Source of the DNA: Methanothrix thermoacetophila PT
Lineage (GTDB): Archaea > Halobacteriota > Methanosarcinia > Methanotrichales > Methanotrichaceae
Reading direction: 5' to 3'
NCBI RefSeq assembly: GCF_000014945.1
Contig: NC_008553.1
Location: 992,001-1,056,000, forward strand
DNA length: 64,000 nucleotides
Shown here in pieces: positions 1-64,000 of the stretch; the first letter of the stretch is position 1, and each line of letters starts with the position of its first letter. The notes beneath the pieces were generated by a model. That model was not told where the DNA came from, did no database searches, and was given only the letters and a program-made list of their open reading frames with translations. The position numbers were made by a program, and so were the translations under genes.

Positions 1-1220
1 ATTCTTGAGCTGTTCGGGTAACTCAGGAGAGGATTCTCTCCCGAGATGTACATCCCCCTGATATCAGATCCCGCTGAGCCCATGATCTCCACCGCCGTAT
101 TGCCCTGAGATGTGGGGAGCTTCACATCCCATGCGTCCTCGAACTTCCCTCTGAATTCAGATACCCTCTGATATCCTGTGTAGTAATCGGGAAGCGCGCC
201 CATATCGCACGCTCCCTGGACATTCTGATGGCCCCTAAGCGGATATATGCCAGATCCATCTCTGCCAAGATTACCGGTTGCAAGCGCAAGGTTGACGATC
301 GCCTGGACGTTGTCCGTGCCATGCGTGTGCTGGGTTATACCCATCGCGTACACGATCGCAGCATTATCTGCTCCTCCGTATAACACAGCAGCATCATGTA
401 TGAGATCAGCAGGCACACCGCATATCCGCTCCGCTACCTCAGGAGTGTATTCTGCGATGCGATCACGCGCAGCATCGAAACCCTCTGTCCTGGAGCGTAT
501 GAACTCCTCATCGATCATCCCCTCCTGGACCAGGACATTCAGGATCGCGTTTAAAAGGGCGATATCAGTGCCAGGCCTCAGCTGGAGGTGCAGATCCGCG
601 ATTTCAGCTATCTGCGTCCTCCTCGGATCTATCACGATGATCCTAGCACCGTTTCTCCTGGCTTCCATGATGTGAAAAGCGACAGCAGGATGCTGCTCTG
701 TTGTGTTCGACCCTATGATCATTATCGCATCAGAGTGGAGCAGGCTCTCCATCGGGTTCGTCATCGAGCCACTTCCCAGAGATGATCCCAGGGCGAAGAG
801 CGTGGGAGCATGGCAGAGGCGCGCGACGTTGTCGATGTTGTTTGTCCCAAATGCTGCGCGGCACAGCTTCATGAGAAGATAGTTCTCCTCGTTGGTCGCC
901 TTCGCAGATGTGAGAACCGCAAGTGCATCCGGTCCGGAATCCCTTTTTATCTCAGAGAAGGATTCTGCTATGTATGAGAGCGCCTCGCTCCAGGACGTCT
1001 GAACATAACGGTCGCCCCTGCGAATCAGCGGCTCTCTGAGCCTGTCAGGGTGGTTCACAAAGCCATGAAGGAGCCACCCCTTTGCGCAGAGCCTTCCGCG
1101 GGCGGGTGGCTTCAGGGATGGTGTGACAGCTATGACCTTGCTGTTCTCGACGTGGAGATAAAGGCCGCAGCCACAGCCGCAGTAGACGCAGGTCGTCTCG
1201 ATCGCATCCAAAGCAATCAC
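1..1220 (-). CDS. Formate dehydrogenase catalytic subunit paralogue (3' end outside window)
   Basis: Molybdopterin oxidoreductase of the formate dehydrogenase alpha family, running off the left edge; about 406 residues are visible. I start it at a GTG at 1220, the first in-frame start before the iron-sulfur motif. C11, C14, C18 and C45 form the [4Fe-4S] site. C136-H137 in ARLCHAP sits where formate dehydrogenases carry the Mo/W-ligating Cys or Sec plus His, so this would be a Cys enzyme. Unlike its 920-residue neighbour it has no ferredoxin-like N-terminal extension. It lies 43 bases downstream of the FAD/NAD(P) reductase gene and is presumably in the same transcript. The two catalytic subunits look alike over this stretch, so a duplication is likely. 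A related molybdopterin enzyme cannot be excluded without the C-terminus. Confidence 0.85.
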   Translation of the reverse strand, partial: MIALDAIETTCVYCGCGCGLYLHVENSKVIAVTPSLKPPARGRLCAKGWLLHGFVNHPDRLREPLIRRGDRYVQTSWSEALSYIAESFSEIKRDSGPDALAVLTSAKATNEENYLLMKLCRAAFGTNNIDNVARLCHAPTLFALGSSLGSGSMTNPMESLLHSDAIMIIGSNTTEQHPAVAFHIMEARRNGARIIVIDPRRTQIAEIADLHLQLRPGTDIALLNAILNVLVQEGMIDEEFIRSRTEGFDAARDRIAEYTPEVAERICGVPADLIHDAAVLYGGADNAAIVYAMGITQHTHGTDNVQAIVNLALATGNLGRDGSGIYPLRGHQNVQGACDMGALPDYYTGYQRVSEFRGKFEDAWDVKLPTSQGNTAVEIMGSAGSDIRGMYISGENPLLSYPNSSR

Positions 1221-1263
1221 CCTATATGCACAGGCATTTTCATCGCCATGTGGCTGACTCCGA

Positions 1264-2145
1264 TCACCTGTAACACCGACCCATGCCGCCGTTCGTCTGA
1301 ATCTGCACAAGCCTGTGCCAGTTCCGCCTCTCCCATAATCTCTGGGAGAGGTCCTCCTCGCCGACCAGCTGCTTCATCCTGTTCGTGAGCATCCTCCAGT
1401 TCACCAGATGACCATCGAAATCCGGCCCGTCTACGCATGCGAACCTTGTCTCTCCTCCCACCTCAACCCTGCATGCGCCGCACATTCCTGTCCCATCGAC
1501 CATTAGGGGCGTGAGGCTGACCACGGTCTTCACTCCAAAAGGCCTTGATGCCTCTGACACAACCATCATCATGAACGGGCAGCCGTGAACGAAGATCCTG
1601 TCAACCCTGTTGCCCTCAGACAGATATCTGGAGATGAACTCGTTCGCCCAGCCAGGCTCGCTGCAGCTCCCATCACCCAGAACCACATGCAGCTTGTCAC
1701 TGAGGCTCCTCAGTCTGTCCTCCCAGAATATGAAGCTCCTGCTGCGCCCCTCCACCACAGTAACAACACGGTTTCCCGCATCCTTCAGAGATTTTATAAG
1801 GGGAATTGCCGGCCCGATCCCGAAGCATCCGCAGGCGCATATAACATCGCCGAAGTGGGAGATCTCAGTCGGTTCGCCCAGAGGGCCTGCAAGATTGAGA
1901 ACACAATCCCCCTCCTTCAGGGATGCAAGCTTCATAGTGCTCGTGCCGAGAACGTAAAACACAACATCAACTGTGCCCTTCTCCGGATCCCATCCGGCCA
2001 GGCTCAGCGGCAGCCTCTCGCCCCTCTCATCCACTCTCACGATGAGAAACTGACCTGGACGGGCAGCCCCGGCGATACGCGGCGCCTCGAAGCACATGTG
2101 GATTATGTTGGGCGCAAGAACCTCCTTCTCACATATTCTGTACAT
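1264..2145 (-). CDS. FAD/NAD(P)-binding oxidoreductase, NfnA/SudB-like
   Basis: 293-residue protein of the ferredoxin-NAD(P)+ reductase group that includes NfnA, SudB and PyrK. The N-terminal half is the FAD-binding barrel, with an RLPLSLA motif at about 44-50. A Rossmann NAD(P) domain begins around residue 100. The C-terminal cluster-binding motif has C222, C225 and C237 in DGTGMCGACRV...FACVDGP, the [2Fe-2S] site of this family, which uses an Asp in place of the fourth Cys. It overlaps the end of the upstream formate dehydrogenase gene by 17 bases, so translation is probably coupled. Inference: it passes electrons between the formate dehydrogenase clusters and a pyridine nucleotide, making the enzyme NAD(P)-linked rather than F420-linked. 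A stand-alone transhydrogenase role is less likely here. Confidence 0.85.
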   Translation of the reverse strand: MYRICEKEVLAPNIIHMCFEAPRIAGAARPGQFLIVRVDERGERLPLSLAGWDPEKGTVDVVFYVLGTSTMKLASLKEGDCVLNLAGPLGEPTEISHFGDVICACGCFGIGPAIPLIKSLKDAGNRVVTVVEGRSRSFIFWEDRLRSLSDKLHVVLGDGSCSEPGWANEFISRYLSEGNRVDRIFVHGCPFMMMVVSEASRPFGVKTVVSLTPLMVDGTGMCGACRVEVGGETRFACVDGPDFDGHLVNWRMLTNRMKQLVGEEDLSQRLWERRNWHRLVQIQTNGGMGRCYR

Positions 2146-4891
2146 GCTGCGACCCCTGGATCTTTCTTATGCGAACCGCACAGAACTTGAGCTCCGGTAT
2201 CTTTGCCACAGGATCTAGACATCTGGATGTTAATACATTTGTGGGAGTCTCGGAGAAGTGGAACGTCATGAACACCGTTCCTTTCGGAGATCTGTCTGTG
2301 AGCCTGACCCTCGCCCTGACCGACCCTCGCCTGGATGCGACCTCTACAAGATCGCCCTCATTCAATCCCAGGTTCGCTCCATCCTCGGGGTTTATCTCGA
2401 CGACCTCCTCGCCGCGCAGGTACTCCAGGTCGTGGACCCTTCTGGTCATCGTGCCTGTATGATAATGGTAGAGGATTCTACCGGTGAGGAGCACCATTGG
2501 ATACTCGCTGTCCGGAAGCTCCTCCGGAGGCCTGTATCTCAGAACGCTGAATCTGCCTCTCCCATTGGCAAAACCATCCCTATGCAGATATGAGGTCCCC
2601 GGATGCTCTGGATCTGTACATGGCCACTGTATACCACCACTCTCAAGCCGCTCGTGGGATATGCCGCCGTATATCCTCGCGACCCTGGAGATCTCATTCA
2701 TTATCTCCGCCGTGGAGCTGAAGGAGAATCCCTTTCTGTAGCCCATCCTGAGCGCGATCTCCTGGAGAATCCACCAGTCTGGCCTTGCATCCCCGGGCGG
2801 AGCCAGGATCCTGCGAACCATCTGGACCCTCCGCTCTGTGGATGTGAACGTCCCGTCCTTCTCAAGGGAACATGCAGCTGGTAGCACAACGTCCGCGAGC
2901 TGTGCTGTCTCCGTAAGGAATATGTCCTGCACGACAAGAAAATCCAGATCTCCCAGAGCCTCGATGACATGCCCTGCATCTGGCTCGCTCAGCACCGGGT
3001 TCTCTCCTATGATGTACATCGCTCTTATCCTGCCGCTTCTCGCCGCATCGAACATCTCTACGAGCGTCAGACCCGGACGCTCAGGTATCCTCATCCCCCA
3101 TATGCCCTCGATCATGGCCCTGGCCTCAGCGCTCAACACGTTCTGATACCCTGGCAGCATGTTCGGAAGCGCGCCCATATCGCACGCGCCCTGCACATTG
3201 TTCTGCCCGCGGAGCGGATTTATCCCACCTCCGGGCACGCCTATGTTGCCTGTCATCATCGCCAGGTTCGCGAGCGCGAGGACGTTATCGGTTCCACATG
3301 CATGCTGCGTTATGCCCATCGAGTAGACTATGGAGGATGGGTTTCCGTTTGCGTAGAGCAGCGCAGCCTCCTTGATGAGCGACTCATCAACACCTGTGAG
3401 CCCACAGATGACATCCATCTGAAGCTCATCGAGAGATCGCGCGAAATCCTCGAACCCCTCGGTTCGATCCCTGATAAATCCCATGTCCGCAAGCCCAGCG
3501 TCTTTTATGGATTTGCACATCCCCAGAATGAGGGGCAGATCTGTGCCCGGCCGGTTCCTGATCCAGACGTCTGCGATACCACAGAGCTCGATCCGGCGCG
3601 GGTTTGCAACTATGATCCTGGCGCCCCTCCGCTTTGCCTCTTTTATGCGAAGGCCGATCACAGGATGCTGCTCTGTGGTGTTTGATCCTATGACAAGTAT
3701 GCACCCAGCGTTCCTGAGATCATCTATGGAGTTGGTCATCGCGCCGCTGCCTATTGCAATTGACAGACCTGAGATCGTCGAGGCGTGGCACAGCCTTGCG
3801 CAGTTATCTATGTTGTTTGTGCCCATGACAACTCTGGCGAATTTCTGAGCCAGATACACCTCCTCATTGGTGCACTTCGCAGAGGCCACCATGCCGAACT
3901 CATCGCCTTTGTAAGAGCTGAGACGCTCTGCGATCAGATCCAGCGCCTCATCCCAGGTGGCGCTCACGAGCACACCATCTCTTCTAATCATTGGAGTTTT
4001 GAGGCGATCCGTGCTCTCTGCGAACTCCAGCCCGAACCTCCCCTTCACACAGAGCTGCCCCTCATTCGGGCCTCTTTGACCCCTGACCCTCACGATGTGG
4101 TTGTTCCTGGCGCCAACCTCGATCTGGCAGCCGACCCCGCAGAAGGGGCAGGTCGTCACCGCGCTATGCTCAGCCCGCTCCCACTTCTCGATCCTCGCGT
4201 ACAGAGCGCCTGTAGGGCATGCATCGACGCATGCCCCGCAGAACTTGCAGGTGCTCTCGATGAGCGAGTCCGGGCCGATCCAGCTCCCTCTGTGATAGTC
4301 TGCAATCATCTGCAGAACACCCTCACCCCTCAGCTCGGAGCATATCCTGGCGCATCTGCCACACATTATGCACAGATTGTAATCCCGGTCGAAGAATGGC
4401 TCCCTGAACACCGGCAATCCCTTGTATGAGACAGGGTATCTGATCCTCTCAAGACCAAGATATTCCGCTGCCCTCTGGATCTCACACTCTCCATCCTTCG
4501 GGCAGTACTTGCATCCCACAGTGGCTGGAAACTTCCGCATGCACTCCTTTAGCTCTGAGCAGTCGCGCTTGCGCTCGCATATCAGGCAGCTCACAGGGTG
4601 GCTTGTAATCGCAAGCAGGAGTTCCAGCGTGTTCCTCCTCATCTCCTGTATCTCAGAGGTATCGGTGCGGACGACCATCCCGTTCTCCGCATATGTTGTG
4701 CATGATGTCGGATACGTCTCCCAGCCCGCGATCTCGACTATGCAGAGCTTGCAGATGCCTATGGGCTTCAGATCCGGGTGATCGCAGAGCGCCGGGATGT
4801 AGATGCCGGCCTTCCGTGCTGCATTCAGGATCGTTGTCCCTCTCGGGACACTCACCTCAACACCATCGATCGTAAGGCATATCTTGTCCAT
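2129..4891 (-). CDS. fdhA: Formate dehydrogenase alpha subunit with NuoG-like N-terminal ferredoxin domains
   Basis: 920 residues, the long NAD(P)-type architecture. Domains in order: plant-type [2Fe-2S] ferredoxin (C36, C47, C50, C64); NuoG-type His-Cys cluster (H98, C102, C105, C111); two [4Fe-4S] motifs (C174-C184 and C215-C225); then the molybdopterin oxidoreductase core with its own [4Fe-4S] site (C248, C251, C255, C281) and C368-H369 as the predicted metal ligand and catalytic His. It reversibly oxidises formate to CO2 in the cytoplasm. It is the first gene of a minus-strand cluster with an NfnA-like flavoprotein and a second catalytic paralogue. This differs from the usual methanogen FdhAB, which has an F420-reducing FdhB. 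Whether formate is a substrate in vivo or a product of CO2 reduction cannot be read from sequence. Confidence 0.9.
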   Translation of the reverse strand: MDKICLTIDGVEVSVPRGTTILNAARKAGIYIPALCDHPDLKPIGICKLCIVEIAGWETYPTSCTTYAENGMVVRTDTSEIQEMRRNTLELLLAITSHPVSCLICERKRDCSELKECMRKFPATVGCKYCPKDGECEIQRAAEYLGLERIRYPVSYKGLPVFREPFFDRDYNLCIMCGRCARICSELRGEGVLQMIADYHRGSWIGPDSLIESTCKFCGACVDACPTGALYARIEKWERAEHSAVTTCPFCGVGCQIEVGARNNHIVRVRGQRGPNEGQLCVKGRFGLEFAESTDRLKTPMIRRDGVLVSATWDEALDLIAERLSSYKGDEFGMVASAKCTNEEVYLAQKFARVVMGTNNIDNCARLCHASTISGLSIAIGSGAMTNSIDDLRNAGCILVIGSNTTEQHPVIGLRIKEAKRRGARIIVANPRRIELCGIADVWIRNRPGTDLPLILGMCKSIKDAGLADMGFIRDRTEGFEDFARSLDELQMDVICGLTGVDESLIKEAALLYANGNPSSIVYSMGITQHACGTDNVLALANLAMMTGNIGVPGGGINPLRGQNNVQGACDMGALPNMLPGYQNVLSAEARAMIEGIWGMRIPERPGLTLVEMFDAARSGRIRAMYIIGENPVLSEPDAGHVIEALGDLDFLVVQDIFLTETAQLADVVLPAACSLEKDGTFTSTERRVQMVRRILAPPGDARPDWWILQEIALRMGYRKGFSFSSTAEIMNEISRVARIYGGISHERLESGGIQWPCTDPEHPGTSYLHRDGFANGRGRFSVLRYRPPEELPDSEYPMVLLTGRILYHYHTGTMTRRVHDLEYLRGEEVVEINPEDGANLGLNEGDLVEVASRRGSVRARVRLTDRSPKGTVFMTFHFSETPTNVLTSRCLDPVAKIPELKFCAVRIRKIQGSQHVQNM

Positions 4892-5220
4892 GTCAATACC
4901 GCTCGCGAGATCACTCCGCCGCGGGTTTGGGCTGATTGTATTAGAATATTGCCAGTGAGCCGCTGCGCGTGTTCGCAGTCTCTTAATTCGGACCTGTCCA
5001 AATAAGATATGATTTAAGAAATCTGTGGCTCACTTTGGATGGAGGAGAATACTCAATCATTATTCGGAGAGGTCCCTCAATTCAATCGCAAACCTGCGAT
5101 ATGAGGCTGGATGATCTGCTGCTCGAATAGTGGTGCAGCAAAACCGGCATCCATCGCATTCATTCCTGAATGCAGCAGATATCGATGGCTGAAAAAGAAG
5201 ATGATGCGGGCTGAGAGGAC
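4892..5220. other. Intergenic region between fdhA and thermosome, with one repeat element
   Basis: No gene is visible. It holds an 86-bp element with imperfect inverted ends at 4990-5075, listed separately. The rest, about 5076-5220, lies beyond the 3' end of the thermosome gene and shows no obvious terminator or small open reading frame that I can support. Confidence 0.6.
4990..5075. repeat. Dispersed inverted-repeat element, family 1, copy 1
   Basis: 86 bp. The left end reads ggacctgtccaaataag and the right end is its approximate inverse (ttattcggagaggtcc). The interior, with atttaagaaatctgtgg and ggatggaggag, recurs at 31171-31257 in the same orientation and at 32349-32432 in reverse. Non-coding, between genes. 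It looks like a miniature inverted-repeat element, but no transposase with matching ends is in the window. Confidence 0.7.
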
Positions 5221-6903
5221 TCACATCATGCCTGGTGGAAATCCGCCCATTCCACCCATTCCTCCCATTCCACCCATCCCACCCATTCCCGACATCTGGC
5301 CCTCCTTCTCCTCGCCTTCTTCCTTCTTCTTGGCAGCGATCACATCATCTATTCTCAGTATGAGGGAGGCAGCATCTGTCGCGGAGTAGATAGCCTGGAC
5401 CTTGACCCTGAGAGGCTCGACGACACCGATATCCCACATGTCCACGATCTCGCCTGTGTATGCGTTGAGACCGTAAGTGCTGCCAAACTTCTCGTGCTTG
5501 CTCCTCAGAGCGACCATCTTGTCGATAGGATTGAAGCCAGCGTTCTCTGCTAGCGTCTTTGGCACAACCTCTATCGCCTCGGCGAACTTCTCGACCGCAA
5601 GCTGCTCCCTCCCCTTGAGAGAGGCAGCATACTCTCTCAGCTTTATGCCCACAGCAGTCTCTGGTGCGCCACCGCCTGCGAGAAGCCTGCCGCTCTCAAT
5701 CGCTGTTGCGACCGCGTGGAGTGCATCATCCAGCGCCCTCTCCAGGCTGTCCACAACCTGCTGTGTGCCGCCGCGGAGTATCAGCGAGAGATACCCCGGA
5801 TTCTTGCACCCTGTGACGAATGTCATGGGTCCAGCGCCCACAATCCTCTCCTCTACGAGAGCGGCCTCGCCGAGATCCTCTGGCTTCATCTCATCCAGGT
5901 TTGTTATGAGCCTGCCTCCAGTGGCGCGGGAGAGCTTCTCGAGATCGCTCTTTCTTATCCTGCGGTACGCCATGATCCCCGCTTTAGCCAAGAAGTGCTG
6001 AGCGAGATCATCGATGCCCTTCTGGCAGAAGACAACATTGGCGCCGCTTCTTATGACCTTGTCCACTACCTTTTTGATCTCCTCCTTCTCATGGTCCATG
6101 AAGAGCTGGAACTGGTCTCCGGATGTGATCGATATCTCCGCCTTCGTCTCCGTGTCTCTCCTCTCGATCGGGACGTTCAGCAGCGCGATCCTCGCGTTCT
6201 CCACCCTTCTTGGCATGTTCTGGTGGACCCTCTCCTTGTCTATGATCACTCCGCGGATTAGCTCAGAGTCCTCGATCCCGCCGCCAACCCTCTTCTCAAC
6301 CATAACATTGTCCAGATCGACGACCGTTTTCCCATCAAACTTGTCAACTGTTGAGAGCACAAGATCGACAGCATACCTGGCCACTTTGTGGCTCGGAGTC
6401 TCAGCGAGCTTTCCAGTCATCGCGGTTATCGCAACCTTCTCCAGAAGCGCTCTGTCCTTCTCTGAGACGTCTCGCGCTATGCTGTTAAGATACTCCACAG
6501 CCTTTTCTGCTGCCATGCTATAGCCTCGCGCAATCACCGTGGGATGCAGACCCTTCTCCATGAGCTCTCTCGCATGCTTCAGCAGCTCGCCTATCAGTAT
6601 GGCCACTGTGGTGGTGCCATCTCCTACCTCCTTGTCCTGGGTCTTCGCTGCCTCCACAACCATCTTGGCAGCTGGATGCTGCACCTCCATCTCTCTGAGT
6701 ATTGTGACACCATCATTGGTTATCGTGACGTCCCCGAGCGCGTCGACAAGAAGCTTGTCCATGCCTTTAGGCCCCAGAGTCGTCTTAACGGCATTTGCGA
6801 CTGCACGTGCAGCCATTATGTTGTTCTCGATCGCCTCCCTGCCGGATTCCCTCTGGGTGCCCTCCTTGAGTATGATTACCGGTACTCCTCCTAACGCAGC
6901 CAT
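5221..6903 (-). CDS. ths: Thermosome subunit (group II chaperonin)
   Basis: 560-residue ATP-dependent folding chaperone that assembles into double-ring complexes in the archaeal cytoplasm. The chaperonin signatures are intact: [10 protein letters not shown] at 41-50 and the nucleotide-binding GDGTTT at 94-99. Length is normal. The C-terminus has a run of GGM tripeptides (about residues 540-555), the flexible tail that points into the cavity, and this explains the repetitive DNA at 5250-5292. The ATG at 6903 follows a clear GGAGG about 8 bases upstream, and a TATA-like box lies at 6945-6953. It is monocistronic. Sequence alone does not say whether it is the alpha or beta subunit, as no second copy is in the window. 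Confidence 0.97.
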
Positions 6904-6944
6904 AAGCTCGCCTCCACTATCGCAGGATCACAGTATTTGATCTT

Positions 6945-6953
6945 CTATAAAAG
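6945..6953 (-). promoter_or_regulatory. TATA box of the thermosome gene
   Basis: On the minus strand the site reads cttttatag, about 45 bases before the start codon. That leaves a leader of roughly 20 bases containing the GGAGG ribosome site. The assignment rests on position and composition only. Confidence 0.5.
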
Positions 6954-6970
6954 AATTTCCAAGCCTGTCT

Positions 6971-7061
6971 GGGAGGTGTCTGAATAAGGATTACGTGTTT
7001 CTGACATGCAGAAGCAGTAAGGTCCAAATTTCTGGCCTCGGCTCTTATCCGGATAGATCCC
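6971..7061. repeat. Probable divergent family 1 inverted-repeat element
   Basis: The ends gaggtgtctgaataag and cttatccggatagatcc are inverted relative to each other and match the family 1 ends, and the spacing (about 90 bp) is similar. The interior matches the other copies poorly, so membership is less certain. Confidence 0.4.
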
Positions 7062-7355
7062 CTGTCTGCCCGAGGCAAGTCGATAACAGCAGCAGGTATG
7101 TTTCCTGTGTATGGCCTGCAGCGCTCGATTGGTCTGGGTTGCTGTTCAGGTCATGTGCTTGAATTATTGATGGAATTCCAGGAATCGATATTATGGCACA
7201 AGATCATAACCCCTGTGAGACCATATGCTGTTGGTTCAATTATCTACAAAACCGTGTTGACCGTGTGCCTGTTCGACTGAATTGCTTTTGGTCTGGGTCT
7301 CGAATAACTGGTGTGTATTCGTATCAGCGCCCGCCTCCAGCAGCCAGCACCCCCT

Positions 7356-7391
7356 CTCCTGGAGATTGGAGTTTGCGCCCTGCTATCCCCC
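7356..7391. repeat. Short dispersed repeat, family 3
   Basis: Contains ggagtttgcgccctgctat preceded by ctcctggagatt. Close relatives of this 20-35 base motif occur at 10210-10233, 26161-26190, 36316-36352 and, inverted, at 32480-32513. All lie in or at the edge of intergenic DNA. Function unknown. Confidence 0.55.
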
Positions 7392-7529
7392 ATCAGCCCG
7401 GAGTTGTGGGATATATCGCCCATAGCTCTCGATTCGGCAGAATCATTCGGCTGCTCGAGGCCGCGATCCAGTTTCGAGACGAACTCAAATCAAACATCTG
7501 ATTATATCTGAAAATGATCACCTGGCCCC

Positions 7530-7640
7530 CAAGTTTAAAATACTTTGAGGTTGCATGGGGGAAGCGTGCGTTCCTATCGTCTTCCCACCCCGGCTGGAGA
7601 AAACAGGAAGCTTCACCTATCATACACTGGCTTTTTTGGA
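7530..7640 (+). ncRNA. Possible small RNA gene (TATA box, hairpin, T-run)
   Basis: A TATA-like stretch (tttaaaatac, about 7534-7543) is followed about 25 bases later by a segment that can pair gggaag with cttccc. About 50 bases on, a six-T run ends it at 7631-7636. No open frame is present. The layout of promoter, structured segment and T-run is what an archaeal small RNA gene would show, but I recognise no family and there is no sequence homology support. Confidence 0.2.
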
Positions 7641-7723
7641 GATATGATGCAGTTCATCACCCCGATTTTATCCATGAATGAAGTGTGTTCTTGATAGCAA
7701 TGATACAGGAGGAGGGAGGGACA

Positions 7724-7750
7724 GCCTCTGGAGCCTGCTGCTCCAGAGGC
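7724..7750. promoter_or_regulatory. Perfect 11-bp hairpin upstream of the permease operon
   Basis: gcctctggagc, a 5-base loop, then its exact inverse gctccagaggc. It lies 27 bases before the presumed start of the first permease gene, just ahead of its ribosome site. It could be a regulatory leader structure, an operator or an upstream terminator. It has only a short A-rich tail (gaaaaag) and no T-run after it. Confidence 0.5.
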
Positions 7751-7777
7751 TGAAAAAGTTCAGGAGGGCGTGGTTAT

Positions 7778-8935
7778 CTGTTTGAGACATTCATAGCATT
7801 CCGATATATCAGAAGCCGGAGGCGTCAGACAGCTCTTTCTGTGCTGGCAATCGGACTGGCGGTAGCTGTGAGTGTGACCTCTGTATCGCTCCAGGCCGGC
7901 TTTCAGGAGTATCTCCTAGACATAATCGTGAAAGACCTCGCGCATGTCAGCGTTAGCCCCAAGGAGGGTGAGGAGTACATCTACCTGTACAGAACGCTCA
8001 TGGAGAGGATATGGCAGCTTGAAGGCGTTACCGCGGTCTCTCCACGCCTGAGCACACCCGCATCTCTTTCACACAAGAACAACGTCGAGAACGTCATTCT
8101 GATAGGTGTTATCCCATCAGAGATGGAAAGGATCTATCCAAGCATATCAGAGCGGATGGTTTATGGAGAACTGGAGTCGATCCAGCAGGAGAACAGGATT
8201 GTGATGTCTAAGAAGCTCGCCGAGAAGCTGGATGTTGAACTTGATGATACAGTGGATGCGAGGTTTCCCGATGCGAATCCGCTCAACCTCATGGTCACCG
8301 GGATATTCGATCCCCCTCAGGGCTTTCCTGAGGAGATGACATTCGTATCACTCCGCACAGCCAGGAACTTCCTGGGTGAGGGGGATGTCATAAACGGCAT
8401 TGATATAAAGCTCCATGACATCTACATGGCGGATCGAATCAGCAGGGAGATATCTGCGACAGGCTACAAGGCAGAGAGCTGGCAGCAGCTGTATCCGGAG
8501 ATCCTCAGGACCATTGCAATAGAGAACTTTGAGAACCGCATAATCATGCTCCTGATAATGATCATCGCGGCCTTCGGGATAGCGAGCGTGATGTACATGC
8601 TTGTTCTAGAGAAGACCTCTGAGATAGGCATGCTCATGGCTGAAGGGGCGACAGGCGCAATGATACGCAACATCTTTCTCATACAGAGCACCGTCCTGGG
8701 CCTCATCGGCGGCATCTGCGGCGCTGCGGGCGGCGTTGCCCTTTCTCTGTATCTCAAAGGCATGGAGTTCGAGGTCGAGGCTCCTGGCTGGGAGGAGTTC
8801 GTGCTGCCTGTGGTCATAGATCCCTGGAACACACTGATCATAGTGGTCGCCGCGGTCCTCCTGAGCCTAGCAGCAGGCGTGTATCCCGCGCACAAGGCAT
8901 CGAAGCTCGATCCCGTAATCGCCCTGCATGGATGA
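7778..8935 (+). CDS. ABC transporter permease, LolC/FtsX-MacB family (first of pair)
   Basis: Membrane permease of the FtsX/MacB type: an N-terminal helix, a large extracytoplasmic domain (about residues 45-250), then three C-terminal helices ending in the family motif GVYPAHKASKLDPVIAL. The family-like N-terminus FETFIAFRYIRSRRRQ lies upstream of the first GTG (7841). I therefore place the start at a CTG (7778), 9 bases after a good AGGAGGG; CTG starts are rare, so 7841 remains an alternative. It overlaps the next permease gene by 4 bases (ATGA). No ATP-binding subunit is adjacent. The substrate is unknown; relatives move lipoproteins, peptides or drugs, or regulate envelope proteins. Confidence 0.8.
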   Translation: MFETFIAFRYIRSRRRQTALSVLAIGLAVAVSVTSVSLQAGFQEYLLDIIVKDLAHVSVSPKEGEEYIYLYRTLMERIWQLEGVTAVSPRLSTPASLSHKNNVENVILIGVIPSEMERIYPSISERMVYGELESIQQENRIVMSKKLAEKLDVELDDTVDARFPDANPLNLMVTGIFDPPQGFPEEMTFVSLRTARNFLGEGDVINGIDIKLHDIYMADRISREISATGYKAESWQQLYPEILRTIAIENFENRIIMLLIMIIAAFGIASVMYMLVLEKTSEIGMLMAEGATGAMIRNIFLIQSTVLGLIGGICGAAGGVALSLYLKGMEFEVEAPGWEEFVLPVVIDPWNTLIIVVAAVLLSLAAGVYPAHKASKLDPVIALHG

Positions 8936-10101
8936 GCGAGATGTTTGAGCATATCATTGCATCCCATCATATCATGAGAAACCCAAGGATGGCATTCTTC
9001 ACAGTGCTCTCTGTAGCCCTGGCTGTGGCGATAATCGTCGTAATGATGGGCCTGATGGGCGGTTTCAGGGAGGAGATCATGCGCACGACCATCGAGAACA
9101 ACCCTCATGTCGTGATCGAGCCAAAGGAGGGCGAGAACGAGATACATCTCTACAGAACGCTCTCTGCCATCGTATGGACGTATCCAGGGGTGGAGGCAGT
9201 CTCCCCCAGGTTGAAAGGAAAGGCGGTCGTCGAGTACAGGGACAGGGCGAGGGGTGTGGAGGTTTTGGGTGTTATCCCCACAGATGAGGATCCCCTCATG
9301 AGAGTCGAGAGGGACCTGATCGAGGGGAGCTTCATGGATCTCGAGCTGAGCAGATACTCAACGGTTATCGGCAGCAAGCTCGCCGAGGAGATAAGGGCAT
9401 CGACCGGCGACAGGATAGAGCTGATCAGGCAGAACAGATCCATAAATTTAGAGATCGCAGGCATCGTGGAGACCGGCACAGCAACCGACAAAACTCTCGT
9501 GTACATCCCGCTTAAGACCGCACAGGATATCCTCGGTGAGGGCGATGTCGTCTCAGAGGTATCTGTAAGGCTTTACGACCTGTACGATGCTTCATATCTC
9601 GCGGAGGAGATCAACAGAAAAACCAGCTACACAGCCAGGAGCTGGGTTGACATCAACCGTGATATGCTGAACCTCCTCGAGACGCAGTCACGCTTTGTGG
9701 TCATATTCTACATTCTCATATTCGCGATAGCGGGATTCGGTATAGCCAATACCATGATAATGATAATAACCCGCAGGACGAAGGAGATAGGCATTTTGAT
9801 GGCCATGGGCGCCACCAGGCTCTCGATAATGAAGATATTCATTCTTGAGAGCCTGATTCTCGCTCCACCATCCGCCCTCATCGGGTGCATCCTGGCGTAC
9901 ATCGCAGCCAGGCTCATCATGATGTATCCTGTGGAGCTGCCCAGCGAGATATACATGGTATCGAGGATGACTGTGGTGATGAAGCCTGAGTTCTTCTTCT
10001 GGGCGGTGATATACTCCATGATCGTCAATCTGGTGGCTGGACTCTATCCTGCCTACAGGGCATCAAGGCTGGATCCGGTAGAGGCCATAGCAGTCGAGTG
10101 A
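8932..10101 (+). CDS. ABC transporter permease, LolC/FtsX-MacB family (second of pair)
   Basis: 389 residues, paralogous to the preceding gene: first helix at about 20-42, extracytoplasmic domain, three C-terminal helices and the ending GLYPAYRASRLDPVEAI. Both proteins share the segment after helix 1 (VxPKEGExExHLYRTL) and the GEGDV motif of the outer domain, so the pair arose by duplication and probably forms a heterodimer. The start ATG lies inside the stop of the upstream gene, so translation is coupled. The cognate ATPase must be encoded elsewhere. A family 3 repeat lies about 110 bases beyond the stop codon. Confidence 0.85.
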   Translation: MSEMFEHIIASHHIMRNPRMAFFTVLSVALAVAIIVVMMGLMGGFREEIMRTTIENNPHVVIEPKEGENEIHLYRTLSAIVWTYPGVEAVSPRLKGKAVVEYRDRARGVEVLGVIPTDEDPLMRVERDLIEGSFMDLELSRYSTVIGSKLAEEIRASTGDRIELIRQNRSINLEIAGIVETGTATDKTLVYIPLKTAQDILGEGDVVSEVSVRLYDLYDASYLAEEINRKTSYTARSWVDINRDMLNLLETQSRFVVIFYILIFAIAGFGIANTMIMIITRRTKEIGILMAMGATRLSIMKIFILESLILAPPSALIGCILAYIAARLIMMYPVELPSEIYMVSRMTVVMKPEFFFWAVIYSMIVNLVAGLYPAYRASRLDPVEAIAVE

Positions 10102-10209
10102 CATCATCCGGCCACGGCCCAGGCGTTGGCTAAATCAAAGCGCGTCTGGGATCGTAACTGCTCTGGCGATGGCCGCCCTCACCTCACAGTACCTCTCCGG
10201 CATGAAGAC

Positions 10210-10233
10210 CGGAGTTTGCGCCCTGTTACTCCC
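10210..10233. repeat. Short dispersed repeat, family 3
   Basis: cggagtttgcgccctgttact followed by ccct, between the permease operon and pdxS. The ggag and ctcc ends could pair into a small stem. One of at least five copies in the window. Confidence 0.5.
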
Positions 10234-10285
10234 TGTCACATGCCGCCCCACGGAGGCAAGAACACGCGCGTTCGGTGCGCGGGGC

Positions 10286-10297
10286 AAAGTTTATTTA
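10286..10297 (+). promoter_or_regulatory. TATA-like box of pdxS
   Basis: aagtttatttac, about 45 bases before the pdxS start. Assigned from composition and position only. Confidence 0.35.
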
Positions 10298-10339
10298 CCG
10301 TAAATGCTGCTAGTTCACCGTTCGAGGTATGAAATCATC

Positions 10340-11233
10340 ATGGAGCTGGAGAATCTTCGATTCGGTACGGAGCTGCTGAAGCGCGGCTTTGCCAAGATGC
10401 AGAAGGGTGGAGTCATCATGGACGTCACCACCCCTGAGCAGGCCATGATCGCTGAGGAGGCAGGAGCTGTCGCTGTCATGGCACTCCATGCGGTTCCCGC
10501 CGATATCAGAAAGATGGGTGGCGTGGCCAGGATGGCGGATCCAAAGGTCATCGAGGAGATCATCGATGCCGTGACCATACCTGTTATGGCCAAGGTCAGG
10601 ATCGGCCACTTCGTAGAGGCGCAGATCCTGGAGGCGATAGGGGTGGACATGATCGACGAGTCGGAGGTTCTCACCCCTGCGGACGAGTTTCACATCGACA
10701 AAACCAAATTCAAGGTTCCGTTCGTATGCGGCGCCAGGAACCTCGGGGAGGCCCTCAGACGTATCAAGGAAGGAGCAGCCATGATACGTACCAAGGGCGA
10801 GGCGGGTACAGGTGATGTCAGCCAGGCGGTGAGGCACATGAAGATGATCATGGGCGACATCCGGAAGCTCAAGGGCATGAACAGCGAGGAGCTGATGAAG
10901 TTCGCGCGCGAGATCGAAGCAGATCCGGAGCTGGTCGCCGAGTGTGCCCGGATACAACGGCTGCCTGTGGTGAACTTTGCCGCCGGTGGCATAGCAACAC
11001 CAGCAGACGCCGCTCTGATGATGCAGCTCGGCGCTGATGGTGTGTTCGTCGGCTCCGGCATATTCAAGTCCGAGAACCCGGAGGCGATGGCTTCCGCAAT
11101 AGTCGAGGCTGTGCATCACTACGACGAGCCTGAGGTTCTAGCCAAGGTCTCCAGAGGTCTTGGAAGGCCGATGAAGGGCATAGACGTCGGCACCCTTCAT
11201 GAAGGAGAGGCGCTGCAGGCAAGAGGCTGGTGA
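10340..11233 (+). CDS. pdxS: Pyridoxal 5'-phosphate synthase, synthase subunit
   Basis: 297 residues. With PdxT it makes PLP directly from ribose 5-phosphate, glyceraldehyde 3-phosphate and glutamine-derived ammonia (DXP-independent route). I start at [20 protein letters not shown], the normal family N-terminus, rather than 12 codons upstream. Catalytic residues are present: D28 in MDVT, K85 in [11 protein letters not shown]153 in RTKGEAGTG, and the phosphate-binding [27 protein letters not shown]. pdxT follows after 34 bases, so the two are an operon. The protein forms a dodecamer decorated with PdxT. No unusual feature. Confidence 0.97.
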
Positions 11234-11267
11234 GCCTCAGATACCGGCTTCTTGCCTGGGAGGTAGC

Positions 11268-11828
11268 GTGAGGAGAATCGGGGTCATAGCTCTCCAGGGA
11301 GACGTTTCGGAGCACATCAGTGCGATAGAGGCTGCAGGCGGCCAGGCAGTCCCCGTACGCCGGGCAGGCATTATACCCACATGCTCAGGCATAGTGATCC
11401 CTGGAGGAGAGAGTACAACGATCAGCAGGCAGCTCGAGAGGACAGGAATTGCCGCTGAGATCAAGCAGGCGGCTGCGAATGGCACGCCGGTTCTCGCGAC
11501 ATGTGCGGGTCTTGTGCTCGCCGCGAAGGAGATCGATGCAGGCGACGTCAAACCCCTCGGACTGATCGATATCTCTGTGGGAAGAAACGCCTTCGGTCCG
11601 CAGCGCGAGTCGTTCGAGGCTGAGATAAACGTGGAAGGGTTCGACAGGCCGTACAGGGCTGTATTCATCCGCGCGCCCGTCGTCCTGAGATGTGGAGAGG
11701 GTGTGGAGAAGCTCGCACGCTTTGGAGGCCGCACGGTCGCGGTCAGGCAGGGGAACGTCATAGGTCTTGCGTTCCATCCTGAGCTCACCGGGGATCTCCG
11801 GTTTCACAAGATGCTCCTAGAGGCATGA
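11268..11828 (+). CDS. pdxT: Pyridoxal 5'-phosphate synthase, glutaminase subunit
   Basis: 186 residues starting at a GTG preceded by GGGAGGT. Class I glutamine amidotransferase that feeds ammonia to PdxS. The catalytic triad is visible: C79 in LATCAGLVLA, and H170 and E172 in FHPELTGD. PGGEST at about 46-51 is the oxyanion-loop motif of the family. In-frame codons exist upstream within the end of pdxS, but the family N-terminus (RRIGVIALQGDV) fits the GTG. Confidence 0.96.
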   Translation: MRRIGVIALQGDVSEHISAIEAAGGQAVPVRRAGIIPTCSGIVIPGGESTTISRQLERTGIAAEIKQAAANGTPVLATCAGLVLAAKEIDAGDVKPLGLIDISVGRNAFGPQRESFEAEINVEGFDRPYRAVFIRAPVVLRCGEGVEKLARFGGRTVAVRQGNVIGLAFHPELTGDLRFHKMLLEA

Positions 11829-11829
11829 G

Positions 11830-12186
11830 GTGGTTTGTATCTTCGATGGCAGGTTCGCAGTGAAAAGCTACGAGGAGATGCGCAGAGAGATGGAGGATCT
11901 CCTGAAGCGTTCCGAGCAGCTGAGAGCTGAGTCAGCATCTGCCATGGAGGAGTCGGACTCCCTTCGCAGAAGGTCTGTTGATATGCGGCAGCTCGACCCG
12001 GAGCAGGCCGAGTCCCTCTGGATCGAGTCTGATGAGCTCAGGACGAAGGCCAGGGAGCTCATGCGCGAGTCGGTGGAGCTGCGCATAAAGGCAGCGGATA
12101 TAAAACACCGTCTCGATATACACGAACAGATAGAGTCGATCCCGGATAAAGCGGAAAAGCTCTGGAGAAAGGCGGTTAGGGGTTAG
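11830..12186 (+). CDS. Small charged coiled-coil protein of unknown function
   Basis: 118 residues from a GTG at 11830 directly after pdxT; a GTG at 11860 (VKSYEEMRREMEDLL) is an equal alternative. Nearly the whole protein is helical and rich in E, R, K, L and S with heptad spacing, so a long coiled coil is predicted. There is no membrane segment, signal peptide or cysteine. It lies on the pdxST strand with one base between genes, so it may be co-transcribed. I do not recognise a family. Confidence 0.65.
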   Translation: MVCIFDGRFAVKSYEEMRREMEDLLKRSEQLRAESASAMEESDSLRRRSVDMRQLDPEQAESLWIESDELRTKARELMRESVELRIKAADIKHRLDIHEQIESIPDKAEKLWRKAVRG

Positions 12187-12388
12187 CGTCTCTTCAAGAC
12201 GCAGGGCAGAGCGTGAAGTTATTCGAGGCTTATTTTCGTCGATATCAGTCTCATCCGTATCATATGGTGTTATCGAACGATGGCCTACTCTCCTGAAGAC
12301 TTGAGCTTGCGCACTGCTACCTTTTTTCATGCTGCGGAGCCAGTTGCTTCAGCTCTCTGCGATTCATGTCCACAGCCTCTCGGGAGGG

Positions 12389-12398
12389 TATATAATTT
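12389..12398 (+). promoter_or_regulatory. TATA box upstream of the AmmeMemoRadiSam gene
   Basis: tatataattt, 23 bases before the ATG at 12421. The spacing predicts a leaderless or nearly leaderless transcript. Confidence 0.55.
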
Positions 12399-12420
12399 AA
12401 GAGGACGTTTACATATTATC

Positions 12421-13431
12421 ATGGCTGAAATGAAAGAAGCCATGTTTTACGAGAGGCTTGAGGGCAGCGATGTCAGATGCAACCTCTGCAGTCACAACTG
12501 CAGGATTCGTCCCGGTCACAGGGGCATCTGCGGTGTCAGGGAGAACATCAATGGAACCCTCTACTCGCTCGTTTATGGCAAAATTGTGGCTGAGCATGTC
12601 GATCCTGTGGAGAAGAAGCCTCTGTTTCACTTCCAGCCGGGCAGCAGGAGCTACTCGATCGCCACTGTCGGATGCAACTTCAGATGCATACACTGCCAGA
12701 ACGCTGACATCTCCCAGATGCCCGTGGACAAAAACATGATCATCGGCAGCGAGAGATCACCAGAAGATATCGTCGCGGCGGCGCTTGAGGCCGGCGTTCA
12801 ATCTATATCGTATACATACACAGAGCCAACGATATTCTTCGAGTTCGCGCTCGATACCGCTGTTAAGGCTAAGGAGTTCGGGCTCAAGAACAACTTCGTC
12901 AGCAACGGCTACATGTCGGAGGCTGCGGCAAGGGCGATCGCGCCATACTTGGACGCGATCAATATCGACCTGAAGGGAGATGATGAGTTCTACAAAAAGA
13001 TATGCAGCGCCAGGGTGGAGCCCGTGAAGAGAAACATCGAGCTCTTTCCGAAGCTTGGAGTGTGGACTGAGGTCACAACTCTTGTGATCCCCGGATACAA
13101 CGACTCTGTTGAGCAGCTTAGGGAGATAGCCGAGTTTCTCGCAGGAGTGAGCGTCGACATCCCATGGCATGTCTCCGCCTTCTACCCCACATACAGGCTC
13201 AGAGATGCTCCGCCGACGAGCGCGGCCACGATCCGGCGGGCCATGGGCATAGGCAGGGAGGCAGGGATCCGCTACATATACGCAGGGAACATCCCGGGTG
13301 AGGGGGAGAACACTCACTGCCACAACTGCAGTGAGCTCCTTGTCGAGCGTTTCGCCTACCGCGTGACTTTGAACAGAATAGTCGATGGCCGGTGCCCCAG
13401 GTGCAGGACACAGATCCCGGGCGTCTGGTGA
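12421..13431 (+). CDS. amrS: AmmeMemoRadiSam system radical SAM enzyme
   Basis: 336 residues. The radical SAM motif is C85-x3-C89-x2-C92 in VGCNFRCIHC. A Cys-rich N-terminus (C20, C23, C27, C37) precedes it, and a C-terminal CxxC-CxxC zinc-ribbon-like tail follows (CHNC...CPRC near the end). This layout matches the AmrS family, usually associated with AMMECR1 and Memo proteins. Neither partner is in this window. The reaction is not established. The start at MAEMKEAMFYERLEG fits the TATA position; an in-frame start at 12280 would add 47 unlikely residues. It is a single-gene unit. Confidence 0.88.
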   Translation: MAEMKEAMFYERLEGSDVRCNLCSHNCRIRPGHRGICGVRENINGTLYSLVYGKIVAEHVDPVEKKPLFHFQPGSRSYSIATVGCNFRCIHCQNADISQMPVDKNMIIGSERSPEDIVAAALEAGVQSISYTYTEPTIFFEFALDTAVKAKEFGLKNNFVSNGYMSEAAARAIAPYLDAINIDLKGDDEFYKKICSARVEPVKRNIELFPKLGVWTEVTTLVIPGYNDSVEQLREIAEFLAGVSVDIPWHVSAFYPTYRLRDAPPTSAATIRRAMGIGREAGIRYIYAGNIPGEGENTHCHNCSELLVERFAYRVTLNRIVDGRCPRCRTQIPGVW

Positions 13432-13536
13432 ACATAGGAGGAGGCATAAATAGCACATCGCTCAGATCGTGTGGCTCCAGAGGCTGTTGACCCTGACGAG
13501 CTGAGTGCATGGTCAGGTTTGTATCGAATAATGAAC

Positions 13537-13648
13537 CGCTCTTATGTATCTGAAGGACATACAAGCTGGTTGCTGAAATCATTCAGCATCCAGAAGTGCA
13601 TAGCAGGACCAGTGTCTCTTCTGGCAATTCATCATATGGATAAGAGCG
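13537..13648. repeat. Dispersed inverted-repeat element, family 2, copy 1
   Basis: 112 bp bounded by cgctcttat and its inverse ataagagcg. Read in reverse, its interior matches the element at 15688-15818: ccatatgatga, ctggtcctgctatgca and tttcagcaacca have clear counterparts. No open frame. A MITE-like or structured element; no matching transposase is seen. Confidence 0.65.
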
Positions 13649-13699
13649 TAATGAACAAGCACGCTAGACTTCAGTGCTGGCAAAACTAATAAAGGTAAA

Positions 13700-13709
13700 G
13701 GTATATATT
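13700..13709 (+). promoter_or_regulatory. TATA box of the universal stress protein gene
   Basis: ggtatatatt, about 40-48 bases before the possible start codons (13748-13757). Confidence 0.5.
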
Positions 13710-13747
13710 GGTAGCATCGCAGCTTTGCGGAAAGATGTGAAAGCCTG

Positions 13748-14614
13748 GTGAAGATGATGTTTGAGAAGATATTGATCCCCACGGACTTTTCTAAGCATGC
13801 GAGAAAGGTCATAGAGTGCGCTGGTCAGATTCCGGGTGTGAAGGACGTCGTTCTCCTTCATGTCATCAGCAGGGATCCGCTTGCCAGGGTCTGGGACCCA
13901 GTTGCGGAGATCCGGGAGGCAGAGAAGAGGCTCGAGGGCGAGGCAGCCCTGCTCCATGGAATGAACGTCAAGGTCAGAGCGGTCTCCGTCTTGGAGGGCG
14001 AGGTGGCTAGCGCGATACAGAAGGTGGCAGATGAGGAAAATGTCTCTCTGGTGGCGATGGGTGCAAGGGGTAAGAGCCTGATCGAGAGCGTGCTTCTGGG
14101 CAGCGTCTCCAGAAACGTTCTGCGCTACGGTAACACGCACCTCCTTCTGATGAGATACAAGCTACTGGAAGGGGAGCCGGTGGGCATATACTGCGCGAGG
14201 CTGCTGCACAAGGTGCTTTATCCAACAGACTTCTCCCAGCCGGCAGAGGCTGCGTTATCGTTCCTGAAGAACATAAGCGAGATCGGAGAGCTGATGCTGC
14301 TCCATGTGGTCTCCAGAGGCGAGACGAAGGAGGAGATCGATTCCGCGGTGCAATACGGGACGGAGCGACTGAATGAGATCGCGGCGGAGCTCAGAAAGGG
14401 CGGGCTGAATGTGAGCACAAAGATCGTGGTCGGAGAGGCCTGTGAGCAGATAAGATCGGTCGCTGCTCAGGAAGACGTCTCCCTGATCGCGATGAGCTCG
14501 CAGGGTGCAACCGCTATCAAGAAGGGCAGGATCGGAAGCACGGCATACGGAGTGGCAAACACCGCAAGCAGGCCTGTTCTCATTCTGAGGAGCTCGAAGA
14601 TCGCTATATACTGA
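13748..14614 (+). CDS. Universal stress protein with two tandem UspA domains
   Basis: 288 residues. Domain 1 is about 4-140 and domain 2 about 155-285. Both keep the ATP-binding pattern G-x2-G-x9-G(S/T): GARGKSLIESVLLGS in the first and SSQGATAIKKGRIGST in the second. Tandem Usp proteins are usually ATP-binding stress or energy-state sensors in the cytoplasm. The start is ambiguous (GTG 13748, ATG 13754 or 13757); the family start MFEKILIPTDFS favours 13757. A TATA box precedes it. No operon partner. Confidence 0.9.
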   Translation: MKMMFEKILIPTDFSKHARKVIECAGQIPGVKDVVLLHVISRDPLARVWDPVAEIREAEKRLEGEAALLHGMNVKVRAVSVLEGEVASAIQKVADEENVSLVAMGARGKSLIESVLLGSVSRNVLRYGNTHLLLMRYKLLEGEPVGIYCARLLHKVLYPTDFSQPAEAALSFLKNISEIGELMLLHVVSRGETKEEIDSAVQYGTERLNEIAAELRKGGLNVSTKIVVGEACEQIRSVAAQEDVSLIAMSSQGATAIKKGRIGSTAYGVANTASRPVLILRSSKIAIY

Positions 14615-14925
14615 GCTCTCAGATTTTTATAATTTTATGGACAACAGCCCGGGTGCGGGCGTGTGTCGCACAAACAATAATATTCGCGACAAATAATATT
14701 CACAACACCCAGCAAGACGACTGCATCTGCAGCCCCGCGCACTCCTGCGATGATAAAGAGCTTCAGGGCGCAGACCCCAAAAAATGTGGTCACAAGCCAC
14801 ATCTGGCGCCCCAGATGCAGGCTTTCTGCATAATGCGCAATCACCCCTGCTGAACAGAGCCTCCGATCAAGTTGCCTGTGCTCGCAAAGGTGCTCTGTTC
14901 TGCGCCTGGCAGGCTCATCAGACGC
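14615..14925. other. Intergenic region between convergent usp and amphi-Trp genes
   Basis: About 310 bases. It contains two nearby aataatattc repeats (14685-14710) but no supported gene, RNA or clear terminator hairpin. Short frames on both strands lack ribosome sites and family resemblance. Confidence 0.5.
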
Positions 14926-15198
14926 CTACGGGAACTCCTTCAACTTCAGCTGGACCTCCAGCTCCCTCTTCGTTCCCTTGTACTGTATCTCGATCTTCAG
15001 GGGTTCCATGGGAGTGACGCCCAGCGTCCAGTCGTCCCTTGAGACATCGACCCTGCCACCAGCCTCGATCGCAGATGCCAGATCACGAATGAACCTCGCC
15101 ATCTCGGCGCGCGTCACGTATATCTCCTGCTCGAACTCCTTCTCGGTGCTCAGTGGCACTCCTGAACTTTTGCCAACTCTGCCTGGTATCTGGACCAT
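14926..15198 (-). CDS. Amphi-Trp domain protein
   Basis: 90 residues. The family hallmark is visible: an amphipathic N-terminal half (EFEQEIYVTRAEMARFIRDL) with a conserved Trp in DDWTLGV, followed by short beta strands (LKIEIQYKG, LEVQLKLKEF). The family occurs in archaea and bacteria and has no established function. The gene is divergent from the DUF555 gene across 66 bases. Confidence 0.75.
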   Translation of the reverse strand: MVQIPGRVGKSSGVPLSTEKEFEQEIYVTRAEMARFIRDLASAIEAGGRVDVSRDDWTLGVTPMEPLKIEIQYKGTKRELEVQLKLKEFP

Positions 15199-15264
15199 TG
15201 GATCACCTTTTGAATCAGGTGATCCGCAACATAGATATTCTTATCGCTCTCCACAAGCGATGAG

Positions 15265-15609
15265 ATGTCCAACTTCTTAGTAGCACTAGAGGGAGCGTGG
15301 ATAGTCAGGGATGTGAAGTCTGCTGATGATGCCATCGGTGTCGCGATATCCGAGGCCGGAAAGAGGCTCAATCAGAGCAGCATGGAGTACGTCGAGGTCG
15401 AGGTCGGCCATAGCTACTGCCCGAGCTGTGAGGAGCCGCTGGAGGGGGTCCTTCTCGTTGCGGGAACCGCCCTGGTCGGCCTTGTATTCGAGATAAAGAT
15501 ATTCAACGCCGAGAGCGAGGAGCACGCCGGAAGGATTGCAAAGGCTATGATCGGGAAGGCTCTCGGATCGGTCCCGCTGCGTGTGATAGAGGTCGAGAGG
15601 CTGAAATAA
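15265..15609 (+). CDS. DUF555 / UPF0212 family protein
   Basis: 114 residues, the usual length. The family sequence is well conserved: [20 protein letters not shown] near the N-terminus, a CPSC pair (C52, C55) and [20 protein letters not shown] in the second half. It is a conserved euryarchaeal protein of unknown function. The single CxxC suggests metal binding or a redox role, which is inference only. Confidence 0.88.
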
Positions 15610-15979
15610 GAACCTGAAAATCCGGAGGGTGCTCCGGGTTGTGAAATAGAATGGCAGCCGTCATCTGTTCTCGGAAAAGAATAGCGTCTACGCTCTTATC
15701 CATAATGATAACGTGCCCAAAGTAGTACTGGTCATGGTATGCATTTGTATCGAATAGATGAGTGCTTTCACCAACCACATCACATGCTGTACAAGTTGCT
15801 GCGCACATAAGAGCGTAGCATCTAATGCTTAAAATGACCGTTACACCAAAGGGATGTGCCCTGACAATGGCAGGACCCAGAAATGCAAGCCACACAGCTC
15901 TTGTTTGCCATCAGCACTCCATCCCGATTCAGAAATGCCCCACCAAAGCTTCATGCTTTATATATCTGAAGAAGAGTGT
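15610..15979. other. Intergenic region with a family 2 repeat
   Basis: 370 bases between convergent DUF555 and radB genes. It holds the family 2 element at 15688-15818. The remainder shows no gene or RNA that I can support. Confidence 0.55.
15688..15818. repeat. Dispersed inverted-repeat element, family 2, copy 2
   Basis: 131 bp with perfect 12-base inverted ends, ctacgctcttat and ataagagcgtag. The interior aligns with the reverse complement of 13537-13648 but is about 19 bases longer. Non-coding. Confidence 0.65.
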
Positions 15980-16645
15980 TCAGACCAAACCGCTTGGGGT
16001 TATCAGGAAATCCGCCGTCTCCCCCTCAGGCTGCGATCTGTGCTTCACTACACGCATCCGCCTCCTTCCTTTGTCGAGCCTCTCCAGTGCAAGTATCGCC
16101 TTGCAAAGGTGCTCCATCGATGTGCCCCCAACAGGTCTGAGGATTCCTGTCTCGACATCCATGTACACCTGATTTGTTACCACCACAGGTATGCTGTGCC
16201 TTCTGGCGATCTCCTGGAGCTCTGAGAGCTGTGCTGTCAGAGATCTCTTTATCTGGCGGTTGTCATTAGCTTCCAGAGCAGCTCTGTAAAGAGATGTCGC
16301 GGAATCGAGGACCACGAGCCCGAAGCCCTGACCGACGATTCTGGATGCATCCCTGATCGCCATGTGCTGCTGCTCTAGGCTGAGCGGCTGGAATACCACG
16401 ATCTTCGAGGCGATCTCCTTCGCGTTCTCCCCCGCGATCTGGACGAACCGGTCAGGAGAGAAGCCCTCGGTATCTATGAATATAACACGCGATCCGAGCC
16501 TCACTGCCTGCACAGATAGCTGTATCACTATGTTGGTCTTCCCGGTGCCGGATTCGCCGTATATCTGTGTTATTATTCCGGCCTCAAATCCGCCACCGAG
16601 GAGATCATCGATGCTCTGGCACCCGGAGGGAATCCTCTTTATCAT
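15980..16645 (-). CDS. radB: RadB, archaeal RecA/Rad51 paralogue
   Basis: 221 residues, a RecA-core-only protein as expected for RadB; it lacks the N-terminal domain of RadA. Walker A is GESGTGKT at 30-37 and Walker B LVVLD at about 110-114. The C-terminal basic patch RRRMRVVKHRSQPEGE is typical. RadB is thought to be a mediator for RadA in recombinational repair. The ATG is followed at once by the family N-terminus (IKRIPSGCQSIDDLLGGG). Confidence 0.93.
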   Translation of the reverse strand: MIKRIPSGCQSIDDLLGGGFEAGIITQIYGESGTGKTNIVIQLSVQAVRLGSRVIFIDTEGFSPDRFVQIAGENAKEIASKIVVFQPLSLEQQHMAIRDASRIVGQGFGLVVLDSATSLYRAALEANDNRQIKRSLTAQLSELQEIARRHSIPVVVTNQVYMDVETGILRPVGGTSMEHLCKAILALERLDKGRRRMRVVKHRSQPEGETADFLITPSGLV

Positions 16646-16809
16646 CGGCGAGAAGATGATGATGGAATACTATAAGGATTCCTGCAGAAGGGATGCTGAA
16701 GGGGGCCGCCAGGTTGGCGGTGTCGGCTGGTTGTTTTCCAGCGCGCATGCATGGAACATGCATCGCATTTTCTCAATAAATGCAGCGATATGTGCTTGCC
16801 AGTGGAGAT

Positions 16810-17727
16810 TCACCCGTCCCTGAGTGGCACATCGATCCTCATCAGATCCGATGCTATCAGTGTCTCAGGAAAGACCTTCCGGGCATCGTTCAGAAGCGGC
16901 GTAGTGTCCTCCGAGTACCTGGAGCTTATGTGTGTCAGAACCAGTCTTCTCACACCTGCTCTTGCTGCAAGCGCAGCGGCCTCTCCTGCGGTTGTGTGCT
17001 TCGTCTCCACCGCCCACTCGAGCATATCATCTGCCAGCGCGCCGTCGTGTATGAGCAGATCCGCGTTCCTGCTCGCCTCCTCGATCTCCGCAGTCGGCCT
17101 GGTGTCCCCGCTGTACACGATCTTCCTGCCAGGCCTGGGAGCGCCCAGGACGTCCTCCGGCCTCACAACCCTTCCGTCGATCTCCACGATCTCCCCCTTC
17201 TGGAGCCTTCCAAACATGGGTCCAACAGGAACACCGAGCTCAATCGCGCGCTCCTTGTTGAACCTTCCGGGCCGCATGTCCTCCAGCAGCATGTACCCAA
17301 GGCTCGGCACGCTGTGCTGGGTTGCGATCGCCGTAACTGTGTATCCATTCATCCGCACAGCATCTCCGGGCCTCATCTCCATCGCTCTGACCTCGAAGTC
17401 ACGCGTGCAGCATCCCAGGCTGTTCAGGATGCTCACCATCCTCGCCGTGCGCGGAGGGCCGGCTATCACGAGCGGGTTCTCTCTCCCCTGGAATGCCATC
17501 GTCTCCAGAAGCCCTGGTATTCCAAGTATGTGGTCCGCATGAAGATGGGTCAAAAATATGTGGCTCAGCCGCATCATGCCGGTCCTCGCGATCATCATCT
17601 GCCTCTGGGTGCCCTCACCGCAGTCGAAGAGAAGAAGATCACCCTCCCTGTTCACAAGAATAGCCGGCAGGCTCCTGTCAGGTGTGGGCAGAGAGCCAGC
17701 TGTACCTAAAAAGATGACCTGGAGCAA
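16810..17727 (-). CDS. rnz: Ribonuclease Z (tRNA 3' endonuclease)
   Basis: 305 residues, the short RNase Z form. The beta-lactamase-fold metal site HxHxDH is H61, H63, D65 and H66 in LTHLHADH; GDTRPT and the later HISSRY supply further ligands. It removes 3' trailers from tRNA precursors. The window's tRNA-Gly lacks an encoded CCA, in keeping with a need for this processing. The gene follows the DUF151 gene after 15 bases on the same strand. Confidence 0.95.
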   Translation of the reverse strand: MLQVIFLGTAGSLPTPDRSLPAILVNREGDLLLFDCGEGTQRQMMIARTGMMRLSHIFLTHLHADHILGIPGLLETMAFQGRENPLVIAGPPRTARMVSILNSLGCCTRDFEVRAMEMRPGDAVRMNGYTVTAIATQHSVPSLGYMLLEDMRPGRFNKERAIELGVPVGPMFGRLQKGEIVEIDGRVVRPEDVLGAPRPGRKIVYSGDTRPTAEIEEASRNADLLIHDGALADDMLEWAVETKHTTAGEAAALAARAGVRRLVLTHISSRYSEDTTPLLNDARKVFPETLIASDLMRIDVPLRDG

Positions 17728-17742
17728 AAGATCACCATCGCA

Positions 17743-18228
17743 TCAGTGCATGTAGCTGTCGAGCCGCCTGAGACCTTCCATCTCGCTCCTGTCCATCCCC
17801 GAGATCTCTATAATCCTCTGCTGGATGTGGATCGGCGCCTTGGCCCTTATCGCCAGCGCAAGACAGTCGCTCGGCCTTGCATCGAGCTCGCTCCTCTTGG
17901 AGCCGTGCACCAGCGAGAGCCTGGCATAGTATATGCCCCCCTCGAGATCGTCTATGAGCACATCCGAGATCGTCGCCTCCAGGCATTCCAGGACGGATAT
18001 GAAGAGATCGTGCGTCATCGGCCTGGGCGAGACCTCTCCGGAGAGGGCATTGTGGATGGATATCGCCTCTGAAAGCCCGACGAATATCGGAACTATACGT
18101 GACTTCTCATCCTCCAGGAGGACCACGGGTGAGGGGGATCCGCCAAGCGTCTCCGCTATGTAAACGCCCTTCACGCGCACAGGCACAACGCTATCCTCAC
18201 CAGCATCCTCATAGATTTCATCTGACAT
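17743..18228 (-). CDS. DUF151 / bifunctional-nuclease family protein
   Basis: 161 residues from an ATG at 18228 preceded by GAGGAAG; an in-frame TTG five codons earlier would include that ribosome site. The domain spans about 20-155 with the motifs VVLLEDEKSRIVPIFVG, RPMTHDLFISVLE and LDARPSDCLALAIRAKAPI. Relatives in plants and bacteria are reported as nucleases, and the archaeal role is not established. It sits between ileS and rnz on the minus strand and may be co-transcribed with rnz. Confidence 0.85.
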   Translation of the reverse strand: MSDEIYEDAGEDSVVPVRVKGVYIAETLGGSPSPVVLLEDEKSRIVPIFVGLSEAISIHNALSGEVSPRPMTHDLFISVLECLEATISDVLIDDLEGGIYYARLSLVHGSKRSELDARPSDCLALAIRAKAPIHIQQRIIEISGMDRSEMEGLRRLDSYMH

Positions 18229-18274
18229 TTGACTTCCTCTCAAAGAAGGGAGATCGTACTTCGCCCATGGGGTT

Positions 18275-21200
18275 TCAGGCTCTTGCCACTGAGACCCTTA
18301 TCTTTACGCCGTCCACCTCCCAGTCCTTGGTAAGTTCTCCCTCAAGATCTAAATCATTTCCTATTCTTAAGAGAGTCGCCCTCACTTCGCTGCTTATGTA
18401 GTCCCTCCAGCCTGATACGAGATCGACTACCTCATTGCTGTTCAGCGCGACGGAGACCCGGATCATCTCATCCACCTTCAGATCCAGATCCTTCCTCATA
18501 TCCTGTATCCTCCGTATTATCTCGCGCGCGTATCCCTCTGCCCTGAGCTCGTCTGTAAGTGATACATCCACGTAAACAGTACCCTTTGAGAACTCAGCCG
18601 GTATGAGGTTCGCAGGAGGTATCTCCCTGAACTCAACCATCTCCTCTGTGATCATGTAGCTCCTGCCCTTCCATTCCAGTGGCTCTCCACTCTCGATGAT
18701 CCGCTTCACCTCCTTCGGATTCATGGATGTAAGAGCCTCGACCACATCCCTCGACTCTCCCTTGAAGACAGGCCCTATCTTCTTCTGGACGACAGAGATC
18801 TCCAGGTTCATCTCAGGCTTCTCTCCAGGCGGGAGGATGATCACCTCCTTGGAGTTTGTCTGCGTCCTGAGAACGTGGAGAAGATCCCTGAGATCGAGCT
18901 GCTCATCAGATGCGATTATTATCCTGGATACCGGCCAGCGGAGCTTTCTTCCTCCCTTCTGCCTCGCATTGGCTGCAGCTTCAGAGATCTCCCTGACGTA
19001 GCTCATGCTCTCCTCGAGCCCTTTGTCTATCAGATCCTCTCTGTAACCGGGCCAGTCGCACATGTGAACAGACTCAGGGGCGCTTGGATCCAGACCCCTC
19101 ACAAGGTTCTGATAGATGCTCTCAGCGAGGAACGGCGTGAATGGAGCCATAAGCTTCACAAGGGTTGACATGACATTGTAGAGGGTTGCATAGGCTGCGA
19201 GTTTATCCGGATCCTCTGTCTCTATCCAGGTCCTGGGCCGCACCAGCTGGATGTACCATCTCGATAGATCCTCAAGTACGAACTCCTGCAGAGATCTCGT
19301 CGCCCTGTGGAGCATGTATCCGGACATATTCTCCTCGATCTCCTTTGCCAGCGAGTTCACCCTTGAGATGATCCAGCGGTCCTCAGGTCTCAGGTCATAC
19401 TTGCTCGTATCCGCTTTTGATATGTCAAATCTGTCAAGAACCATGTAGGGCAGGGGGAAGCGGTAGGCGTTCCAGAGGATGTTCAGCATTCGATTCACAT
19501 TCATCGCCCCCTCCCAGCTGAAGTGGAGGTCCTCCCAGGGCGCATTCGATGAGAGGACGTAGAATCGCAGGGTGTCTGCGCCGTATCTTTCAACAACATC
19601 CTCCGGATGCACGACATTGCCTATGCTCTTCGACATCTTCCTGCCCTGCTCGTCGAGGGTAAAACCATGCATTAACACACTCTTGTACGGGGCTCTTCCG
19701 AATGCGACCATGCTCGCGCCGAGCTGCGAGTAGAACCAGCCTCTTGTCTGGTCATGCCCCTCTGTTATGAAGTCTGCAGGCCACCAGACTCTGAACTCCT
19801 CCTCATCTCTAGGAAAGTTCAGCGTGGCCCAGGAGGCGACGGCGCTGTCGAACCACACATCGAAGACGTCCGGTACTCTTTCCATCGCACCGCCGCAGCT
19901 GCATCTCAGCCTCACATCATCCACGGCGGGTCGGTGCAGATCCTCCACAGGCCGGCCAGCCCTCGCCTCGAGCTCTGCGGCTGTGCCGATGACATCCATG
20001 GCGCCGCAGCTCCTGCAGATCCAGATCGGCAGGGGTATTCCCCAGTACCGCTGCCTCGATATGCACCAGTCGCGTGCATTCGATATCCAGTCTTTGAATC
20101 TCGCAGATCCCGCCCAATCCGGGTACCATGAGACCCTCTCGATCTCCTTGAGCATCTGATCCCTGAGCTCAGATATCCCGATGAACCACTGCCTCGTCGC
20201 TATGAATATTATCGGCGTCTTGCACCTCCAGCAGTGGCCGTATCGATGCACCAGCTCTCCGCTCGCGAGGAGTGCCCCTCTCTCCATGAGATCCTCCACG
20301 ACCTCTGGGTTTGCGTCCCTGACATACTTCCCCTCGTACTTCTTGCCCGCCTCTGATGTGTATCTCCCGTCCTCCCCGACTGGACAGAATATCGGGAGCC
20401 TCTTCTCGAGACCCAGCTCGTAATCCTCGAGGCCGTGGCCTGGGGCTATGTGCACGATTCCGGTGTTCTCAGCGGTAACGAAATCTGCCAGGTGAACTCT
20501 GTGGACGATATCTCTCTGCGCTGGCACCAGATCCTGGAGCGGGTTTTTGTACGTCAGCGAGAGCAGGTCCTCCCCCCGCATGCTCTCCAGTATCTCATAA
20601 TCCACGTACCTTCCCTGCTTCAGGACATTCTCGATCAGGTCCGTTGCCATTATGAGGATCTCATATGTGCCATCCCTGCGCCAGGCCCTGACCTTTGAGT
20701 ACATGAAATCTTTATGAACAGCGACAGCAACGTTCGCTGGAATTGTCCAGGGTGTTGTGGTCCATATCACGATGTATGTGTTATCCTCGCCCTCCACGGG
20801 GAACTTGACATATATCGATGGGTCGCTCTCATCCCAGTACTCGACCTCGGAGTCGGCGATGGCCGTCTGGCACCTCGGACACCAGTTAACCACCCTCAAA
20901 CCCCTCTCCAGCAGCCCCCGTTCATGCGCTCTCTTCAGCGTCCACCATGCTGCCTCTATGTACTCGTTCTTCAGAGTCATGTACGGGTTGTCCCAGTCGA
21001 GCCAGACCCCCAGGGACTTGAACTGCTCCGTCATCTCGTCCTTCTGTCTCAATGCGAAGCTCTTGCACTGCTCGATGAACCTGTCAACTCCATATGACTC
21101 GATATCCCTCTTGCTTCTGAATCCGAGGTGCTCCTCGACTTTGACCTCTATCGGGAGGCCGTGCATGTCCCATCCGGCCCGGTCCTTGAGATCGTATCCT

Positions 21201-21424
21201 CTCATGGACATGTATCTGAGAATCGAGTCCTTGATCACCTTGTTCCAGGCCGTGCCGAGGTGAATCCTGCCGGTTGTGTACGGTGGGCCGTCAACGAAGA
21301 AGAACCGCCTTCCACCTGACCGCAGTCTCCTCACCTTGTGATAGGTATCCTCTCTATGCCAGAACTCCCTGACCTCATCCTCGACATTCTTGGGATTGTA
21401 CTGTCCTGGAACCTCGACGATCAC
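18275..21424 (-). CDS. ileS: Isoleucyl-tRNA synthetase
   Basis: 1049 residues, normal for the archaeal enzyme. The class I HIGH motif appears as HLGT (55-58) after PPYTTGRI, and KMSKS is near residue 595 in GRKMSKSIGNVVHPEDVV. The editing domain lies between, with WTTTPWTIPANVAVA. Zinc-type CPRC and CRSC/CSCGG motifs flank the core. It charges tRNA-Ile and proofreads valine. A 32-base stretch encoding part of RSKRDIESYG (21092-21123) is duplicated almost exactly upstream of mgtA. Confidence 0.98.
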   Translation of the reverse strand: MIVEVPGQYNPKNVEDEVREFWHREDTYHKVRRLRSGGRRFFFVDGPPYTTGRIHLGTAWNKVIKDSILRYMSMRGYDLKDRAGWDMHGLPIEVKVEEHLGFRSKRDIESYGVDRFIEQCKSFALRQKDEMTEQFKSLGVWLDWDNPYMTLKNEYIEAAWWTLKRAHERGLLERGLRVVNWCPRCQTAIADSEVEYWDESDPSIYVKFPVEGEDNTYIVIWTTTPWTIPANVAVAVHKDFMYSKVRAWRRDGTYEILIMATDLIENVLKQGRYVDYEILESMRGEDLLSLTYKNPLQDLVPAQRDIVHRVHLADFVTAENTGIVHIAPGHGLEDYELGLEKRLPIFCPVGEDGRYTSEAGKKYEGKYVRDANPEVVEDLMERGALLASGELVHRYGHCWRCKTPIIFIATRQWFIGISELRDQMLKEIERVSWYPDWAGSARFKDWISNARDWCISRQRYWGIPLPIWICRSCGAMDVIGTAAELEARAGRPVEDLHRPAVDDVRLRCSCGGAMERVPDVFDVWFDSAVASWATLNFPRDEEEFRVWWPADFITEGHDQTRGWFYSQLGASMVAFGRAPYKSVLMHGFTLDEQGRKMSKSIGNVVHPEDVVERYGADTLRFYVLSSNAPWEDLHFSWEGAMNVNRMLNILWNAYRFPLPYMVLDRFDISKADTSKYDLRPEDRWIISRVNSLAKEIEENMSGYMLHRATRSLQEFVLEDLSRWYIQLVRPRTWIETEDPDKLAAYATLYNVMSTLVKLMAPFTPFLAESIYQNLVRGLDPSAPESVHMCDWPGYREDLIDKGLEESMSYVREISEAAANARQKGGRKLRWPVSRIIIASDEQLDLRDLLHVLRTQTNSKEVIILPPGEKPEMNLEISVVQKKIGPVFKGESRDVVEALTSMNPKEVKRIIESGEPLEWKGRSYMITEEMVEFREIPPANLIPAEFSKGTVYVDVSLTDELRAEGYAREIIRRIQDMRKDLDLKVDEMIRVSVALNSNEVVDLVSGWRDYISSEVRATLLRIGNDLDLEGELTKDWEVDGVKIRVSVARA
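21092..21123. repeat. 32-base repeat, ileS copy
   Basis: Inside the ileS coding region. Identical at 31 of 32 positions to 24178-24209 in the leader of mgtA, same orientation. The central part is atgactcgatatccctcttg. Confidence 0.85.
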
Positions 21425-21564
21425 ACCCAGTCCTCCAGTAAAACAGCTCGACCATTTGGCGATGCTCTATTTAGCCTTTATGCGGTCTCTGATCTGCCCG
21501 ATTTTTGCGAGATTGCGTCACACTCCCAGATCTTAATGTTTTTATGCGCTCCAGGAGCCTGTGG

Positions 21565-24105
21565 TCAGGCAAACGCAGTCGATCTTCTATAAAAATGACT
21601 CTTGGCCACCTCTGCTGTGAGAACGTATACGGCCACAATCACGACGGTTGCAGCCAGAAAGCTCAGGGGCAGCGGCGTGAACATGAACAGACCTCCCAAT
21701 GGCGTGTATGGCAGCAGAAATGCAGCCGCTCCCACTGCAAGAGTTGATATGATGAGATACCTGCTCGGCACCGATCTGAAGAACGGCCGCCTTGTGCGTA
21801 TGACCAGGACAACCATCGAGGCGGATATCACGGACTCCATGAACCAGCCCGTTCGGAACTGAGCTGTGGTGGCGTGCAGGAGAAACAGAAGCGCTCCAAA
21901 GGTCAGATAGTCGAACAGAGAGCTCAGCATCCCGAATACAGCCATGAAGTTGCGGATGAACCGTATCGACCAACGTCTGGGCCTGACCAGATATTCAGGA
22001 TCAACAGAGTCGCTGGCTATGGCCATCTCCGGCAGGTCTGTGAGGAGGTTTGTCAGGAGCACCTGGACAGGAAGCATGGGGAGAAACGGCAGGAAGATCG
22101 AGAGCAGGGCCATGCTGAACATGTTTCCGAAGTTGGCGGATGTCGCCATGAAGACGTACTTCATAGTATTGGCGAATGTCTTCCGGCCTGCAACCACTCC
22201 CCTGTGAAGAACGTTCAGATCTTTTTCCATGAGAACGATATCAGCCGCATCCTTGGCAACATCCACCGCATTCTCGACGGAGATGCTGATGTCCGATGCA
22301 TGCAGGGCAGATACATCGTTGATGCCATCCCCCATGTAGCCGACCACATCGCCATTTCTTCTGATGGCAAGGATTATCCGCTCCTTCTGGTTCGGCTCGA
22401 CCTCCGCGAAGATATCCACATCGCGAACTAATCTCTGAAGCGCCTCGTCGCTGACCCGTCTGAGGTCGCTGCCTGTGAGAACGATCTCCTTTCTCAAGCC
22501 GACCTGTTCACCAACAGTAGATGCCACAAGTTTGTTGTCCCCTGTGATCATCTTGAGGCTCACGCCAAGGCCTGCGAGGTCTGCTACCGTTTTGGCTATT
22601 CCCTCCTTTACGGGATCGAAGAATATCAGAAAGCCGAGAAATGTCATATCGCGCTCATCATCCTTCGTCACTGGTCTTCCAGATATCTTCCTGAAGGCGA
22701 TACCCAGCACCCTGTATCCCTTGCTGCTGTAATCGCTGAATATCTGCTGTATGTTCTCTTTTACGGAATCGAGAGCAACGATGCCATCTGATGTCTGGGC
22801 TGAGCTGCACACCTCCAGAACGTTTCTCAGGGCGCCCTTGGTGATCATAATGTTCTCTTCATCTCTGGAGACGAGGATGCTCAGCCTCTTGCGAACAAAG
22901 TCATACGGGACCTCGTCAAGCTTCTCGAATCCTGAGACGTCTGGCTGGCGATAGCTGAGTATCGCCTGATCTATGGGACTGGTGAAGCCGGTTTCGTGAA
23001 ATGCGTTGACATATGCTAAAAGGAAAACGTTCTGGTTCTCCTTTCCATCCACATCCAGGGCAGCATGCATCTTTGCTGCGCCTTCGGTGAGCGTTCCGGT
23101 CTTGTCGCAGCAGAGGACGTTCATACTGCCGAAGTTCTCTATGGATGCAAGCCGCCTGACGATCACCCGGAGCGTGGCCATCTCCCTCGCTCCATGTGCC
23201 AGGTTGACGCTAACTATCGCCGGGAGGAGCTGTGGTGTCAGGCCCACGGCCAGTGCAAGGGAAAACAGAAACGACTCGAGCACAGGCCTGTTCAGATAAA
23301 CATTGATGGCGAATATCGCCACAACAAGCAGCAGCGTGAGCTCCATGAGAAAATACCCAAAATTCCTGAGGCCCCTTTCAAAATCTGTCTCCGGCCTTCT
23401 GAGCTCAAGATGATGTGAGATCCTGCCGAACTCGGTATCTCTTCCTGTATGCACCACGATGGCAGTTGCCCTTCCGCTGACGACATTTGTTCCCATGAAC
23501 AGGCTGTTGCGCCTTTCTGCAAGGGGTGCATCCGCCGGGAGATCTTCATCAATCTTCTCAACGGGATACGTCTCGCCCGTAAGCGCGGCCTCGTTGACAA
23601 AGAGATCTCTGGACTCGATGATGCGGCAGTCACCCGGGATGATATCTCCTGCTTTGAGGATTACGATATCCCCCGGCACGATATTCTCAACTGGGATCTC
23701 CTTTTCGGAGCTCGCCCGCAGGACGGTTGCACGGACCTGAACCATGGCCAGAAGCCTGGCTATTGTGTCTGCAGCGGTTCTCTCCTGCCAGAATCCCAGG
23801 ATCCCGCTGGCGAAGACTATTGCAAGCACAATGCCAGCCTCTATCGTCTGGTGGAGGTACACTGAGAGCAGCGCGGCGAACACGAGCAGCAGAACTATGG
23901 GGCTTCTGAACTGGGAGAGCAGGAGAAATAGATCTCCAGGTCTTCTCATCTCTCTGGGAATGTTAGACCCGTACTTTCTCAGCCTCTCCGCGGCCTCATC
24001 TTCCGTCAGACCATCTGGCCCCGTGCCGAGCTCTTCCATCACCCTCTCCGCGCTCAGCGCCCAGAATGCAGAAACATTGCGTTCTGCTCTAAGTCCATCG
24101 TGCAT
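21565..24105 (-). CDS. mgtA: Magnesium-translocating P-type ATPase (MgtA-like, type IIIB)
   Basis: 846 residues from an ATG at 24105 with a GAGAGG about 8 bases upstream. The frame stays open to 24231, but that extension is unlike the family and contains the ileS-derived repeat. P-type features: NEAALTGETYPVEK, phosphorylation site CCDKTGTLTEG (D near 333), MITGDN and GDGINDVSALHASDISISV. Membrane segments are paired near 85-130, 265-320 and six more at the C-terminus. NFGNMFSMA and LLTNLLTDLPEM are typical of Mg importers in this class. It imports Mg2+ across the cytoplasmic membrane. Two small DUF131 membrane-protein genes lie 127 bases upstream on the same strand. Confidence 0.92.
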   Translation of the reverse strand: MHDGLRAERNVSAFWALSAERVMEELGTGPDGLTEDEAAERLRKYGSNIPREMRRPGDLFLLLSQFRSPIVLLLVFAALLSVYLHQTIEAGIVLAIVFASGILGFWQERTAADTIARLLAMVQVRATVLRASSEKEIPVENIVPGDIVILKAGDIIPGDCRIIESRDLFVNEAALTGETYPVEKIDEDLPADAPLAERRNSLFMGTNVVSGRATAIVVHTGRDTEFGRISHHLELRRPETDFERGLRNFGYFLMELTLLLVVAIFAINVYLNRPVLESFLFSLALAVGLTPQLLPAIVSVNLAHGAREMATLRVIVRRLASIENFGSMNVLCCDKTGTLTEGAAKMHAALDVDGKENQNVFLLAYVNAFHETGFTSPIDQAILSYRQPDVSGFEKLDEVPYDFVRKRLSILVSRDEENIMITKGALRNVLEVCSSAQTSDGIVALDSVKENIQQIFSDYSSKGYRVLGIAFRKISGRPVTKDDERDMTFLGFLIFFDPVKEGIAKTVADLAGLGVSLKMITGDNKLVASTVGEQVGLRKEIVLTGSDLRRVSDEALQRLVRDVDIFAEVEPNQKERIILAIRRNGDVVGYMGDGINDVSALHASDISISVENAVDVAKDAADIVLMEKDLNVLHRGVVAGRKTFANTMKYVFMATSANFGNMFSMALLSIFLPFLPMLPVQVLLTNLLTDLPEMAIASDSVDPEYLVRPRRWSIRFIRNFMAVFGMLSSLFDYLTFGALLFLLHATTAQFRTGWFMESVISASMVVLVIRTRRPFFRSVPSRYLIISTLAVGAAAFLLPYTPLGGLFMFTPLPLSFLAATVVIVAVYVLTAEVAKSHFYRRSTAFA

Positions 24106-24177
24106 ATGGCGAAATCCTCTCCACGGTTCTCTTGCGCTGGTTGCAGGCGTGAGGATACTGCATCTCCCGGGACATCT

Positions 24178-24209
24178 ATATGACTCGATATCCCTCTTGC
24201 TTCCGAATC
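24178..24209. repeat. 32-base repeat, mgtA-leader copy
   Basis: In the 5' leader of mgtA. It matches 21092-21123 of ileS at 31 of 32 bases. It is sense to both genes and would even be read in the ileS frame (GSKRDIESY) in the open frame fused to mgtA. Confidence 0.85.
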
Positions 24210-24232
24210 GCATGGACACCTGAAGCACCAAG

Positions 24233-24502
24233 CTACTGGAAATGCCCCAGATATGCAGATACCATCCAGATGGCCATGAGGGTGATCGCTAGAACCATAA
24301 GAACCGCAGCCATTCGTTGATCTGAGCCTATCACCACCGGAAGAGGGCCGATCATGACAACCGCTCCACCCTTGATATCCGTTCTCCGCTCCGCGGGCAT
24401 CACCGTCTCCTCCATCTCCTCGTATCTCCGCTCACGCATGATGCTATCGAGCATCAGAATCATGATCCCGGAGATGATCATAAGGATCCCAAGCAACAGC
24501 AA
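24233..24502 (-). CDS. DUF131 (TIGR00304-type) small membrane protein, second of pair
   Basis: 89 residues from a TTG at 24502, six bases after GGAGGAG; the ribosome site overlaps the end of the preceding gene. Two hydrophobic segments (LLLGILMIISGIMILML and MAAVLMVLAITLMAIWMVSA) flank a charged loop and the family motif GGAVVMIGPLPVVIGSD. The motif repeats that of the neighbouring gene (GGVILIGPIPIVFGS), so the two are paralogues and may form a complex. Function unknown. It lies directly upstream of the mgtA transcription unit. Confidence 0.75.
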   Translation of the reverse strand: MLLLGILMIISGIMILMLDSIMRERRYEEMEETVMPAERRTDIKGGAVVMIGPLPVVIGSDQRMAAVLMVLAITLMAIWMVSAYLGHFQ

Positions 24503-24504
24503 GG

Positions 24505-24717
24505 CTATCTCCTCCAGAGCGCTATGGAGATCAGCATGATCGCTATGGCGAGGATCATGGCTGCAAGTGCCATATACGGCGTGGAGCCGAAGACGATCGG
24601 TATCGGCCCTATGAGTATCACCCCTCCGAACCCGCTGCTGGAGGGGAGAGAGAGGAGTGAGACGAATGTGATGATGACACCAATCAGTATCAGAGACCAG
24701 CCGATCAGGCGGAGCAT
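24505..24717 (-). CDS. DUF131 (TIGR00304-type) small membrane protein, first of pair
   Basis: 70 residues with two predicted transmembrane helices around the core motif GGVILIGPIPIVFGS, characteristic of the euryarchaeal DUF131 family. The ATG at 24717 is about 25 bases from the TATA element shared with hisS, so the message is probably leaderless. The next gene starts two bases past its stop, so translation is coupled. Function unknown. Confidence 0.8.
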   Translation of the reverse strand: MLRLIGWSLILIGVIITFVSLLSLPSSSGFGGVILIGPIPIVFGSTPYMALAAMILAIAIMLISIALWRR

Positions 24718-24737
24718 TCATTCAAAATATGGCCGCA

Positions 24738-24747
24738 AGATATAAAG
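24738..24747. promoter_or_regulatory. Shared TATA element between DUF131 and hisS genes
   Basis: agatataaag on the plus strand reads ctttatatct on the minus strand. It lies about 25-30 bases from both the minus-strand ATG (24717) and the plus-strand ATG (24768). Only about 50 bases separate the genes, so one AT-rich element probably serves both directions and both messages would have little or no leader. Confidence 0.45.
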
Positions 24748-24767
24748 GCATTTTTGCGAATCCGTGG

Positions 24768-26141
24768 ATGATGATCCAGAGGCCCAGAGGAACCAGGGAC
24801 TTCCCGCCTGAGGAGGCTTACAGAAGGCGTGCTGTCAGGGAGAAGATGATCGATGTGATGGAGAGATGGGGCTACCGCGAGGTTGCAACCCCGACATTCG
24901 AGCATCTCGAGCTCTTCACGCTCAAATCAGGTGAGGGGGTCATAGAGGAGATATACAGCTTCAAGGACAAGGGCGGCAGGGACATCGCCCTAAGGCCGGA
25001 GCTCACCGCACCCGTGATGAGGATGTACGTCAGCGAGCTTCACAGCTCCCCGAAGCCGTTGAGGCTCTACTACTTCGCCAACTGCTTCAGGTACGAGAGG
25101 CCGCAGAAGGGCAGGTTCAGGGAGTTCTGGCAGCTCGGCTGCGAGCTCATCGGCGGAAGGCGTCCCGACTCAGAGGCAGAGGTCATAGCGATGGCTGACG
25201 AGGTCCTGAGAGCAGTTGGGATCAGAGGGGATATCCACATCGGGTATCTGGGACTGATAAGATCGATGCTGAAGAAGGTCCCCGAGGCGCACAGGCAGAG
25301 CATAATGAGGCTCATCGACAAGAAGGAGAGGGATGCGCTCAGGGAGCTGCTCCAGAGCATAGGGGCTGAGGATCTCGGGATCATTGAGCTGATCAGCCTG
25401 AAGGGGAAGGATGCGCTCGAAAGAGCTGAGGAGCTGAGCGCTGCCCTTTCATCAATCGAGATTCCCGGAGAGAATGCCAGCGCCGCGCAATCTGTTGCGG
25501 CACCAGGAGCGAGCGGGAGAGAGGGTGCACGCGCCTCTGCGAGAGCGGGCAGATCTCCTGAGTCTGAGATGGACCTGAGCGAGTTCAGGGAGATGCTGGA
25601 GCTTCTGGATGCATACGATGTTGAGGCGACGATCGACTTCGAGATAGTGCGCGGTCTCGAGTACTACACCGGAACGGTCTTCGAGATCTACGCCTCCGGC
25701 CTGGGAGCCCAGAACCAGATATGCGGCGGCGGATCCTATGAGCTTGCAAGTCTATTTGGAGGATCCGAGACGTTCTCCACCGGATTCGGCCTCGGGTTCG
25801 ACAGGATAATGGAGGTCGTCGGAGAGGTCGATCGACAAAAGCCTCCCGTGGTTCTTGCATTCACCCCCGATGTGAAGATTGATGCGATCAGGATCGCGAA
25901 GCGTCTCAGGAATATCGTTCCCGTTGTCATGGATGTCATGGGACGCTCTCTGAGCGCACAGCTGAAATCCGCATCTGCGATCAACGCTGAGCACGTCATA
26001 ATCATCGGGAGAAGGGAGCTCGACTCCGGGAAGCTCGTTCTCAGGGATATGGTGAAAGGCTCTCAGGAGGAGCTGAGCATCGAGGAGATCGAGGAACAGC
26101 TGAGAATCGCCTTTGAACAAACCACCCCTGTGCGAAGATAA
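24768..26141 (+). CDS. hisS: Histidyl-tRNA synthetase
   Basis: 457 residues starting at the ATG-ATG pair 24768/24771 (MMIQRPRGTRDFPPEE), the family N-terminus; the ATG at 24729 lies upstream of the TATA element and is unlikely. Class II motif 2 is FRYERPQKGRFREFWQLGCE, the histidine-specific motif is GLEYYTGTVFEIY, and motif 3 is GFGLGFDRIME. A C-terminal anticodon-binding domain follows. Oddity: about residues 232-266 form an Ala/Ser/Gly-rich low-complexity insertion that I do not associate with other archaeal HisRS. All catalytic motifs are intact, so it is probably a surface linker. Confidence 0.97.
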   Translation: MMIQRPRGTRDFPPEEAYRRRAVREKMIDVMERWGYREVATPTFEHLELFTLKSGEGVIEEIYSFKDKGGRDIALRPELTAPVMRMYVSELHSSPKPLRLYYFANCFRYERPQKGRFREFWQLGCELIGGRRPDSEAEVIAMADEVLRAVGIRGDIHIGYLGLIRSMLKKVPEAHRQSIMRLIDKKERDALRELLQSIGAEDLGIIELISLKGKDALERAEELSAALSSIEIPGENASAAQSVAAPGASGREGARASARAGRSPESEMDLSEFREMLELLDAYDVEATIDFEIVRGLEYYTGTVFEIYASGLGAQNQICGGGSYELASLFGGSETFSTGFGLGFDRIMEVVGEVDRQKPPVVLAFTPDVKIDAIRIAKRLRNIVPVVMDVMGRSLSAQLKSASAINAEHVIIIGRRELDSGKLVLRDMVKGSQEELSIEEIEEQLRIAFEQTTPVRR

Positions 26142-26160
26142 GGCGGCTCGTAACCTCCTC

Positions 26161-26190
26161 TCCTGGAGTTTACACCCTTGCTACCCCCTG
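26161..26190. repeat. Short dispersed repeat, family 3
   Basis: tcctggagtttacacccttg followed by ctaccccctg, between convergent hisS and the M42 peptidase gene. A divergent copy of the ggagtttgcgccctgctac motif. Confidence 0.45.
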
Positions 26191-26274
26191 AAAAATAGGG
26201 GTGCCTGGCAGACCATCAAACTGCGGCATCAACCAGATTTGAGACTGCCCTGAGAGCGCAGATCTCCTCTCCGA

Positions 26275-27324
26275 TTAACCTTCCCGTCTGAAGTATCTAG
26301 GGGCGGTCTCGAGCGCCCTGGCGATCAGCTCCGCCCCTTTATCTAGATCCTCCAGGCTCAGGACCTCCACGGGCGAGTGGATGTACCTCGTGGCGATGCT
26401 CACAACTCCGGTCTTGACACCCTCTCTCGAGAGCTGGATCGCGGTCGCATCTGTCGTCCCTCCACCTGAGACATCGAGCTGTACCGGTATGCTGAACTGC
26501 TCAGCGGTCTTTTGAAGCCAATCGAGCACATCCTCATCTGCTATCAGCCCGCGTCCGGATGCGTCCACGACTGTTATGACCGGCCCCTTCCCCATCTCGA
26601 GAGCCGAATCCTTCTTCTCTATCCCAGGGTGATCCCCTGGAATCGTCGTGTCAGTGACTATTGCAAGATCAGGCCTGATGCCGAACGCGCACGTCTTCGC
26701 ACCCTTCAGGCCGACCTCCTCCATCACAGTGCTGACCGCGTAGACCGTACACTCAGTCCTGGTTCTCTTCATCGCCTCTATCATCATAGCCACGCCAGCG
26801 CGGTTGTCAAACGCCTTTCCAGTGACCCTGTCCCCTCTGAGCGGAACAAATGACCTGTCGATGGTTATCGGCACCCCAGGAACGATCCCCATCTCCCTCG
26901 CCTCGTTCTGGTCCCTAGCCCCGACATCTATGAACATATCTCTGGAATCGACTGGCTTCTTCCTGTCCTCCTCCTTCATCACATGCGGTGGCTTGGAGCC
27001 TATGACGCCGAATACGGGGCCGTTCTTTGTGTGAAGTATCACCCTCTGATTCAGAAGCGTCTGGTCGAACCAGCCGCCGATCTTCACAAAGTAGACGAAT
27101 CCCTTCTCATCAACGAACTTGACCATCAGACCGATCTCATCGGCGTGTGCTGCTATCATCACCGAGGGGCTCTTGCCCCTTCTGGTCGCGACCAGATTTC
27201 CCAGCGTGTCTATTTGAACATCATCAACGTGGGGAGCGAGCTCATCTCTTATGATCTGCATCACGCTCCCTTCTCTCCCTGAGATTCCATGGGCGTTGCT
27301 GAGCCTCTCAAGCAAAGATCTCAT
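26275..27324 (-). CDS. M42 family metallo-aminopeptidase (TET-type)
   Basis: 349 residues, typical length. The di-metal site is recognisable: His and Asp in AAHADEIG, Asp in GKAFDNRAG, the catalytic Glu pair in VMEEVG, Asp in IVTDTT and His in TRYIHSPVE. The family forms dodecameric tetrahedral aminopeptidases that trim peptides in the archaeal cytoplasm; some members are annotated as glutamyl aminopeptidase or endoglucanase. The gene ends 14 bases before the start of the mptG-type gene on the same strand. Substrate preference cannot be read from sequence. Confidence 0.92.
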   Translation of the reverse strand: MRSLLERLSNAHGISGREGSVMQIIRDELAPHVDDVQIDTLGNLVATRRGKSPSVMIAAHADEIGLMVKFVDEKGFVYFVKIGGWFDQTLLNQRVILHTKNGPVFGVIGSKPPHVMKEEDRKKPVDSRDMFIDVGARDQNEAREMGIVPGVPITIDRSFVPLRGDRVTGKAFDNRAGVAMMIEAMKRTRTECTVYAVSTVMEEVGLKGAKTCAFGIRPDLAIVTDTTIPGDHPGIEKKDSALEMGKGPVITVVDASGRGLIADEDVLDWLQKTAEQFSIPVQLDVSGGGTTDATAIQLSREGVKTGVVSIATRYIHSPVEVLSLEDLDKGAELIARALETAPRYFRREG

Positions 27325-27338
27325 CCAAATCCTCCTCT

Positions 27339-28868
27339 CTACGCGGTCCTTATCCTGGCCCCCTCGTTCCTCGATCTTGTTATAATAATCTCTCCGCCGA
27401 TATCGCCCATCACATCGCGGGCTGCTGACTCTATGTCCCTGGTGTTAGTGTCTGTTACCGCATACACCGTGGGCCCGAAGGAGCTCAGGCCGGCGCATGC
27501 TGCTCCAGCTGAGACCATCTCCTGCATCAGCATTTTGATCATAGGATGCTGCAGCTCGACCTCCACGCGCTTGAAGCCCAGCTGCTGTATCCTGTTCACC
27601 GCCATCCCGAATGCATCTAGGTCCTCCTCAACAACGGACGGCATCATCCTGACCATTATCTGGTAGCACAGCTCCTGGACCTCTGAGAGCGGGACAGGGC
27701 AGTACTCCCTGAATATGTCGATCTCGCGCTGGCCGTATGCGCCCTTCTCTATGTTTGGAACGGCAAGCACTATCCTCCAGCTCTCAGGAAAGTCATGGCG
27801 CGCTATCACGGGCGGTGGTCTCACCCCAGAGCTAGCAGATGATGGTCTGAAGTCAGACTTCTCCCTTCCCGGGCCGAATGTGTGACCCCCGTCGACTATG
27901 AAGCCGCCCATCTCAAATGCCGCGACACCTATGCCGCTGGTCCCGCCGCGGCTAACCGCAGAGGCAATCTCTCTGATGCTCGCCTTCTCGCCGTAAAGCT
28001 CGCAGAGCGCCTTTCCAACCGCCACAGCGAGCTGTGTTCCGCTGCCAAGACCCACATGCGTCCTGTAGCAGCTTCTAACAGATATGCGCGCTCCTCCAAG
28101 CCCGAACCTCTCGGCGACCCTCTTCGCCGCCTCCAGCGCTCTCTCAGACTGCTCTCCCTCGACTGATAGATCCCTGTCGATCTCTCCCTCCACGACTATG
28201 TTCGGCTTATCGAGCGCTATCCCCACCCCGCCATCGACCCGCCCGGCCTCGCCGCAGAGGTCTGTGAGCGTCATGTGGATCCTCGCAGGCGTCTCGATGA
28301 TCACCCTTCTTGTATCCTGAAACATGTTGTAGGGGAACGTCTCCCTTATTGCGATCAGCGGCTCCCCCTTTCTTATGATCTTGTATCTCCTTGAGAGCAT
28401 CAGCTCCTTCGGGAAGATGTTGAAGAGCTGGCTCATCCTATCGTCCGCCTGCTCGCACTCCGTCTGTGTTATATCCCTCCGCGACTCTATGCGGTGCTTG
28501 TGGAGTATCTGGCCTATCGGGATGTCCGCGCGCATCAGGTCGTTCTTGAACCCGGGCTCCAGTCTCTTGAGTGGAGTGTAGGAGACCGCGTGTATCAGCG
28601 TCTCGCCGGTGCGGGCATTTTTCAGCCGGACGACTCGGTAGTTGACGTCCTCCCCAACATCTATATCAAGCTCCCTCGCGACGTCATCAGTCGCAGGCAC
28701 CACCCTCTGCTCCAACGTCTCTATTCCCACAGGCGAGCCTGTGATAACCTCCAGCAGGCTAGTCACAGAGCCATCGGTCCCCAGAAGCATCTTCTGTACG
28801 GGACTGAGCCTGCCCACGATCCTCTCGAGCTTCGCTATCTCCTGGGCCACAGGAAAGGCAAAGGTCAT
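27339..28868 (-). CDS. mptG: Fusion: chorismate-lyase-like domain plus beta-RFAP synthase (methanopterin biosynthesis)
   Basis: 509 residues in two parts. Residues about 5-200 resemble the Rv2949c-type chorismate pyruvate-lyase fold: LLGTDGSVTSLLEVITG, DIPIGQILHKHRIESRRDI and LSRRYKIIRKGEPLIAIRETF align with that family. Residues about 205-509 are a GHMP-type beta-ribofuranosylaminobenzene 5'-phosphate synthase, with RIHMTLTDL, VGLGSGTQLAVAVGKAL, GRGGTSGIG-like SRGGTSGIGVAAFE and GAACAGLSSFGPTVYAV. RFAP synthase joins PRPP to 4-hydroxybenzoate or 4-aminobenzoate at the first committed step of methanopterin synthesis. The lyase would supply 4-hydroxybenzoate, so the fusion links two successive steps. 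The start at 28868 looks leaderless, with a TATA-like element about 25 bases upstream. Confidence 0.87.
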   Translation of the reverse strand: MTFAFPVAQEIAKLERIVGRLSPVQKMLLGTDGSVTSLLEVITGSPVGIETLEQRVVPATDDVARELDIDVGEDVNYRVVRLKNARTGETLIHAVSYTPLKRLEPGFKNDLMRADIPIGQILHKHRIESRRDITQTECEQADDRMSQLFNIFPKELMLSRRYKIIRKGEPLIAIRETFPYNMFQDTRRVIIETPARIHMTLTDLCGEAGRVDGGVGIALDKPNIVVEGEIDRDLSVEGEQSERALEAAKRVAERFGLGGARISVRSCYRTHVGLGSGTQLAVAVGKALCELYGEKASIREIASAVSRGGTSGIGVAAFEMGGFIVDGGHTFGPGREKSDFRPSSASSGVRPPPVIARHDFPESWRIVLAVPNIEKGAYGQREIDIFREYCPVPLSEVQELCYQIMVRMMPSVVEEDLDAFGMAVNRIQQLGFKRVEVELQHPMIKMLMQEMVSAGAACAGLSSFGPTVYAVTDTNTRDIESAARDVMGDIGGEIIITRSRNEGARIRTA

Positions 28869-28937
28869 GTTTATGGAATCCGAGGGAATAGAATAAAGTT
28901 TTTCCCTTTCTGAATCCTGGCTGGATGGGGCATTGAG

Positions 28938-30197
28938 ATGATGAGTTCAAGACTTCCGGGATTCTACAAGCTGCCTCCCGATGAGCGGCTCGGGAAGATC
29001 GTTGAGGCCTGCGGTGATGCTGAGATAAAGGAGATGATAAAGAGCGGTTTGAGCCTGGACCAGGCAGACAAGATGGTGGAGAACGTGATCGGTCTCTTCC
29101 AGGTTCCGCTCGGCGTCGCTACAAACTTCATAATAGACGGGCGTGAGGTGCTGGTGCCAATGGCCACAGAGGAGCCATCTGTCATAGCAGCGGCCAGCAA
29201 CGGAGCCAGGATGGCGCGCGATGGCGGGGGATTCTTCACCAGCTCGACAGGGCCGGTGATGAGAGCCCAGATACAGGCTGTCGATCTGAAGGATCCGTAT
29301 GGCGCCAGGTGCAGGATCCTGGAGCATTCGTCTGAAATAACAAAAATCGCAAACGAGGTCGACCCGATGCTCGTCAGGCTCGGCGGGGGAGCTGTGGGCC
29401 TGGAGGTTCATGTCATCGATTCCAGAGCCGGTCCGATGGTCGTCACGCATCTCCTGGTCGACTGCAGGGATGCGATGGGCGCGAACGCTGTGAACACGAT
29501 GGCAGAGGCTGTGGCCCCTGAGATCGAGCGGCTTACAGGCGGGAAGGTTCACCTCCGGATAATCTCAAACCTGGCGGACACGCGCCTCGCCAGAGCGCGG
29601 GCGGTTTTCAAGGCAGATGCGATCGGCGGGGCTGAGGTCGTCTCCGCGATCTTCAAGACCGCAGCGCTCGCCGAGGTCGATCCGTACAGGGCCGCCACGC
29701 ACAACAAGGGGATCATGAACGGTGTTACAGCTCTTGTTCTCGCGACAGGCAATGATACCCGCGCTGTCGAAGCGGGAGCGCATGCATACGCCGCCAGATC
29801 AGGGCGGTACGCATCGCTATCGAGATACGAGATCGATGAGAATGGAGATCTTGTGGGCACGATAGAGCTTCCCATGGCGGTTGGGCTTGTGGGCGGGGCC
29901 ACGCGTGTGCATCCCGTAGCTAGGGCGGCTGTAAGGATGCTCGGGGTGAGATCCGCGGATGAGCTCAGCAGGGTGATAGCGGCAGTCGGCCTCGCTCAGA
30001 ACTTCGCGGCGCTGAGAGCTCTCGCCACAGAGGGCATCCAGCGGGGGCACATGTCGCTGCACGCAAGAAACGTCGCGCTCCAGGCGGGAGCAAGGGGAGA
30101 GATGGTGGAGATCATCGCTGAGAGGATGGCATCCGAGCGGAGGATTAACCTGGAGAGAGCATCCGAGCTTCTCAGAGAGCTGGGTGGTTCCTCTTGA
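28938..30197 (+). CDS. hmgA: HMG-CoA reductase, class II type
   Basis: 419 residues. The sequence follows the class II form (Pseudomonas mevalonii, Archaeoglobus) rather than the class I form of many archaea. Catalytic features: E79 in ATEEPSVIAAASNGA, Asp in CRDAMGANAVNT, Lys in ATHNKGIMNGV and a late His in QRGHMSLHARNVAL. In a methanogen it should make mevalonate for the isoprenoid ether lipids. It shares a short divergent region with the mptG-type gene and overlaps pheA by 4 bases. The ATG at 28938 begins an ATG-ATG pair. Confidence 0.93.
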   Translation: MMSSRLPGFYKLPPDERLGKIVEACGDAEIKEMIKSGLSLDQADKMVENVIGLFQVPLGVATNFIIDGREVLVPMATEEPSVIAAASNGARMARDGGGFFTSSTGPVMRAQIQAVDLKDPYGARCRILEHSSEITKIANEVDPMLVRLGGGAVGLEVHVIDSRAGPMVVTHLLVDCRDAMGANAVNTMAEAVAPEIERLTGGKVHLRIISNLADTRLARARAVFKADAIGGAEVVSAIFKTAALAEVDPYRAATHNKGIMNGVTALVLATGNDTRAVEAGAHAYAARSGRYASLSRYEIDENGDLVGTIELPMAVGLVGGATRVHPVARAAVRMLGVRSADELSRVIAAVGLAQNFAALRALATEGIQRGHMSLHARNVALQAGARGEMVEIIAERMASERRINLERASELLRELGGSS

Positions 30198-31012
30198 GGA
30201 TAGGCGTTCTGGGGCCGAGGGGCTCCTACTCGGAGATGGCTGCATCGAGGCGCTTTCCGGATGCAGAGCTTGTATACTTCGATGATATAGAGGATGTCTT
30301 CGATGCCGTGGAAAGCCATAAAGCGGATGCAGGAGTTGTACCGCTGGAGAACAGCCTGGAGGGATCTGTGGCTCTGACCCTGGATCTTCTTCTCAGTAGA
30401 TCCCTCTTCATATGCGGGGAGGTCGTGATCCCGATAAGACACTGTCTTCTGGGTAGAGGAGATCCAGATAGCGTCAGAATCATACTCTCACACCCCCAGG
30501 CGCTCGCCCAGTGCAGGCAGTACATCCGGCGCAGGTATCCTGGTGTTGAGATGAGGACCACAGGGTCCACGAGCCATGCGGCCAGGCTGGCTCAGGAGTT
30601 CCCGGAGATGGCTGCGATAGCGAACCTGGAGGCTGCGAAGACATACGGTCTCAGGGTGCTGGACAGGGATATACAGGACTCGAAGAACAACATGACGAGA
30701 TTTGTTGTTCTCTCCAGAGAGATGTCGAAGAGAACAGGCAATGACAAGACATCGATAGTTGTTTATCTGGAGAAGGACAGGCCCGGAGCACTTTTCGCCA
30801 TCCTCAGAGAATTCGCTGTCAGGAACATCAACCTCACACGGATAGAGTCCAGACCCAGCAGGAAGGAGCTGGGGGATTACTACTTTTTCATAGACCTGGA
30901 GGGGCATGTAGAAGATGATGCTGTGCGAGAGGCGCTGGATGGCATCGAAAAGGCCGCGAACATGGTCAGGGTTCTGGGATCGTATCCGAAAGACAATACA
31001 CCTTCAGAATAA
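30194..31012 (+). CDS. pheA: Prephenate dehydratase with C-terminal ACT domain
   Basis: 272 residues from a TTG overlapping the hmgA stop. The catalytic domain (1-180) begins RIGVLGPRGSYSEMAA, has VPLENSLEGSV and ends with NNMTRFVVLS, whose Thr is catalytic in this family. The ACT domain (about 190-265) carries the ESRPSR motif that binds phenylalanine, so feedback inhibition by Phe is expected. It converts prephenate to phenylpyruvate. No chorismate mutase domain is attached. It is probably co-transcribed with hmgA, a pairing with no obvious pathway link. Confidence 0.95.
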   Translation: MRIGVLGPRGSYSEMAASRRFPDAELVYFDDIEDVFDAVESHKADAGVVPLENSLEGSVALTLDLLLSRSLFICGEVVIPIRHCLLGRGDPDSVRIILSHPQALAQCRQYIRRRYPGVEMRTTGSTSHAARLAQEFPEMAAIANLEAAKTYGLRVLDRDIQDSKNNMTRFVVLSREMSKRTGNDKTSIVVYLEKDRPGALFAILREFAVRNINLTRIESRPSRKELGDYYFFIDLEGHVEDDAVREALDGIEKAANMVRVLGSYPKDNTPSE

Positions 31013-31040
31013 GAATGTGACCGATCTTGCCTGGATAACA

Positions 31041-31112
31041 TGCGCCGATCGGGATTCGAACCCGAGTTTAGGCGTTGGCAACGCCTAGTGATAACCGCTA
31101 CACTATCGGCGC
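31041..31112 (-). tRNA. tRNA-Gly (anticodon GCC)
   Basis: 72 nt. Acceptor stem GCGCCGA pairs with TCGGCGC, with discriminator A at 31041. The anticodon stem AGGCG/CGCCT encloses TTGCCAA with anticodon GCC, and the T arm is CGGG-TTCGAAT-CCCG. There is no intron, and CCA is not encoded. It lies 28 bases beyond the pheA stop on the opposite strand. Confidence 0.97.
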
Positions 31113-31589
31113 ATCAGCACTGACTGCTCATGCGCTTTTAGGTTTTAAACGTTACGGGCCGTGGCTCGGATGCGTCCGAATAAGAGCTGAATTCAGAAAC
31201 CTGTAGATAGCTGCTTTTGGATGGAGGAGATGCTCAAGCCTTATCCGGACAGGTTCCGTGTCTCGGATCGGATGGTGAGCTCGCCCTGGTGTTACTAAGG
31301 GTGCGGTTTGCCTGATCAGAGTCTGCAGATCATGGTGATAGAAGGTACCGATCGCAAACTCCGATCTTAGATGAGGTCACGCAAGTATATGGCCACTCAG
31401 GGTTATGAGCTAGGATTTCTAAAAACCCATCCTTTTGATATAAAATCTAGACGATACTAATCCGCTGCAACCTATACAGTTCGTAAATGAGGGAGTTGAT
31501 AGAAATCCATGAGCCCCTCAGACCATCCTATCCTCCAGCTCCTCTGTGTGTCTCAGCAACGCTTACCACGGCCGCCGGAACGATCTCTC
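31113..31589. other. Intergenic region between tRNA-Gly and HARP gene
   Basis: 477 bases without a gene. It holds a family 1 element (31171-31257), a weak family 3-like stretch (gtgcggtttgcctgatc near 31300) and a duplicated copy of the 3' end of the HARP gene (31517-31551). Confidence 0.6.
31171..31257. repeat. Dispersed inverted-repeat element, family 1, copy 2
   Basis: 87 bp. The ends gcgtccgaataag and cttatccggacaggttcc are inverted relative to each other. The interior (agaaacctgtag, ggatggaggagatgctcaa) aligns with 4990-5075 along its length. It lies just upstream of tRNA-Gly. Confidence 0.7.
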
Positions 31590-31623
31590 TCAGACCATCC
31601 TATCCTCCAGCTCCTCTGTGTGT
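31517..31623. repeat. Direct repeat pair at the 3' end of the HARP gene
   Basis: A 35-base sequence beginning ctcagaccatcctatcctcc occurs at 31517-31551 and again at 31589-31623. The second copy is the last codons of the HARP gene. The spacing is 72 bases. The gene tail has been duplicated downstream. Confidence 0.8.
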
Positions 31624-32297
31624 AGTGGAACAAAGCTCATGTACTCCCTGACCATCTGAGGGAAGGCCCTCGCCTCCATGAACCTGAGCCCCAGCTGCTC
31701 TGCCCATCTCTGAATTCCGAGATCCTGGGATACGACTGCGGCATCGAGGTCCTTCGCGAGCAGCAGGACATCTATATCCGGGGCGCTGTCGAGTATGCCG
31801 TATCTCAGAGCCGCCCTGTACTTCTCGCGGAACTTTCTTATTATGCTCCCCACAACCTCCCTCTCGATCTCCTCCCTCATCTGCTCCCGGCCCTCGCCCG
31901 TCGCGCTGATGGAGAGACACCGCGAGACAGCCTCCCATATCGCCTCCTCTGAGACGTTCATGCCCTTGTTGATCCTGCTCCTCATGTAGTCCACGTACTC
32001 ATAGAAGATCTTCGAGGGTATCTTGACCCTGTACCTGTCAGGGGTCTTTTTGACAAGCCATGTATCGATCTTCCCCAGTATGGCTATGTCACAGTTGTTG
32101 TTTCTTACGAAATCCCTTATCTCGTTGTAAACCGATGGGTATGGGACATAGCAGCTTATACCCAGATGCAGCCTCGCCTGTGCGACTCTGTGCAGGATCG
32201 CAGACATGCCCTCGCAGAGTGTGGTGCAGCCCTCGCTCTCCCACGCCTGCGAGTCTGTGAGGGCTGTGGTGTCAAAAACAAACCTCTGGCGCAACAT
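31590..32297 (-). CDS. HARP-type protein-only RNase P (RNA ligase partner family)
   Basis: 235 residues, close to the usual 23-27 kDa. The N-terminus [13 protein letters not shown] and the C-terminal [27 protein letters not shown] carry the conserved Asp residues of the PIN-like metallonuclease fold in HARP (homologues of Aquifex RNase P). The family was earlier called RNA ligase partner protein or UPF0278. It can cleave pre-tRNA 5' leaders in vitro; archaea with HARP normally also keep RNA-based RNase P, so its role there is unclear. No RNA ligase gene is in the window. Its 3' end is duplicated downstream. Confidence 0.85.
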
Positions 32298-32348
32298 CTG
32301 CTGGATTTATGGATGACAAACTATTAAGATGTGACTGGTCAACCGCCA

Positions 32349-32432
32349 GACCTGTCCGAATAAGTTGAGTATCTCCTTAATCCAAAAAACAGCGAGCCAC
32401 AGACTTCTTAAATGATCTCTCTTGACAAGCCC
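32349..32432. repeat. Dispersed inverted-repeat element, family 1, copy 3 (reversed)
   Basis: Begins gacctgtccgaataag and contains ttgagtatctcc and gagccacagacttcttaaat, which match the reverse complement of 4990-5075. The far end (cttgacaagccc) is a degraded version of the inverted terminus. Confidence 0.65.
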
Positions 32433-32479
32433 CAATCGCCGGTCTCGATGGCAAATCTTCCAGGAGCCCTCTCCCTGAT

Positions 32480-32513
32480 AGAGAGCAGCAGGGCGCAAAC
32501 TCCAGGATAGGAG
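32480..32513. repeat. Short dispersed repeat, family 3 (inverted)
   Basis: agggcgcaaactccaggata within gagagcag...ggag; the reverse complement gives tcctggagtttgcgccctgc, a close match to the copy at 7356-7391. Confidence 0.5.
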
Positions 32514-32615
32514 GTCGCCCGAGATTCCCCGGAAGCTGCAGATCCTGCCTTAAGGCAGAAAATGTGCTGTTGTCCTCTCCAGCGCAGCTTGCCGGGAGCC
32601 ATCGTATCTCAAAGA

Positions 32616-34760
32616 TCACAGAACCCCCAGAATCACATGCATTATCGCGTATGCCGTCCCTGCCAGCGCTATCAGCCCCACGATGATCCTCGCGGCGATC
32701 GAGTCCCGCAGATGGCCTCTTTGAGCCACATAGGCAGACTCTGCGCAACCGGTACCAGCAGTGGGATTGTCTCTGTGAGGCTCATCGTAAAATGCACCCT
32801 CCTGCTCATAATCCTCGAAGCTCTCGATGACGTATGGCCCCTCAAGCGTAATCTCAGGGCGCACGGTCTCAGGACGAGCAGGCAGCGATGTTGCAGCAGA
32901 CACAAGCACGGTCTGTGTGGGCACAATGGATGTGTTCCCGAGAGCGCTCTCCACCGGCACATCAACTGCAGAGCCCCTGATGTTCACAGAACCCACCTCT
33001 ACCACAGGCACCTCTTTCATCTCCGCGATGCTCTCCGCCTTTCTCCTTATCCGCTCGGTCCTTCCAACCGGCCCCATCTCTGAGAGATTCATCGACTCGT
33101 CCCATGCGTAGATCCATCCAGTCCTGTCGATCTCCGATAGCAGGCTCTGCGCTGCAGCCCAGCCGATGCTCATGAGAGCCTTTCTGTGAGCTCCATAGTT
33201 CAGTATGTCAGACGGACTCATTCCCTGAACAAGCTCGGATCTTCCAGCCATCTCGAGCGTTTCGGCGATCTTCTCGAAGCTTTCAGTCTGTGATGCCCGA
33301 AGATGCTCAGCAGCTCTCTTCAGGTTCGCCGAAGAGTCTCTGCGCTGCCTCTCGTCATCTAGCGCCCCGTTGATGGCACCAAGAGCTTCATACATCTCCT
33401 TGTACGGTCCCAGGGTCTTAGCAAGCTCCCGAATGCCACCCATCAGGTACTCACAGGCCACGGAGACCATGCTGAGTATCCGCCACGGCTCCGCTGCGTA
33501 GAGATCTATGCTCCAGAGCTCCTTTATCCCCTCCAGACACCGGACGAGTGATGCGACCTTCTCCCTGTCCTTCGATGTGGTGCTGGCGATCGTGCTCTCG
33601 AGCGCAGATATCGCTCTCTCGCACAAGGCGACGGCCTCATCCCCGCGGGGTTCTGCGCGGAGCTTCACAAGATAGGAAAGCGATCTCGCCTGTCCAGCAG
33701 CCGCCTTCAGCTCCGATATGAGAATCCTGGGATGGAGCGCAAGCTCGCTGAAGCAGTCAGATGCATTCGAGTAAAGCTGAGACGACTGTTTCGCATTTCT
33801 CTCAGCAGCGTACCTGCTCGCGAGCAGGCTGTAAGCGGCCGCGAGCGCCGCAACCGTGTTCGGGTAAACAGGCAGCATCTCCTTTCTCAACAGCTTCAGC
33901 GCGCGCTCCAGGGAAACCCTGGCTGAATCAGGATCCCCCTTCTCCAGGTAGAAGCGGCCGAGGTTTGAGAGGACTATGCCCGCGTTCTGGCTCTGACCGA
34001 GATCCTCGAAGATGGACAAACTTCTATCAAAACATCTCTTCGAGTCGTCCCACCTTCCCATCTCTGCGTACACCCTTCCAAGGCGGCTCAGAAGCCAGGC
34101 CGCGCTCCTGCGATCCCCGAGCTGCTCGAACATCCTCAGGCTCTTCTCATAATACAAGACAGCAAGCTCCCTCTCGCCCATCTCTGCGTACACCCTTCCC
34201 AGGGATCCGGTCATCTGGGCGACGCCGAAGCTGTCGTTGAGCTTCTCAAATCCCTTCAGACCCTTGAAGTAGCACTCCACGGCTCGATCCCACTGGTACG
34301 CGCGCCTGTACGCAGATGCTAGGTTCCCCATGACATGGGCAGCGCTGCTCGGATCTCCTGCATACTCGAATCCCTCCAGGGCTTTTTTATAGTATACAAT
34401 CGCCTTGCTCAGGTCGCCCTTCTGCGCATGGACCTGGCCGAGGTTGTTCAGCAGCACAGAGCGGACATGCGGCTCCTGTGCCTGGGAGAGCGCCTTCGAG
34501 TAGCATTTCATCGCGATCTCGGGCATGCCTGCCCTCCGGCATATGTCGCCCAGCCTCTTGAGCTCATAGATATTGCTCAGGCACTCGGAGAGCTCGCGAC
34601 ACACCTCCTCATCGATATCACCATCGAGACAGCTCTGCAGGAGCTTGACCACAAGACTGGCACACCTGCCCTCAACCGCCCTGGGCTCGATATCGCGGAG
34701 GGCGCCGGTGCCCCTGGAGAACGACTCGAATATCTCATGAAGCACTACTAATTGGTCCAT
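32616..34760 (-). CDS. Tail-anchored TPR-repeat protein
   Basis: 714 residues. From about 60 to 300 there are at least six tetratricopeptide repeats of the LNNLGQVHAQKGDLSKAIVYYKKALEGFE type; three contain the near-identical phrase GRVYAEMG or GRFYLEKG. The middle (300-600) is helical without clear repeats. About 600-690 is low-complexity and polar. A single hydrophobic segment, AARIIVGLIALAGTAYAIMHVILGVL, ends the protein and predicts a C-terminal membrane anchor with the TPR domain in the cytoplasm. It is a likely scaffold for protein-protein contacts; the partner is unknown. No enzyme domain is visible. Confidence 0.85.
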   Translation of the reverse strand: MDQLVVLHEIFESFSRGTGALRDIEPRAVEGRCASLVVKLLQSCLDGDIDEEVCRELSECLSNIYELKRLGDICRRAGMPEIAMKCYSKALSQAQEPHVRSVLLNNLGQVHAQKGDLSKAIVYYKKALEGFEYAGDPSSAAHVMGNLASAYRRAYQWDRAVECYFKGLKGFEKLNDSFGVAQMTGSLGRVYAEMGERELAVLYYEKSLRMFEQLGDRRSAAWLLSRLGRVYAEMGRWDDSKRCFDRSLSIFEDLGQSQNAGIVLSNLGRFYLEKGDPDSARVSLERALKLLRKEMLPVYPNTVAALAAAYSLLASRYAAERNAKQSSQLYSNASDCFSELALHPRILISELKAAAGQARSLSYLVKLRAEPRGDEAVALCERAISALESTIASTTSKDREKVASLVRCLEGIKELWSIDLYAAEPWRILSMVSVACEYLMGGIRELAKTLGPYKEMYEALGAINGALDDERQRRDSSANLKRAAEHLRASQTESFEKIAETLEMAGRSELVQGMSPSDILNYGAHRKALMSIGWAAAQSLLSEIDRTGWIYAWDESMNLSEMGPVGRTERIRRKAESIAEMKEVPVVEVGSVNIRGSAVDVPVESALGNTSIVPTQTVLVSAATSLPARPETVRPEITLEGPYVIESFEDYEQEGAFYDEPHRDNPTAGTGCAESAYVAQRGHLRDSIAARIIVGLIALAGTAYAIMHVILGVL

Positions 34761-34992
34761 CAGTATATCTGATGAGTTATATCTTTAAATAGTTTTTGAA
34801 TGAAGGAGATTCTAATCATTATATTTCACTACTGATTTTAATTAAATTCGGCATCTTATTAAAAACACACAAGATATATTATTTCATATCAATCATATTA
34901 TTTTGTTCCATAAACAAAAATAAAATTTGGTGTTTCCGCTGCGGACCCTTTGAGGGTCGGGAATATATTGGGCATGCTGCTAACTCTCCACC
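34761..34992. other. AT-rich intergenic region between divergent TPR and UbiD genes
   Basis: 232 bases, strongly AT-rich at 34780-34930 compared with the flanking genes. It includes a short hairpin, gaccctttgagggtc, at 34945-34959 ahead of the UbiD start. Divergent promoters must lie here; several TATA-like runs are present and I cannot choose between them. Confidence 0.45.
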
Positions 34993-36246
34993 ATGAGTTT
35001 CAGATCTTTCCTAGAGGATCTCCGCGCGGATGGCGTTCTGGAGGAGACCCATGAGCATGTATCCACGGAGTATGAGCTGGCCATGCGCGCAACCGGAAGG
35101 GGACCGATGCTCTTCCACAATGCGGATGGCCATGTCTGCTGCATAAACATACTCGGGAGCAGGGAGCTTCTCGCCAGGGCCCTGAGGATGGATGCCAGGA
35201 ACCTCGCGCGCGATCTCTCAGCTGTGGGCTTTGATGGCCATGTCAGAGAGGTCGACTCATCTCAGTTCCAGGAAAACATCCTGGAGCCGGATCTGATGCG
35301 ACTTCCGGTGCTGAGGCATTTCAGAGGGGATGGCGGGCGGTACATAACATCAGGCATTGTCGTCTCCAGGCTGGATGACAGGATCAATGCATGCGTTCAC
35401 AGGCTCATGGTTCTCGACAGGAATAGGCTGGCCGCCAGGCTCGTCCCGGGAAGGCACACGCATCAGATGTACTCCAGAGCCATCGAAACCGGGAGGAGGT
35501 TGCCTGTTGCGATCGCCATCGGCGTGGATCCGGTGGTTCTCATAGCTGCTTCAACAAGAGTGCCTGAGAACAAGGAGTTTGAGTATGCATCCGCTCTCAG
35601 AGGGGATGTTGTTGAGGTTGTGACCCTTGAGAATGGCGTCCCGGTTCCGCATGCTGAGATCGTTCTGGAGGGATACCTGACGGAGAAGAGGGCTCCGGAG
35701 GGGCCGTTTGTGGACATCACCGGCACGATGGATATCGTGAGGGAGGAGCCTGTCATAGAGATCACCAGGATCATGATGAGGGATGACGCGATCTATCATG
35801 CACTTCTTCCCGCCGGAGGGGAGCACAGGATGCTGATGGGCGTGCCCTATGAGCCGCTGATATACAGAGAGGCATCAAAGGTCGTGAGGGTCAGGAATGT
35901 GCTTCTGACGGAGGGTGGGTGCACGTACTTCCACGCGGTTGTTCAGATAGAAAAGCAGGAGGAGGAGGATGGTTTGAAGGCCATACAGGCCGCGATGGCC
36001 GCACACGGGAGCCTGAAACATGTGCTTGTTGTCGACACGGACATCGATATCCACGATCCGAGAGAGCTGGAGTACGCGATCGCGACCAGGGTTCGCGGTG
36101 ATCAGGACATTTACATGTATCCGAACGTGAGGGGGAGCACGCTGGATCCGAGATCTGTGGATGGGATGACAACAAAAGTAGGGGTCGATGCGACCGCAAA
36201 GCTCGACAGGCTCTGGAAGTTCAGGCGTGTTGTCAGACCGTGGTGA
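34993..36246 (+). CDS. UbiD family decarboxylase, probable anhydromevalonate phosphate decarboxylase
   Basis: 417 residues of the prenylated-FMN-dependent UbiD family. Recognisable motifs are EFEYASALRGDVVEVV, EGPFVDITGTMDIVREEPV, LLPAGGEHRMLMGVP, YFHAVVQIEKQ, HVLVVDTDIDIHDPRELEYA and KVGVDATAKLDRLWKFRRV. In many archaea a member of this family decarboxylates trans-anhydromevalonate 5-phosphate in the modified mevalonate pathway. With hmgA in the same window that role is likely, but an aromatic acid decarboxylase cannot be excluded. It would need UbiX-made prFMN; no ubiX is here. It is a single gene. Confidence 0.82.
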   Translation: MSFRSFLEDLRADGVLEETHEHVSTEYELAMRATGRGPMLFHNADGHVCCINILGSRELLARALRMDARNLARDLSAVGFDGHVREVDSSQFQENILEPDLMRLPVLRHFRGDGGRYITSGIVVSRLDDRINACVHRLMVLDRNRLAARLVPGRHTHQMYSRAIETGRRLPVAIAIGVDPVVLIAASTRVPENKEFEYASALRGDVVEVVTLENGVPVPHAEIVLEGYLTEKRAPEGPFVDITGTMDIVREEPVIEITRIMMRDDAIYHALLPAGGEHRMLMGVPYEPLIYREASKVVRVRNVLLTEGGCTYFHAVVQIEKQEEEDGLKAIQAAMAAHGSLKHVLVVDTDIDIHDPRELEYAIATRVRGDQDIYMYPNVRGSTLDPRSVDGMTTKVGVDATAKLDRLWKFRRVVRPW

Positions 36247-36315
36247 GATGGGTTTTCGATCCATGCGATCGAGCCGCCAGAAATGCGTGGGATTGATTGA
36301 CAGATGTCGAGATGT

Positions 36316-36352
36316 TCTCCTGGAGATCGGAGTTGCGCCATGCTACCCCCAT
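36316..36352. repeat. Short dispersed repeat, family 3
   Basis: tctcctggagatcggagttg followed by cgccatgctaccccc; close to the copy at 7356-7391 with one base missing. It abuts the stop codon of the MBL-fold gene. Confidence 0.5.
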
Positions 36353-36915
36353 CATGCGAGCTCGGTCTCGCGGCCATCGGGAATCGAGAATGGCATTCCA
36401 TGTCCGGGAACCACGATCCTGGCGATGCCTGCTATTCTGTGCATGCTCCTCATGGCGAGAGCCCTGTCCACATGTATTCTCGGCGGGAGATCCTTGATGT
36501 AGTTGTCAGCGGTCGGCAGGGCATCGCCAGCGATCACGACATTCTCGCTGCACAGAACAGATATGCTGTCCAGAGTGTGACCTGGCGTCTCCATGAGACT
36601 CACCCCCTCCGCCAGAACGCAGCCCTCGCGCAGACCTGTGTGGTATGAGAGCACATCTGCGTTTCGGAAGATATCGTTGCAGCCTGTGTGATCCACATGG
36701 AGATGTGTGTTGACCACGATCTCTATGTCATCAGTCGATACCCCTGCTCTTTTAAGGCCGTCGAAAACCCTCTCCCGCTCATCAGCGGATCCTGTATCCA
36801 CCACCAAAATCCTGTCTGAGATTATCAGAGTCACAGATGAGCTAGCGTAAAGAATGTTTCCTGCAGCATCTCTCACCAGAGAGCCTGGCTTTACGAGCAC
36901 AATTCTCATCTGCAT
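36352..36915 (-). CDS. MBL-fold metallo-hydrolase
   Basis: 187 residues from an ATG at 36915 preceded by GAGGGTG; the frame is open to 36978, but that stretch has no family resemblance. The metallo-beta-lactamase motif HxHxDH is H71, H73, D75 and H76 in NTHLHVDHTGC, followed by ETPGHTLDS, IAGDAL and VPGHGMPF, so all metal ligands are present. The nearest broad group is the glyoxalase II-like/quorum-lactonase-like hydrolases. The substrate is unknown. Confidence 0.85.
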   Translation of the reverse strand: MQMRIVLVKPGSLVRDAAGNILYASSSVTLIISDRILVVDTGSADERERVFDGLKRAGVSTDDIEIVVNTHLHVDHTGCNDIFRNADVLSYHTGLREGCVLAEGVSLMETPGHTLDSISVLCSENVVIAGDALPTADNYIKDLPPRIHVDRALAMRSMHRIAGIARIVVPGHGMPFSIPDGRETELA

Positions 36916-37021
36916 GGCACCCTCTTGTGTCCGAAAGACCCCTGCCGCAAGACCACATGCCACCGGCGGATAAAGCACACTGTGTCACATCAGATCTGCC
37001 AGATCCCTGCCACACCTGCAA

Positions 37022-37366
37022 TCACATCCTTGTTATATCAAAGGCCCTGCTCACCTCTATCTCGCTTCTCCCCATGTACTCGGTGAGATGCCCCCTGACC
37101 TGCACATGATCTCCTGCTGACAGACTCCCTCTGACCTCCTTCGCGACCCTGGAGGGGAGGAATATCTGCATCGGAGTTGAGTCCAGTGTGATTATGAGAT
37201 GGCCGCCGGTGCGGGTCTCCCTGATGCTGACAATCTTTCCGCTCAGAGAGACATCCTCATCGGATCCGGAGATCCCGAATGCCCAGTAAGCGACGGCCAG
37301 CGTGGAGAGGGCCATCAGAAGCAGGACTACAGCTATCTTCTCCTCCCTCTGAAGCCAGATGCCCAC
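37022..37366 (-). CDS. Membrane-anchored OB-fold protein
   Basis: 114 residues if started at the GTG at 37366 (MGIWLQREEKIAVV); the frame extends to an ATG at 37429, but that would overlap the upstream gene by 40 bases. One N-terminal transmembrane helix (IAVVLLLMALSTLAVAYWAF) is followed by an OB-fold domain (LSGKIVSIRETRTGGHLIITL...GDHVQVRGHLTEYMGRSEIEV) of the nucleic-acid-binding/YgiW-like type. It probably faces the outside or pseudoperiplasm. It is co-oriented with the small zinc-ribbon gene 23 bases upstream. Function unknown. Confidence 0.65.
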   Translation of the reverse strand: MGIWLQREEKIAVVLLLMALSTLAVAYWAFGISGSDEDVSLSGKIVSIRETRTGGHLIITLDSTPMQIFLPSRVAKEVRGSLSAGDHVQVRGHLTEYMGRSEIEVSRAFDITRM

Positions 37367-37389
37367 TGCCCCCGCAGCTGTTAATTCTG

Positions 37390-37563
37390 TTACTTCTTGT
37401 TCTCCTTGGGACCGAACCGCTCCTCCCATGCGGCGTTGAGCGCCTCAAGACAGCTCTCGCAAACGCCCTTGTACGCGCCCTCGGGATTCGCAAGTGTGTG
37501 CACCTTGACCTTTATCGGTATCAGAGTCGGCTTTGCCACAGTACAGAGATCACAGTCTGCCAT
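37390..37563 (-). CDS. Small CxxC-CxxC (zinc-ribbon-like) protein, 57 residues
   Basis: 57 residues with an excellent ribosome site (GGAGGAG, 6 bases before the ATG). Four cysteines in two pairs, CDLC at 4-7 and CESC at 35-38, suggest one structural zinc. Between them are short beta-type stretches (TLIPIKVKVHTLAN), and the C-terminus is charged (EERFGPKENKK). Likely cytoplasmic and translated together with the OB-fold gene. I do not recognise a named family. Confidence 0.7.
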   Translation of the reverse strand: MADCDLCTVAKPTLIPIKVKVHTLANPEGAYKGVCESCLEALNAAWEERFGPKENKK

Positions 37564-37720
37564 AGAGAACTCCTCCTGCTAGACCTGCTGGCGCTAATAC
37601 AAATTTAAGCTTTCTCTCGCTGCGCACTATCTCACAAACACCGCCTGGCCGGAGACACATGCTCTATTCATCTCTCCGCCCTACCTGTGGTGTGGGATGC
37701 GGAGGGGAGAATCCGTGTGC

Positions 37721-38113
37721 TCACCTCGCCACATCACTCCCCATCACCTTTACGCCAACACGCCTGCGCCTCGGCCCGTCCAGCTCCACAAAGAGTATCC
37801 TCTGCCAAGTCCCCAGGAGAGGTATGCCTTTTTCCACAGGAACGACGACGCTGTTGCCCAGGAGCGACGCCTGGAGGTGAGCTGGGCCGTTTTCACCATG
37901 CCTGTACCCCACACCCGGCACGATCTCTCTTATTTTATCGATGATATCAATTAAAAGACCGCTCTCCGCCTCGTTCACGATCAGAGCTGTAGTGGTGTGA
38001 AGTGTGTACACGAGACAGATGCCGTCAATCACACCGCTATCCCTGACAGCTCTCTGGACCTGTGGGGTGATATCCACTATCTCACAGCCTCTGTTGGTCG
38101 ATAGCTCTATCAT
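37721..38113 (-). CDS. YjbQ / UPF0047 family protein
   Basis: 130 residues. Family motifs are intact: YTLHTTTALIVNEAESGLL (35-54), GENGPAHLQASLLGNSVVVPV (73-93) and LGTWQRILFVELDGPRRRRV. The conserved His residues form a metal-like pocket. A bacterial member has weak thiamine phosphate synthase activity, but the physiological role is unknown. The upstream region to 38339 is empty. Confidence 0.92.
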   Translation of the reverse strand: MIELSTNRGCEIVDITPQVQRAVRDSGVIDGICLVYTLHTTTALIVNEAESGLLIDIIDKIREIVPGVGYRHGENGPAHLQASLLGNSVVVPVEKGIPLLGTWQRILFVELDGPRRRRVGVKVMGSDVAR

Positions 38114-38555
38114 ATGATCTGAATCTCCGTCTCGGATTTAAGAACATACTGCTGCACTCCAGGATGCTGATATGATTAATTGTTGCATCAGGTTGTGTGT
38201 CAGAATTACAGAAAAACGCTCATGACGCAAGGTCATCTATATGGATGAAATGGTCTGCGTTCATGCTATTTCGTAGCAAATGATCATACCAATCAGGAAA
38301 TTATTAGCTTATACGAGGTTTGCACATGCGAGGGTGAACATGAGCTTCCCGCCGGAGCATTACGAGCCGATCTACGACAGGGGCGCCAGGATCTACAGAT
38401 TTCGCTGAGGGCCTCTTCTGATACATCGATGCCCTCTCCATGCTCCTCTGAAATCCCGCATCTTCGGGTATCTGGCTGGGGGGATACGTGGCGCATTTCA
38501 AGAGCAAAACATCGAAACTTTGATATGTTTTAAAAATAGGCAACAATCGAGCAGG
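38114..38555. other. Intergenic region ahead of the polysaccharide genes
   Basis: About 440 bases. The only candidate gene is a 22-codon frame at 38340-38408. A TATA-like ttttaaaaata at 38526-38536 lies about 20-25 bases before the glycosyltransferase ATG. No repeats of the three families are seen here. Confidence 0.5.
38340..38408 (+). CDS. Possible 22-residue small protein
   Basis: Reads MSFPPEHYEPIYDRG then ARIYRFR and stop. It has a plausible ribosome site (GAGGGTGA just upstream) and a TATA-like stretch about 27 bases before the ATG. It could be a real microprotein or the start of a gene truncated by deletion. No family is recognised. Confidence 0.3.
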   Translation: MSFPPEHYEPIYDRGARIYRFR

Positions 38556-39539
38556 ATGGAGGAAGTGCTTTACATCAGCGTTCCTGTCAGCGTTGCAGCG
38601 ACATGGATAGCGACGTGGAAGTGGATCCGCAAGGCTCCAGAGGTCGGTCTTCTGGGATGGGACATGCACAAGCCCGGGCGGCCGAAGGTGCCGGAGATGG
38701 GCGGCGTGCCTCTTGTGTTTGGCTTTGTGCTCGGGGTTCTTGTCTACATCGGAATCGAGACGTTTTACCTGAACTCATACAGATACACGCCGATACTGGC
38801 GGCACTGTGCACGGTTTTGATGGCGTGCATCATAGGGATCATGGACGACATCCTGGGATGGAAGGCGGGCTTGAGGCAGTGGCAGAAACCGATGTTCATG
38901 CTTTTCGCAGCGATGCCGATGATGGTTATCAATGCAGGCCATACAACGATGAGCCTTCCCCTGATCGGGCGGGTCGACTGGGGGATACTGTATCCTCTCG
39001 TGATCATCCCGATAGGGGTTGTGGGAGCCTCGAACGCCTTCAACATGGTCGCTGGATACAACGGCCTTGAGGCCGGGATGGGTGTGATTATATTCGCGGC
39101 TCTTGGCTATGCTGGTCTTGTCATGGGGAAGACGAGCGCAGCTGCCCTGTCCATCATAATGCTCGGCTCGCTGCTCGCCTTCCTGTACTTCAACCGGTAT
39201 CCTGCCAGGGTATTCCCAGGGGACACGATGACCTACTCCGTGGGAGCTCTGGCTGCTTGCGTGGCGATACTGGGGGATATTGAGAAGATAGCTGTGACAC
39301 TGTTCATACCGTATGCGATCGATTTCTTCATGCAGGCCAGAGGGAGATTTGGAAAGGAGGCGTTCGCAAATCTGGGAGATGATGGCAGCCTATCTCAGAG
39401 CGGTATCTACCACCTCACCCATCTGGCGATCGCTCTGCTCAGGCGCCTGAAGGGGAGGGTCTACGAGAGGGATGTTGTGCTGTTCATGTGGGGCGTGGAG
39501 GCTGTGGTGGCGATGCTGAGCATTTATGCGTACCTCTGA
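38556..39539 (+). CDS. GlcNAc-1-phosphate transferase-like (GPT/WecA/MraY family) membrane protein
   Basis: 327 residues and about ten hydrophobic segments. Family motifs are GIMDDILGWKAGLRQWQKP (DDxxx substrate/Mg site), SNAFNMVAGYNGLEAGMG and RVFPGDTMTYSVGA. KPGRPKVPEMGGVPLVFGF at the N-terminus is the family's first cytoplasmic motif. It should transfer a sugar-1-phosphate from UDP-sugar to dolichyl phosphate, starting N-glycan or surface-polymer assembly. The ATG at 38556 (MEEVLYISV) suits the TATA element; the upstream TTG frame overlaps that element. A Wzz-like gene follows after 11 bases. Confidence 0.88.
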   Translation: MEEVLYISVPVSVAATWIATWKWIRKAPEVGLLGWDMHKPGRPKVPEMGGVPLVFGFVLGVLVYIGIETFYLNSYRYTPILAALCTVLMACIIGIMDDILGWKAGLRQWQKPMFMLFAAMPMMVINAGHTTMSLPLIGRVDWGILYPLVIIPIGVVGASNAFNMVAGYNGLEAGMGVIIFAALGYAGLVMGKTSAAALSIIMLGSLLAFLYFNRYPARVFPGDTMTYSVGALAACVAILGDIEKIAVTLFIPYAIDFFMQARGRFGKEAFANLGDDGSLSQSGIYHLTHLAIALLRRLKGRVYERDVVLFMWGVEAVVAMLSIYAYL

Positions 39540-39550
39540 TGGTGGTCTGA

Positions 39551-40393
39551 ATGGATGAGAGAATGGATGACGAGATAGATCTGCGTGACATAATCCGTGT
39601 GCTGTGGGAGAACAGGTTCCTGGTAGTGGGCATTTTCCTGATCGCGGTGGTGGCTGCAGGCGCGGTGAGCATCATGATGCCATCGGTCTACAGGGCATCG
39701 TGCCTCGTCGCTCTCGGGAACTTCGGGGATCCGGTATACACGATTCAGTCTGGGGCATCTGAGATCCTGACGAGTGATGCGTTTGTTCTCGACCTTCTCT
39801 CCCGGCTCAACCTCAGCCTCTCTCCTGGCGAGCTCGCCGAATTTAAGGATAGGATGAGGATTGAGCCTGTTAAGGGTTCAGACCGCCTACTCAGCATCTC
39901 CATGGAGACCACGGATCCAGAAGAGGGGAAGCGGATCCTGCGGGAGATGGTCAGCTTATTCGAAGACAGGAGCAACCAGAGCTACACTGAGCAGAGGGGT
40001 CTCCTGCTGGAGCAGCTCTCAGCCACCAACCAGCTTCTGGATTCTGTGGAGGAAAGCATCAACCAGACTCACCAGGCGATGAAGGAGATTGAGGGCGCCA
40101 CGGGCGTATCTTCGCTGGAGAAGAGCATGTTGCTCTCATACAAGCTGGATTACCTGCAGAATGCAGAGTCTCAGCGTCTGGGCCTTATGGATCGTTACAT
40201 GAATCTACATAAGCAGCTCATCCTCATGAAGTCCCTGGAGATAGTCGAGGCGCCTGCGGTGCCACTCCAGCCGGTGAAGCCCAGGAGAATGCTGATCGTC
40301 GGGGTCGCAGGCATGCTCGGGCTGATGCTCGGCGTATTCGCAGCATTCCTGAGGGTGGCTCTCAGAAGAGAGGAGCAGCGCACAGGAGAGTAA
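39551..40393 (+). CDS. Wzz-like polysaccharide chain-length determinant
   Basis: 280 residues with the Wzz layout: N-terminal cytoplasmic stub DEIDLRDIIRVLWENRF, helix 1 at about 25-47, a long extracytoplasmic helical region (about 85-235) and helix 2 at about 246-268 preceded by APAVPLQPVKPRR, the Pro-rich family motif. No kinase domain. Members set polymer length with a Wzy polymerase; such a gene is at 56.3 kb. The tail of this gene is duplicated about 75 bases downstream. Confidence 0.85.
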   Translation: MDERMDDEIDLRDIIRVLWENRFLVVGIFLIAVVAAGAVSIMMPSVYRASCLVALGNFGDPVYTIQSGASEILTSDAFVLDLLSRLNLSLSPGELAEFKDRMRIEPVKGSDRLLSISMETTDPEEGKRILREMVSLFEDRSNQSYTEQRGLLLEQLSATNQLLDSVEESINQTHQAMKEIEGATGVSSLEKSMLLSYKLDYLQNAESQRLGLMDRYMNLHKQLILMKSLEIVEAPAVPLQPVKPRRMLIVGVAGMLGLMLGVFAAFLRVALRREEQRTGE

Positions 40394-40484
40394 CAGAGGG
40401 TGTCGCATGCCTCCTCGATCCTCGGCGCCAGCAGATAGCTGACATGGGAGCAGCGCACATGAGAATTACAGAAGGTGTCGCATG
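40372..40484. repeat. Direct repeat pair at the 3' end of the Wzz gene
   Basis: ggagcagcgcaca...gtgtcgcatg at 40372-40409 recurs at 40447-40484 with a few mismatches (75-base spacing). The first copy contains the Wzz stop codon. It resembles the gene-tail duplication at the HARP gene. Confidence 0.75.
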
Positions 40485-40613
40485 TGGTGGGTGCGCTTCT
40501 GCAGGGAGATCGATGAGCTCTACGAGTTCGCCTTCCGGACCGCTCAGGCGTACGAGGACTTCAAGCACATATACCGTGAGTACCTGGAGGAGGCCGCGCG
40601 TGCTGGACCGTGA
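40482..40613 (+). pseudogene. Relic of an MntA-type nucleotidyltransferase (antitoxin)
   Basis: Only a 43-codon C-terminal piece is left: REIDELYEFAFRTAQAYEDF followed by KHIYREYLEEAA. The catalytic N-terminal half is missing. It overlaps the HepT relic that follows, as in intact MntA-HepT pairs. Assignment rests on that gene order and the C-terminal pattern. Confidence 0.5.
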
Positions 40614-41016
40614 GCGGGTACTCGCGAAGATCGATGAGCTTGAGGGATATCCGGGCGAGATGCGAGAGATCGCGCCTGCAAGCTTCGAGGATTGTATGAG
40701 GATCGGGAAAAGGAGAGCATGTGAGCGTCTTCTCCAGATCTCGATCGAGACTATTCTATATAGCTCATTCTGGTTGCATGCCTCAGGCTGGGACTGGCAG
40801 CAGATGAGGACCTGTTTGAAAAGCTCGCAAGTTCTGGGGTTCTCTCCAGAGAGGTGGTGGAGAGAGCGAAGCGGATGAAGGGATTCCGCAACATACTGGT
40901 TCGCAGATACAGGTACGTGGATGATCGTCTATGAGATGGTGACTGGGCATCTCGACGACTTTGACACCTTCAGAAAGGAGGTGCTGAATGTGCTCGCTGA
41001 CGAGCGGTGTGGCTGA
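40600..41016 (+). pseudogene. Frameshifted HepT (HEPN, DUF86) toxin gene
   Basis: Starts LDRERVLAKIDELEGYPGEM, a clear HepT N-terminus, and is readable to about 40740. It then breaks frame; a later frame continues DLFEKLASSGVLSREVVERA, and a third gives YEMVTGHLDDF...LADERCG. The HEPN ribonuclease motif RNxxVH reads RNILVRR, so the catalytic His is lost. With at least two frameshifts, an internal stop and no active site, this is a dead toxin gene. Confidence 0.75.
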
Positions 41017-41288
41017 GCAGAAGCCGTAAGGCTCAGCCTGAGCTGTGGCTTTGCAGAACCTCCTGAGGCAGGGAGAAAACCGTTCAGAGATTGGAGGGAG
41101 CCTACCCCAGCAGGACTGATATTTTTGTCCGGGATATTTTCTTAGAGTGCGGGAGAGTTCGCTGGCTGTTCACAGGTTGAAGGTGCCAGCATAACTTTCC
41201 GGCATTCTTGCTCTAAGCCCAGGGAATCGTCCTGCTCTTCGGGCGTCTTCCGGAACACATTAATAGGATCTATGAAGTGATAATCACG

Positions 41289-41852
41289 ATGAAGGTAAGG
41301 GCGCTGATACGGGGCCAGAGGGTTCACGGAGTGGGTTACCGCAACCATCTTTTTTCCGAGGCCGACAGCCTGTGCATGGATGGTTTCTCCGCGCGGAATC
41401 TCAGGGAGAATGGTCTCCAGCTTGTGGAGGTCCTCTTCGAGGGAGATGATAGGCAGGTCTCGTCCTTCATGGCATTCATCAGATCCAGCTGGCCGAAGGC
41501 TGCTGAAGTCTCAGAGATATCCTTCGAGGAGTACGATGGTCGTGTCGAGAAGCTCACCAGATTCGCCATAAGGTTTCAGGCCATCCAGCTGTCCAAGGGC
41601 GTCGAGTCAATCCTGAGAATAGAAGCAAAACAGGATCAGATGCTCGAGAAGCAGGATCGAATGCTTGAAAAGCAGGATCAAATGCTTGGGAAACAGGATC
41701 TCATGCTCGAGAAGCAGGACGAGACTGTGGAGGAGTTCAGGGGAGTGAGGTCTGATCTCAAGGAGCACATGGAGAAGAGGTTCGCCAGGATCGAGGGAGA
41801 GATCGCTGAGATCAAGAGGGTGATAAGGGAGCTCGGGGGCAGCTGCGTCTGA
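41289..41852 (+). CDS. Acylphosphatase-like domain with coiled-coil heptad repeats, divergent member
   Basis: 187 residues from ATG 41289 (a GTG four codons upstream is possible). The N-terminal domain has an acylphosphatase pattern, RGQRVHGVGYRNHLF, keeping the catalytic-type Arg, and ARNLREN in the region of the catalytic Asn. Residues about 118-145 are four 7-residue repeats (MLEKQDR, MLEKQDQ, MLGKQDL, MLEKQDE). Then follow EEFRGVRSDLKEHMEKRFAR and the ending GGSCV. It is the outlying member of a five-gene family and about 400 bases from the next copy. There is no signal peptide or membrane helix. Function unknown; oligomerisation through the coiled coil is likely. Confidence 0.75.
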   Translation: MKVRALIRGQRVHGVGYRNHLFSEADSLCMDGFSARNLRENGLQLVEVLFEGDDRQVSSFMAFIRSSWPKAAEVSEISFEEYDGRVEKLTRFAIRFQAIQLSKGVESILRIEAKQDQMLEKQDRMLEKQDQMLGKQDLMLEKQDETVEEFRGVRSDLKEHMEKRFARIEGEIAEIKRVIRELGGSCV

Positions 41853-41896
41853 GCGCGATGCTTGTACCATCTGTCTGAATCGGCACACCAGATAGG

Positions 41897-42162
41897 ATGG
41901 TGGAAAGGGATGCTTACAGCGATCTGGTCTTCTGGGAAGATTTGGATCCGGACGCAGAGGAGGGAGACCTTCAGGCCCTGAAGGAGATGATCGAGCGCTG
42001 TTCCTCTGTGCTTCGAAGAGGAGCTGGACTTTGTGGAGTTTTTTCTGGAAAAGAATGCAAAGGGGGCCAGAGCGGAAGCCCGGGATCGACTGGGGCGGGG
42101 CGCTCAGGGATCTTCGTGATCGTTATACTTCGTTGAAGCTTCAGCACGAGACTGCACGATAA
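41897..42162 (+). pseudogene. Frameshifted antitoxin-like (DUF2281/VapB-type) relic
   Basis: One frame gives ELDFVEFFLEKNAKGARAEA and another gives KPGIDWGGALRDLRDRYTSL...HETAR before the stop at 42160. Together they resemble the C-terminal half of DUF2281-type antitoxins (DFVEFLLEK...WGGALRDLRDxYTSVELQ). At least one frameshift separates the parts. The preceding MVERDAYSDLVFWEDLDPDA segment is not recognised. Confidence 0.5.
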
Positions 42163-42218
42163 AGGAGCTTACGGACTGAGCGCGCTTCATGGAGCTTGCT
42201 CAGACGCCTCAGGTCAGC

Positions 42219-42227
42219 TATTTGTAT
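42219..42227 (+). promoter_or_regulatory. TATA-like element of the tandem acylphosphatase-like genes
   Basis: ctatttgta here and ttatttgta at 42878-42886, 43622-43630 and 44324-44332. Each lies about 28-32 bases before its gene's ATG, in a conserved 45-60 base spacer. Each copy appears to have its own promoter. Confidence 0.45.
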
Positions 42228-42253
42228 GAAGAGCTAGAATATGTGTGATAGAT

Positions 42254-42859
42254 ATGCGTCGTGTTGAGATCATCGCTAAGGGGGACGTCCAGAGGGTCGG
42301 CTACCGGGATGCTGTCCAGAACATCGCCAGAAGGCTCGGCGTTTCCGGCATCGTCCAGAACGTGGAACCATATGATGTGAGGATCGTCGCCGAGGGGGAG
42401 GAGGATGCCCTGAAGGAGTTCCTGAGGGCTATAAACATCCAGGAGAGGCCGATCAGGGTTGAGGAGCTTGAAGTGAGATGGGCGGATGCGACAGGTGAGT
42501 TCCAGTACTTCAGGATCCTGAGAGGCGACTGGCAGGAGGAGCTCGGCGAGAGGTTCGATGTCGCGATAAGGTATCTCCAGAGAAGCATCGAGCTGGGCGA
42601 GCAGAACCTTGCTGTGGGCAGGGAGAACCTGTCCATTGGAAGGATGATGCTCGAGAAACAGGATCAGATGCTCGAGAAACAGGATCAGATGCTCGAGAAA
42701 CAAGATGCGATGCTGGAGAAGCAGGACGAGACGATCGAGGAGCTTCGAGGGGTGAGATCCGATCTCCGTGAGCACATGGACAAACGGTTCGCCCGCATTG
42801 AGAATGAGATTGCGGAGATCAAGAGGGCGATAAGGGAGCTCGGGGGCAGCTGCATCTGA
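42254..42859 (+). CDS. Acylphosphatase-like/coiled-coil protein, tandem copy A
   Basis: 201 residues. The acylphosphatase domain is about 1-85: GDVQRVGYR keeps R18 at the catalytic position and N36 lies in GIVQNVEPYDVRI. The usual GxVQGVxFR loop has R14 where a Gly is normal. Residues 92-130 are helical (FDVAIRYLQRSIELGEQN). Then come four heptads (MLEKQDQ twice, MLEKQDA, MLEKQDE; DNA 42647-42730) and a second coiled coil, EELRGVRSDLREHMDKRFAR...EIAEIKRAIREL, ending GGSCI. No membrane or signal sequence. Near-identical to the three following genes. Function unknown. Confidence 0.8.
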   Translation: MRRVEIIAKGDVQRVGYRDAVQNIARRLGVSGIVQNVEPYDVRIVAEGEEDALKEFLRAINIQERPIRVEELEVRWADATGEFQYFRILRGDWQEELGERFDVAIRYLQRSIELGEQNLAVGRENLSIGRMMLEKQDQMLEKQDQMLEKQDAMLEKQDETIEELRGVRSDLREHMDKRFARIENEIAEIKRAIRELGGSCI

Positions 42860-42913
42860 CCTGCCCAGTGCGATCAGTTATTTGTATGAACAGCGACAAG
42901 ATGCGTGACTGAT

Positions 42914-43603
42914 ATGCTCCGGGTTGAGATCATCGCTAAGGGGGATGTCCAGAGGGTAGGATACCGGGATGCTGTCCAGAACATCGCCAGGAAGCTAAGA
43001 CTTTCAGGCACCGTCGAGAACGTGGAGCCGTACGATGTGAGGATCGTCGCCGAGGGAGAGGAGGATGCCCTGAAGGAGTTCCTGAGGGCTATAAACATCC
43101 AGGAGAGGCCGATCAGGGTTGAGGAGCTTCAGGTGAGATGGGCTGATGCGACAGGTGAGTTCCAGTACTTCAGGATCCTGAGAGGCGACTGGCAGGAAGA
43201 GCTCGGCGAGAGGTTCGATGTCGCGATAAGGTATCTCCACAGAAGCATCGAGCTGGGCGAGCAGAACCTTGCTGTGAGCAAGGAGACTCTGGCAGTGAGC
43301 AAGGAGAACCTCTCCATAGGAAGGATGATGCTCGAGAAGCAGGATCAGATGCTCGAGAAGCAGGACCGTATGCTAGAGAAGCAAGACGCAATGTTAGAGA
43401 AACAGGATCAGATGCTCGAGAAGCAGGATCAGATGCTCGAGAAACAAGATGCGATGCTGGAGAAGCAGGACGAGACTATCGAGGAGCTTCGAGGGATGAG
43501 ATCCGATCTCCGTGAGCACATGGACAAACGGTTCGCCCGCATTGAGAATGAGATTGCGGAGATCAAGAGGGCGATAAGGGAGCTCGGGGGCAGCTGCATC
43601 TGA
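42914..43603 (+). CDS. Acylphosphatase-like/coiled-coil protein, tandem copy B
   Basis: 229 residues, the longest copy. The N-terminal domain is nearly identical to copy A except the LRLSGTVENVEP segment. It has seven heptads (Q, R, A, Q, Q, A, E variants at the seventh position) and an extra 7-residue unit upstream (LAVSKET then LAVSKEN). R18 and N36 are retained, and the C-terminus is GGSCI. The spacer to the next copy is about 45 bases and carries a TATA-like element. Probably a cytoplasmic oligomer; function unknown. Confidence 0.8.
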   Translation: MLRVEIIAKGDVQRVGYRDAVQNIARKLRLSGTVENVEPYDVRIVAEGEEDALKEFLRAINIQERPIRVEELQVRWADATGEFQYFRILRGDWQEELGERFDVAIRYLHRSIELGEQNLAVSKETLAVSKENLSIGRMMLEKQDQMLEKQDRMLEKQDAMLEKQDQMLEKQDQMLEKQDAMLEKQDETIEELRGMRSDLREHMDKRFARIENEIAEIKRAIRELGGSCI

Positions 43604-43657
43604 CCTGTCCAGTGCGATCAGTTATTTGTATGAACAGCGACAAGATGCGTGACTGAT

Positions 43658-44305
43658 ATGCGCCGGGTTGAGATCATCGCTAAGGGGGATGTCCAGAGGG
43701 TCGGATACCGGGATGCTGTCCAGAACATCGCCAGGAAGCTAAGACTCTCAGGCACCGTCGAGAACGTGGAGCCGTACGATGTGAGGATCGTCGCCGAGGG
43801 GGAGGAAGCCGCACTGAAGGAGTTCGTGAATGCCGTGAACATCCAGGAGAGGCCGATCAGGGTTGAGGAGCTTCAGGTGAGATGGGCAGATGCCACAGGC
43901 GAGTTCCAGTACTTCAGGATCCTGAGAGGCGACTGGCAGGAGGAGCTCGGCGAGAGGTTCGATGTCGCGATAAGGTATCTCCAGAGAAGCATCGAGCTGG
44001 GCGAGCAGAACCTTGCTGTGGGCAGGGAGAACCTGTCCATTGGAAGGATGATGCTCGAGAAACAGGATCAGATGCTCGAGAAACAGGATCAGATGCTCGA
44101 GAAACAGGATCAGATGCTCGAGAAACAGGATCAGATGCTCGAGAAACAAGATGCGATGCTGGAGAAGCAGGACGAGACGATCGAGGAGCTTCGAGGGGTG
44201 AGATCCGATCTCCGTGAGCACATGGACAAACGGTTCGCCCGCATTGAGAATGAGATTGCGGAGATCAAGAGGGCGATAAGGGAGCTCGGGGGCAGCTGCA
44301 TCTGA
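43658..44305 (+). CDS. Acylphosphatase-like/coiled-coil protein, tandem copy C
   Basis: 215 residues with six heptads, four of them consecutive MLEKQDQ encoded by virtually identical 21-base units. The segment EEAALKEFVNAVNIQ differs from copies A and B (EEDALKEFLRAINIQ) and matches copy D in part (FVNAVNIQ), a sign of recombination among copies. The region before the heptads (NLAVGRENLSIG) matches copy A, not B. R18, N36 and the terminal GGSCI are retained. Confidence 0.8.
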   Translation: MRRVEIIAKGDVQRVGYRDAVQNIARKLRLSGTVENVEPYDVRIVAEGEEAALKEFVNAVNIQERPIRVEELQVRWADATGEFQYFRILRGDWQEELGERFDVAIRYLQRSIELGEQNLAVGRENLSIGRMMLEKQDQMLEKQDQMLEKQDQMLEKQDQMLEKQDAMLEKQDETIEELRGVRSDLREHMDKRFARIENEIAEIKRAIRELGGSCI

Positions 44306-44359
44306 CCTGTCCAGTGCGATCAGTTATTTGTATGAACAGCGACAAGATGCGTGACTGAT

Positions 44360-44986
44360 ATGCGCCGGGTTGAGATCATCGCTAAGGGGGATGTCCAGAG
44401 GGTAGGATACCGGGATGCTGTCCAGAACATCGCCAGGAAGCTGAGACTCTCAGGCACCGTCGAGAACGTGGAGCCGTACGATGTGAGGATCGTCGCCGAG
44501 GGGGAGGAGGATGCCCTGAAGGAGTTCGTGAATGCCGTGAACATCCAGGAGAGGCCGATCATGGTTGAGGAGCTTGAAGTGAGATGGGGTGATGCGACAG
44601 GTGAGTTCCAGTACTTCAGGATCCTGAGAGGCGACTGGCAGGAAGAGCTCGGCGAGAGGTTCGATGTCGCGATAAGGTATCTCCACAGAAGCATCGAGCT
44701 GGGCGAGCAGAACCTTGCTGTGAGCAAGGAGACTCTGGCAGTGAGCAAGGAGAACCTCTCCATAGGAAGGATGATGCTCGAGAAGCAGGATCAGATGCTG
44801 GAGAAGCAGGACCGCATGCTCGAGAAACAAGATGCGATGCTGGAGAAGCAGGACGAGACGATCGAGGAGCTTCGAGGGGTGAGATCAGATCTCCGTGAGC
44901 ACATGGACAAACGGTTCTCCCGTATTGAGAATGAGATCGCGGAGATCAAGAGGGCAATAAGGGAGCTCGGGGGAAGCTGTATCTGA
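44360..44986 (+). CDS. Acylphosphatase-like/coiled-coil protein, tandem copy D
   Basis: 208 residues with four heptads (Q, R, A, E). It combines FVNAVNIQ as in copy C with the doubled LAVSKET/LAVSKEN unit of copy B. Small differences (PIMVEELEVRWGD, KRFSR) show some independent drift. It ends GGSCI. It lies 164 bases before the ugd-rfb operon; whether the family is tied to polysaccharide assembly is open. Confidence 0.8.
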   Translation: MRRVEIIAKGDVQRVGYRDAVQNIARKLRLSGTVENVEPYDVRIVAEGEEDALKEFVNAVNIQERPIMVEELEVRWGDATGEFQYFRILRGDWQEELGERFDVAIRYLHRSIELGEQNLAVSKETLAVSKENLSIGRMMLEKQDQMLEKQDRMLEKQDAMLEKQDETIEELRGVRSDLREHMDKRFSRIENEIAEIKRAIRELGGSCI

Positions 44987-45150
44987 CGTTATATCGGATG
45001 TGATGAAGATCTCAGCAGATACTCCGAGGATGTGGGCAGGAATCCCTGGATGCTGTGACTCTGAATTGTGTATGGCCGGACCAGAGCGCCGGCGGCCTGC
45101 GGCCCGGGATCGTGGTCTCTCAGGTCAGGTCTTCCCGGAGGATGGATTTC

Positions 45151-46356
45151 ATGCGTATTGCCATAATCGGTGCCGGGTACGTTGGGCTCACGACAGGAGC
45201 TGCGCTCGCGTATCTGGGGCACCATGTGACATGTGTGGAGAACGACGGCAGGAAGCTTGCTTCCCTCAAAGGTGGCAGGTGCCCGATCCGGGAGCCTGGG
45301 GTGGAGGAGATCATGAGGGATGCGGGGGAGAGGCTGCTCTTCACCAGCGACATCAGTGAGGCTGTGGGCGCGGATGCGATCATGATTGCAGTGGGCACGC
45401 CATCACGCGAGGACGGGAGCGCTGATCTGCGATACGTCGAGGGCGCGGCGCGCGAGGTCGCGGAGGCGATGAGGAGTGGGCGGAGGTACACAGTGGTCAT
45501 GAAGTCGACGGTGCCTGTGGGCACAAACCGGCGCGTGAGGGATATGATCAGAGAGATCTTGAGCGAGCGGGACAGCACGGCTGAGTTCCAGGTCGTCTCC
45601 AACCCGGAGTTCCTGAGCGAGGGGCAGGCGCTGCGGGATTTCCTCTATCCAGACAGGATAGTCGTGGGCGCGGATGGCCCGGAGGGTTTGGAGGTGATGC
45701 GCAGGATGTACCTGCCGGTTCTGGAGCAGTCGTTCGAGCCGCCTGTCTGGCTCCCGAGGCCGGCGAATTACACCAGACCATCACTGGTTGCTACAGATCC
45801 GGCCAGCGCCGAGATGATAAAGTACGCGGCGAATGCGTTTCTAGCTTTAAAGGTCTCATTCATCAACGAGATGGCCGGTCTCTGCGAGCGGGTCGGAGCT
45901 GATGTGAGGGAGGTGGCTCGAGGAATCGGGCTCGACCCAAGGATAGGTCCGAGGTTCCTGCAGGCAGGAGCTGGCTGGGGCGGGAGCTGCTTTCCCAAGG
46001 ATACTGCTGCTCTGATCGCTCTCGGAAGAGATAATGGATACGAGATGCCGATAGTCTCGGCGACGCGTCTCGTGAACCAGCGGCAGCGCGTGCATATTGT
46101 TGATAAACTCGAGGATGCCCTGGATGGTTTTGCCGGAAAGACAGTGGGGGTGCTGGGGATCGCGTTCAAGCCAGGCACTGACGACATCAGGGATGCGCCG
46201 TCTCTCGATATCATGCGGCTTCTGAGGGAGAGGGGCGCGCGCGTGAGGGCACATGATCCTGCGGCGATGATGAATGCGCGCGCTGCGCTGGATGGGCTGA
46301 GGCGGTTTGTGGAGTGGATGCAGTCTTACAATGAGGGCACGACATGCGCATCCTGA
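45151..46356 (+). CDS. UDP-glucose/GDP-mannose dehydrogenase family protein, C-terminus shortened
   Basis: 401 residues from the ATG at 45151, which has GGAGG at the right distance. The Rossmann start is MRIAIIGAGYVGLTTGAALA; the catalytic Cys is in GWGGSCFPKDTAAL, and FKPGTDDIRDAPSLDI marks the C-terminal domain. The protein then ends NARAALDGLRRFVEWM and a short unrelated tail. The usual ADAVVVVTEWxEF segment, about 30 residues, is missing. It overlaps rfbD by 13 bases, so the deletion may have fused the reading frame into the start of rfbD. It would oxidise an NDP-sugar to the uronic acid. Activity is uncertain because of the truncation. Confidence 0.82.
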   Translation: MRIAIIGAGYVGLTTGAALAYLGHHVTCVENDGRKLASLKGGRCPIREPGVEEIMRDAGERLLFTSDISEAVGADAIMIAVGTPSREDGSADLRYVEGAAREVAEAMRSGRRYTVVMKSTVPVGTNRRVRDMIREILSERDSTAEFQVVSNPEFLSEGQALRDFLYPDRIVVGADGPEGLEVMRRMYLPVLEQSFEPPVWLPRPANYTRPSLVATDPASAEMIKYAANAFLALKVSFINEMAGLCERVGADVREVARGIGLDPRIGPRFLQAGAGWGGSCFPKDTAALIALGRDNGYEMPIVSATRLVNQRQRVHIVDKLEDALDGFAGKTVGVLGIAFKPGTDDIRDAPSLDIMRLLRERGARVRAHDPAAMMNARAALDGLRRFVEWMQSYNEGTTCAS

Positions 46357-47189
46357 TCTTCGGCGCTGAGGGCCAGCTCGGCACAGAGCTGTGCAGGGTT
46401 CTGGGGCATCATGATTTAGCTCCTTTCTCTCACATAGAGGCGGACGTTGCAGATCTGGGTGCTGTTTTAAGGCAGACGGAGCGCATCAGGCCTGACGTCA
46501 TCATAAACTCTGCTGCATACACAGATGTCGATGGATGCGAGTCTGCCCGGGATAAAGCGGTTCTTGTGAACGCAATTGGCGCCAGAAATGCTGCAATCGC
46601 AGCCCGCAGGGCTGGGGCGAAGTTTGTGCACATCAGCACGGATTACGTCTTCGACGGGAAAAAGGATGGGCCTTACGTTGAGTACGACCCGCCGAATCCG
46701 CTAAACGTCTACGGCTGGTCGAAGCTTCTTGGAGAGAGAATGGTTTTAGAGCAGAATCCAGACAGCTTCATACTCAGAGTGGCCTGGCTTTATGGTCCTG
46801 CAGGCAGAAACTTCGTGAAGACCATGCTCTCGCTCGCGCGAGCAAGAGACGAGCTCAGGGTTGTAAATGACCAGCGGGGCACACCGACGTTCGCGGGCGA
46901 TGTCGCGAATCAGATCGATTTGCTCATCGAAACTGAAAGCTATGGTTTATACCACTGCACATCCCAGGGAGAATGCACCTGGTATGAGTTCGCAGTTGAG
47001 ATATTCCGGCTTCTCGGCATGGATCTCAGGGTGGTGCCTGTGAGCACCTCTGAGTTCCCGCGGCCTGCAAGACGTCCTGCGAACTCCGTTCTGGATAACC
47101 TTCTTTTGCGAGTTCAGGGCATGGATATCATGCCGCACTGGAGGGATTCTTTGAGGGACCACATAAGTGAGGTGGCTGGGCGGGTATGA
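46344..47189 (+). CDS. rfbD: dTDP-4-dehydrorhamnose reductase
   Basis: 281 residues. N-terminal [21 protein letters not shown] binds [18 protein letters not shown] and the catalytic YxxxK in [11 protein letters not shown] are intact; [14 protein letters not shown] and QRGTPTF follow. It makes dTDP-L-rhamnose in the last step of the pathway. The start overlaps the dehydrogenase gene by 13 bases, and rfbA starts within its stop. The four rfb genes for the whole pathway are contiguous. Confidence 0.95.
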
Positions 47190-48250
47190 AGGCGCTTGTT
47201 CTCTCAGGAGGGAAGGGCACGCGGCTGCGGCCGCTAACGTACACGATGACGAAGCAGCTCGTGCCGGTGGCAAACAGGCCGATACTCCATTACGCGATGG
47301 ATCAGATCAGGAGCGCGGGCATAGAGGACGTCGGGGTGATCATAGCCCCCGAGACGGGTGAGCAGGTGAAGGAGTCACTGGCTTCAAACCCCTGGAACTT
47401 CAACCTCGAGTTCATACCGCAGGACGCGCCCAGAGGGCTTGCGCACGCGGTGAAGGTCGCCCAGGACTTTCTGGAGGACGACCCGTTCCTCATGTACCTG
47501 GGCGACAACCTGATCGGGGAGAGCATCGTCCCGTTCGTCAGGGATTTTGAGAGTGGCGGATCAGATGCGATGATACTCCTGAAGGAGGTCGAGGATCCCA
47601 GGATGTTCGGGGTCGCGGAGGTCGATGCGTCAGGGAACGTGCGGCGGCTCGTGGAGAAGCCGAAGGATCCGCCATCGAACCTTGCTCTTGTCGGCGTTTA
47701 CCTCTTCTCCCCGGCAATTCATGATGCAGTATCTGAGATCAAACCGTCCTGGAGGGGTGAGCTCGAGATCACGGATGCGATCCAGCGGCTCCTCGACAAG
47801 GGATTGAGGGTGAAAAGCTACATACTCAGGAGATGGTGGCTCGACACGGGCAAGAAGGACGACCTGCTTGAGGCGAACCGCGTTGTCCTGGACGAGCTCG
47901 TGGACGAGGACATCCAGGGGGAGATCGACGGCAGGAGCAGGGTCGTGGGCAGGGTCTCTCTCGCGAGGGGCGCGCGTGTTATCGAGAGCACGGTCCGGGG
48001 GCCCGCGGTCATAGGCGAGGGCGCTGTGATAAGGGGATCGTTCATAGGCCCATACACAAGCATCGGTCGGGGATGTGTTGTGGAGAGCTCAGCGATCGAG
48101 CACTCCGTGGTCCTGGATGGTGTGGTGATCAGAAACATAGACAGGCTCGAGGACAGCGTGATCGGGAGGAACACTGTTGTCTCCAGGGAGAGGATGAACA
48201 GCCAGGCTCTGAGGCTGATGATAGGAGACGACGCAGAGGTGAGGTTCTGA
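47186..48250 (+). CDS. rfbA: Glucose-1-phosphate thymidylyltransferase, long archaeal form
   Basis: 354 residues, longer than the bacterial RmlA (about 290). The nucleotidyltransferase signature is [21 protein letters not shown] at the N-terminus. The extra C-terminal part (about 250-340) is a left-handed beta-helix with hexapeptide-like repeats ([32 protein letters not shown]). It makes dTDP-glucose from glucose 1-phosphate and dTTP. The start overlaps the rfbD stop (ATGA). The helix may confer oligomerisation or an acetyltransferase-like surface; no acetyl-CoA activity is claimed. Confidence 0.93.
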
Positions 48251-48813
48251 TGCCGTTCAGCTTCAAGAGACTTGATATTTATGATGTGATCCTGATCGAG
48301 CCCAGGGTATTCAGGGACGAGCGCGGGTTCTTCATGGAGAGCTACAAGCACTCGGAGTTCGCTGCGTTCGGAATAAAAGAGAGGTTCGTCCAGGACAACC
48401 ACTCTCGCTCGAGAAGGGGTGTTCTGAGGGGGCTTCACTACCAGAACCCGCCGAGGGCTCAGGGTAAGCTCGTTCGCGCTGTGAGTGGCGAGATATTCGA
48501 TGTCGCTGTGGATATCAGGAGGGGCTCGCCGACGTACGGGAGATGGGTTGGCGTTAATCTCTCCGAGGAGAACATGAGGATGCTCTACATACCCCCTGGA
48601 TTCGCCCATGGTTTCATGACGCTCAGCGATGTGGCCGATGTCATGTACAAGACCACGGACGAGTACTCGCCGGAGCATGAGGCCGGGATCATATGGAACG
48701 ATCCCGGGATCGGGATTGAGTGGCCGGCGTCCAGACCGGTGCTCTCGCCCAGAGATGCGAAATGGCCTGGCCTGCGGGACGCTGTGAACGGTTTTGTTTA
48801 TGAGGGGAGATGA
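48250..48813 (+). CDS. rfbC: dTDP-4-dehydrorhamnose 3,5-epimerase
   Basis: 187 residues from the ATG that overlaps the rfbA stop. The cupin family core is intact: FFMESYKHSEFAAFGI, QDNHSRSRRGVLRGLHYQ (catalytic His), GEIFDVAVDIRRGSPTYG and YIPPGFAHGFMTLSD. The C-terminus (WNDPGIGIEWP) is standard. An upstream in-frame start at 48073 would read through rfbA and is not used. Confidence 0.95.
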   Translation: MPFSFKRLDIYDVILIEPRVFRDERGFFMESYKHSEFAAFGIKERFVQDNHSRSRRGVLRGLHYQNPPRAQGKLVRAVSGEIFDVAVDIRRGSPTYGRWVGVNLSEENMRMLYIPPGFAHGFMTLSDVADVMYKTTDEYSPEHEAGIIWNDPGIGIEWPASRPVLSPRDAKWPGLRDAVNGFVYEGR

Positions 48814-49844
48814 TGAGGCTTCTGGTCACTGGCGGCTGCGGGTTCATAGGGAGCAACTTCATACATTACGCGCTCAGGGAGCATGACGACTGGGAGGTCG
48901 TGAATCTCGACAGGCTGACGTACGCCGGGAACCCTGCGAACCTTAGTGATATCGAGGGGGATGAGAGGTACAGGTTTGTGAGGGGGGATATCGCGGACAG
49001 GGATCTTGTGGATGGTCTCTTCAGGGATGGGCTGGACGCGGTGGTGAACTTCGCGGCTGAGACCCATGTTGACAGGAGCATCCTCGACCCATCGCCGTTC
49101 ATAGATACGAACGTGAGGGGCACGCAGGTGCTGCTCGAGGCTGCGAGGAATCACGATGTGGGGAGGTTCGTTCACATATCCACAGACGAGGTCTACGGGT
49201 CCGTGACTGAGGGAAGGTTCACAGAGGACTCGCCTCTGAGGCCTAACAGCCCGTATGCGGCGAGCAAGGCAGCTGCAGATCTCCTCTGCAGGGCGTACCA
49301 CATCTCCTACGGCGTGCCTGTGATGGTCACGCGGAGCTCGAACAACTACGGGCCGTACCAGTTCCCTGAGAAGCTCATACCGCTGATGATAAGAAACGCT
49401 CTGGCTGGAATGGATCTTCCTGTCTATGGAGAGGGCGCGCAGGTCCGGGACTGGCTCTATGTGGAGGACAACTGCAGGGCGATCGGGGTGGTGCTAATGA
49501 AGGGCAGGCCCGGGGAGATCTACAACATCGGAGGTGGATCTGAGAGGAGGAACATCGAGGTTGTGGAGATGATCTGCAGGGTGCTTGGAGAAAGATTGAA
49601 TAGAGATCCTGAGGATTTTAAGAGACTGATAAAGCACATCCGCGATCCCAGGGGCGCGGCCCATGATTTCAGGTACGCGCTCGAGTGCTCTAAGATGAGA
49701 GGGCTCGGCTGGATGCCGCAGGTCACGTTCGAGGATGGGCTGGCCCGGACTGTGGACTGGTATCTTGCGAACCAGGACTGGGTCGAGGGCGTGATAACAG
49801 GGGAGTACCTGGAGTACTGCCGGAGGGTGTATGGGGACGGCTGA
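48810..49844 (+). CDS. rfbB: dTDP-glucose 4,6-dehydratase
   Basis: 344 residues. Short-chain dehydrogenase features: GGCGFIGSNFIHYAL, NFAAETHVDRSI, ISTDEVYGSVTEG (catalytic Thr-Asp-Glu) and SPYAASKAAADLL (YxxxK). It converts dTDP-glucose to the 4-keto-6-deoxy sugar. Last gene of the operon, overlapping rfbC by 4 bases. The close packing of all five genes suggests one transcript starting near 45.1 kb. Confidence 0.96.
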   Translation: MMRLLVTGGCGFIGSNFIHYALREHDDWEVVNLDRLTYAGNPANLSDIEGDERYRFVRGDIADRDLVDGLFRDGLDAVVNFAAETHVDRSILDPSPFIDTNVRGTQVLLEAARNHDVGRFVHISTDEVYGSVTEGRFTEDSPLRPNSPYAASKAAADLLCRAYHISYGVPVMVTRSSNNYGPYQFPEKLIPLMIRNALAGMDLPVYGEGAQVRDWLYVEDNCRAIGVVLMKGRPGEIYNIGGGSERRNIEVVEMICRVLGERLNRDPEDFKRLIKHIRDPRGAAHDFRYALECSKMRGLGWMPQVTFEDGLARTVDWYLANQDWVEGVITGEYLEYCRRVYGDG

Positions 49845-49879
49845 GCTGGACTCTGAGGGAGTCTGGAGGGTGAGAGAGC

Positions 49880-50098
49880 ATGGCTGGAAATGAGACGTAT
49901 CACTTCGATGATATCCTCGATGCTGTGGAGAGGCTGCCGCCCGATGATCAGGAGTCTCTGATCGAGATCATTCGCATGCGTCTCATCCAGCGCAGGTGTG
50001 GATTGGCGGATGAGGTTGCTGAGGCCAGAGAGGATTACCGGCAGGGCAGGGTCCGCCGGGGCAGTGTGTCAGATCTGATGGAGGAGCTGGCGGATTGA
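49880..50098 (+). CDS. Antitoxin-like protein of a RelBE/ParDE-type pair
   Basis: 72 residues: FDDILDAVERLPPDDQESLI followed by EIIRMRLIQRR and a C-terminus EAREDYRQGRVRRGSVSDLM. This pattern is common in archaeal addiction-module antitoxins encoded just before a RelE-like toxin. The toxin gene here starts 4 bases before this stop but is broken. The antitoxin frame itself is intact. It may be an orphan regulator or simply not yet decayed. Confidence 0.65.
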   Translation: MAGNETYHFDDILDAVERLPPDDQESLIEIIRMRLIQRRCGLADEVAEAREDYRQGRVRRGSVSDLMEELAD

Positions 50099-50233
50099 GA
50101 GCGATCGTCTGGAGCAGGGCGTTAGTGGGGGCCTTCAAGAGAGCTATTTGCGTAGTCCTGAGCTACGGGACAGAATTGAAGCGAACATTGAAGCAGCTTG
50201 CTGAAGATATCCACATTAGAAGAGGTGTTTGGT
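50095..50233 (+). pseudogene. Broken RelE/ParE-like toxin gene
   Basis: Begins RAIVWSRALVGAFKRAI; a +2 shift is needed to continue RSPELRDRIEA, and a return to the first frame gives TLKQLAED. After about 45 codons all similarity ends in unrelated sequence. The catalytic C-terminal half is missing. It overlaps the antitoxin gene by 4 bases, as intact pairs do. Confidence 0.6.
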
Positions 50234-50373
50234 ATTGGAAAAGTAATGGTGGAGATAGCTGCTCTTGTGTAAGTGGTCTCGTGTAAGTGGATGCCTACGG
50301 TGCCCTGCGATCTGATATTTAGTAAATAGCATAGTAAAATAGGAATTATTTCCTTGCACCGGAATGACAACCC

Positions 50374-51927
50374 ATGCAGACTGAGGACAAAGCTAGGATC
50401 GATCAAGGTTTCGCCACGCAGCTCCCCCGTAACCTCGCTGCAAACATCGTTTACTTCCTAGCCAATATCGTTATAGGCATCCTCCTAGTGCCTTATTTCA
50501 TCAAGACCCTTGGTGTTGGAGCTTATGGACTCATTCCGCTTGCAACCTCGATCACCGGATACGTGGCGATCATCGTCCAATCGCTCAATACTGCAGTCTC
50601 CCGGTTCCTCACTATCAACCTGCAGCAAGAAGACTATGTAGCTGCGAATAAAACCTTCAACACAGCTCTATTTGGGCTCACTGTGGTCATACTTCTGATG
50701 ATCCCGGTTATCCTAATTATCGCTTACTTTGCCCCATTGCTCTTCCACGTGCCGGCCGGTCAGGAGACTGGCGCGGTTCTCCTGCTTCTCGGAGTATTGG
50801 CCGCCTTTCTCATACGCTCCTGGAGTGGGAGCTTCACGGTTCAGCTCTTTGCATACAACCGGCTCGACCTTCAGAACTTGGTCAACATCACGAACCTTGT
50901 TGTGCAGACAGGATTGATCATAATACTCTTCAAACTTCTCGGTCCAGACCTTGGCCTTGTCGGTGGGGCCTACTTGGTTGGGGCTCTCGTGGCGTCAGGA
51001 GTTTCAATCATCTTAGCCCGCCAGGTTTGCCCACACCTCCGGGTCTCAATCCGCTACTTTGACCGCAGGGCGATCAGAGATTTGTGCGAGATGGGATGGT
51101 GGGTGGTCGTCAATAATATTGGCGCCTTGCTTTTCCTCCAGATTGACCTTATCGTAGTGAACCTTCTCTTCGGTGCAACATCCGCCGGGGAATATGCAAT
51201 TGCTCTCCAGTGGTCCAGCTTCCTGCGGGCGATGGCCGGCATGCTTTCAGGCGTCCTAGCGCCGTCTATCATATCCTGCTATGCTCGGAGGCAGACCGAG
51301 ACTCTAATACGGGCTACGAAAAGCGCCGTCAAGCTGATGGGACTCGCCATGGCTCTACCAATCGGCCTTGTCTGCGGTTTTGCTCCCGAACTTCTCACCA
51401 TATGGGTGGGAGATGAGTTTGCTTTTCTCTGGCCGCTTATCGTCCTCTTGACAGTGCACCTCACAATCAACCTCGCAGTGCTACCAATCTTCCTGATCAA
51501 TATTTCCCACAATCGGGTGCGGGTCCCTGGAATCGTGACATTATTCATGGGAATAGGGAACTTCGGTCTCGCAGTCTCTCTCCCGCTACTGACTGGGATG
51601 GGCTATTATGGGGTCGCGGCAGCAGGGGCGATCGTCCTTACCCTGAAGAACGCCTTCTTCATTCCCTGGTATGCAACAAGAGTGCTTAGAGTCGCATCAC
51701 ACACCTTCAGCCGATCGATGATTCCCGGGATCACAGCGACCGTCCTCATCGCGATCTCGGCGGCTTTACTGGGCGAGGTTATCACCTTTCCTGTTACCTT
51801 AGCCATTGCCAGTGCTGCCATTACCTCGATTTACTTTGTGGCGATCTGGATATTCGCTCTTGATGGGTCAGAACGCCAGCTCTTTAAGTCGTATCTAACG
51901 CTAGCACGCAGGAGGATTGTTGCATGA
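50374..51927 (+). CDS. Polysaccharide flippase (Wzx-like, MOP superfamily)
   Basis: 517 residues with about 13-14 transmembrane segments. N-terminal RNLAANIVYFLANIVIGILLVPYFI and TLGVGAYGLIPLATSI are typical of Wzx/PST exporters, and conserved charged residues sit between helices. It moves lipid-linked sugar units across the membrane. First gene of the transferred-looking cluster; the next gene starts within its stop. Upstream, tagtaaatagcatag (50320-50334) may be the promoter. Codon use is less GC-rich than in the rfb operon. Confidence 0.88.
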   Translation: MQTEDKARIDQGFATQLPRNLAANIVYFLANIVIGILLVPYFIKTLGVGAYGLIPLATSITGYVAIIVQSLNTAVSRFLTINLQQEDYVAANKTFNTALFGLTVVILLMIPVILIIAYFAPLLFHVPAGQETGAVLLLLGVLAAFLIRSWSGSFTVQLFAYNRLDLQNLVNITNLVVQTGLIIILFKLLGPDLGLVGGAYLVGALVASGVSIILARQVCPHLRVSIRYFDRRAIRDLCEMGWWVVVNNIGALLFLQIDLIVVNLLFGATSAGEYAIALQWSSFLRAMAGMLSGVLAPSIISCYARRQTETLIRATKSAVKLMGLAMALPIGLVCGFAPELLTIWVGDEFAFLWPLIVLLTVHLTINLAVLPIFLINISHNRVRVPGIVTLFMGIGNFGLAVSLPLLTGMGYYGVAAAGAIVLTLKNAFFIPWYATRVLRVASHTFSRSMIPGITATVLIAISAALLGEVITFPVTLAIASAAITSIYFVAIWIFALDGSERQLFKSYLTLARRRIVA

Positions 51928-53285
51928 AATTATCTGTCGTATCAAGCACCGTTAAAACTGATCTCTGCATCGGCTGCGGTCTCTGTGCTGCTCTCTGCCC
52001 GCAGAATATTCTTGTAATGCAATGGAACCGCTACGGTATGTACAATCCGGTGGAAGTCTCTCCTTGCCTTAAGGAGTGCGGCCTATGTATGAAGGTCTGT
52101 CCCTTCGCCGATTCTGAGGAGAATGAGGATACAATTGGAAAGAAGCTCTACGGAGCAGTCCCTGCGATCCAGCATCGCCCTGAGACCGGATATTACCTCG
52201 CCACCTACGTCGGTTACTCAAAGAAGCACCGGCCGATCAGCGCATCTGGTGGGGTGGCAACCTGGCTCCTGGAAACGCTGCTCAGTGAAGGGGTCGCCGA
52301 TTATGTCATCTGCGTTGTCCCAACTGGCGATCCGGATAGGCTCTTTGCTTTCCGGGTCTTTGACGCTCCAGGAGAGGTGCATGCTGGGGCGGGTTCGGCT
52401 TACTATCCGGTGGAGATGTCTAGGGCCGTTAGGCAGATCCTCACAATACCTGGGCGGTACGCTATTACAGGCCTTCCCTGTTTCATTAAGGCGATCCGGC
52501 TTGCCCAGCGACAGAACAAGAAACTTCAGGAGAGGATCGTTGTCACCATAGGCCTAGTATGTGGGCAGCTGAAGAGCAGGCATTTCACCGATTATGTCGC
52601 AGCCATCGCCGGGGTTCAGGGAAGTGTGATGAGAGTGCGCTACCGCGGAAAGAGCCCTGACCAGCCGGCGAGCAATTACCACTATACATTCACAATCTCA
52701 GATGGTGGGGAGCGAAAAATCTTCTGGAGCGATGGAATTTCAGAAGCTTGGATAAACAGGTGGTTCACGCCGAAGGCATGCAATTACTGCGACGATATCT
52801 TTGCCGAGTGTGCAGACGTCACATGCATGGATGCCTGGTTACCGGAGTATTCGCAGGACAGTCGGGGAACGAGTCTTGTGTTGGTTCGGTCGCCGGTGGT
52901 ACGAGAGGTGCTCGAGCGAGGAACGGGAGTCGCTCTTAAACCGATCTCGGTTGAGCGGGTGGTAGAAAGCCAACGAGGAATTGTTGCGATCAAGCGGCAT
53001 CACCTAGCTTACCGACTGCATCTAGATCCAGAAGGGGTACCGAAAAAACGAGTTGCACCGACAAGACCGATTAATCCCTTCCTGTGGCAGGAGATTGTCC
53101 TGAAGGAGCGGATGCGGTCTTTGAGTATGGATCTATGGAGCGCCGAGAAGCGGGACGTAGAAAGCCTCCGGGAAACGATGGCTCCTCATCTGAAACGTCT
53201 GGCAATGGTAAGGTTAATATCAAATGTTATTACATTACCTGTAAGAACGCTAAGGCGCATTCAGAGGAAGGTTGGGTGGCATTAA
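51924..53285 (+). CDS. FrhB-like iron-sulfur protein of a polysaccharide cluster
   Basis: 453 residues. Two N-terminal [4Fe-4S] ferredoxin motifs (CIGCGLCAALCP at about 16-27 and CGLCMKVCPF) precede a coenzyme F420 hydrogenase/dehydrogenase beta-subunit-type core: SASGGVATWLLETLL, AGSAYYPVEM and GLPCFIKAIRLAQ. Further Cys (ACNYCDDIFAECADVTCMDAW) supply another cluster. Such proteins often stand beside polysaccharide pyruvyl transferases in surface-sugar clusters, as here, rather than with hydrogenases. The reaction is unknown; a redox modification of a sugar or lipid carrier is inference. Confidence 0.85.
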   Translation: MKLSVVSSTVKTDLCIGCGLCAALCPQNILVMQWNRYGMYNPVEVSPCLKECGLCMKVCPFADSEENEDTIGKKLYGAVPAIQHRPETGYYLATYVGYSKKHRPISASGGVATWLLETLLSEGVADYVICVVPTGDPDRLFAFRVFDAPGEVHAGAGSAYYPVEMSRAVRQILTIPGRYAITGLPCFIKAIRLAQRQNKKLQERIVVTIGLVCGQLKSRHFTDYVAAIAGVQGSVMRVRYRGKSPDQPASNYHYTFTISDGGERKIFWSDGISEAWINRWFTPKACNYCDDIFAECADVTCMDAWLPEYSQDSRGTSLVLVRSPVVREVLERGTGVALKPISVERVVESQRGIVAIKRHHLAYRLHLDPEGVPKKRVAPTRPINPFLWQEIVLKERMRSLSMDLWSAEKRDVESLRETMAPHLKRLAMVRLISNVITLPVRTLRRIQRKVGWH

Positions 53286-53288
53286 CTA

Positions 53289-54545
53289 ATGGGTGGTAAT
53301 AGATTACGATTTATTCTGGCCGGGAATGGCCCCTACGAGAACCGCGGGTGCGAGGCGATTGTGCGAGGGACTGTGAAGATCCTGCGTGAGCACTTTAAAG
53401 ACCCACAATTCATCTGTCTTAGCCATTTTCAGAACGATGAGCAGTTTAGAAAGCAATGCTTGGAAGAGAGCGATCCTTCTATTACCCACTTACGTTCATA
53501 CATATTGAGTAAGAAAAAAGCCATCAAGAATTTTTGGAAACCAGGAACTTGGTCATACGTCTACCGGCACTTTTTCAATCGGCCGGCACTCAAATACCAT
53601 ATCTACCGTGATATGCTCTCACATCTTGATGATGCTGCTGCAGTTCTCTCTGTCGGCGGGGATAACTACTCTCTCGACTACGGTGTTCCTCAGTTCTTCA
53701 CAGACCTTGATGACATCGTCCTTGAAAAGAAAAAACCTCTATTTCTCTGGGGTGCCTCGGTTGGACCTTTCAGTGCAATACCTGAGTACGAGCGATATAT
53801 GAGACACCATCTAAAGGAGGTTACTGGAATCTTTGCCAGGGAGTCGCTCACGATTAATTACCTCAAAAGTATTGGCGTAACCGAGAATGTCTACTCCGTC
53901 GCGGACCCAGCGTTCCTAATGGAGCCAGTTAAACCACAGGGAATCGATGCCAAGCTTCCTATTAACGGAGAGGCAATCGGCATAAACCTCAGTCCGTTGA
54001 TGGCGAAGTATGTGACCAACGGCGATCTTGAAGTGTGGAGCAGTATGGCAGCATCGATCATTGAGAGCGTAGCGCAAAAGACGGGGCTATTAATATACTT
54101 GATCCCACATGTGACCCAGCCCAACCAATTTTCGAACGACTACGCATTTATGCAGCGTGTTCTCTCTCAGATCAAAGACAAATACAACATAATCATAGTC
54201 CCCCCAGTATATAATGCCGCAGAAACAAAATGGATTATTAGCCGGATGACTCTTTTCGCGGGGGCACGGATGCACTCAACGATTGCTGCAATATCATCAG
54301 GGGTACCAACCCTAAGCTTCGCCTACAGCATCAAGGCCCGAGGAATCAACAGAGACATCTTTGGCCACACCAACTACTGCATGGACCCTGAATATCTAGA
54401 TTCGAAGGCAGTTGCCGGCCGAGTGACATCCATGCTGGACGAGGTCGCTACGATTAGGAAAGAATTGGCGTGGAGGATTCCGGAGGTTCAGAGGGCAGCG
54501 CAGAATGCTGGTATGTTACTGAGACATCTCATTGGAGATAACTGA
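53289..54545 (+). CDS. Polysaccharide pyruvyl transferase family protein
   Basis: 418 residues of the CsaB/WcaK family. Motifs are AGNGPYENRGCEAIVRGTV at the N-terminus, SVGGDNYSLDYG, LWGASVGPFS, FARESLTINYLKSIGV and the C-terminal RMTLFAGARMHSTIAAISSGVP, a GT-B-like arrangement. Relatives add ketal pyruvate from PEP to sugar residues of surface polymers. It starts 3 bases after the FrhB-like gene, so the pair is probably co-translated. AT content begins to rise in this gene. Confidence 0.85.
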   Translation: MGGNRLRFILAGNGPYENRGCEAIVRGTVKILREHFKDPQFICLSHFQNDEQFRKQCLEESDPSITHLRSYILSKKKAIKNFWKPGTWSYVYRHFFNRPALKYHIYRDMLSHLDDAAAVLSVGGDNYSLDYGVPQFFTDLDDIVLEKKKPLFLWGASVGPFSAIPEYERYMRHHLKEVTGIFARESLTINYLKSIGVTENVYSVADPAFLMEPVKPQGIDAKLPINGEAIGINLSPLMAKYVTNGDLEVWSSMAASIIESVAQKTGLLIYLIPHVTQPNQFSNDYAFMQRVLSQIKDKYNIIIVPPVYNAAETKWIISRMTLFAGARMHSTIAAISSGVPTLSFAYSIKARGINRDIFGHTNYCMDPEYLDSKAVAGRVTSMLDEVATIRKELAWRIPEVQRAAQNAGMLLRHLIGDN

Positions 54546-54644
54546 TATCCTTAACTTTGCATTAGTGGCACATACTCAAAGCAGATTGAATCGCATATGT
54601 AATAAAATGATGATAGAACCAATAACCACAAAAGGGGTACAGAA

Positions 54645-55553
54645 ATGGTGACAGTTAGTGTCATCCTTCCCACCTACAACCGCGCGCATGTGGTGGGCCG
54701 GGCGATCCGCAGCGTGCTTGAGCAGACCTACGAGGACTTCGAGCTCATCGTGGTTGACGACGGCTCCACGGACAGCACCGAGGAGGTGGTCAGGAGCTTC
54801 GACGACCGGCGCATCCGCTATATCCGCCACAAGCAGAACAAAGGCAGATCGGCAGCTAGAAATACTGGTATAAAGATCGCAAAAGGTGAATATATTGCAT
54901 TTCAAGACAGCGATGATGAATGGTTACCCGAAAAGCTAGAGGAACAGATGGAGGTATTTAAGACCTCTTCACCACAAGTCGGGGTTGTTTACACCGGATT
55001 TTATCTATTTTATGATGATAAAAAAATATATATACCATCGGCTAATGTAAAGACGAAAGATGGTAATATCTATGATGAGCTTCTTAAAGGAAATTTTGTT
55101 GGCACTCCTGCGGCAGTAGTCAGAGCTGAATGTTTAAAAAAAGTTGGTATGTTTGATGAAAGTCTCCATTGTCTTGAGGATTGGGAACTATTTATACGAA
55201 TATCTAAAGAATATATATTCAAATACATTGATAAAGCATTAGTAAACGCATTTCGTTCACCTAATAGTATCTTGTTAGACCCAGATGCATGTGCAACGGC
55301 GATGATGCTAATAATGGAAAAACACATTTATCCTCTCGGTGATCAGAGAAGATTAGCAGAAATGCAGTATTCAATCGGGAATTATTTATTTAAATCAGAA
55401 AAAATATGCGAAGGTAGAGCACGTCTTTTATGTGCTTGGAAGTTAGATCCGCTTAATATCAAGTATTTCCTAGCATATCTTGCATCTTTGTTGGGGAAAA
55501 ATGGCTACGTCACCATTGTTAGATTAAAGCGACTGCTCTTATCCGTCCGATAA
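54645..55553 (+). CDS. Family 2 glycosyltransferase with mosaic base composition
   Basis: 302 residues. GT-A fold: VSVILPTYNRAHVVGRAIRS, LIVVDDGSTDSTEEVV, RSAARNTGIKIAKGEYIAFQ and DSDDEWLPEK (DxD). The first 200 bases or so (54645-54840) are very GC-rich and use GC-ending codons; from about 54850 on the gene is AT-rich with AAA and ATA codons. The protein is continuous across the switch, so the gene looks like a recombinant of a local N-terminus and an imported C-terminus. Donor and acceptor sugars are unknown. RBS is weak. Confidence 0.88.
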   Translation: MVTVSVILPTYNRAHVVGRAIRSVLEQTYEDFELIVVDDGSTDSTEEVVRSFDDRRIRYIRHKQNKGRSAARNTGIKIAKGEYIAFQDSDDEWLPEKLEEQMEVFKTSSPQVGVVYTGFYLFYDDKKIYIPSANVKTKDGNIYDELLKGNFVGTPAAVVRAECLKKVGMFDESLHCLEDWELFIRISKEYIFKYIDKALVNAFRSPNSILLDPDACATAMMLIMEKHIYPLGDQRRLAEMQYSIGNYLFKSEKICEGRARLLCAWKLDPLNIKYFLAYLASLLGKNGYVTIVRLKRLLLSVR

Positions 55554-55757
55554 CTCATCAATAAGAGGTACTGTTCATGCTAAGTGCTTCGGGAGTGTGA
55601 ACAGGTGCTTTCAGCAACCAATAAGCACACAAAAGTGGAGTGAACCCCTCTGAGTGGACAACTGGTTAAGCAATGCCAACTCCAGGAGGGGATTGCATGA
55701 GGATTCCTATAAACCATTCATAGAAAGCTTTATATACTTTAAATACTATTATTAATT

Positions 55758-55853
55758 ATGAATTCTTTTATGGATTGGGCTCTTTTTGAGCTTAAGAAGA
55801 AGAACGCGGCACGCAAGCGAGACACGAAGCTTCTTCAGGTCTCAGAGTTATAG
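55758..55853 (+). pseudogene. Transposase N-terminal fragment
   Basis: 31 codons, MNSFMDWALFELKKKNAARK... then stop. The opening resembles the N-terminus of IS5/IS1182-type transposases (FMDWALxExxKxL). The frame ends directly at a long inverted repeat. A TATA-like ctttatatactttaaatac run lies upstream (55730-55748). Confidence 0.4.
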
Positions 55854-55892
55854 GGCAGTGTGCCGAAATTGCTGTAATTTCGGCACACTGCC
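55854..55892. repeat. Perfect 17-bp inverted repeat with 5-base loop
   Basis: ggcagtgtgccgaaatt, then gctgt, then the exact inverse. It begins at the base after the stop of the transposase fragment. It could be two fused ends of a deleted insertion sequence or a strong terminator; there is no T-run after it. Confidence 0.75.
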
Positions 55893-56265
55893 ACTGGCTT
55901 ATGCATTGAGAATTTTATCAAGATTTAGTATAAAATAAATTTGAATGATAGACACACCCTCAGTAGGCGAAAGATCTTTCTAGCAGCTCGATCGGTAAGG
56001 TGGTTGTAAAGCTGCGCGGAGGATGTATTAAGATGATCCGTGGTCCACAGGGTGTGCAGGCTTTGGGCTTTCATCAGCTCACGACTGTGAGGAGCGCGCG
56101 GTGGATGCACGCCGCCTCTGCCAGCATCCGCCGCGACAGCTCTCTCCCGCACGGCTCGCCCGCGCGCGCAGGGGTGCGCATGCGCCTCCAGGGGCTCGCG
56201 TTCCAGGCGATCGAGCACGCGCGCGGCGGGGGCGAGGAGGTCGTGATGGTCGCGGGGAGGCGGGG

Positions 56266-57456
56266 ATGGAGAGAGAATCAGACAATAGATCCATGCTTAA
56301 TTTGAATATAAATTATAGAATTATTGCTAATCCGTTCATTGCATATGTATATGTTAATTTGATAGTCTTTATATTGTATCAACTACGTTGGTCAAATTTG
56401 CTACCGAAATTAAGTACTGAATTGGTCTATTTTATATTTTTTACTGTCTATATAATGTTGTTTATCGGACTTCTTTCAATTAAGTTAGCAATTATCCCAA
56501 AATATAAACCAATTAATATGACACATAATCCATTTAAAGTAATAATTTCGATAATTATTTTAATTATTATAGAATTTATTCATAATAATGGAGTGCCATT
56601 GTTGTTGCTAATTAATGGCATAAAATATAATTATATGAGTTTCGGTATTAAAACATTGCATGTTTTTATTTTGACATTTATATCATTTTATGCTGTATAT
56701 CTTTTTCATCTGTTCGTGTCGCAAAAAAATAAAAAAATTTTATTATATGTAATTATATTATGTTTTTATCCTATATTAATAATTAACCGAGGTGCATTAC
56801 TCATCATTTTAACTTCGATCATTTTTATTTTTTTAATGAATATTAGAGGATTGAAGTTGGAACATTTTATATATATAGTATTATTTTTAATATTGGTGGC
56901 ATATGGTTTTGGATTATTGGGTGACTTAAGACATGGGAACGAAAATTATTTTATTTCGATATCTCACCCAAGTAAAGAGTTTTTTGATTCACATATTCCA
57001 AAAGAATTTTTATGGGCGTATATGTATGTTGTCTCACCTTTAGGAAATTTGCAAACAACCATTAATGATGTAGAAATTAGTTATTCAGAGATCGAATTTA
57101 TTCTGAGGTGCTTAGTGCCAGATTTTATATCAAAGCATTTTGATTTTAACAAAACACCTCTTATTCAAATAGCTCCAGAACTTAATGTTGCTACAATGTA
57201 TGGAGCAGCTTATGCAAGCATGGGTTGGTTGGGTATGATATTCATATTTATTTATATGATATTAATTGTTTTATTATATTTAATCTTTTTACCAAGAAAT
57301 ACCCCTTATACAATATCTGGCATAGCTTTGCTTACTACTCTCATAGCATATACTTTTTTTACTAATATGCTTGTATTTACAGGAATGATAGCTCAACTTG
57401 CATATCCTATATTATTTGGGTATCTTTTTAGGGTTGGACGTGATAAAAATGTATAA
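56266..57456 (+). CDS. Wzy-like oligosaccharide repeat-unit polymerase
   Basis: 396 residues from ATG 56266 (after GGGAGGCGGGG) or about 387 from ATG 56293. There are about ten to twelve hydrophobic segments, strongly AT-rich DNA and a Leu/Ile/Phe-rich protein. GALLIILTSIIFIFLMNIRG, GLLGDLRHGNE and the large loop near 250-310 fit O-antigen polymerase topology, a weakly conserved family. The frame extends upstream into the GC-rich segment, but that part is not membrane-like and is probably not translated. It overlaps the next gene by 8 bases. Confidence 0.7.
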   Translation: MERESDNRSMLNLNINYRIIANPFIAYVYVNLIVFILYQLRWSNLLPKLSTELVYFIFFTVYIMLFIGLLSIKLAIIPKYKPINMTHNPFKVIISIIILIIIEFIHNNGVPLLLLINGIKYNYMSFGIKTLHVFILTFISFYAVYLFHLFVSQKNKKILLYVIILCFYPILIINRGALLIILTSIIFIFLMNIRGLKLEHFIYIVLFLILVAYGFGLLGDLRHGNENYFISISHPSKEFFDSHIPKEFLWAYMYVVSPLGNLQTTINDVEISYSEIEFILRCLVPDFISKHFDFNKTPLIQIAPELNVATMYGAAYASMGWLGMIFIFIYMILIVLLYLIFLPRNTPYTISGIALLTTLIAYTFFTNMLVFTGMIAQLAYPILFGYLFRVGRDKNV

Positions 57457-58342
57457 AGTATTCGCAATAATTGTAACATATAAACCTAATGTTCGGGTTT
57501 TAATTAAAACAATATATAGTCTTAAAGATCAAGTTTATAAGATAATAATAGTTGACAATACAGAGGATGGTTTTAATTTTCAACAAATCCTAACAGCCAA
57601 TAACTATAAAATAAAAATAATAAAATTGTGGAATAACTATGGAATTGGTAAGGCACAAAATATCGGCATCAAAATAGCAATAGACGAGGGTGCTGAGTAT
57701 ATAATGCTGAGTGACCAAGACACCGAGTACCCGCCAAATTACATAGAAAATATGATTAAAGCAATTGGGGATCTTTCTTATAATAATTCACAGATTGCCG
57801 CGATCGGTCCATCCTATGAAGACCTAAATAAAGACGGCAGAAGAGGATACTTCGTTATTTTTAATAGCTTTTTTATAAAAAGAATTTATGCAAAAGAGGG
57901 ATGCCTTCCTGTTTCACAGCTTCTTGCTACAGGGATGATAATTCCGGTAAAAATTTTAAAATCTGTTGGATATATGAGGGAAGACCTATTCATAGATTGG
58001 GTTGATATGGAATGGTGTTGGAAAGCAAGATCCATGGGGTATCAAATATTTGGTAATGCTAATGTAGTCGTCAAGCATGTGTTGGGCGACAAGTCGGTTA
58101 AGGTTGGTCCTAAATATTTCAATCTTCGCTCTCCGAGTAGACATTATTACATGATTAGAAATGGATTATATTTAGCGCTAAATTCTTCCTATATAAATTG
58201 GCAGATGAAATTGCGACTTCTTATATCTATGTTTTGTCGAGTGTTATTCTATGCTATTTTATCGAAACCACATTCCACGCATCTGAAGTACTGCCTTCTT
58301 GGCATATATCATGGATTCATAGGGAGGCTGGGTAAACTATGA
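57449..58342 (+). CDS. Family 2 glycosyltransferase (rhamnosyltransferase-like)
   Basis: 297 residues from ATG 57449 (MYKVFAIIVTYKPN), with GGACGTGAT as ribosome site. Features are IIIVDNTEDG, NYGIGKAQNIGIKIAIDEGA, MLSDQDTEYP (DxD region), ATGMIIPVKILKSVGYMREDLFIDWVDMEWCWKA, and a C-terminal membrane-proximal segment. The pattern matches dTDP-rhamnosyltransferases of the RfbF type, which agrees with the dTDP-rhamnose operon nearby. AT-rich. It overlaps both neighbours. Confidence 0.85.
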   Translation: MYKVFAIIVTYKPNVRVLIKTIYSLKDQVYKIIIVDNTEDGFNFQQILTANNYKIKIIKLWNNYGIGKAQNIGIKIAIDEGAEYIMLSDQDTEYPPNYIENMIKAIGDLSYNNSQIAAIGPSYEDLNKDGRRGYFVIFNSFFIKRIYAKEGCLPVSQLLATGMIIPVKILKSVGYMREDLFIDWVDMEWCWKARSMGYQIFGNANVVVKHVLGDKSVKVGPKYFNLRSPSRHYYMIRNGLYLALNSSYINWQMKLRLLISMFCRVLFYAILSKPHSTHLKYCLLGIYHGFIGRLGKL

Positions 58343-59166
58343 GTATAAATATATCTATTGTAACATATAAATCAAGTCTGGATCTTGTTAGACGGGTTGT
58401 TACTTGCTCTTTGAAAAGCAATTTAGTTAAGAAATTATATATCCTCGATAATTCTCCTACTGCCGAGCTACAGGAACTCACCGCTTTAGATTACAGGATA
58501 AAATATATTTTTAATAATAAAAATTTAGGATTTGGTAGAGCGCATAATATTGCTATGCTTAGGTCTATTAAAGAAAATGTAAAATATCATCTTGTTTTAA
58601 ACCCAGATATATCTTTCCATGAAAATGTTATTGATGAACTCTATGATTACATGGAAGCAAATCCTGATGTAGGTTTGGTGATGCCCAAGGTACTCTACCC
58701 CTCTGGAGAGATACAGTATTTATGCAAACTTTTGCCAACACCATTCGATCTATTCTTCAGAAGATTTATGCCATTTAAAAAATTGAATGAAAAAAGAAAC
58801 AATATATACGAACTTAGATTCACAGGATATAATAAAATTATGAATGTACCTTATCTTTCAGGATGCTTTATGTTTTTAAGAACAAAAGCACTTGAAGATG
58901 TCGGGCTGTTTGATGAAAGATTCTTTATGTATCTAGAAGATACAGACCTATGCCGACGAATATACAGTAAATACAAAACGGTCTTTTATCCGAATGTAAG
59001 CATCTACCATGAATTTGCAAGAGGGTCATACAAGAGCAGTAAGCTGCTAATGGTACATATAAAATCCGTAATTTATTATTTTAATAAATGGGGGTGGTTT
59101 TTTGATAGAGATAGAGATAAAATAAATAAACAAGTGTTAATGGAGCTGAATGCACGAAACTATTAA
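58339..59166 (+). CDS. Family 2 glycosyltransferase (WbbL/rhamnosyltransferase-like)
   Basis: 275 residues. SINISIVTYKSSLDLVRRVV opens the GT-A domain. Then come YILDNSPTAELQ, NNKNLGFGRAHNIAM, HLVLNPDISFHENV (DxS/DxD region), GLVMPKVLYPSGEIQYLCKL and GCFMFLRTKALEDVGLFDERFFMYLEDTDLCRR, the last typical of WbbL-type rhamnosyltransferases. Start overlaps the upstream stop (ATGA). Last intact gene of the polysaccharide island before the insertion sequences. Confidence 0.87.
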   Translation: MSINISIVTYKSSLDLVRRVVTCSLKSNLVKKLYILDNSPTAELQELTALDYRIKYIFNNKNLGFGRAHNIAMLRSIKENVKYHLVLNPDISFHENVIDELYDYMEANPDVGLVMPKVLYPSGEIQYLCKLLPTPFDLFFRRFMPFKKLNEKRNNIYELRFTGYNKIMNVPYLSGCFMFLRTKALEDVGLFDERFFMYLEDTDLCRRIYSKYKTVFYPNVSIYHEFARGSYKSSKLLMVHIKSVIYYFNKWGWFFDRDRDKINKQVLMELNARNY

Positions 59167-59352
59167 CTCAATGTTATCGCTAGCCAATTTGTTAAGTGAT
59201 ATCAAGATTTTCGAGAAGAATCTGTGGTGCAGCCACGCAAATCAGTTGCGTTAGCAGATGCTATAACCCAATTCACGAACCTCGCTTTGGGAGAAAACCA
59301 GCTAGTGCTCCATAACAAAATGTTTTAACCATTGCGTTGATCTATCCAGGCT

Positions 59353-59832
59353 ATGGGTAGAAAGAGAGTTCATGAAGTGAGTTTGAAAGAAGGCGAACGA
59401 GATGAGCTTGAGAGTTTCATCAGGAAGGGTAAAGCCTCCGCGAGGAGTCTGACGCGTGCGAGGATACTGCTTCTTGCGGATGATGGCAGGAGTGACAAAG
59501 AGATAGTAGATGTGTTGAAGGTTTGCAGGGGTACGGTGCGTAATACACGTGACAGGTACTGGAAGGGTGGTCTTGATTGCGCGCTGAATGAGAAGCCGCG
59601 GAGTGGAGCACCATCCAAGATAGATGGGCGGGTTGAAGCTGAGCTGACGCTTCTTGCGTGCTCCGATCCACCAGACGGCAGATCGAGATGGACTGTCATG
59701 CTTCTCAGAGATAAGCTTGTTGAGATGGGCGTTGTGGATTCGATATCTCATATGACAGTGTACAGGACATTGAAAAAAAAAAAAAAAAAAAAAGCTCAAG
59801 CCATGGCTCGAGAAGAGGTGGTGTATAGGTAA
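59353..59832 (+). CDS. IS630-family transposase, N-terminal frame (interrupted by poly-A)
   Basis: The 5' frame encodes the helix-turn-helix part: KASARSLTRARILLLADDGR, DKEIVDVLKVCRGTVRNTRDRY and SKIDGRVEAELTLL, up to MTVYRTLKK at the 21-A run 59773-59793. Beyond it this frame gives unrelated residues to a stop at 59832. The true continuation (KLKPWLEKRWCIGNITG) is in another frame, so one base more or less in the run is needed to restore a full transposase. Slippage on the run could do this. Confidence 0.8.
   Translation: MGRKRVHEVSLKEGERDELESFIRKGKASARSLTRARILLLADDGRSDKEIVDVLKVCRGTVRNTRDRYWKGGLDCALNEKPRSGAPSKIDGRVEAELTLLACSDPPDGRSRWTVMLLRDKLVEMGVVDSISHMTVYRTLKKKKKKKAQAMAREEVVYR
59773..59793 (+). 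promoter_or_regulatory. Run of 21 A inside the transposase gene (possible slippage site)
   Basis: The run occupies exactly seven Lys codons in the upstream frame. The downstream frame needs a run length of 20 or 23. A homopolymer this long is prone to RNA or DNA polymerase slippage, and to sequencing error. Confidence 0.6.
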
Positions 59833-60481
59833 CATCACGGGCGACTTCATATGGCATATGGAGGACGTGCTGGATGTTTACGAGCAGCCCTATGACCCGA
59901 AGCGTCCTGTGATCTGTTTTGACGAAAGAACATGTCAGCTGTTAGGCGATACGATAGTCCCGATACCCATGAAGCCAGGCAGCCCGAGGAAGGAACATTA
60001 CGAGTACGAGCGCAACGGCACTTGCTGCGTATTCATGGCGTTTGAACCTCTTGCTGGCAGAGGGATTGTCTCTGTCAGGGAACGTCGAACAAAGATCGAT
60101 TATGCAGAGTTCATGGTGGATCTCGCGAATCAGTATCCGGATGCAGAGAAGATCATCGTCGTCCAGGACAACCTCAATACTCACACCATGGGCTCATTCT
60201 ATGATGCAATGCCTCCAGATGACGCTTTCAAGCTCGCAAAACAGTTTGAGTTCAATTACACTCCAAAAAAGGGTAGCTGGCTCAACATGGCTGAGATAGA
60301 GCTATCGGCATTATCAAAACAGTGCCTCGACCGGAGAATACCTGACATCAACAAACTGAGAGACGAAATCAATATCTGGCAACAGGAACGAAATGCAATC
60401 CGCGCAACTGTACAGTGGAAGTTCAGCAAAGATAACGCCAGAGCAAAACTCAAACGACACTACAATACGGTTAAAAATTAA
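59794..60481 (+). CDS. IS630-family transposase, catalytic C-terminal frame
   Basis: This frame is open from the poly-A run onward: KPWLEKRWCIGNITGDFIWH, then the DDE domain. Catalytic residues: Asp in VICFDERTCQ, Asp in VVQDNLNTH and Glu in GSWLNMAEIELSAL. The end PKKGSWLNMAEIE...ARAKLKRHY is typical of IS630. The first ATG in frame (59858) lies inside the domain linker, so independent translation would lack the DNA-binding part. Probably expressed only as a frameshifted fusion. Confidence 0.82.
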
Positions 60482-60594
60482 TGTTAAGGAGCACTAGTAA
60501 ATCAAGAGCAAATATTTGATCAGCTTGTGTGTGATGAGGAGGAGCTTTACGATGGGGCAACTCTTAAGTAAGATGATGTAGGAGGAATTCCGTG

Positions 60595-61137
60595 ATGCAT
60601 AAGCTAGGCCGCTTGTTTCGGAGCTTTATAAATGCCAATACCAAAATCAGCCATTGGTTTGACAGTTTGCTTCCTGCGAAGTATCGTATTGAGGGATATC
60701 AGGATGTGCTACACTCCGTCATACCCAAATATGTTCGTGATGACTGGGTCGTTTATGATATTGGTGGCGGAAAGAACCCATATGTAACGATAGACATGAA
60801 ATCAAAGCTTAATCTTCATATCATTGGAGTCGATATCAATGAGAATGAGCTCAACACCGCACCTCTCGGTGTTTATGACAAGAAGATAGTTGCTGATATA
60901 ACTAAGTACGAAGGTACTTGTGATGGCGATTTAGCTGTATGCCTTGCAGTGCTGGAGCATGTCCAAAATGTCGAAGCTGCATTGCGGGGAATTAACAGCT
61001 GTCTCAAAAGAGGTGGGCTTTGTGTGATATTTGTACCATCTAAAAATGCTATTTATGCTAAAATTAACAGGATATTGCCACAAGATTTGAAGAAAAAAAT
61101 ACTGTTCTCCATATTTCCAAATTGCTGTGTTGGATAA
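60595..61137 (+). CDS. SAM-dependent methyltransferase, 3' end altered by an insertion sequence
   Basis: 180 residues from ATG 60595 (GTG 60592 possible) with AGGAGG upstream. Class I methyltransferase core: VVYDIGGGKNPYVT (SAM-binding loop), IIGVDINENELNTAP, and VCLAVLEHVQNVEAALRGIN. The last codons (CVG and stop) come from the end of an IS5-type element inserted at about 61125. Beyond the element, from 62110, the original frame would add KLFHTK and stop, so only a few residues were lost. The substrate may be a sugar of the surface polymer. Activity may be retained. Confidence 0.78.
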   Translation: MHKLGRLFRSFINANTKISHWFDSLLPAKYRIEGYQDVLHSVIPKYVRDDWVVYDIGGGKNPYVTIDMKSKLNLHIIGVDINENELNTAPLGVYDKKIVADITKYEGTCDGDLAVCLAVLEHVQNVEAALRGINSCLKRGGLCVIFVPSKNAIYAKINRILPQDLKKKILFSIFPNCCVG

Positions 61138-62109
61138 GTAGCTTTATATTCATATATTCTCTCTTATTCTTTCAAGAATCTTCGTCATAATGTTATACGC
61201 TTAAAATTATAGTATAAAATGTGAACATCCTGCGTACTTCGCGAATCATGCCTTCCTTCGAAGTGGCCCTCACAGTCTCGCCAAATATCCTCTTAATTGC
61301 TGAGAATACACTTTCAGCCGCCCACCTTCTTCCATATCCATGCACAATTTTCCAACTGTGGTATCCATACTTCATAAACTCAAGAACTGGTTCGGCTCTG
61401 GACGAGCCTGCTTTGACGATAGCATTCTTCCTGATCTTGATTCCAGGCATATCTACGCCCTTCTCTTTCATGAAATCGAATACCCCCTCCTTATCATAAG
61501 CTCCATCCATCAGTGAATCTTCAAGCTTAACATCTTCCAGCAGCGGTTTTACCATCTCATGATCAGTGACGGTCTCATCGGTTATCTCGAAGGTTACGGG
61601 CTTCCTTGTTTCAACATCTACGGCGATATGCACTTTTATCCAGCCTCTGCGTTCAACACCATGACTTTCTCTCATCCAGTCGCCTCTATTCGTAACCTTC
61701 ATTCCTGTTGAGTCAACTGCGACCACTAAATCGTTATCAGGTATTGGAATATTCAACTCCAAATTCGTAATCCTCTGCCATAATGTCGAATAATCGGCAG
61801 CCAACAGCCCAGGAACAAATCCGCTTAGCGCCTGAATAAATCCTTCGAGCTGCCTGTATGGTAAATGAAGAAAGGCGTATGCTAAACCACAAAATTGAAT
61901 AAATGTCTCAGGATAGCGATAGGGTCTGCCATTCTTGTTCTTATTCATCTTCAGTAGCTCTTCATCCCAATTATTCACAAAGTCAGTGCTAAGGTAAAAC
62001 CATCCTCGCCTAACCAATTTCTCATTGTATTCGCGCCAATTGCGGTTATCCTCATAGGCCATGAAATATATTATATATTTTCCTAGTTTAAATAGTTATC
62101 CAACACAGC
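61124..62109 (-). mobile_element. IS5-family insertion sequence
   Basis: 986 bp with perfect 14-base inverted ends (gctgtgttggataa and ttatccaacacagc). It carries one intact transposase gene on the minus strand. The target duplication is unclear because the ends begin with gc, which may itself be the duplicated target. Confidence 0.85.
61193..62062 (-). CDS. IS5-family transposase
   Basis: 289 residues, apparently intact. DDE residues: Asp in LVVAVDSTGMKVTNRG, Asp in DSLMDGAYDKEG, Glu in RRWAAESVFSAIKRIFGE. An N-terminal region GRPYRYPETFIQFCGLAYAF is typical of the group. It catalyses cut-and-paste movement of the 986-bp element. The ATG at 62062 lies 34 bases inside the right end. AT-rich, like the surrounding island. 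Confidence 0.92.
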   Translation of the reverse strand: MAYEDNRNWREYNEKLVRRGWFYLSTDFVNNWDEELLKMNKNKNGRPYRYPETFIQFCGLAYAFLHLPYRQLEGFIQALSGFVPGLLAADYSTLWQRITNLELNIPIPDNDLVVAVDSTGMKVTNRGDWMRESHGVERRGWIKVHIAVDVETRKPVTFEITDETVTDHEMVKPLLEDVKLEDSLMDGAYDKEGVFDFMKEKGVDMPGIKIRKNAIVKAGSSRAEPVLEFMKYGYHSWKIVHGYGRRWAAESVFSAIKRIFGETVRATSKEGMIREVRRMFTFYTIILSV

Positions 62110-62438
62110 AAACTTTTTCATACTAAGTAGATATTTTATTAGTTTCTATATGAGTATTTCGGTTTCTATAATACGTTTTTAGTTATCCAGATGGATACTT
62201 TTTCATGTATATGTAATGACTTGACATTGTTCTCTACTACTATCTTCCGGCAACGTTAAAATAAAATATTTTCAATTTATATTGCCTTTCTACTTTAGAA
62301 AGGGGGTAGAGGCGATTGAGGTTTGATTTGAGGAGGCGAGATCTTTTTGTGTCTATAACTATATTGAGATATATTTGTATGAAGTATAACGATATTTTCT
62401 GGGTTGGGACATGCGATGTGAGCAACCGTGGACGTTAG
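62110..62438. other. AT-rich spacer between two insertion sequences
   Basis: About 330 bases. It begins with the displaced last codons of the methyltransferase gene (to 62130). The rest has no supported gene; ctttctactttagaaaggg (62286-62304) forms a small hairpin. Confidence 0.45.
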
Positions 62439-63686
62439 TACGTGGAGGGTTTGCTGTTAAACCGCGGTCAAGGGAACTGCACCAGGTTTGCGAAGACTGT
62501 AAGGAAGAGCACCTCGCAGTCGTTGCAGAACTTCATCACGGATTCGCCGTGGGACGAGAGGAAGGTCATAGAGAGGCTCCAGAGGGACATTGCAGAACTG
62601 ATCGGAGATCCAGTTGAAGGTTCGATACACATAGATGAGACAGGATTCCCGAAGCAGGGCACCCATTCGGTGGATGTTCAGAGGCAGTACTGCGGCCGGC
62701 TTGGTAAAGTCGATAACTGCCAGGTGGGTGTCTTTCTCGGATACGTAAACGGCTCACGTCGAACACTTATCGATGGTCAGATGGTCAGCTGTATCTCCCA
62801 GAGGAGTGGGCGAACAACAGCAGGCTGCGCAACAAATGCAAGGTTCCGAAGGATGTGAGGTTCAGGACGAAAGCCGAGATCGGGCTCGATATGGTGCTCA
62901 ACGCCCGTAAAAACGGAGTCCCTTTCGGCTGGGTCGGAATGGACTGTTTCTACGGCGAACAGTCACATCTCCGGAAGAAGCTCGATGAGGAAGGGCTGGT
63001 CTATATCGCAGACATAGCCAGGGACACTCGAGTCTGGATCAAAATGCCTGAGATCGGCATACCAGAACGAAATGGAGATCGAATTCCATCGCGCAAACGG
63101 GTTCTCGACGGCGAACCTGAGCCGATAGAGGTACAGAAGCTCAAAGACCAGATTCGGGATTGGTCTATTGTAACAGGGATACAGAGCGAAAGGTGCTCCA
63201 GATCGAGATCGCTGCCATACGAGTCCATCCGGTCGAGGAGAGACTGCCAGGCAAGGAACAATGGCTCATAATCAGAAAAGATTCTGGAAGCTCATCATTC
63301 AAGTACCAGGCTATCGAACGCACCATGTGATACTGAAATCGAGCGACTCGCCAAAATGTCATGCAGCCGCTACTGGATCGAACGCGCGTTCGAAGATGCT
63401 AAAGGTGTCGCATCACTCGCAGATTATGAGACCCGATCGTGGAGATGCTGGCATCACCACGTCAGGTCTTCCTCGCAATGCTCGCTGTACTGATGATGCA
63501 GATCCAACTCGGTTCAAAGGCAGATCTGCTGACAGTCCAGGACGCAAGGAGATACTCGAGGTCATACTCCCAAGAGGAATGATCGATGATCGCACACTCC
63601 TGGAAATCATAAAGGCCAGGCATAAAGCAAGAGTCTCTGCCAGAGTATCGCACCACCGAAGATCTGCAGCATCGTCCTCTAAATAG
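62439..63686 (+). pseudogene. Decayed IS701-type transposase
   Basis: Pieces in several frames give a recognisable IS701-like DDE protein: YVEGLLLNRGQGN, LQNFITDSPWDERKVIERLQ, HIDETGFPKQGTHSVDVQRQ with YCGRLGKVDNCQVGVFLGYV, then after a shift FRTKAEIGLDMVLNARKNGV and PFGWVGMDCFYGEQSHL, then YWIERAFEDAKG and DYETRSWRCWHHHV. The N-terminal 50-60 residues are absent and at least three frameshifts are present, so it is inactive. GC-rich compared with the AT-rich flank to its left. Confidence 0.8.
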
Positions 63687-64000
63687 TAGTAGGAGATGAC
63701 AGTGTCAAGTTAATTTGGCTTTTTATACCCAAAGTCTGCTTATGCCTGGTGGGAGCGTTCCGGAACGAAAATGGAATTGCTGTGGTGCCTCAGGTCGTCG
63801 GGTTCGGTGACGACCTCCTGGAGGAGGCGAACAGAGCGCTGAGGCTGTGAGAGCGCTCGCGATGAGGTGCATATTGTGGAGAGGCCCTTTATCCAGAGCT
63901 GGGCTGCTGCACATCATACCATCATCTGTGCTCCGATATCCCCATGCTGCCCATCGAGGGTTGCCGGCTATTTTGAGCCAAGCTCAAAAAATATTTAAGC
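63687..64000. other. Right-edge region: gene debris and a promoter-like end
   Basis: A 35-codon open stretch ending at 63850 (GIAVVPQVVGFGDDLLEEAN then RALRL and stop) looks like the C-terminus of an unrecognised protein. From 63851 to the edge no gene is seen. The last bases (aaaaaatatttaag, 63986-63999) resemble a TATA element for a gene beyond the window, preceded by a small gagc/gctc hairpin. Confidence 0.4.

Follow-up and report, generated by a model that had tools for sequence, protein, structure and literature searches.

A locus of Methanothrix thermoacetophila PT encodes five proteins in which an acylphosphatase (AcP) head is joined to a coiled-coil stalk of variable length, and these proteins belong to a broadly archaeal, apparently undescribed variant of acylphosphatase. 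With about even confidence, we read them as stalked, multivalent, loop-remodelled acylphosphatases: oligomeric rods, presumably located in the cytosol, whose heads would still bind ligand and which, more tentatively, would have a glycan role at a subset of loci. Few small enzymes or folding models have been studied as thoroughly as AcP, whose physiological role is uncertain. A large archaeal lineage with a retained catalytic pair, two fixed loop rewrites and a length-variable rod may thus give a handle on AcP recognition, one that the automatic annotation name 'acylphosphatase' would mask.

The window, that is, the whole stretch of 64,000 nucleotides that was analyzed, covers positions 992001-1056000 of a complete genome of 1,879,471 bp. 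Five AcP-coil genes occupy 41289-44986 on its forward (+) strand, the last four in tight tandem. Copy 1 (41289..41852), assigned to type B by its tree clade, carries a divergent AcP head, about four MLEKQDx heptads and a C-terminal coil resembling that of type A. The type A copies, numbered 2 (42254..42859), 3 (42914..43603), 4 (43658..44305) and 5 (44360..44986), contain 4, 7, 6 and 4 heptads, respectively. Translation probably starts at the ATGs at 41289, 42254, 42914, 43658 and 44360 rather than at upstream GTGs, since homologues begin with MKRVEI or MQRAEI. The products are 187-229 aa long, of which about 90-130 residues form the helix. TRF delimits the heptads as 21-bp arrays on the same strand, at 41631..41719 in copy 1, 42646..42726 in copy 2, 43327..43470 in copy 3, 44050..44172 in copy 4 and 44773..44853 in copy 5. 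In the AcP part, DNA identity among copies 2-5 is 90-96%. The short intergenic spacers were duplicated together with the genes: the 48-bp spacer between copies 2 and 3 (42857..42904, stop codon included) is nearly identical to those at 43601-43648 and 44303-44350, with one base of difference between them. This arrangement agrees with the first-pass annotation, which had described five open reading frames, four of them in tandem with conserved spacers, and a length diversity from copy to copy; the conserved promoters also named there are putative, the spacers having been copied with the genes. A short ORF at 41897-42136, between copies 1 and 2, has no Pfam match; its start is shared with the closest relative (genome G045) and its frame differs further on.

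All five copies match the acylphosphatase profile PF00708 at 60.9-71.7 bits against a cut-off of 22.5, with E-values of the order of 1e-16 to 6e-20 (1.5e-16, 6.1e-20, 1e-19, 2.8e-19 and 2.2e-18 for copies 1 to 5). A sixth and last AcP domain of the genome belongs to an ordinary solo protein of about 90 residues. The AF2 model of copy 2, obtained from a 19-row family alignment and the 204-residue GTG-start translation, adopts the AcP fold at residues 1-92, mostly with pLDDT of about 90, and continues as one helix at 96-198; its nearest solved structure according to Foldseek is the Sulfolobus solfataricus AcP 2bjd (E 1e-10, TM 0.94 by target length). Copy 1 is modelled with the same plan of head and helix (pLDDT 85) and matches the P. 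horikoshii AcP 1w2i (E 1.2e-6). The alpha/beta (ferredoxin-like) AcP fold is found in both modelled copies by AF2 and Foldseek, so that the acylphosphatase-like domain proposed at first pass, and its junction to a coiled coil of MLEKQDx heptads, are borne out by the profile, the 21-bp arrays and the modelled helix.

Canonical AcPs (PF00708; 2bjd, 1w2i) share with the window proteins the fold, the catalytic Arg in GYR and the catalytic Asn; however, they are stand-alone proteins of about 90 aa, whereas the window proteins reach about 200 aa, bear a long helical stalk and have many paralogues. In HypF, too, the N-terminal part of a larger protein has an AcP fold (Foldseek match 3vth), but the remaining domains of HypF are absent from the window proteins, which score 16-32 bits against TIGR00143, for a cut-off of 466. 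Almost all of the 169 fused proteins from both subfamilies retain the catalytic Arg and Asn; visual inspection of the exceptions left true losses of Arg in L110 and of Asn in L016. The phosphate loop follows another course. While 15 of 16 solo AcPs have VQG, the fused family has VQ[R/K] in type A (74 of 86) or VH in type B (66 of 71, the next residue being D, E or N in 56), and the Gly of the canonical GxVQGV loop is replaced in 84 of 86 type A and 58 of 71 type B sequences. Since Arg and Asn are near-invariant and loop signatures differ between type A, type B and solo AcPs, the active-site pair is constrained while the ligand loop has been rewritten subfamily by subfamily.

This pattern also bears on a possible, though doubtful, alternative in which the proteins would be non-catalytic ligand sensors or scaffolds, the head binding a phosphorylated ligand through Arg and Asn and the rod relaying the signal or clustering partners. 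The loss of the phosphate-loop Gly in most members of both subfamilies is in its favor, as are the ordinary solo AcP present in the same genome and the many paralogues, which suggest a diversified specificity: in the complete genome G016, taken as M. soehngenii, we count 14 PF00708 matches, 11 of them in long frames. Yet pure scaffolding would not need both catalytic residues, and these are near-invariant over two deep clades. The sensor or scaffold function suggested in the first-pass annotation takes too little account of the conserved Arg and Asn.

Each protein consists of an AcP head and one helix of about 100 residues. Substitution patterns indicate that both the tandem copies and the heptads are under purifying selection: the 21 heptad units show a pooled synonymous difference (pS) of 0.79 for a non-synonymous difference (pN) of 0.004, and dN/dS of the AcP part between tandem copies is 0.13-0.43, so that the repeat is not a product of chance. 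In type A, the distance from the head to the C-terminal motif varies from 41 to 153 residues. Taken modulo 7, 36 of 62 distances fall into one class and 17 of 62 into the class 4 away (P ~1e-14, counting sequences rather than independent events, among those with recognizable motifs, which many lacked), and nothing comparable is seen with moduli 5, 6, 8, 9 or 11. The register is kept, hence stalk length changes in whole heptads; the class 4 away fits an a/d core seam (3.5 residues). The hydrophobic periodicity of the stalk is 3.5 (p 0.0004), and a heptad register along the helix is thus seen in both the modulo-7 and the period tests. The helix was modelled as a monomer (pLDDT 48-87), and heptads of L with Q at d form a weak core. 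The repeated unit itself varies: the last copy in G045 has expanded a different heptad, LAVSKEx, and repeats of seven residues in other lineages include MKEMKGD and DSLGGKI. Matches of the stalk to CdvA-like and other coiled-coil Pfam families are below cut-off and reflect coil composition only.

The AcP-domain tree indicates that the family comprises two deep subfamilies. Type B, to which copy 1 belongs, is a clade of 38 rows with a support of 100; type A (31 rows and one solo AcP), with copies 2-5, lies on the side of ordinary AcPs. The tree rests on 104 columns and its inner forks are weak. Several genomes have a type A gene next to a type B gene, and both orders occur. Over its last 46 residues, copy 1 shares 93% identity with the coil of a type A protein from the same genus (L037), whereas the two heads share 28%; coil modules have thus been exchanged between subfamilies. 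Within the tandem, the C-termini of copies 2 and 4 are identical and their heads differ at 10% of bases, a pattern that points to partial conversion. The window tandem probably arose when a single type A gene was recently duplicated, accompanied by heptad slippage and a partial homogenization of copies. In G045, the corresponding tandem contains an assembly gap of N (L073, 11407-12452), as expected for a hard-to-assemble repeat; an apparent giant fusion of 740 aa in this genome was discarded, as its frame crosses the 1,046-base run of N.

Under the reading that we favor, of stalked and multivalent acylphosphatases, heptads would hold the helices together in a parallel oligomer measuring some 15-20 nm; several heads would be clustered at one extremity of the rod, and the conserved C-terminal coil would serve for assembly or docking at the other. 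Type A and type B chains may co-assemble, because the coil module has passed between subfamilies. The heads would bind, and probably hydrolyze, an acyl phosphate or similar ligand, presumably other than the usual one given that the phosphate loop is remodelled in each subfamily. The AcP cage of Vibrio cholerae (4hi2, 6krb, as given by the structure titles) is likewise a multivalent AcP assembly; however, it is built from small solo AcP chains, whereas in the window proteins a coiled-coil stalk would multimerize the heads.

The fusion is by no means unique to this locus. Relatives are present in 46 of 50 Methanotrichaceae genomes; the figures of up to 17-19 matches per genome are overcounts, as one gene can yield two. 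Of the 394 genomes from the phylum, 72 have type B at E<=1e-25, and for type A the figure of 297 of 394 is an upper bound that counts in solo AcPs. Members were also detected in the phylum to which the Nitrososphaeria record belongs, where 13 among 200 genomes have a match at E<=1e-30. This multi-copy family is present in Methanotrichaceae, Methanomicrobiales, Methanosarcina, Archaeoglobaceae, Thermoproteota and other archaeal records. Widespread as it is, the AcP-coiled-coil fusion was not found described in our search of open-licence papers. An apparent bacterial member (L047, from a Bacteroidetes record) is identical to a Methanomicrobiales protein (L048) and probably reflects a binning error or mis-binned contig. 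Phages, plasmids and viral contigs returned no match, the type A profile being left out of the viral-contig scan, and we rejected an origin as phage, plasmid or virus cargo.

Such a scattered family might also consist of ordinary cytosolic AcPs, the coil serving stability or solubility only, the tandem being a neutral dosage amplification and its position incidental. Solo AcPs do occur throughout, most family loci in G016 are scattered without a conserved partner, and oligomer stability could serve a thermophile. We nevertheless consider this unlikely: loop remodelling in each subfamily, register-locked lengths and coil exchange between heads suggest that the stalk has a role.

The window locus lies in a glycan gene cluster, between Wzz and dTDP-rhamnose genes as first described. 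Upstream are genes for a family 4 glycosyl transferase and for a Wzz-type chain-length determinant (39551..40393, +; PF02706 4.4e-10); downstream are a UDP-glucose/GDP-mannose dehydrogenase (ORF as listed 45055..46356, +; PF03721 7.1e-56, profile match from residue 33), the dTDP-rhamnose operon rmlD, rmlA, rmlC, rmlB (46344..49844, +) and a flippase. In the operon, rmlD, rmlA and rmlB are supported by RmlD, NTP_transferase and GDP_Man_Dehyd matches, and rmlC is named from sequence alone. A syntenic locus with the same gene arrangement exists in G045.

Over 34 family loci from 17 complete genomes, a UDP-sugar dehydrogenase is found within 3 kb of 5 loci, window included, for 0.14 expected; 4 are observed for 0.14 expected when the window is left out (P 1e-5), and 2 for 0.12 expected when one genome per genus is kept (P 0.007). 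Such neighbors also occur in Methanoculleus-like genomes and elsewhere. Within 10 kb, 9 loci have a glycan marker of any kind, for 2.3 expected (P 3e-4), and proximity of glycosyltransferases or flippases is weak for each alone (P 0.03 at 10 kb), the PF00534 part of these counts being in both cases at least that given. Neighbor clustering across family loci revealed no universal conserved neighbor; clusters found at part of the loci are mainly glycosyltransferases, UDP-sugar dehydrogenases, NDP-sugar enzymes and flippases. Most Methanotrichaceae copies are away from glycan genes, and most G016 loci have none nearby. The association with glycan genes is real but partial, and the family's link to envelope glycans is suggestive. 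The surface-assembly role raised in the first-pass annotation is thus partly supported by gene context, while inspection by eye noticed neither signal peptide nor membrane helix in AcP-coil proteins.

The stalked acylphosphatases may then act, more tentatively, beside sugar-nucleotide and envelope-glycan enzymes at a subset of loci, the window included. A fuller scheme, improbable as a whole, would make the two subfamilies an archaeal toolkit of hetero-oligomeric AcP rods with remodelled specificity, where the number of heptads would set how far the head lies from the dock and sugar-nucleotide or envelope-glycan enzymes would be the targets in some lineages; if true, the rods would be stalked regulators or enzymes of a new class. 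That the rods are rulers in envelope glycan assembly, their lengths setting spacing or chain length, is very improbable: Wzz and dehydrogenase neighbors at the window and G045 loci, and dehydrogenase neighbors elsewhere, are offset by the apparent lack of a membrane anchor, the many members without nearby glycan genes and the thin support per genus. Wzz proteins themselves resemble AcP-coil proteins in their long helices and adjoin them here, but the two are unrelated in sequence, with no PF02706 match in the latter.

Two further features were observed around the glycan cluster. Between wzz and copy 1, a broken HepT-like gene extends over more than one reading frame (40560-41015; PF01934 E 1.3e-9 for one fragment) and is probably what remains of a decayed toxin-antitoxin system. 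Two sets of transposase-like frames, at 59353-60481 (+) and 61193-62062 (-), lie at the far end of the cluster, as judged from the sequence only.
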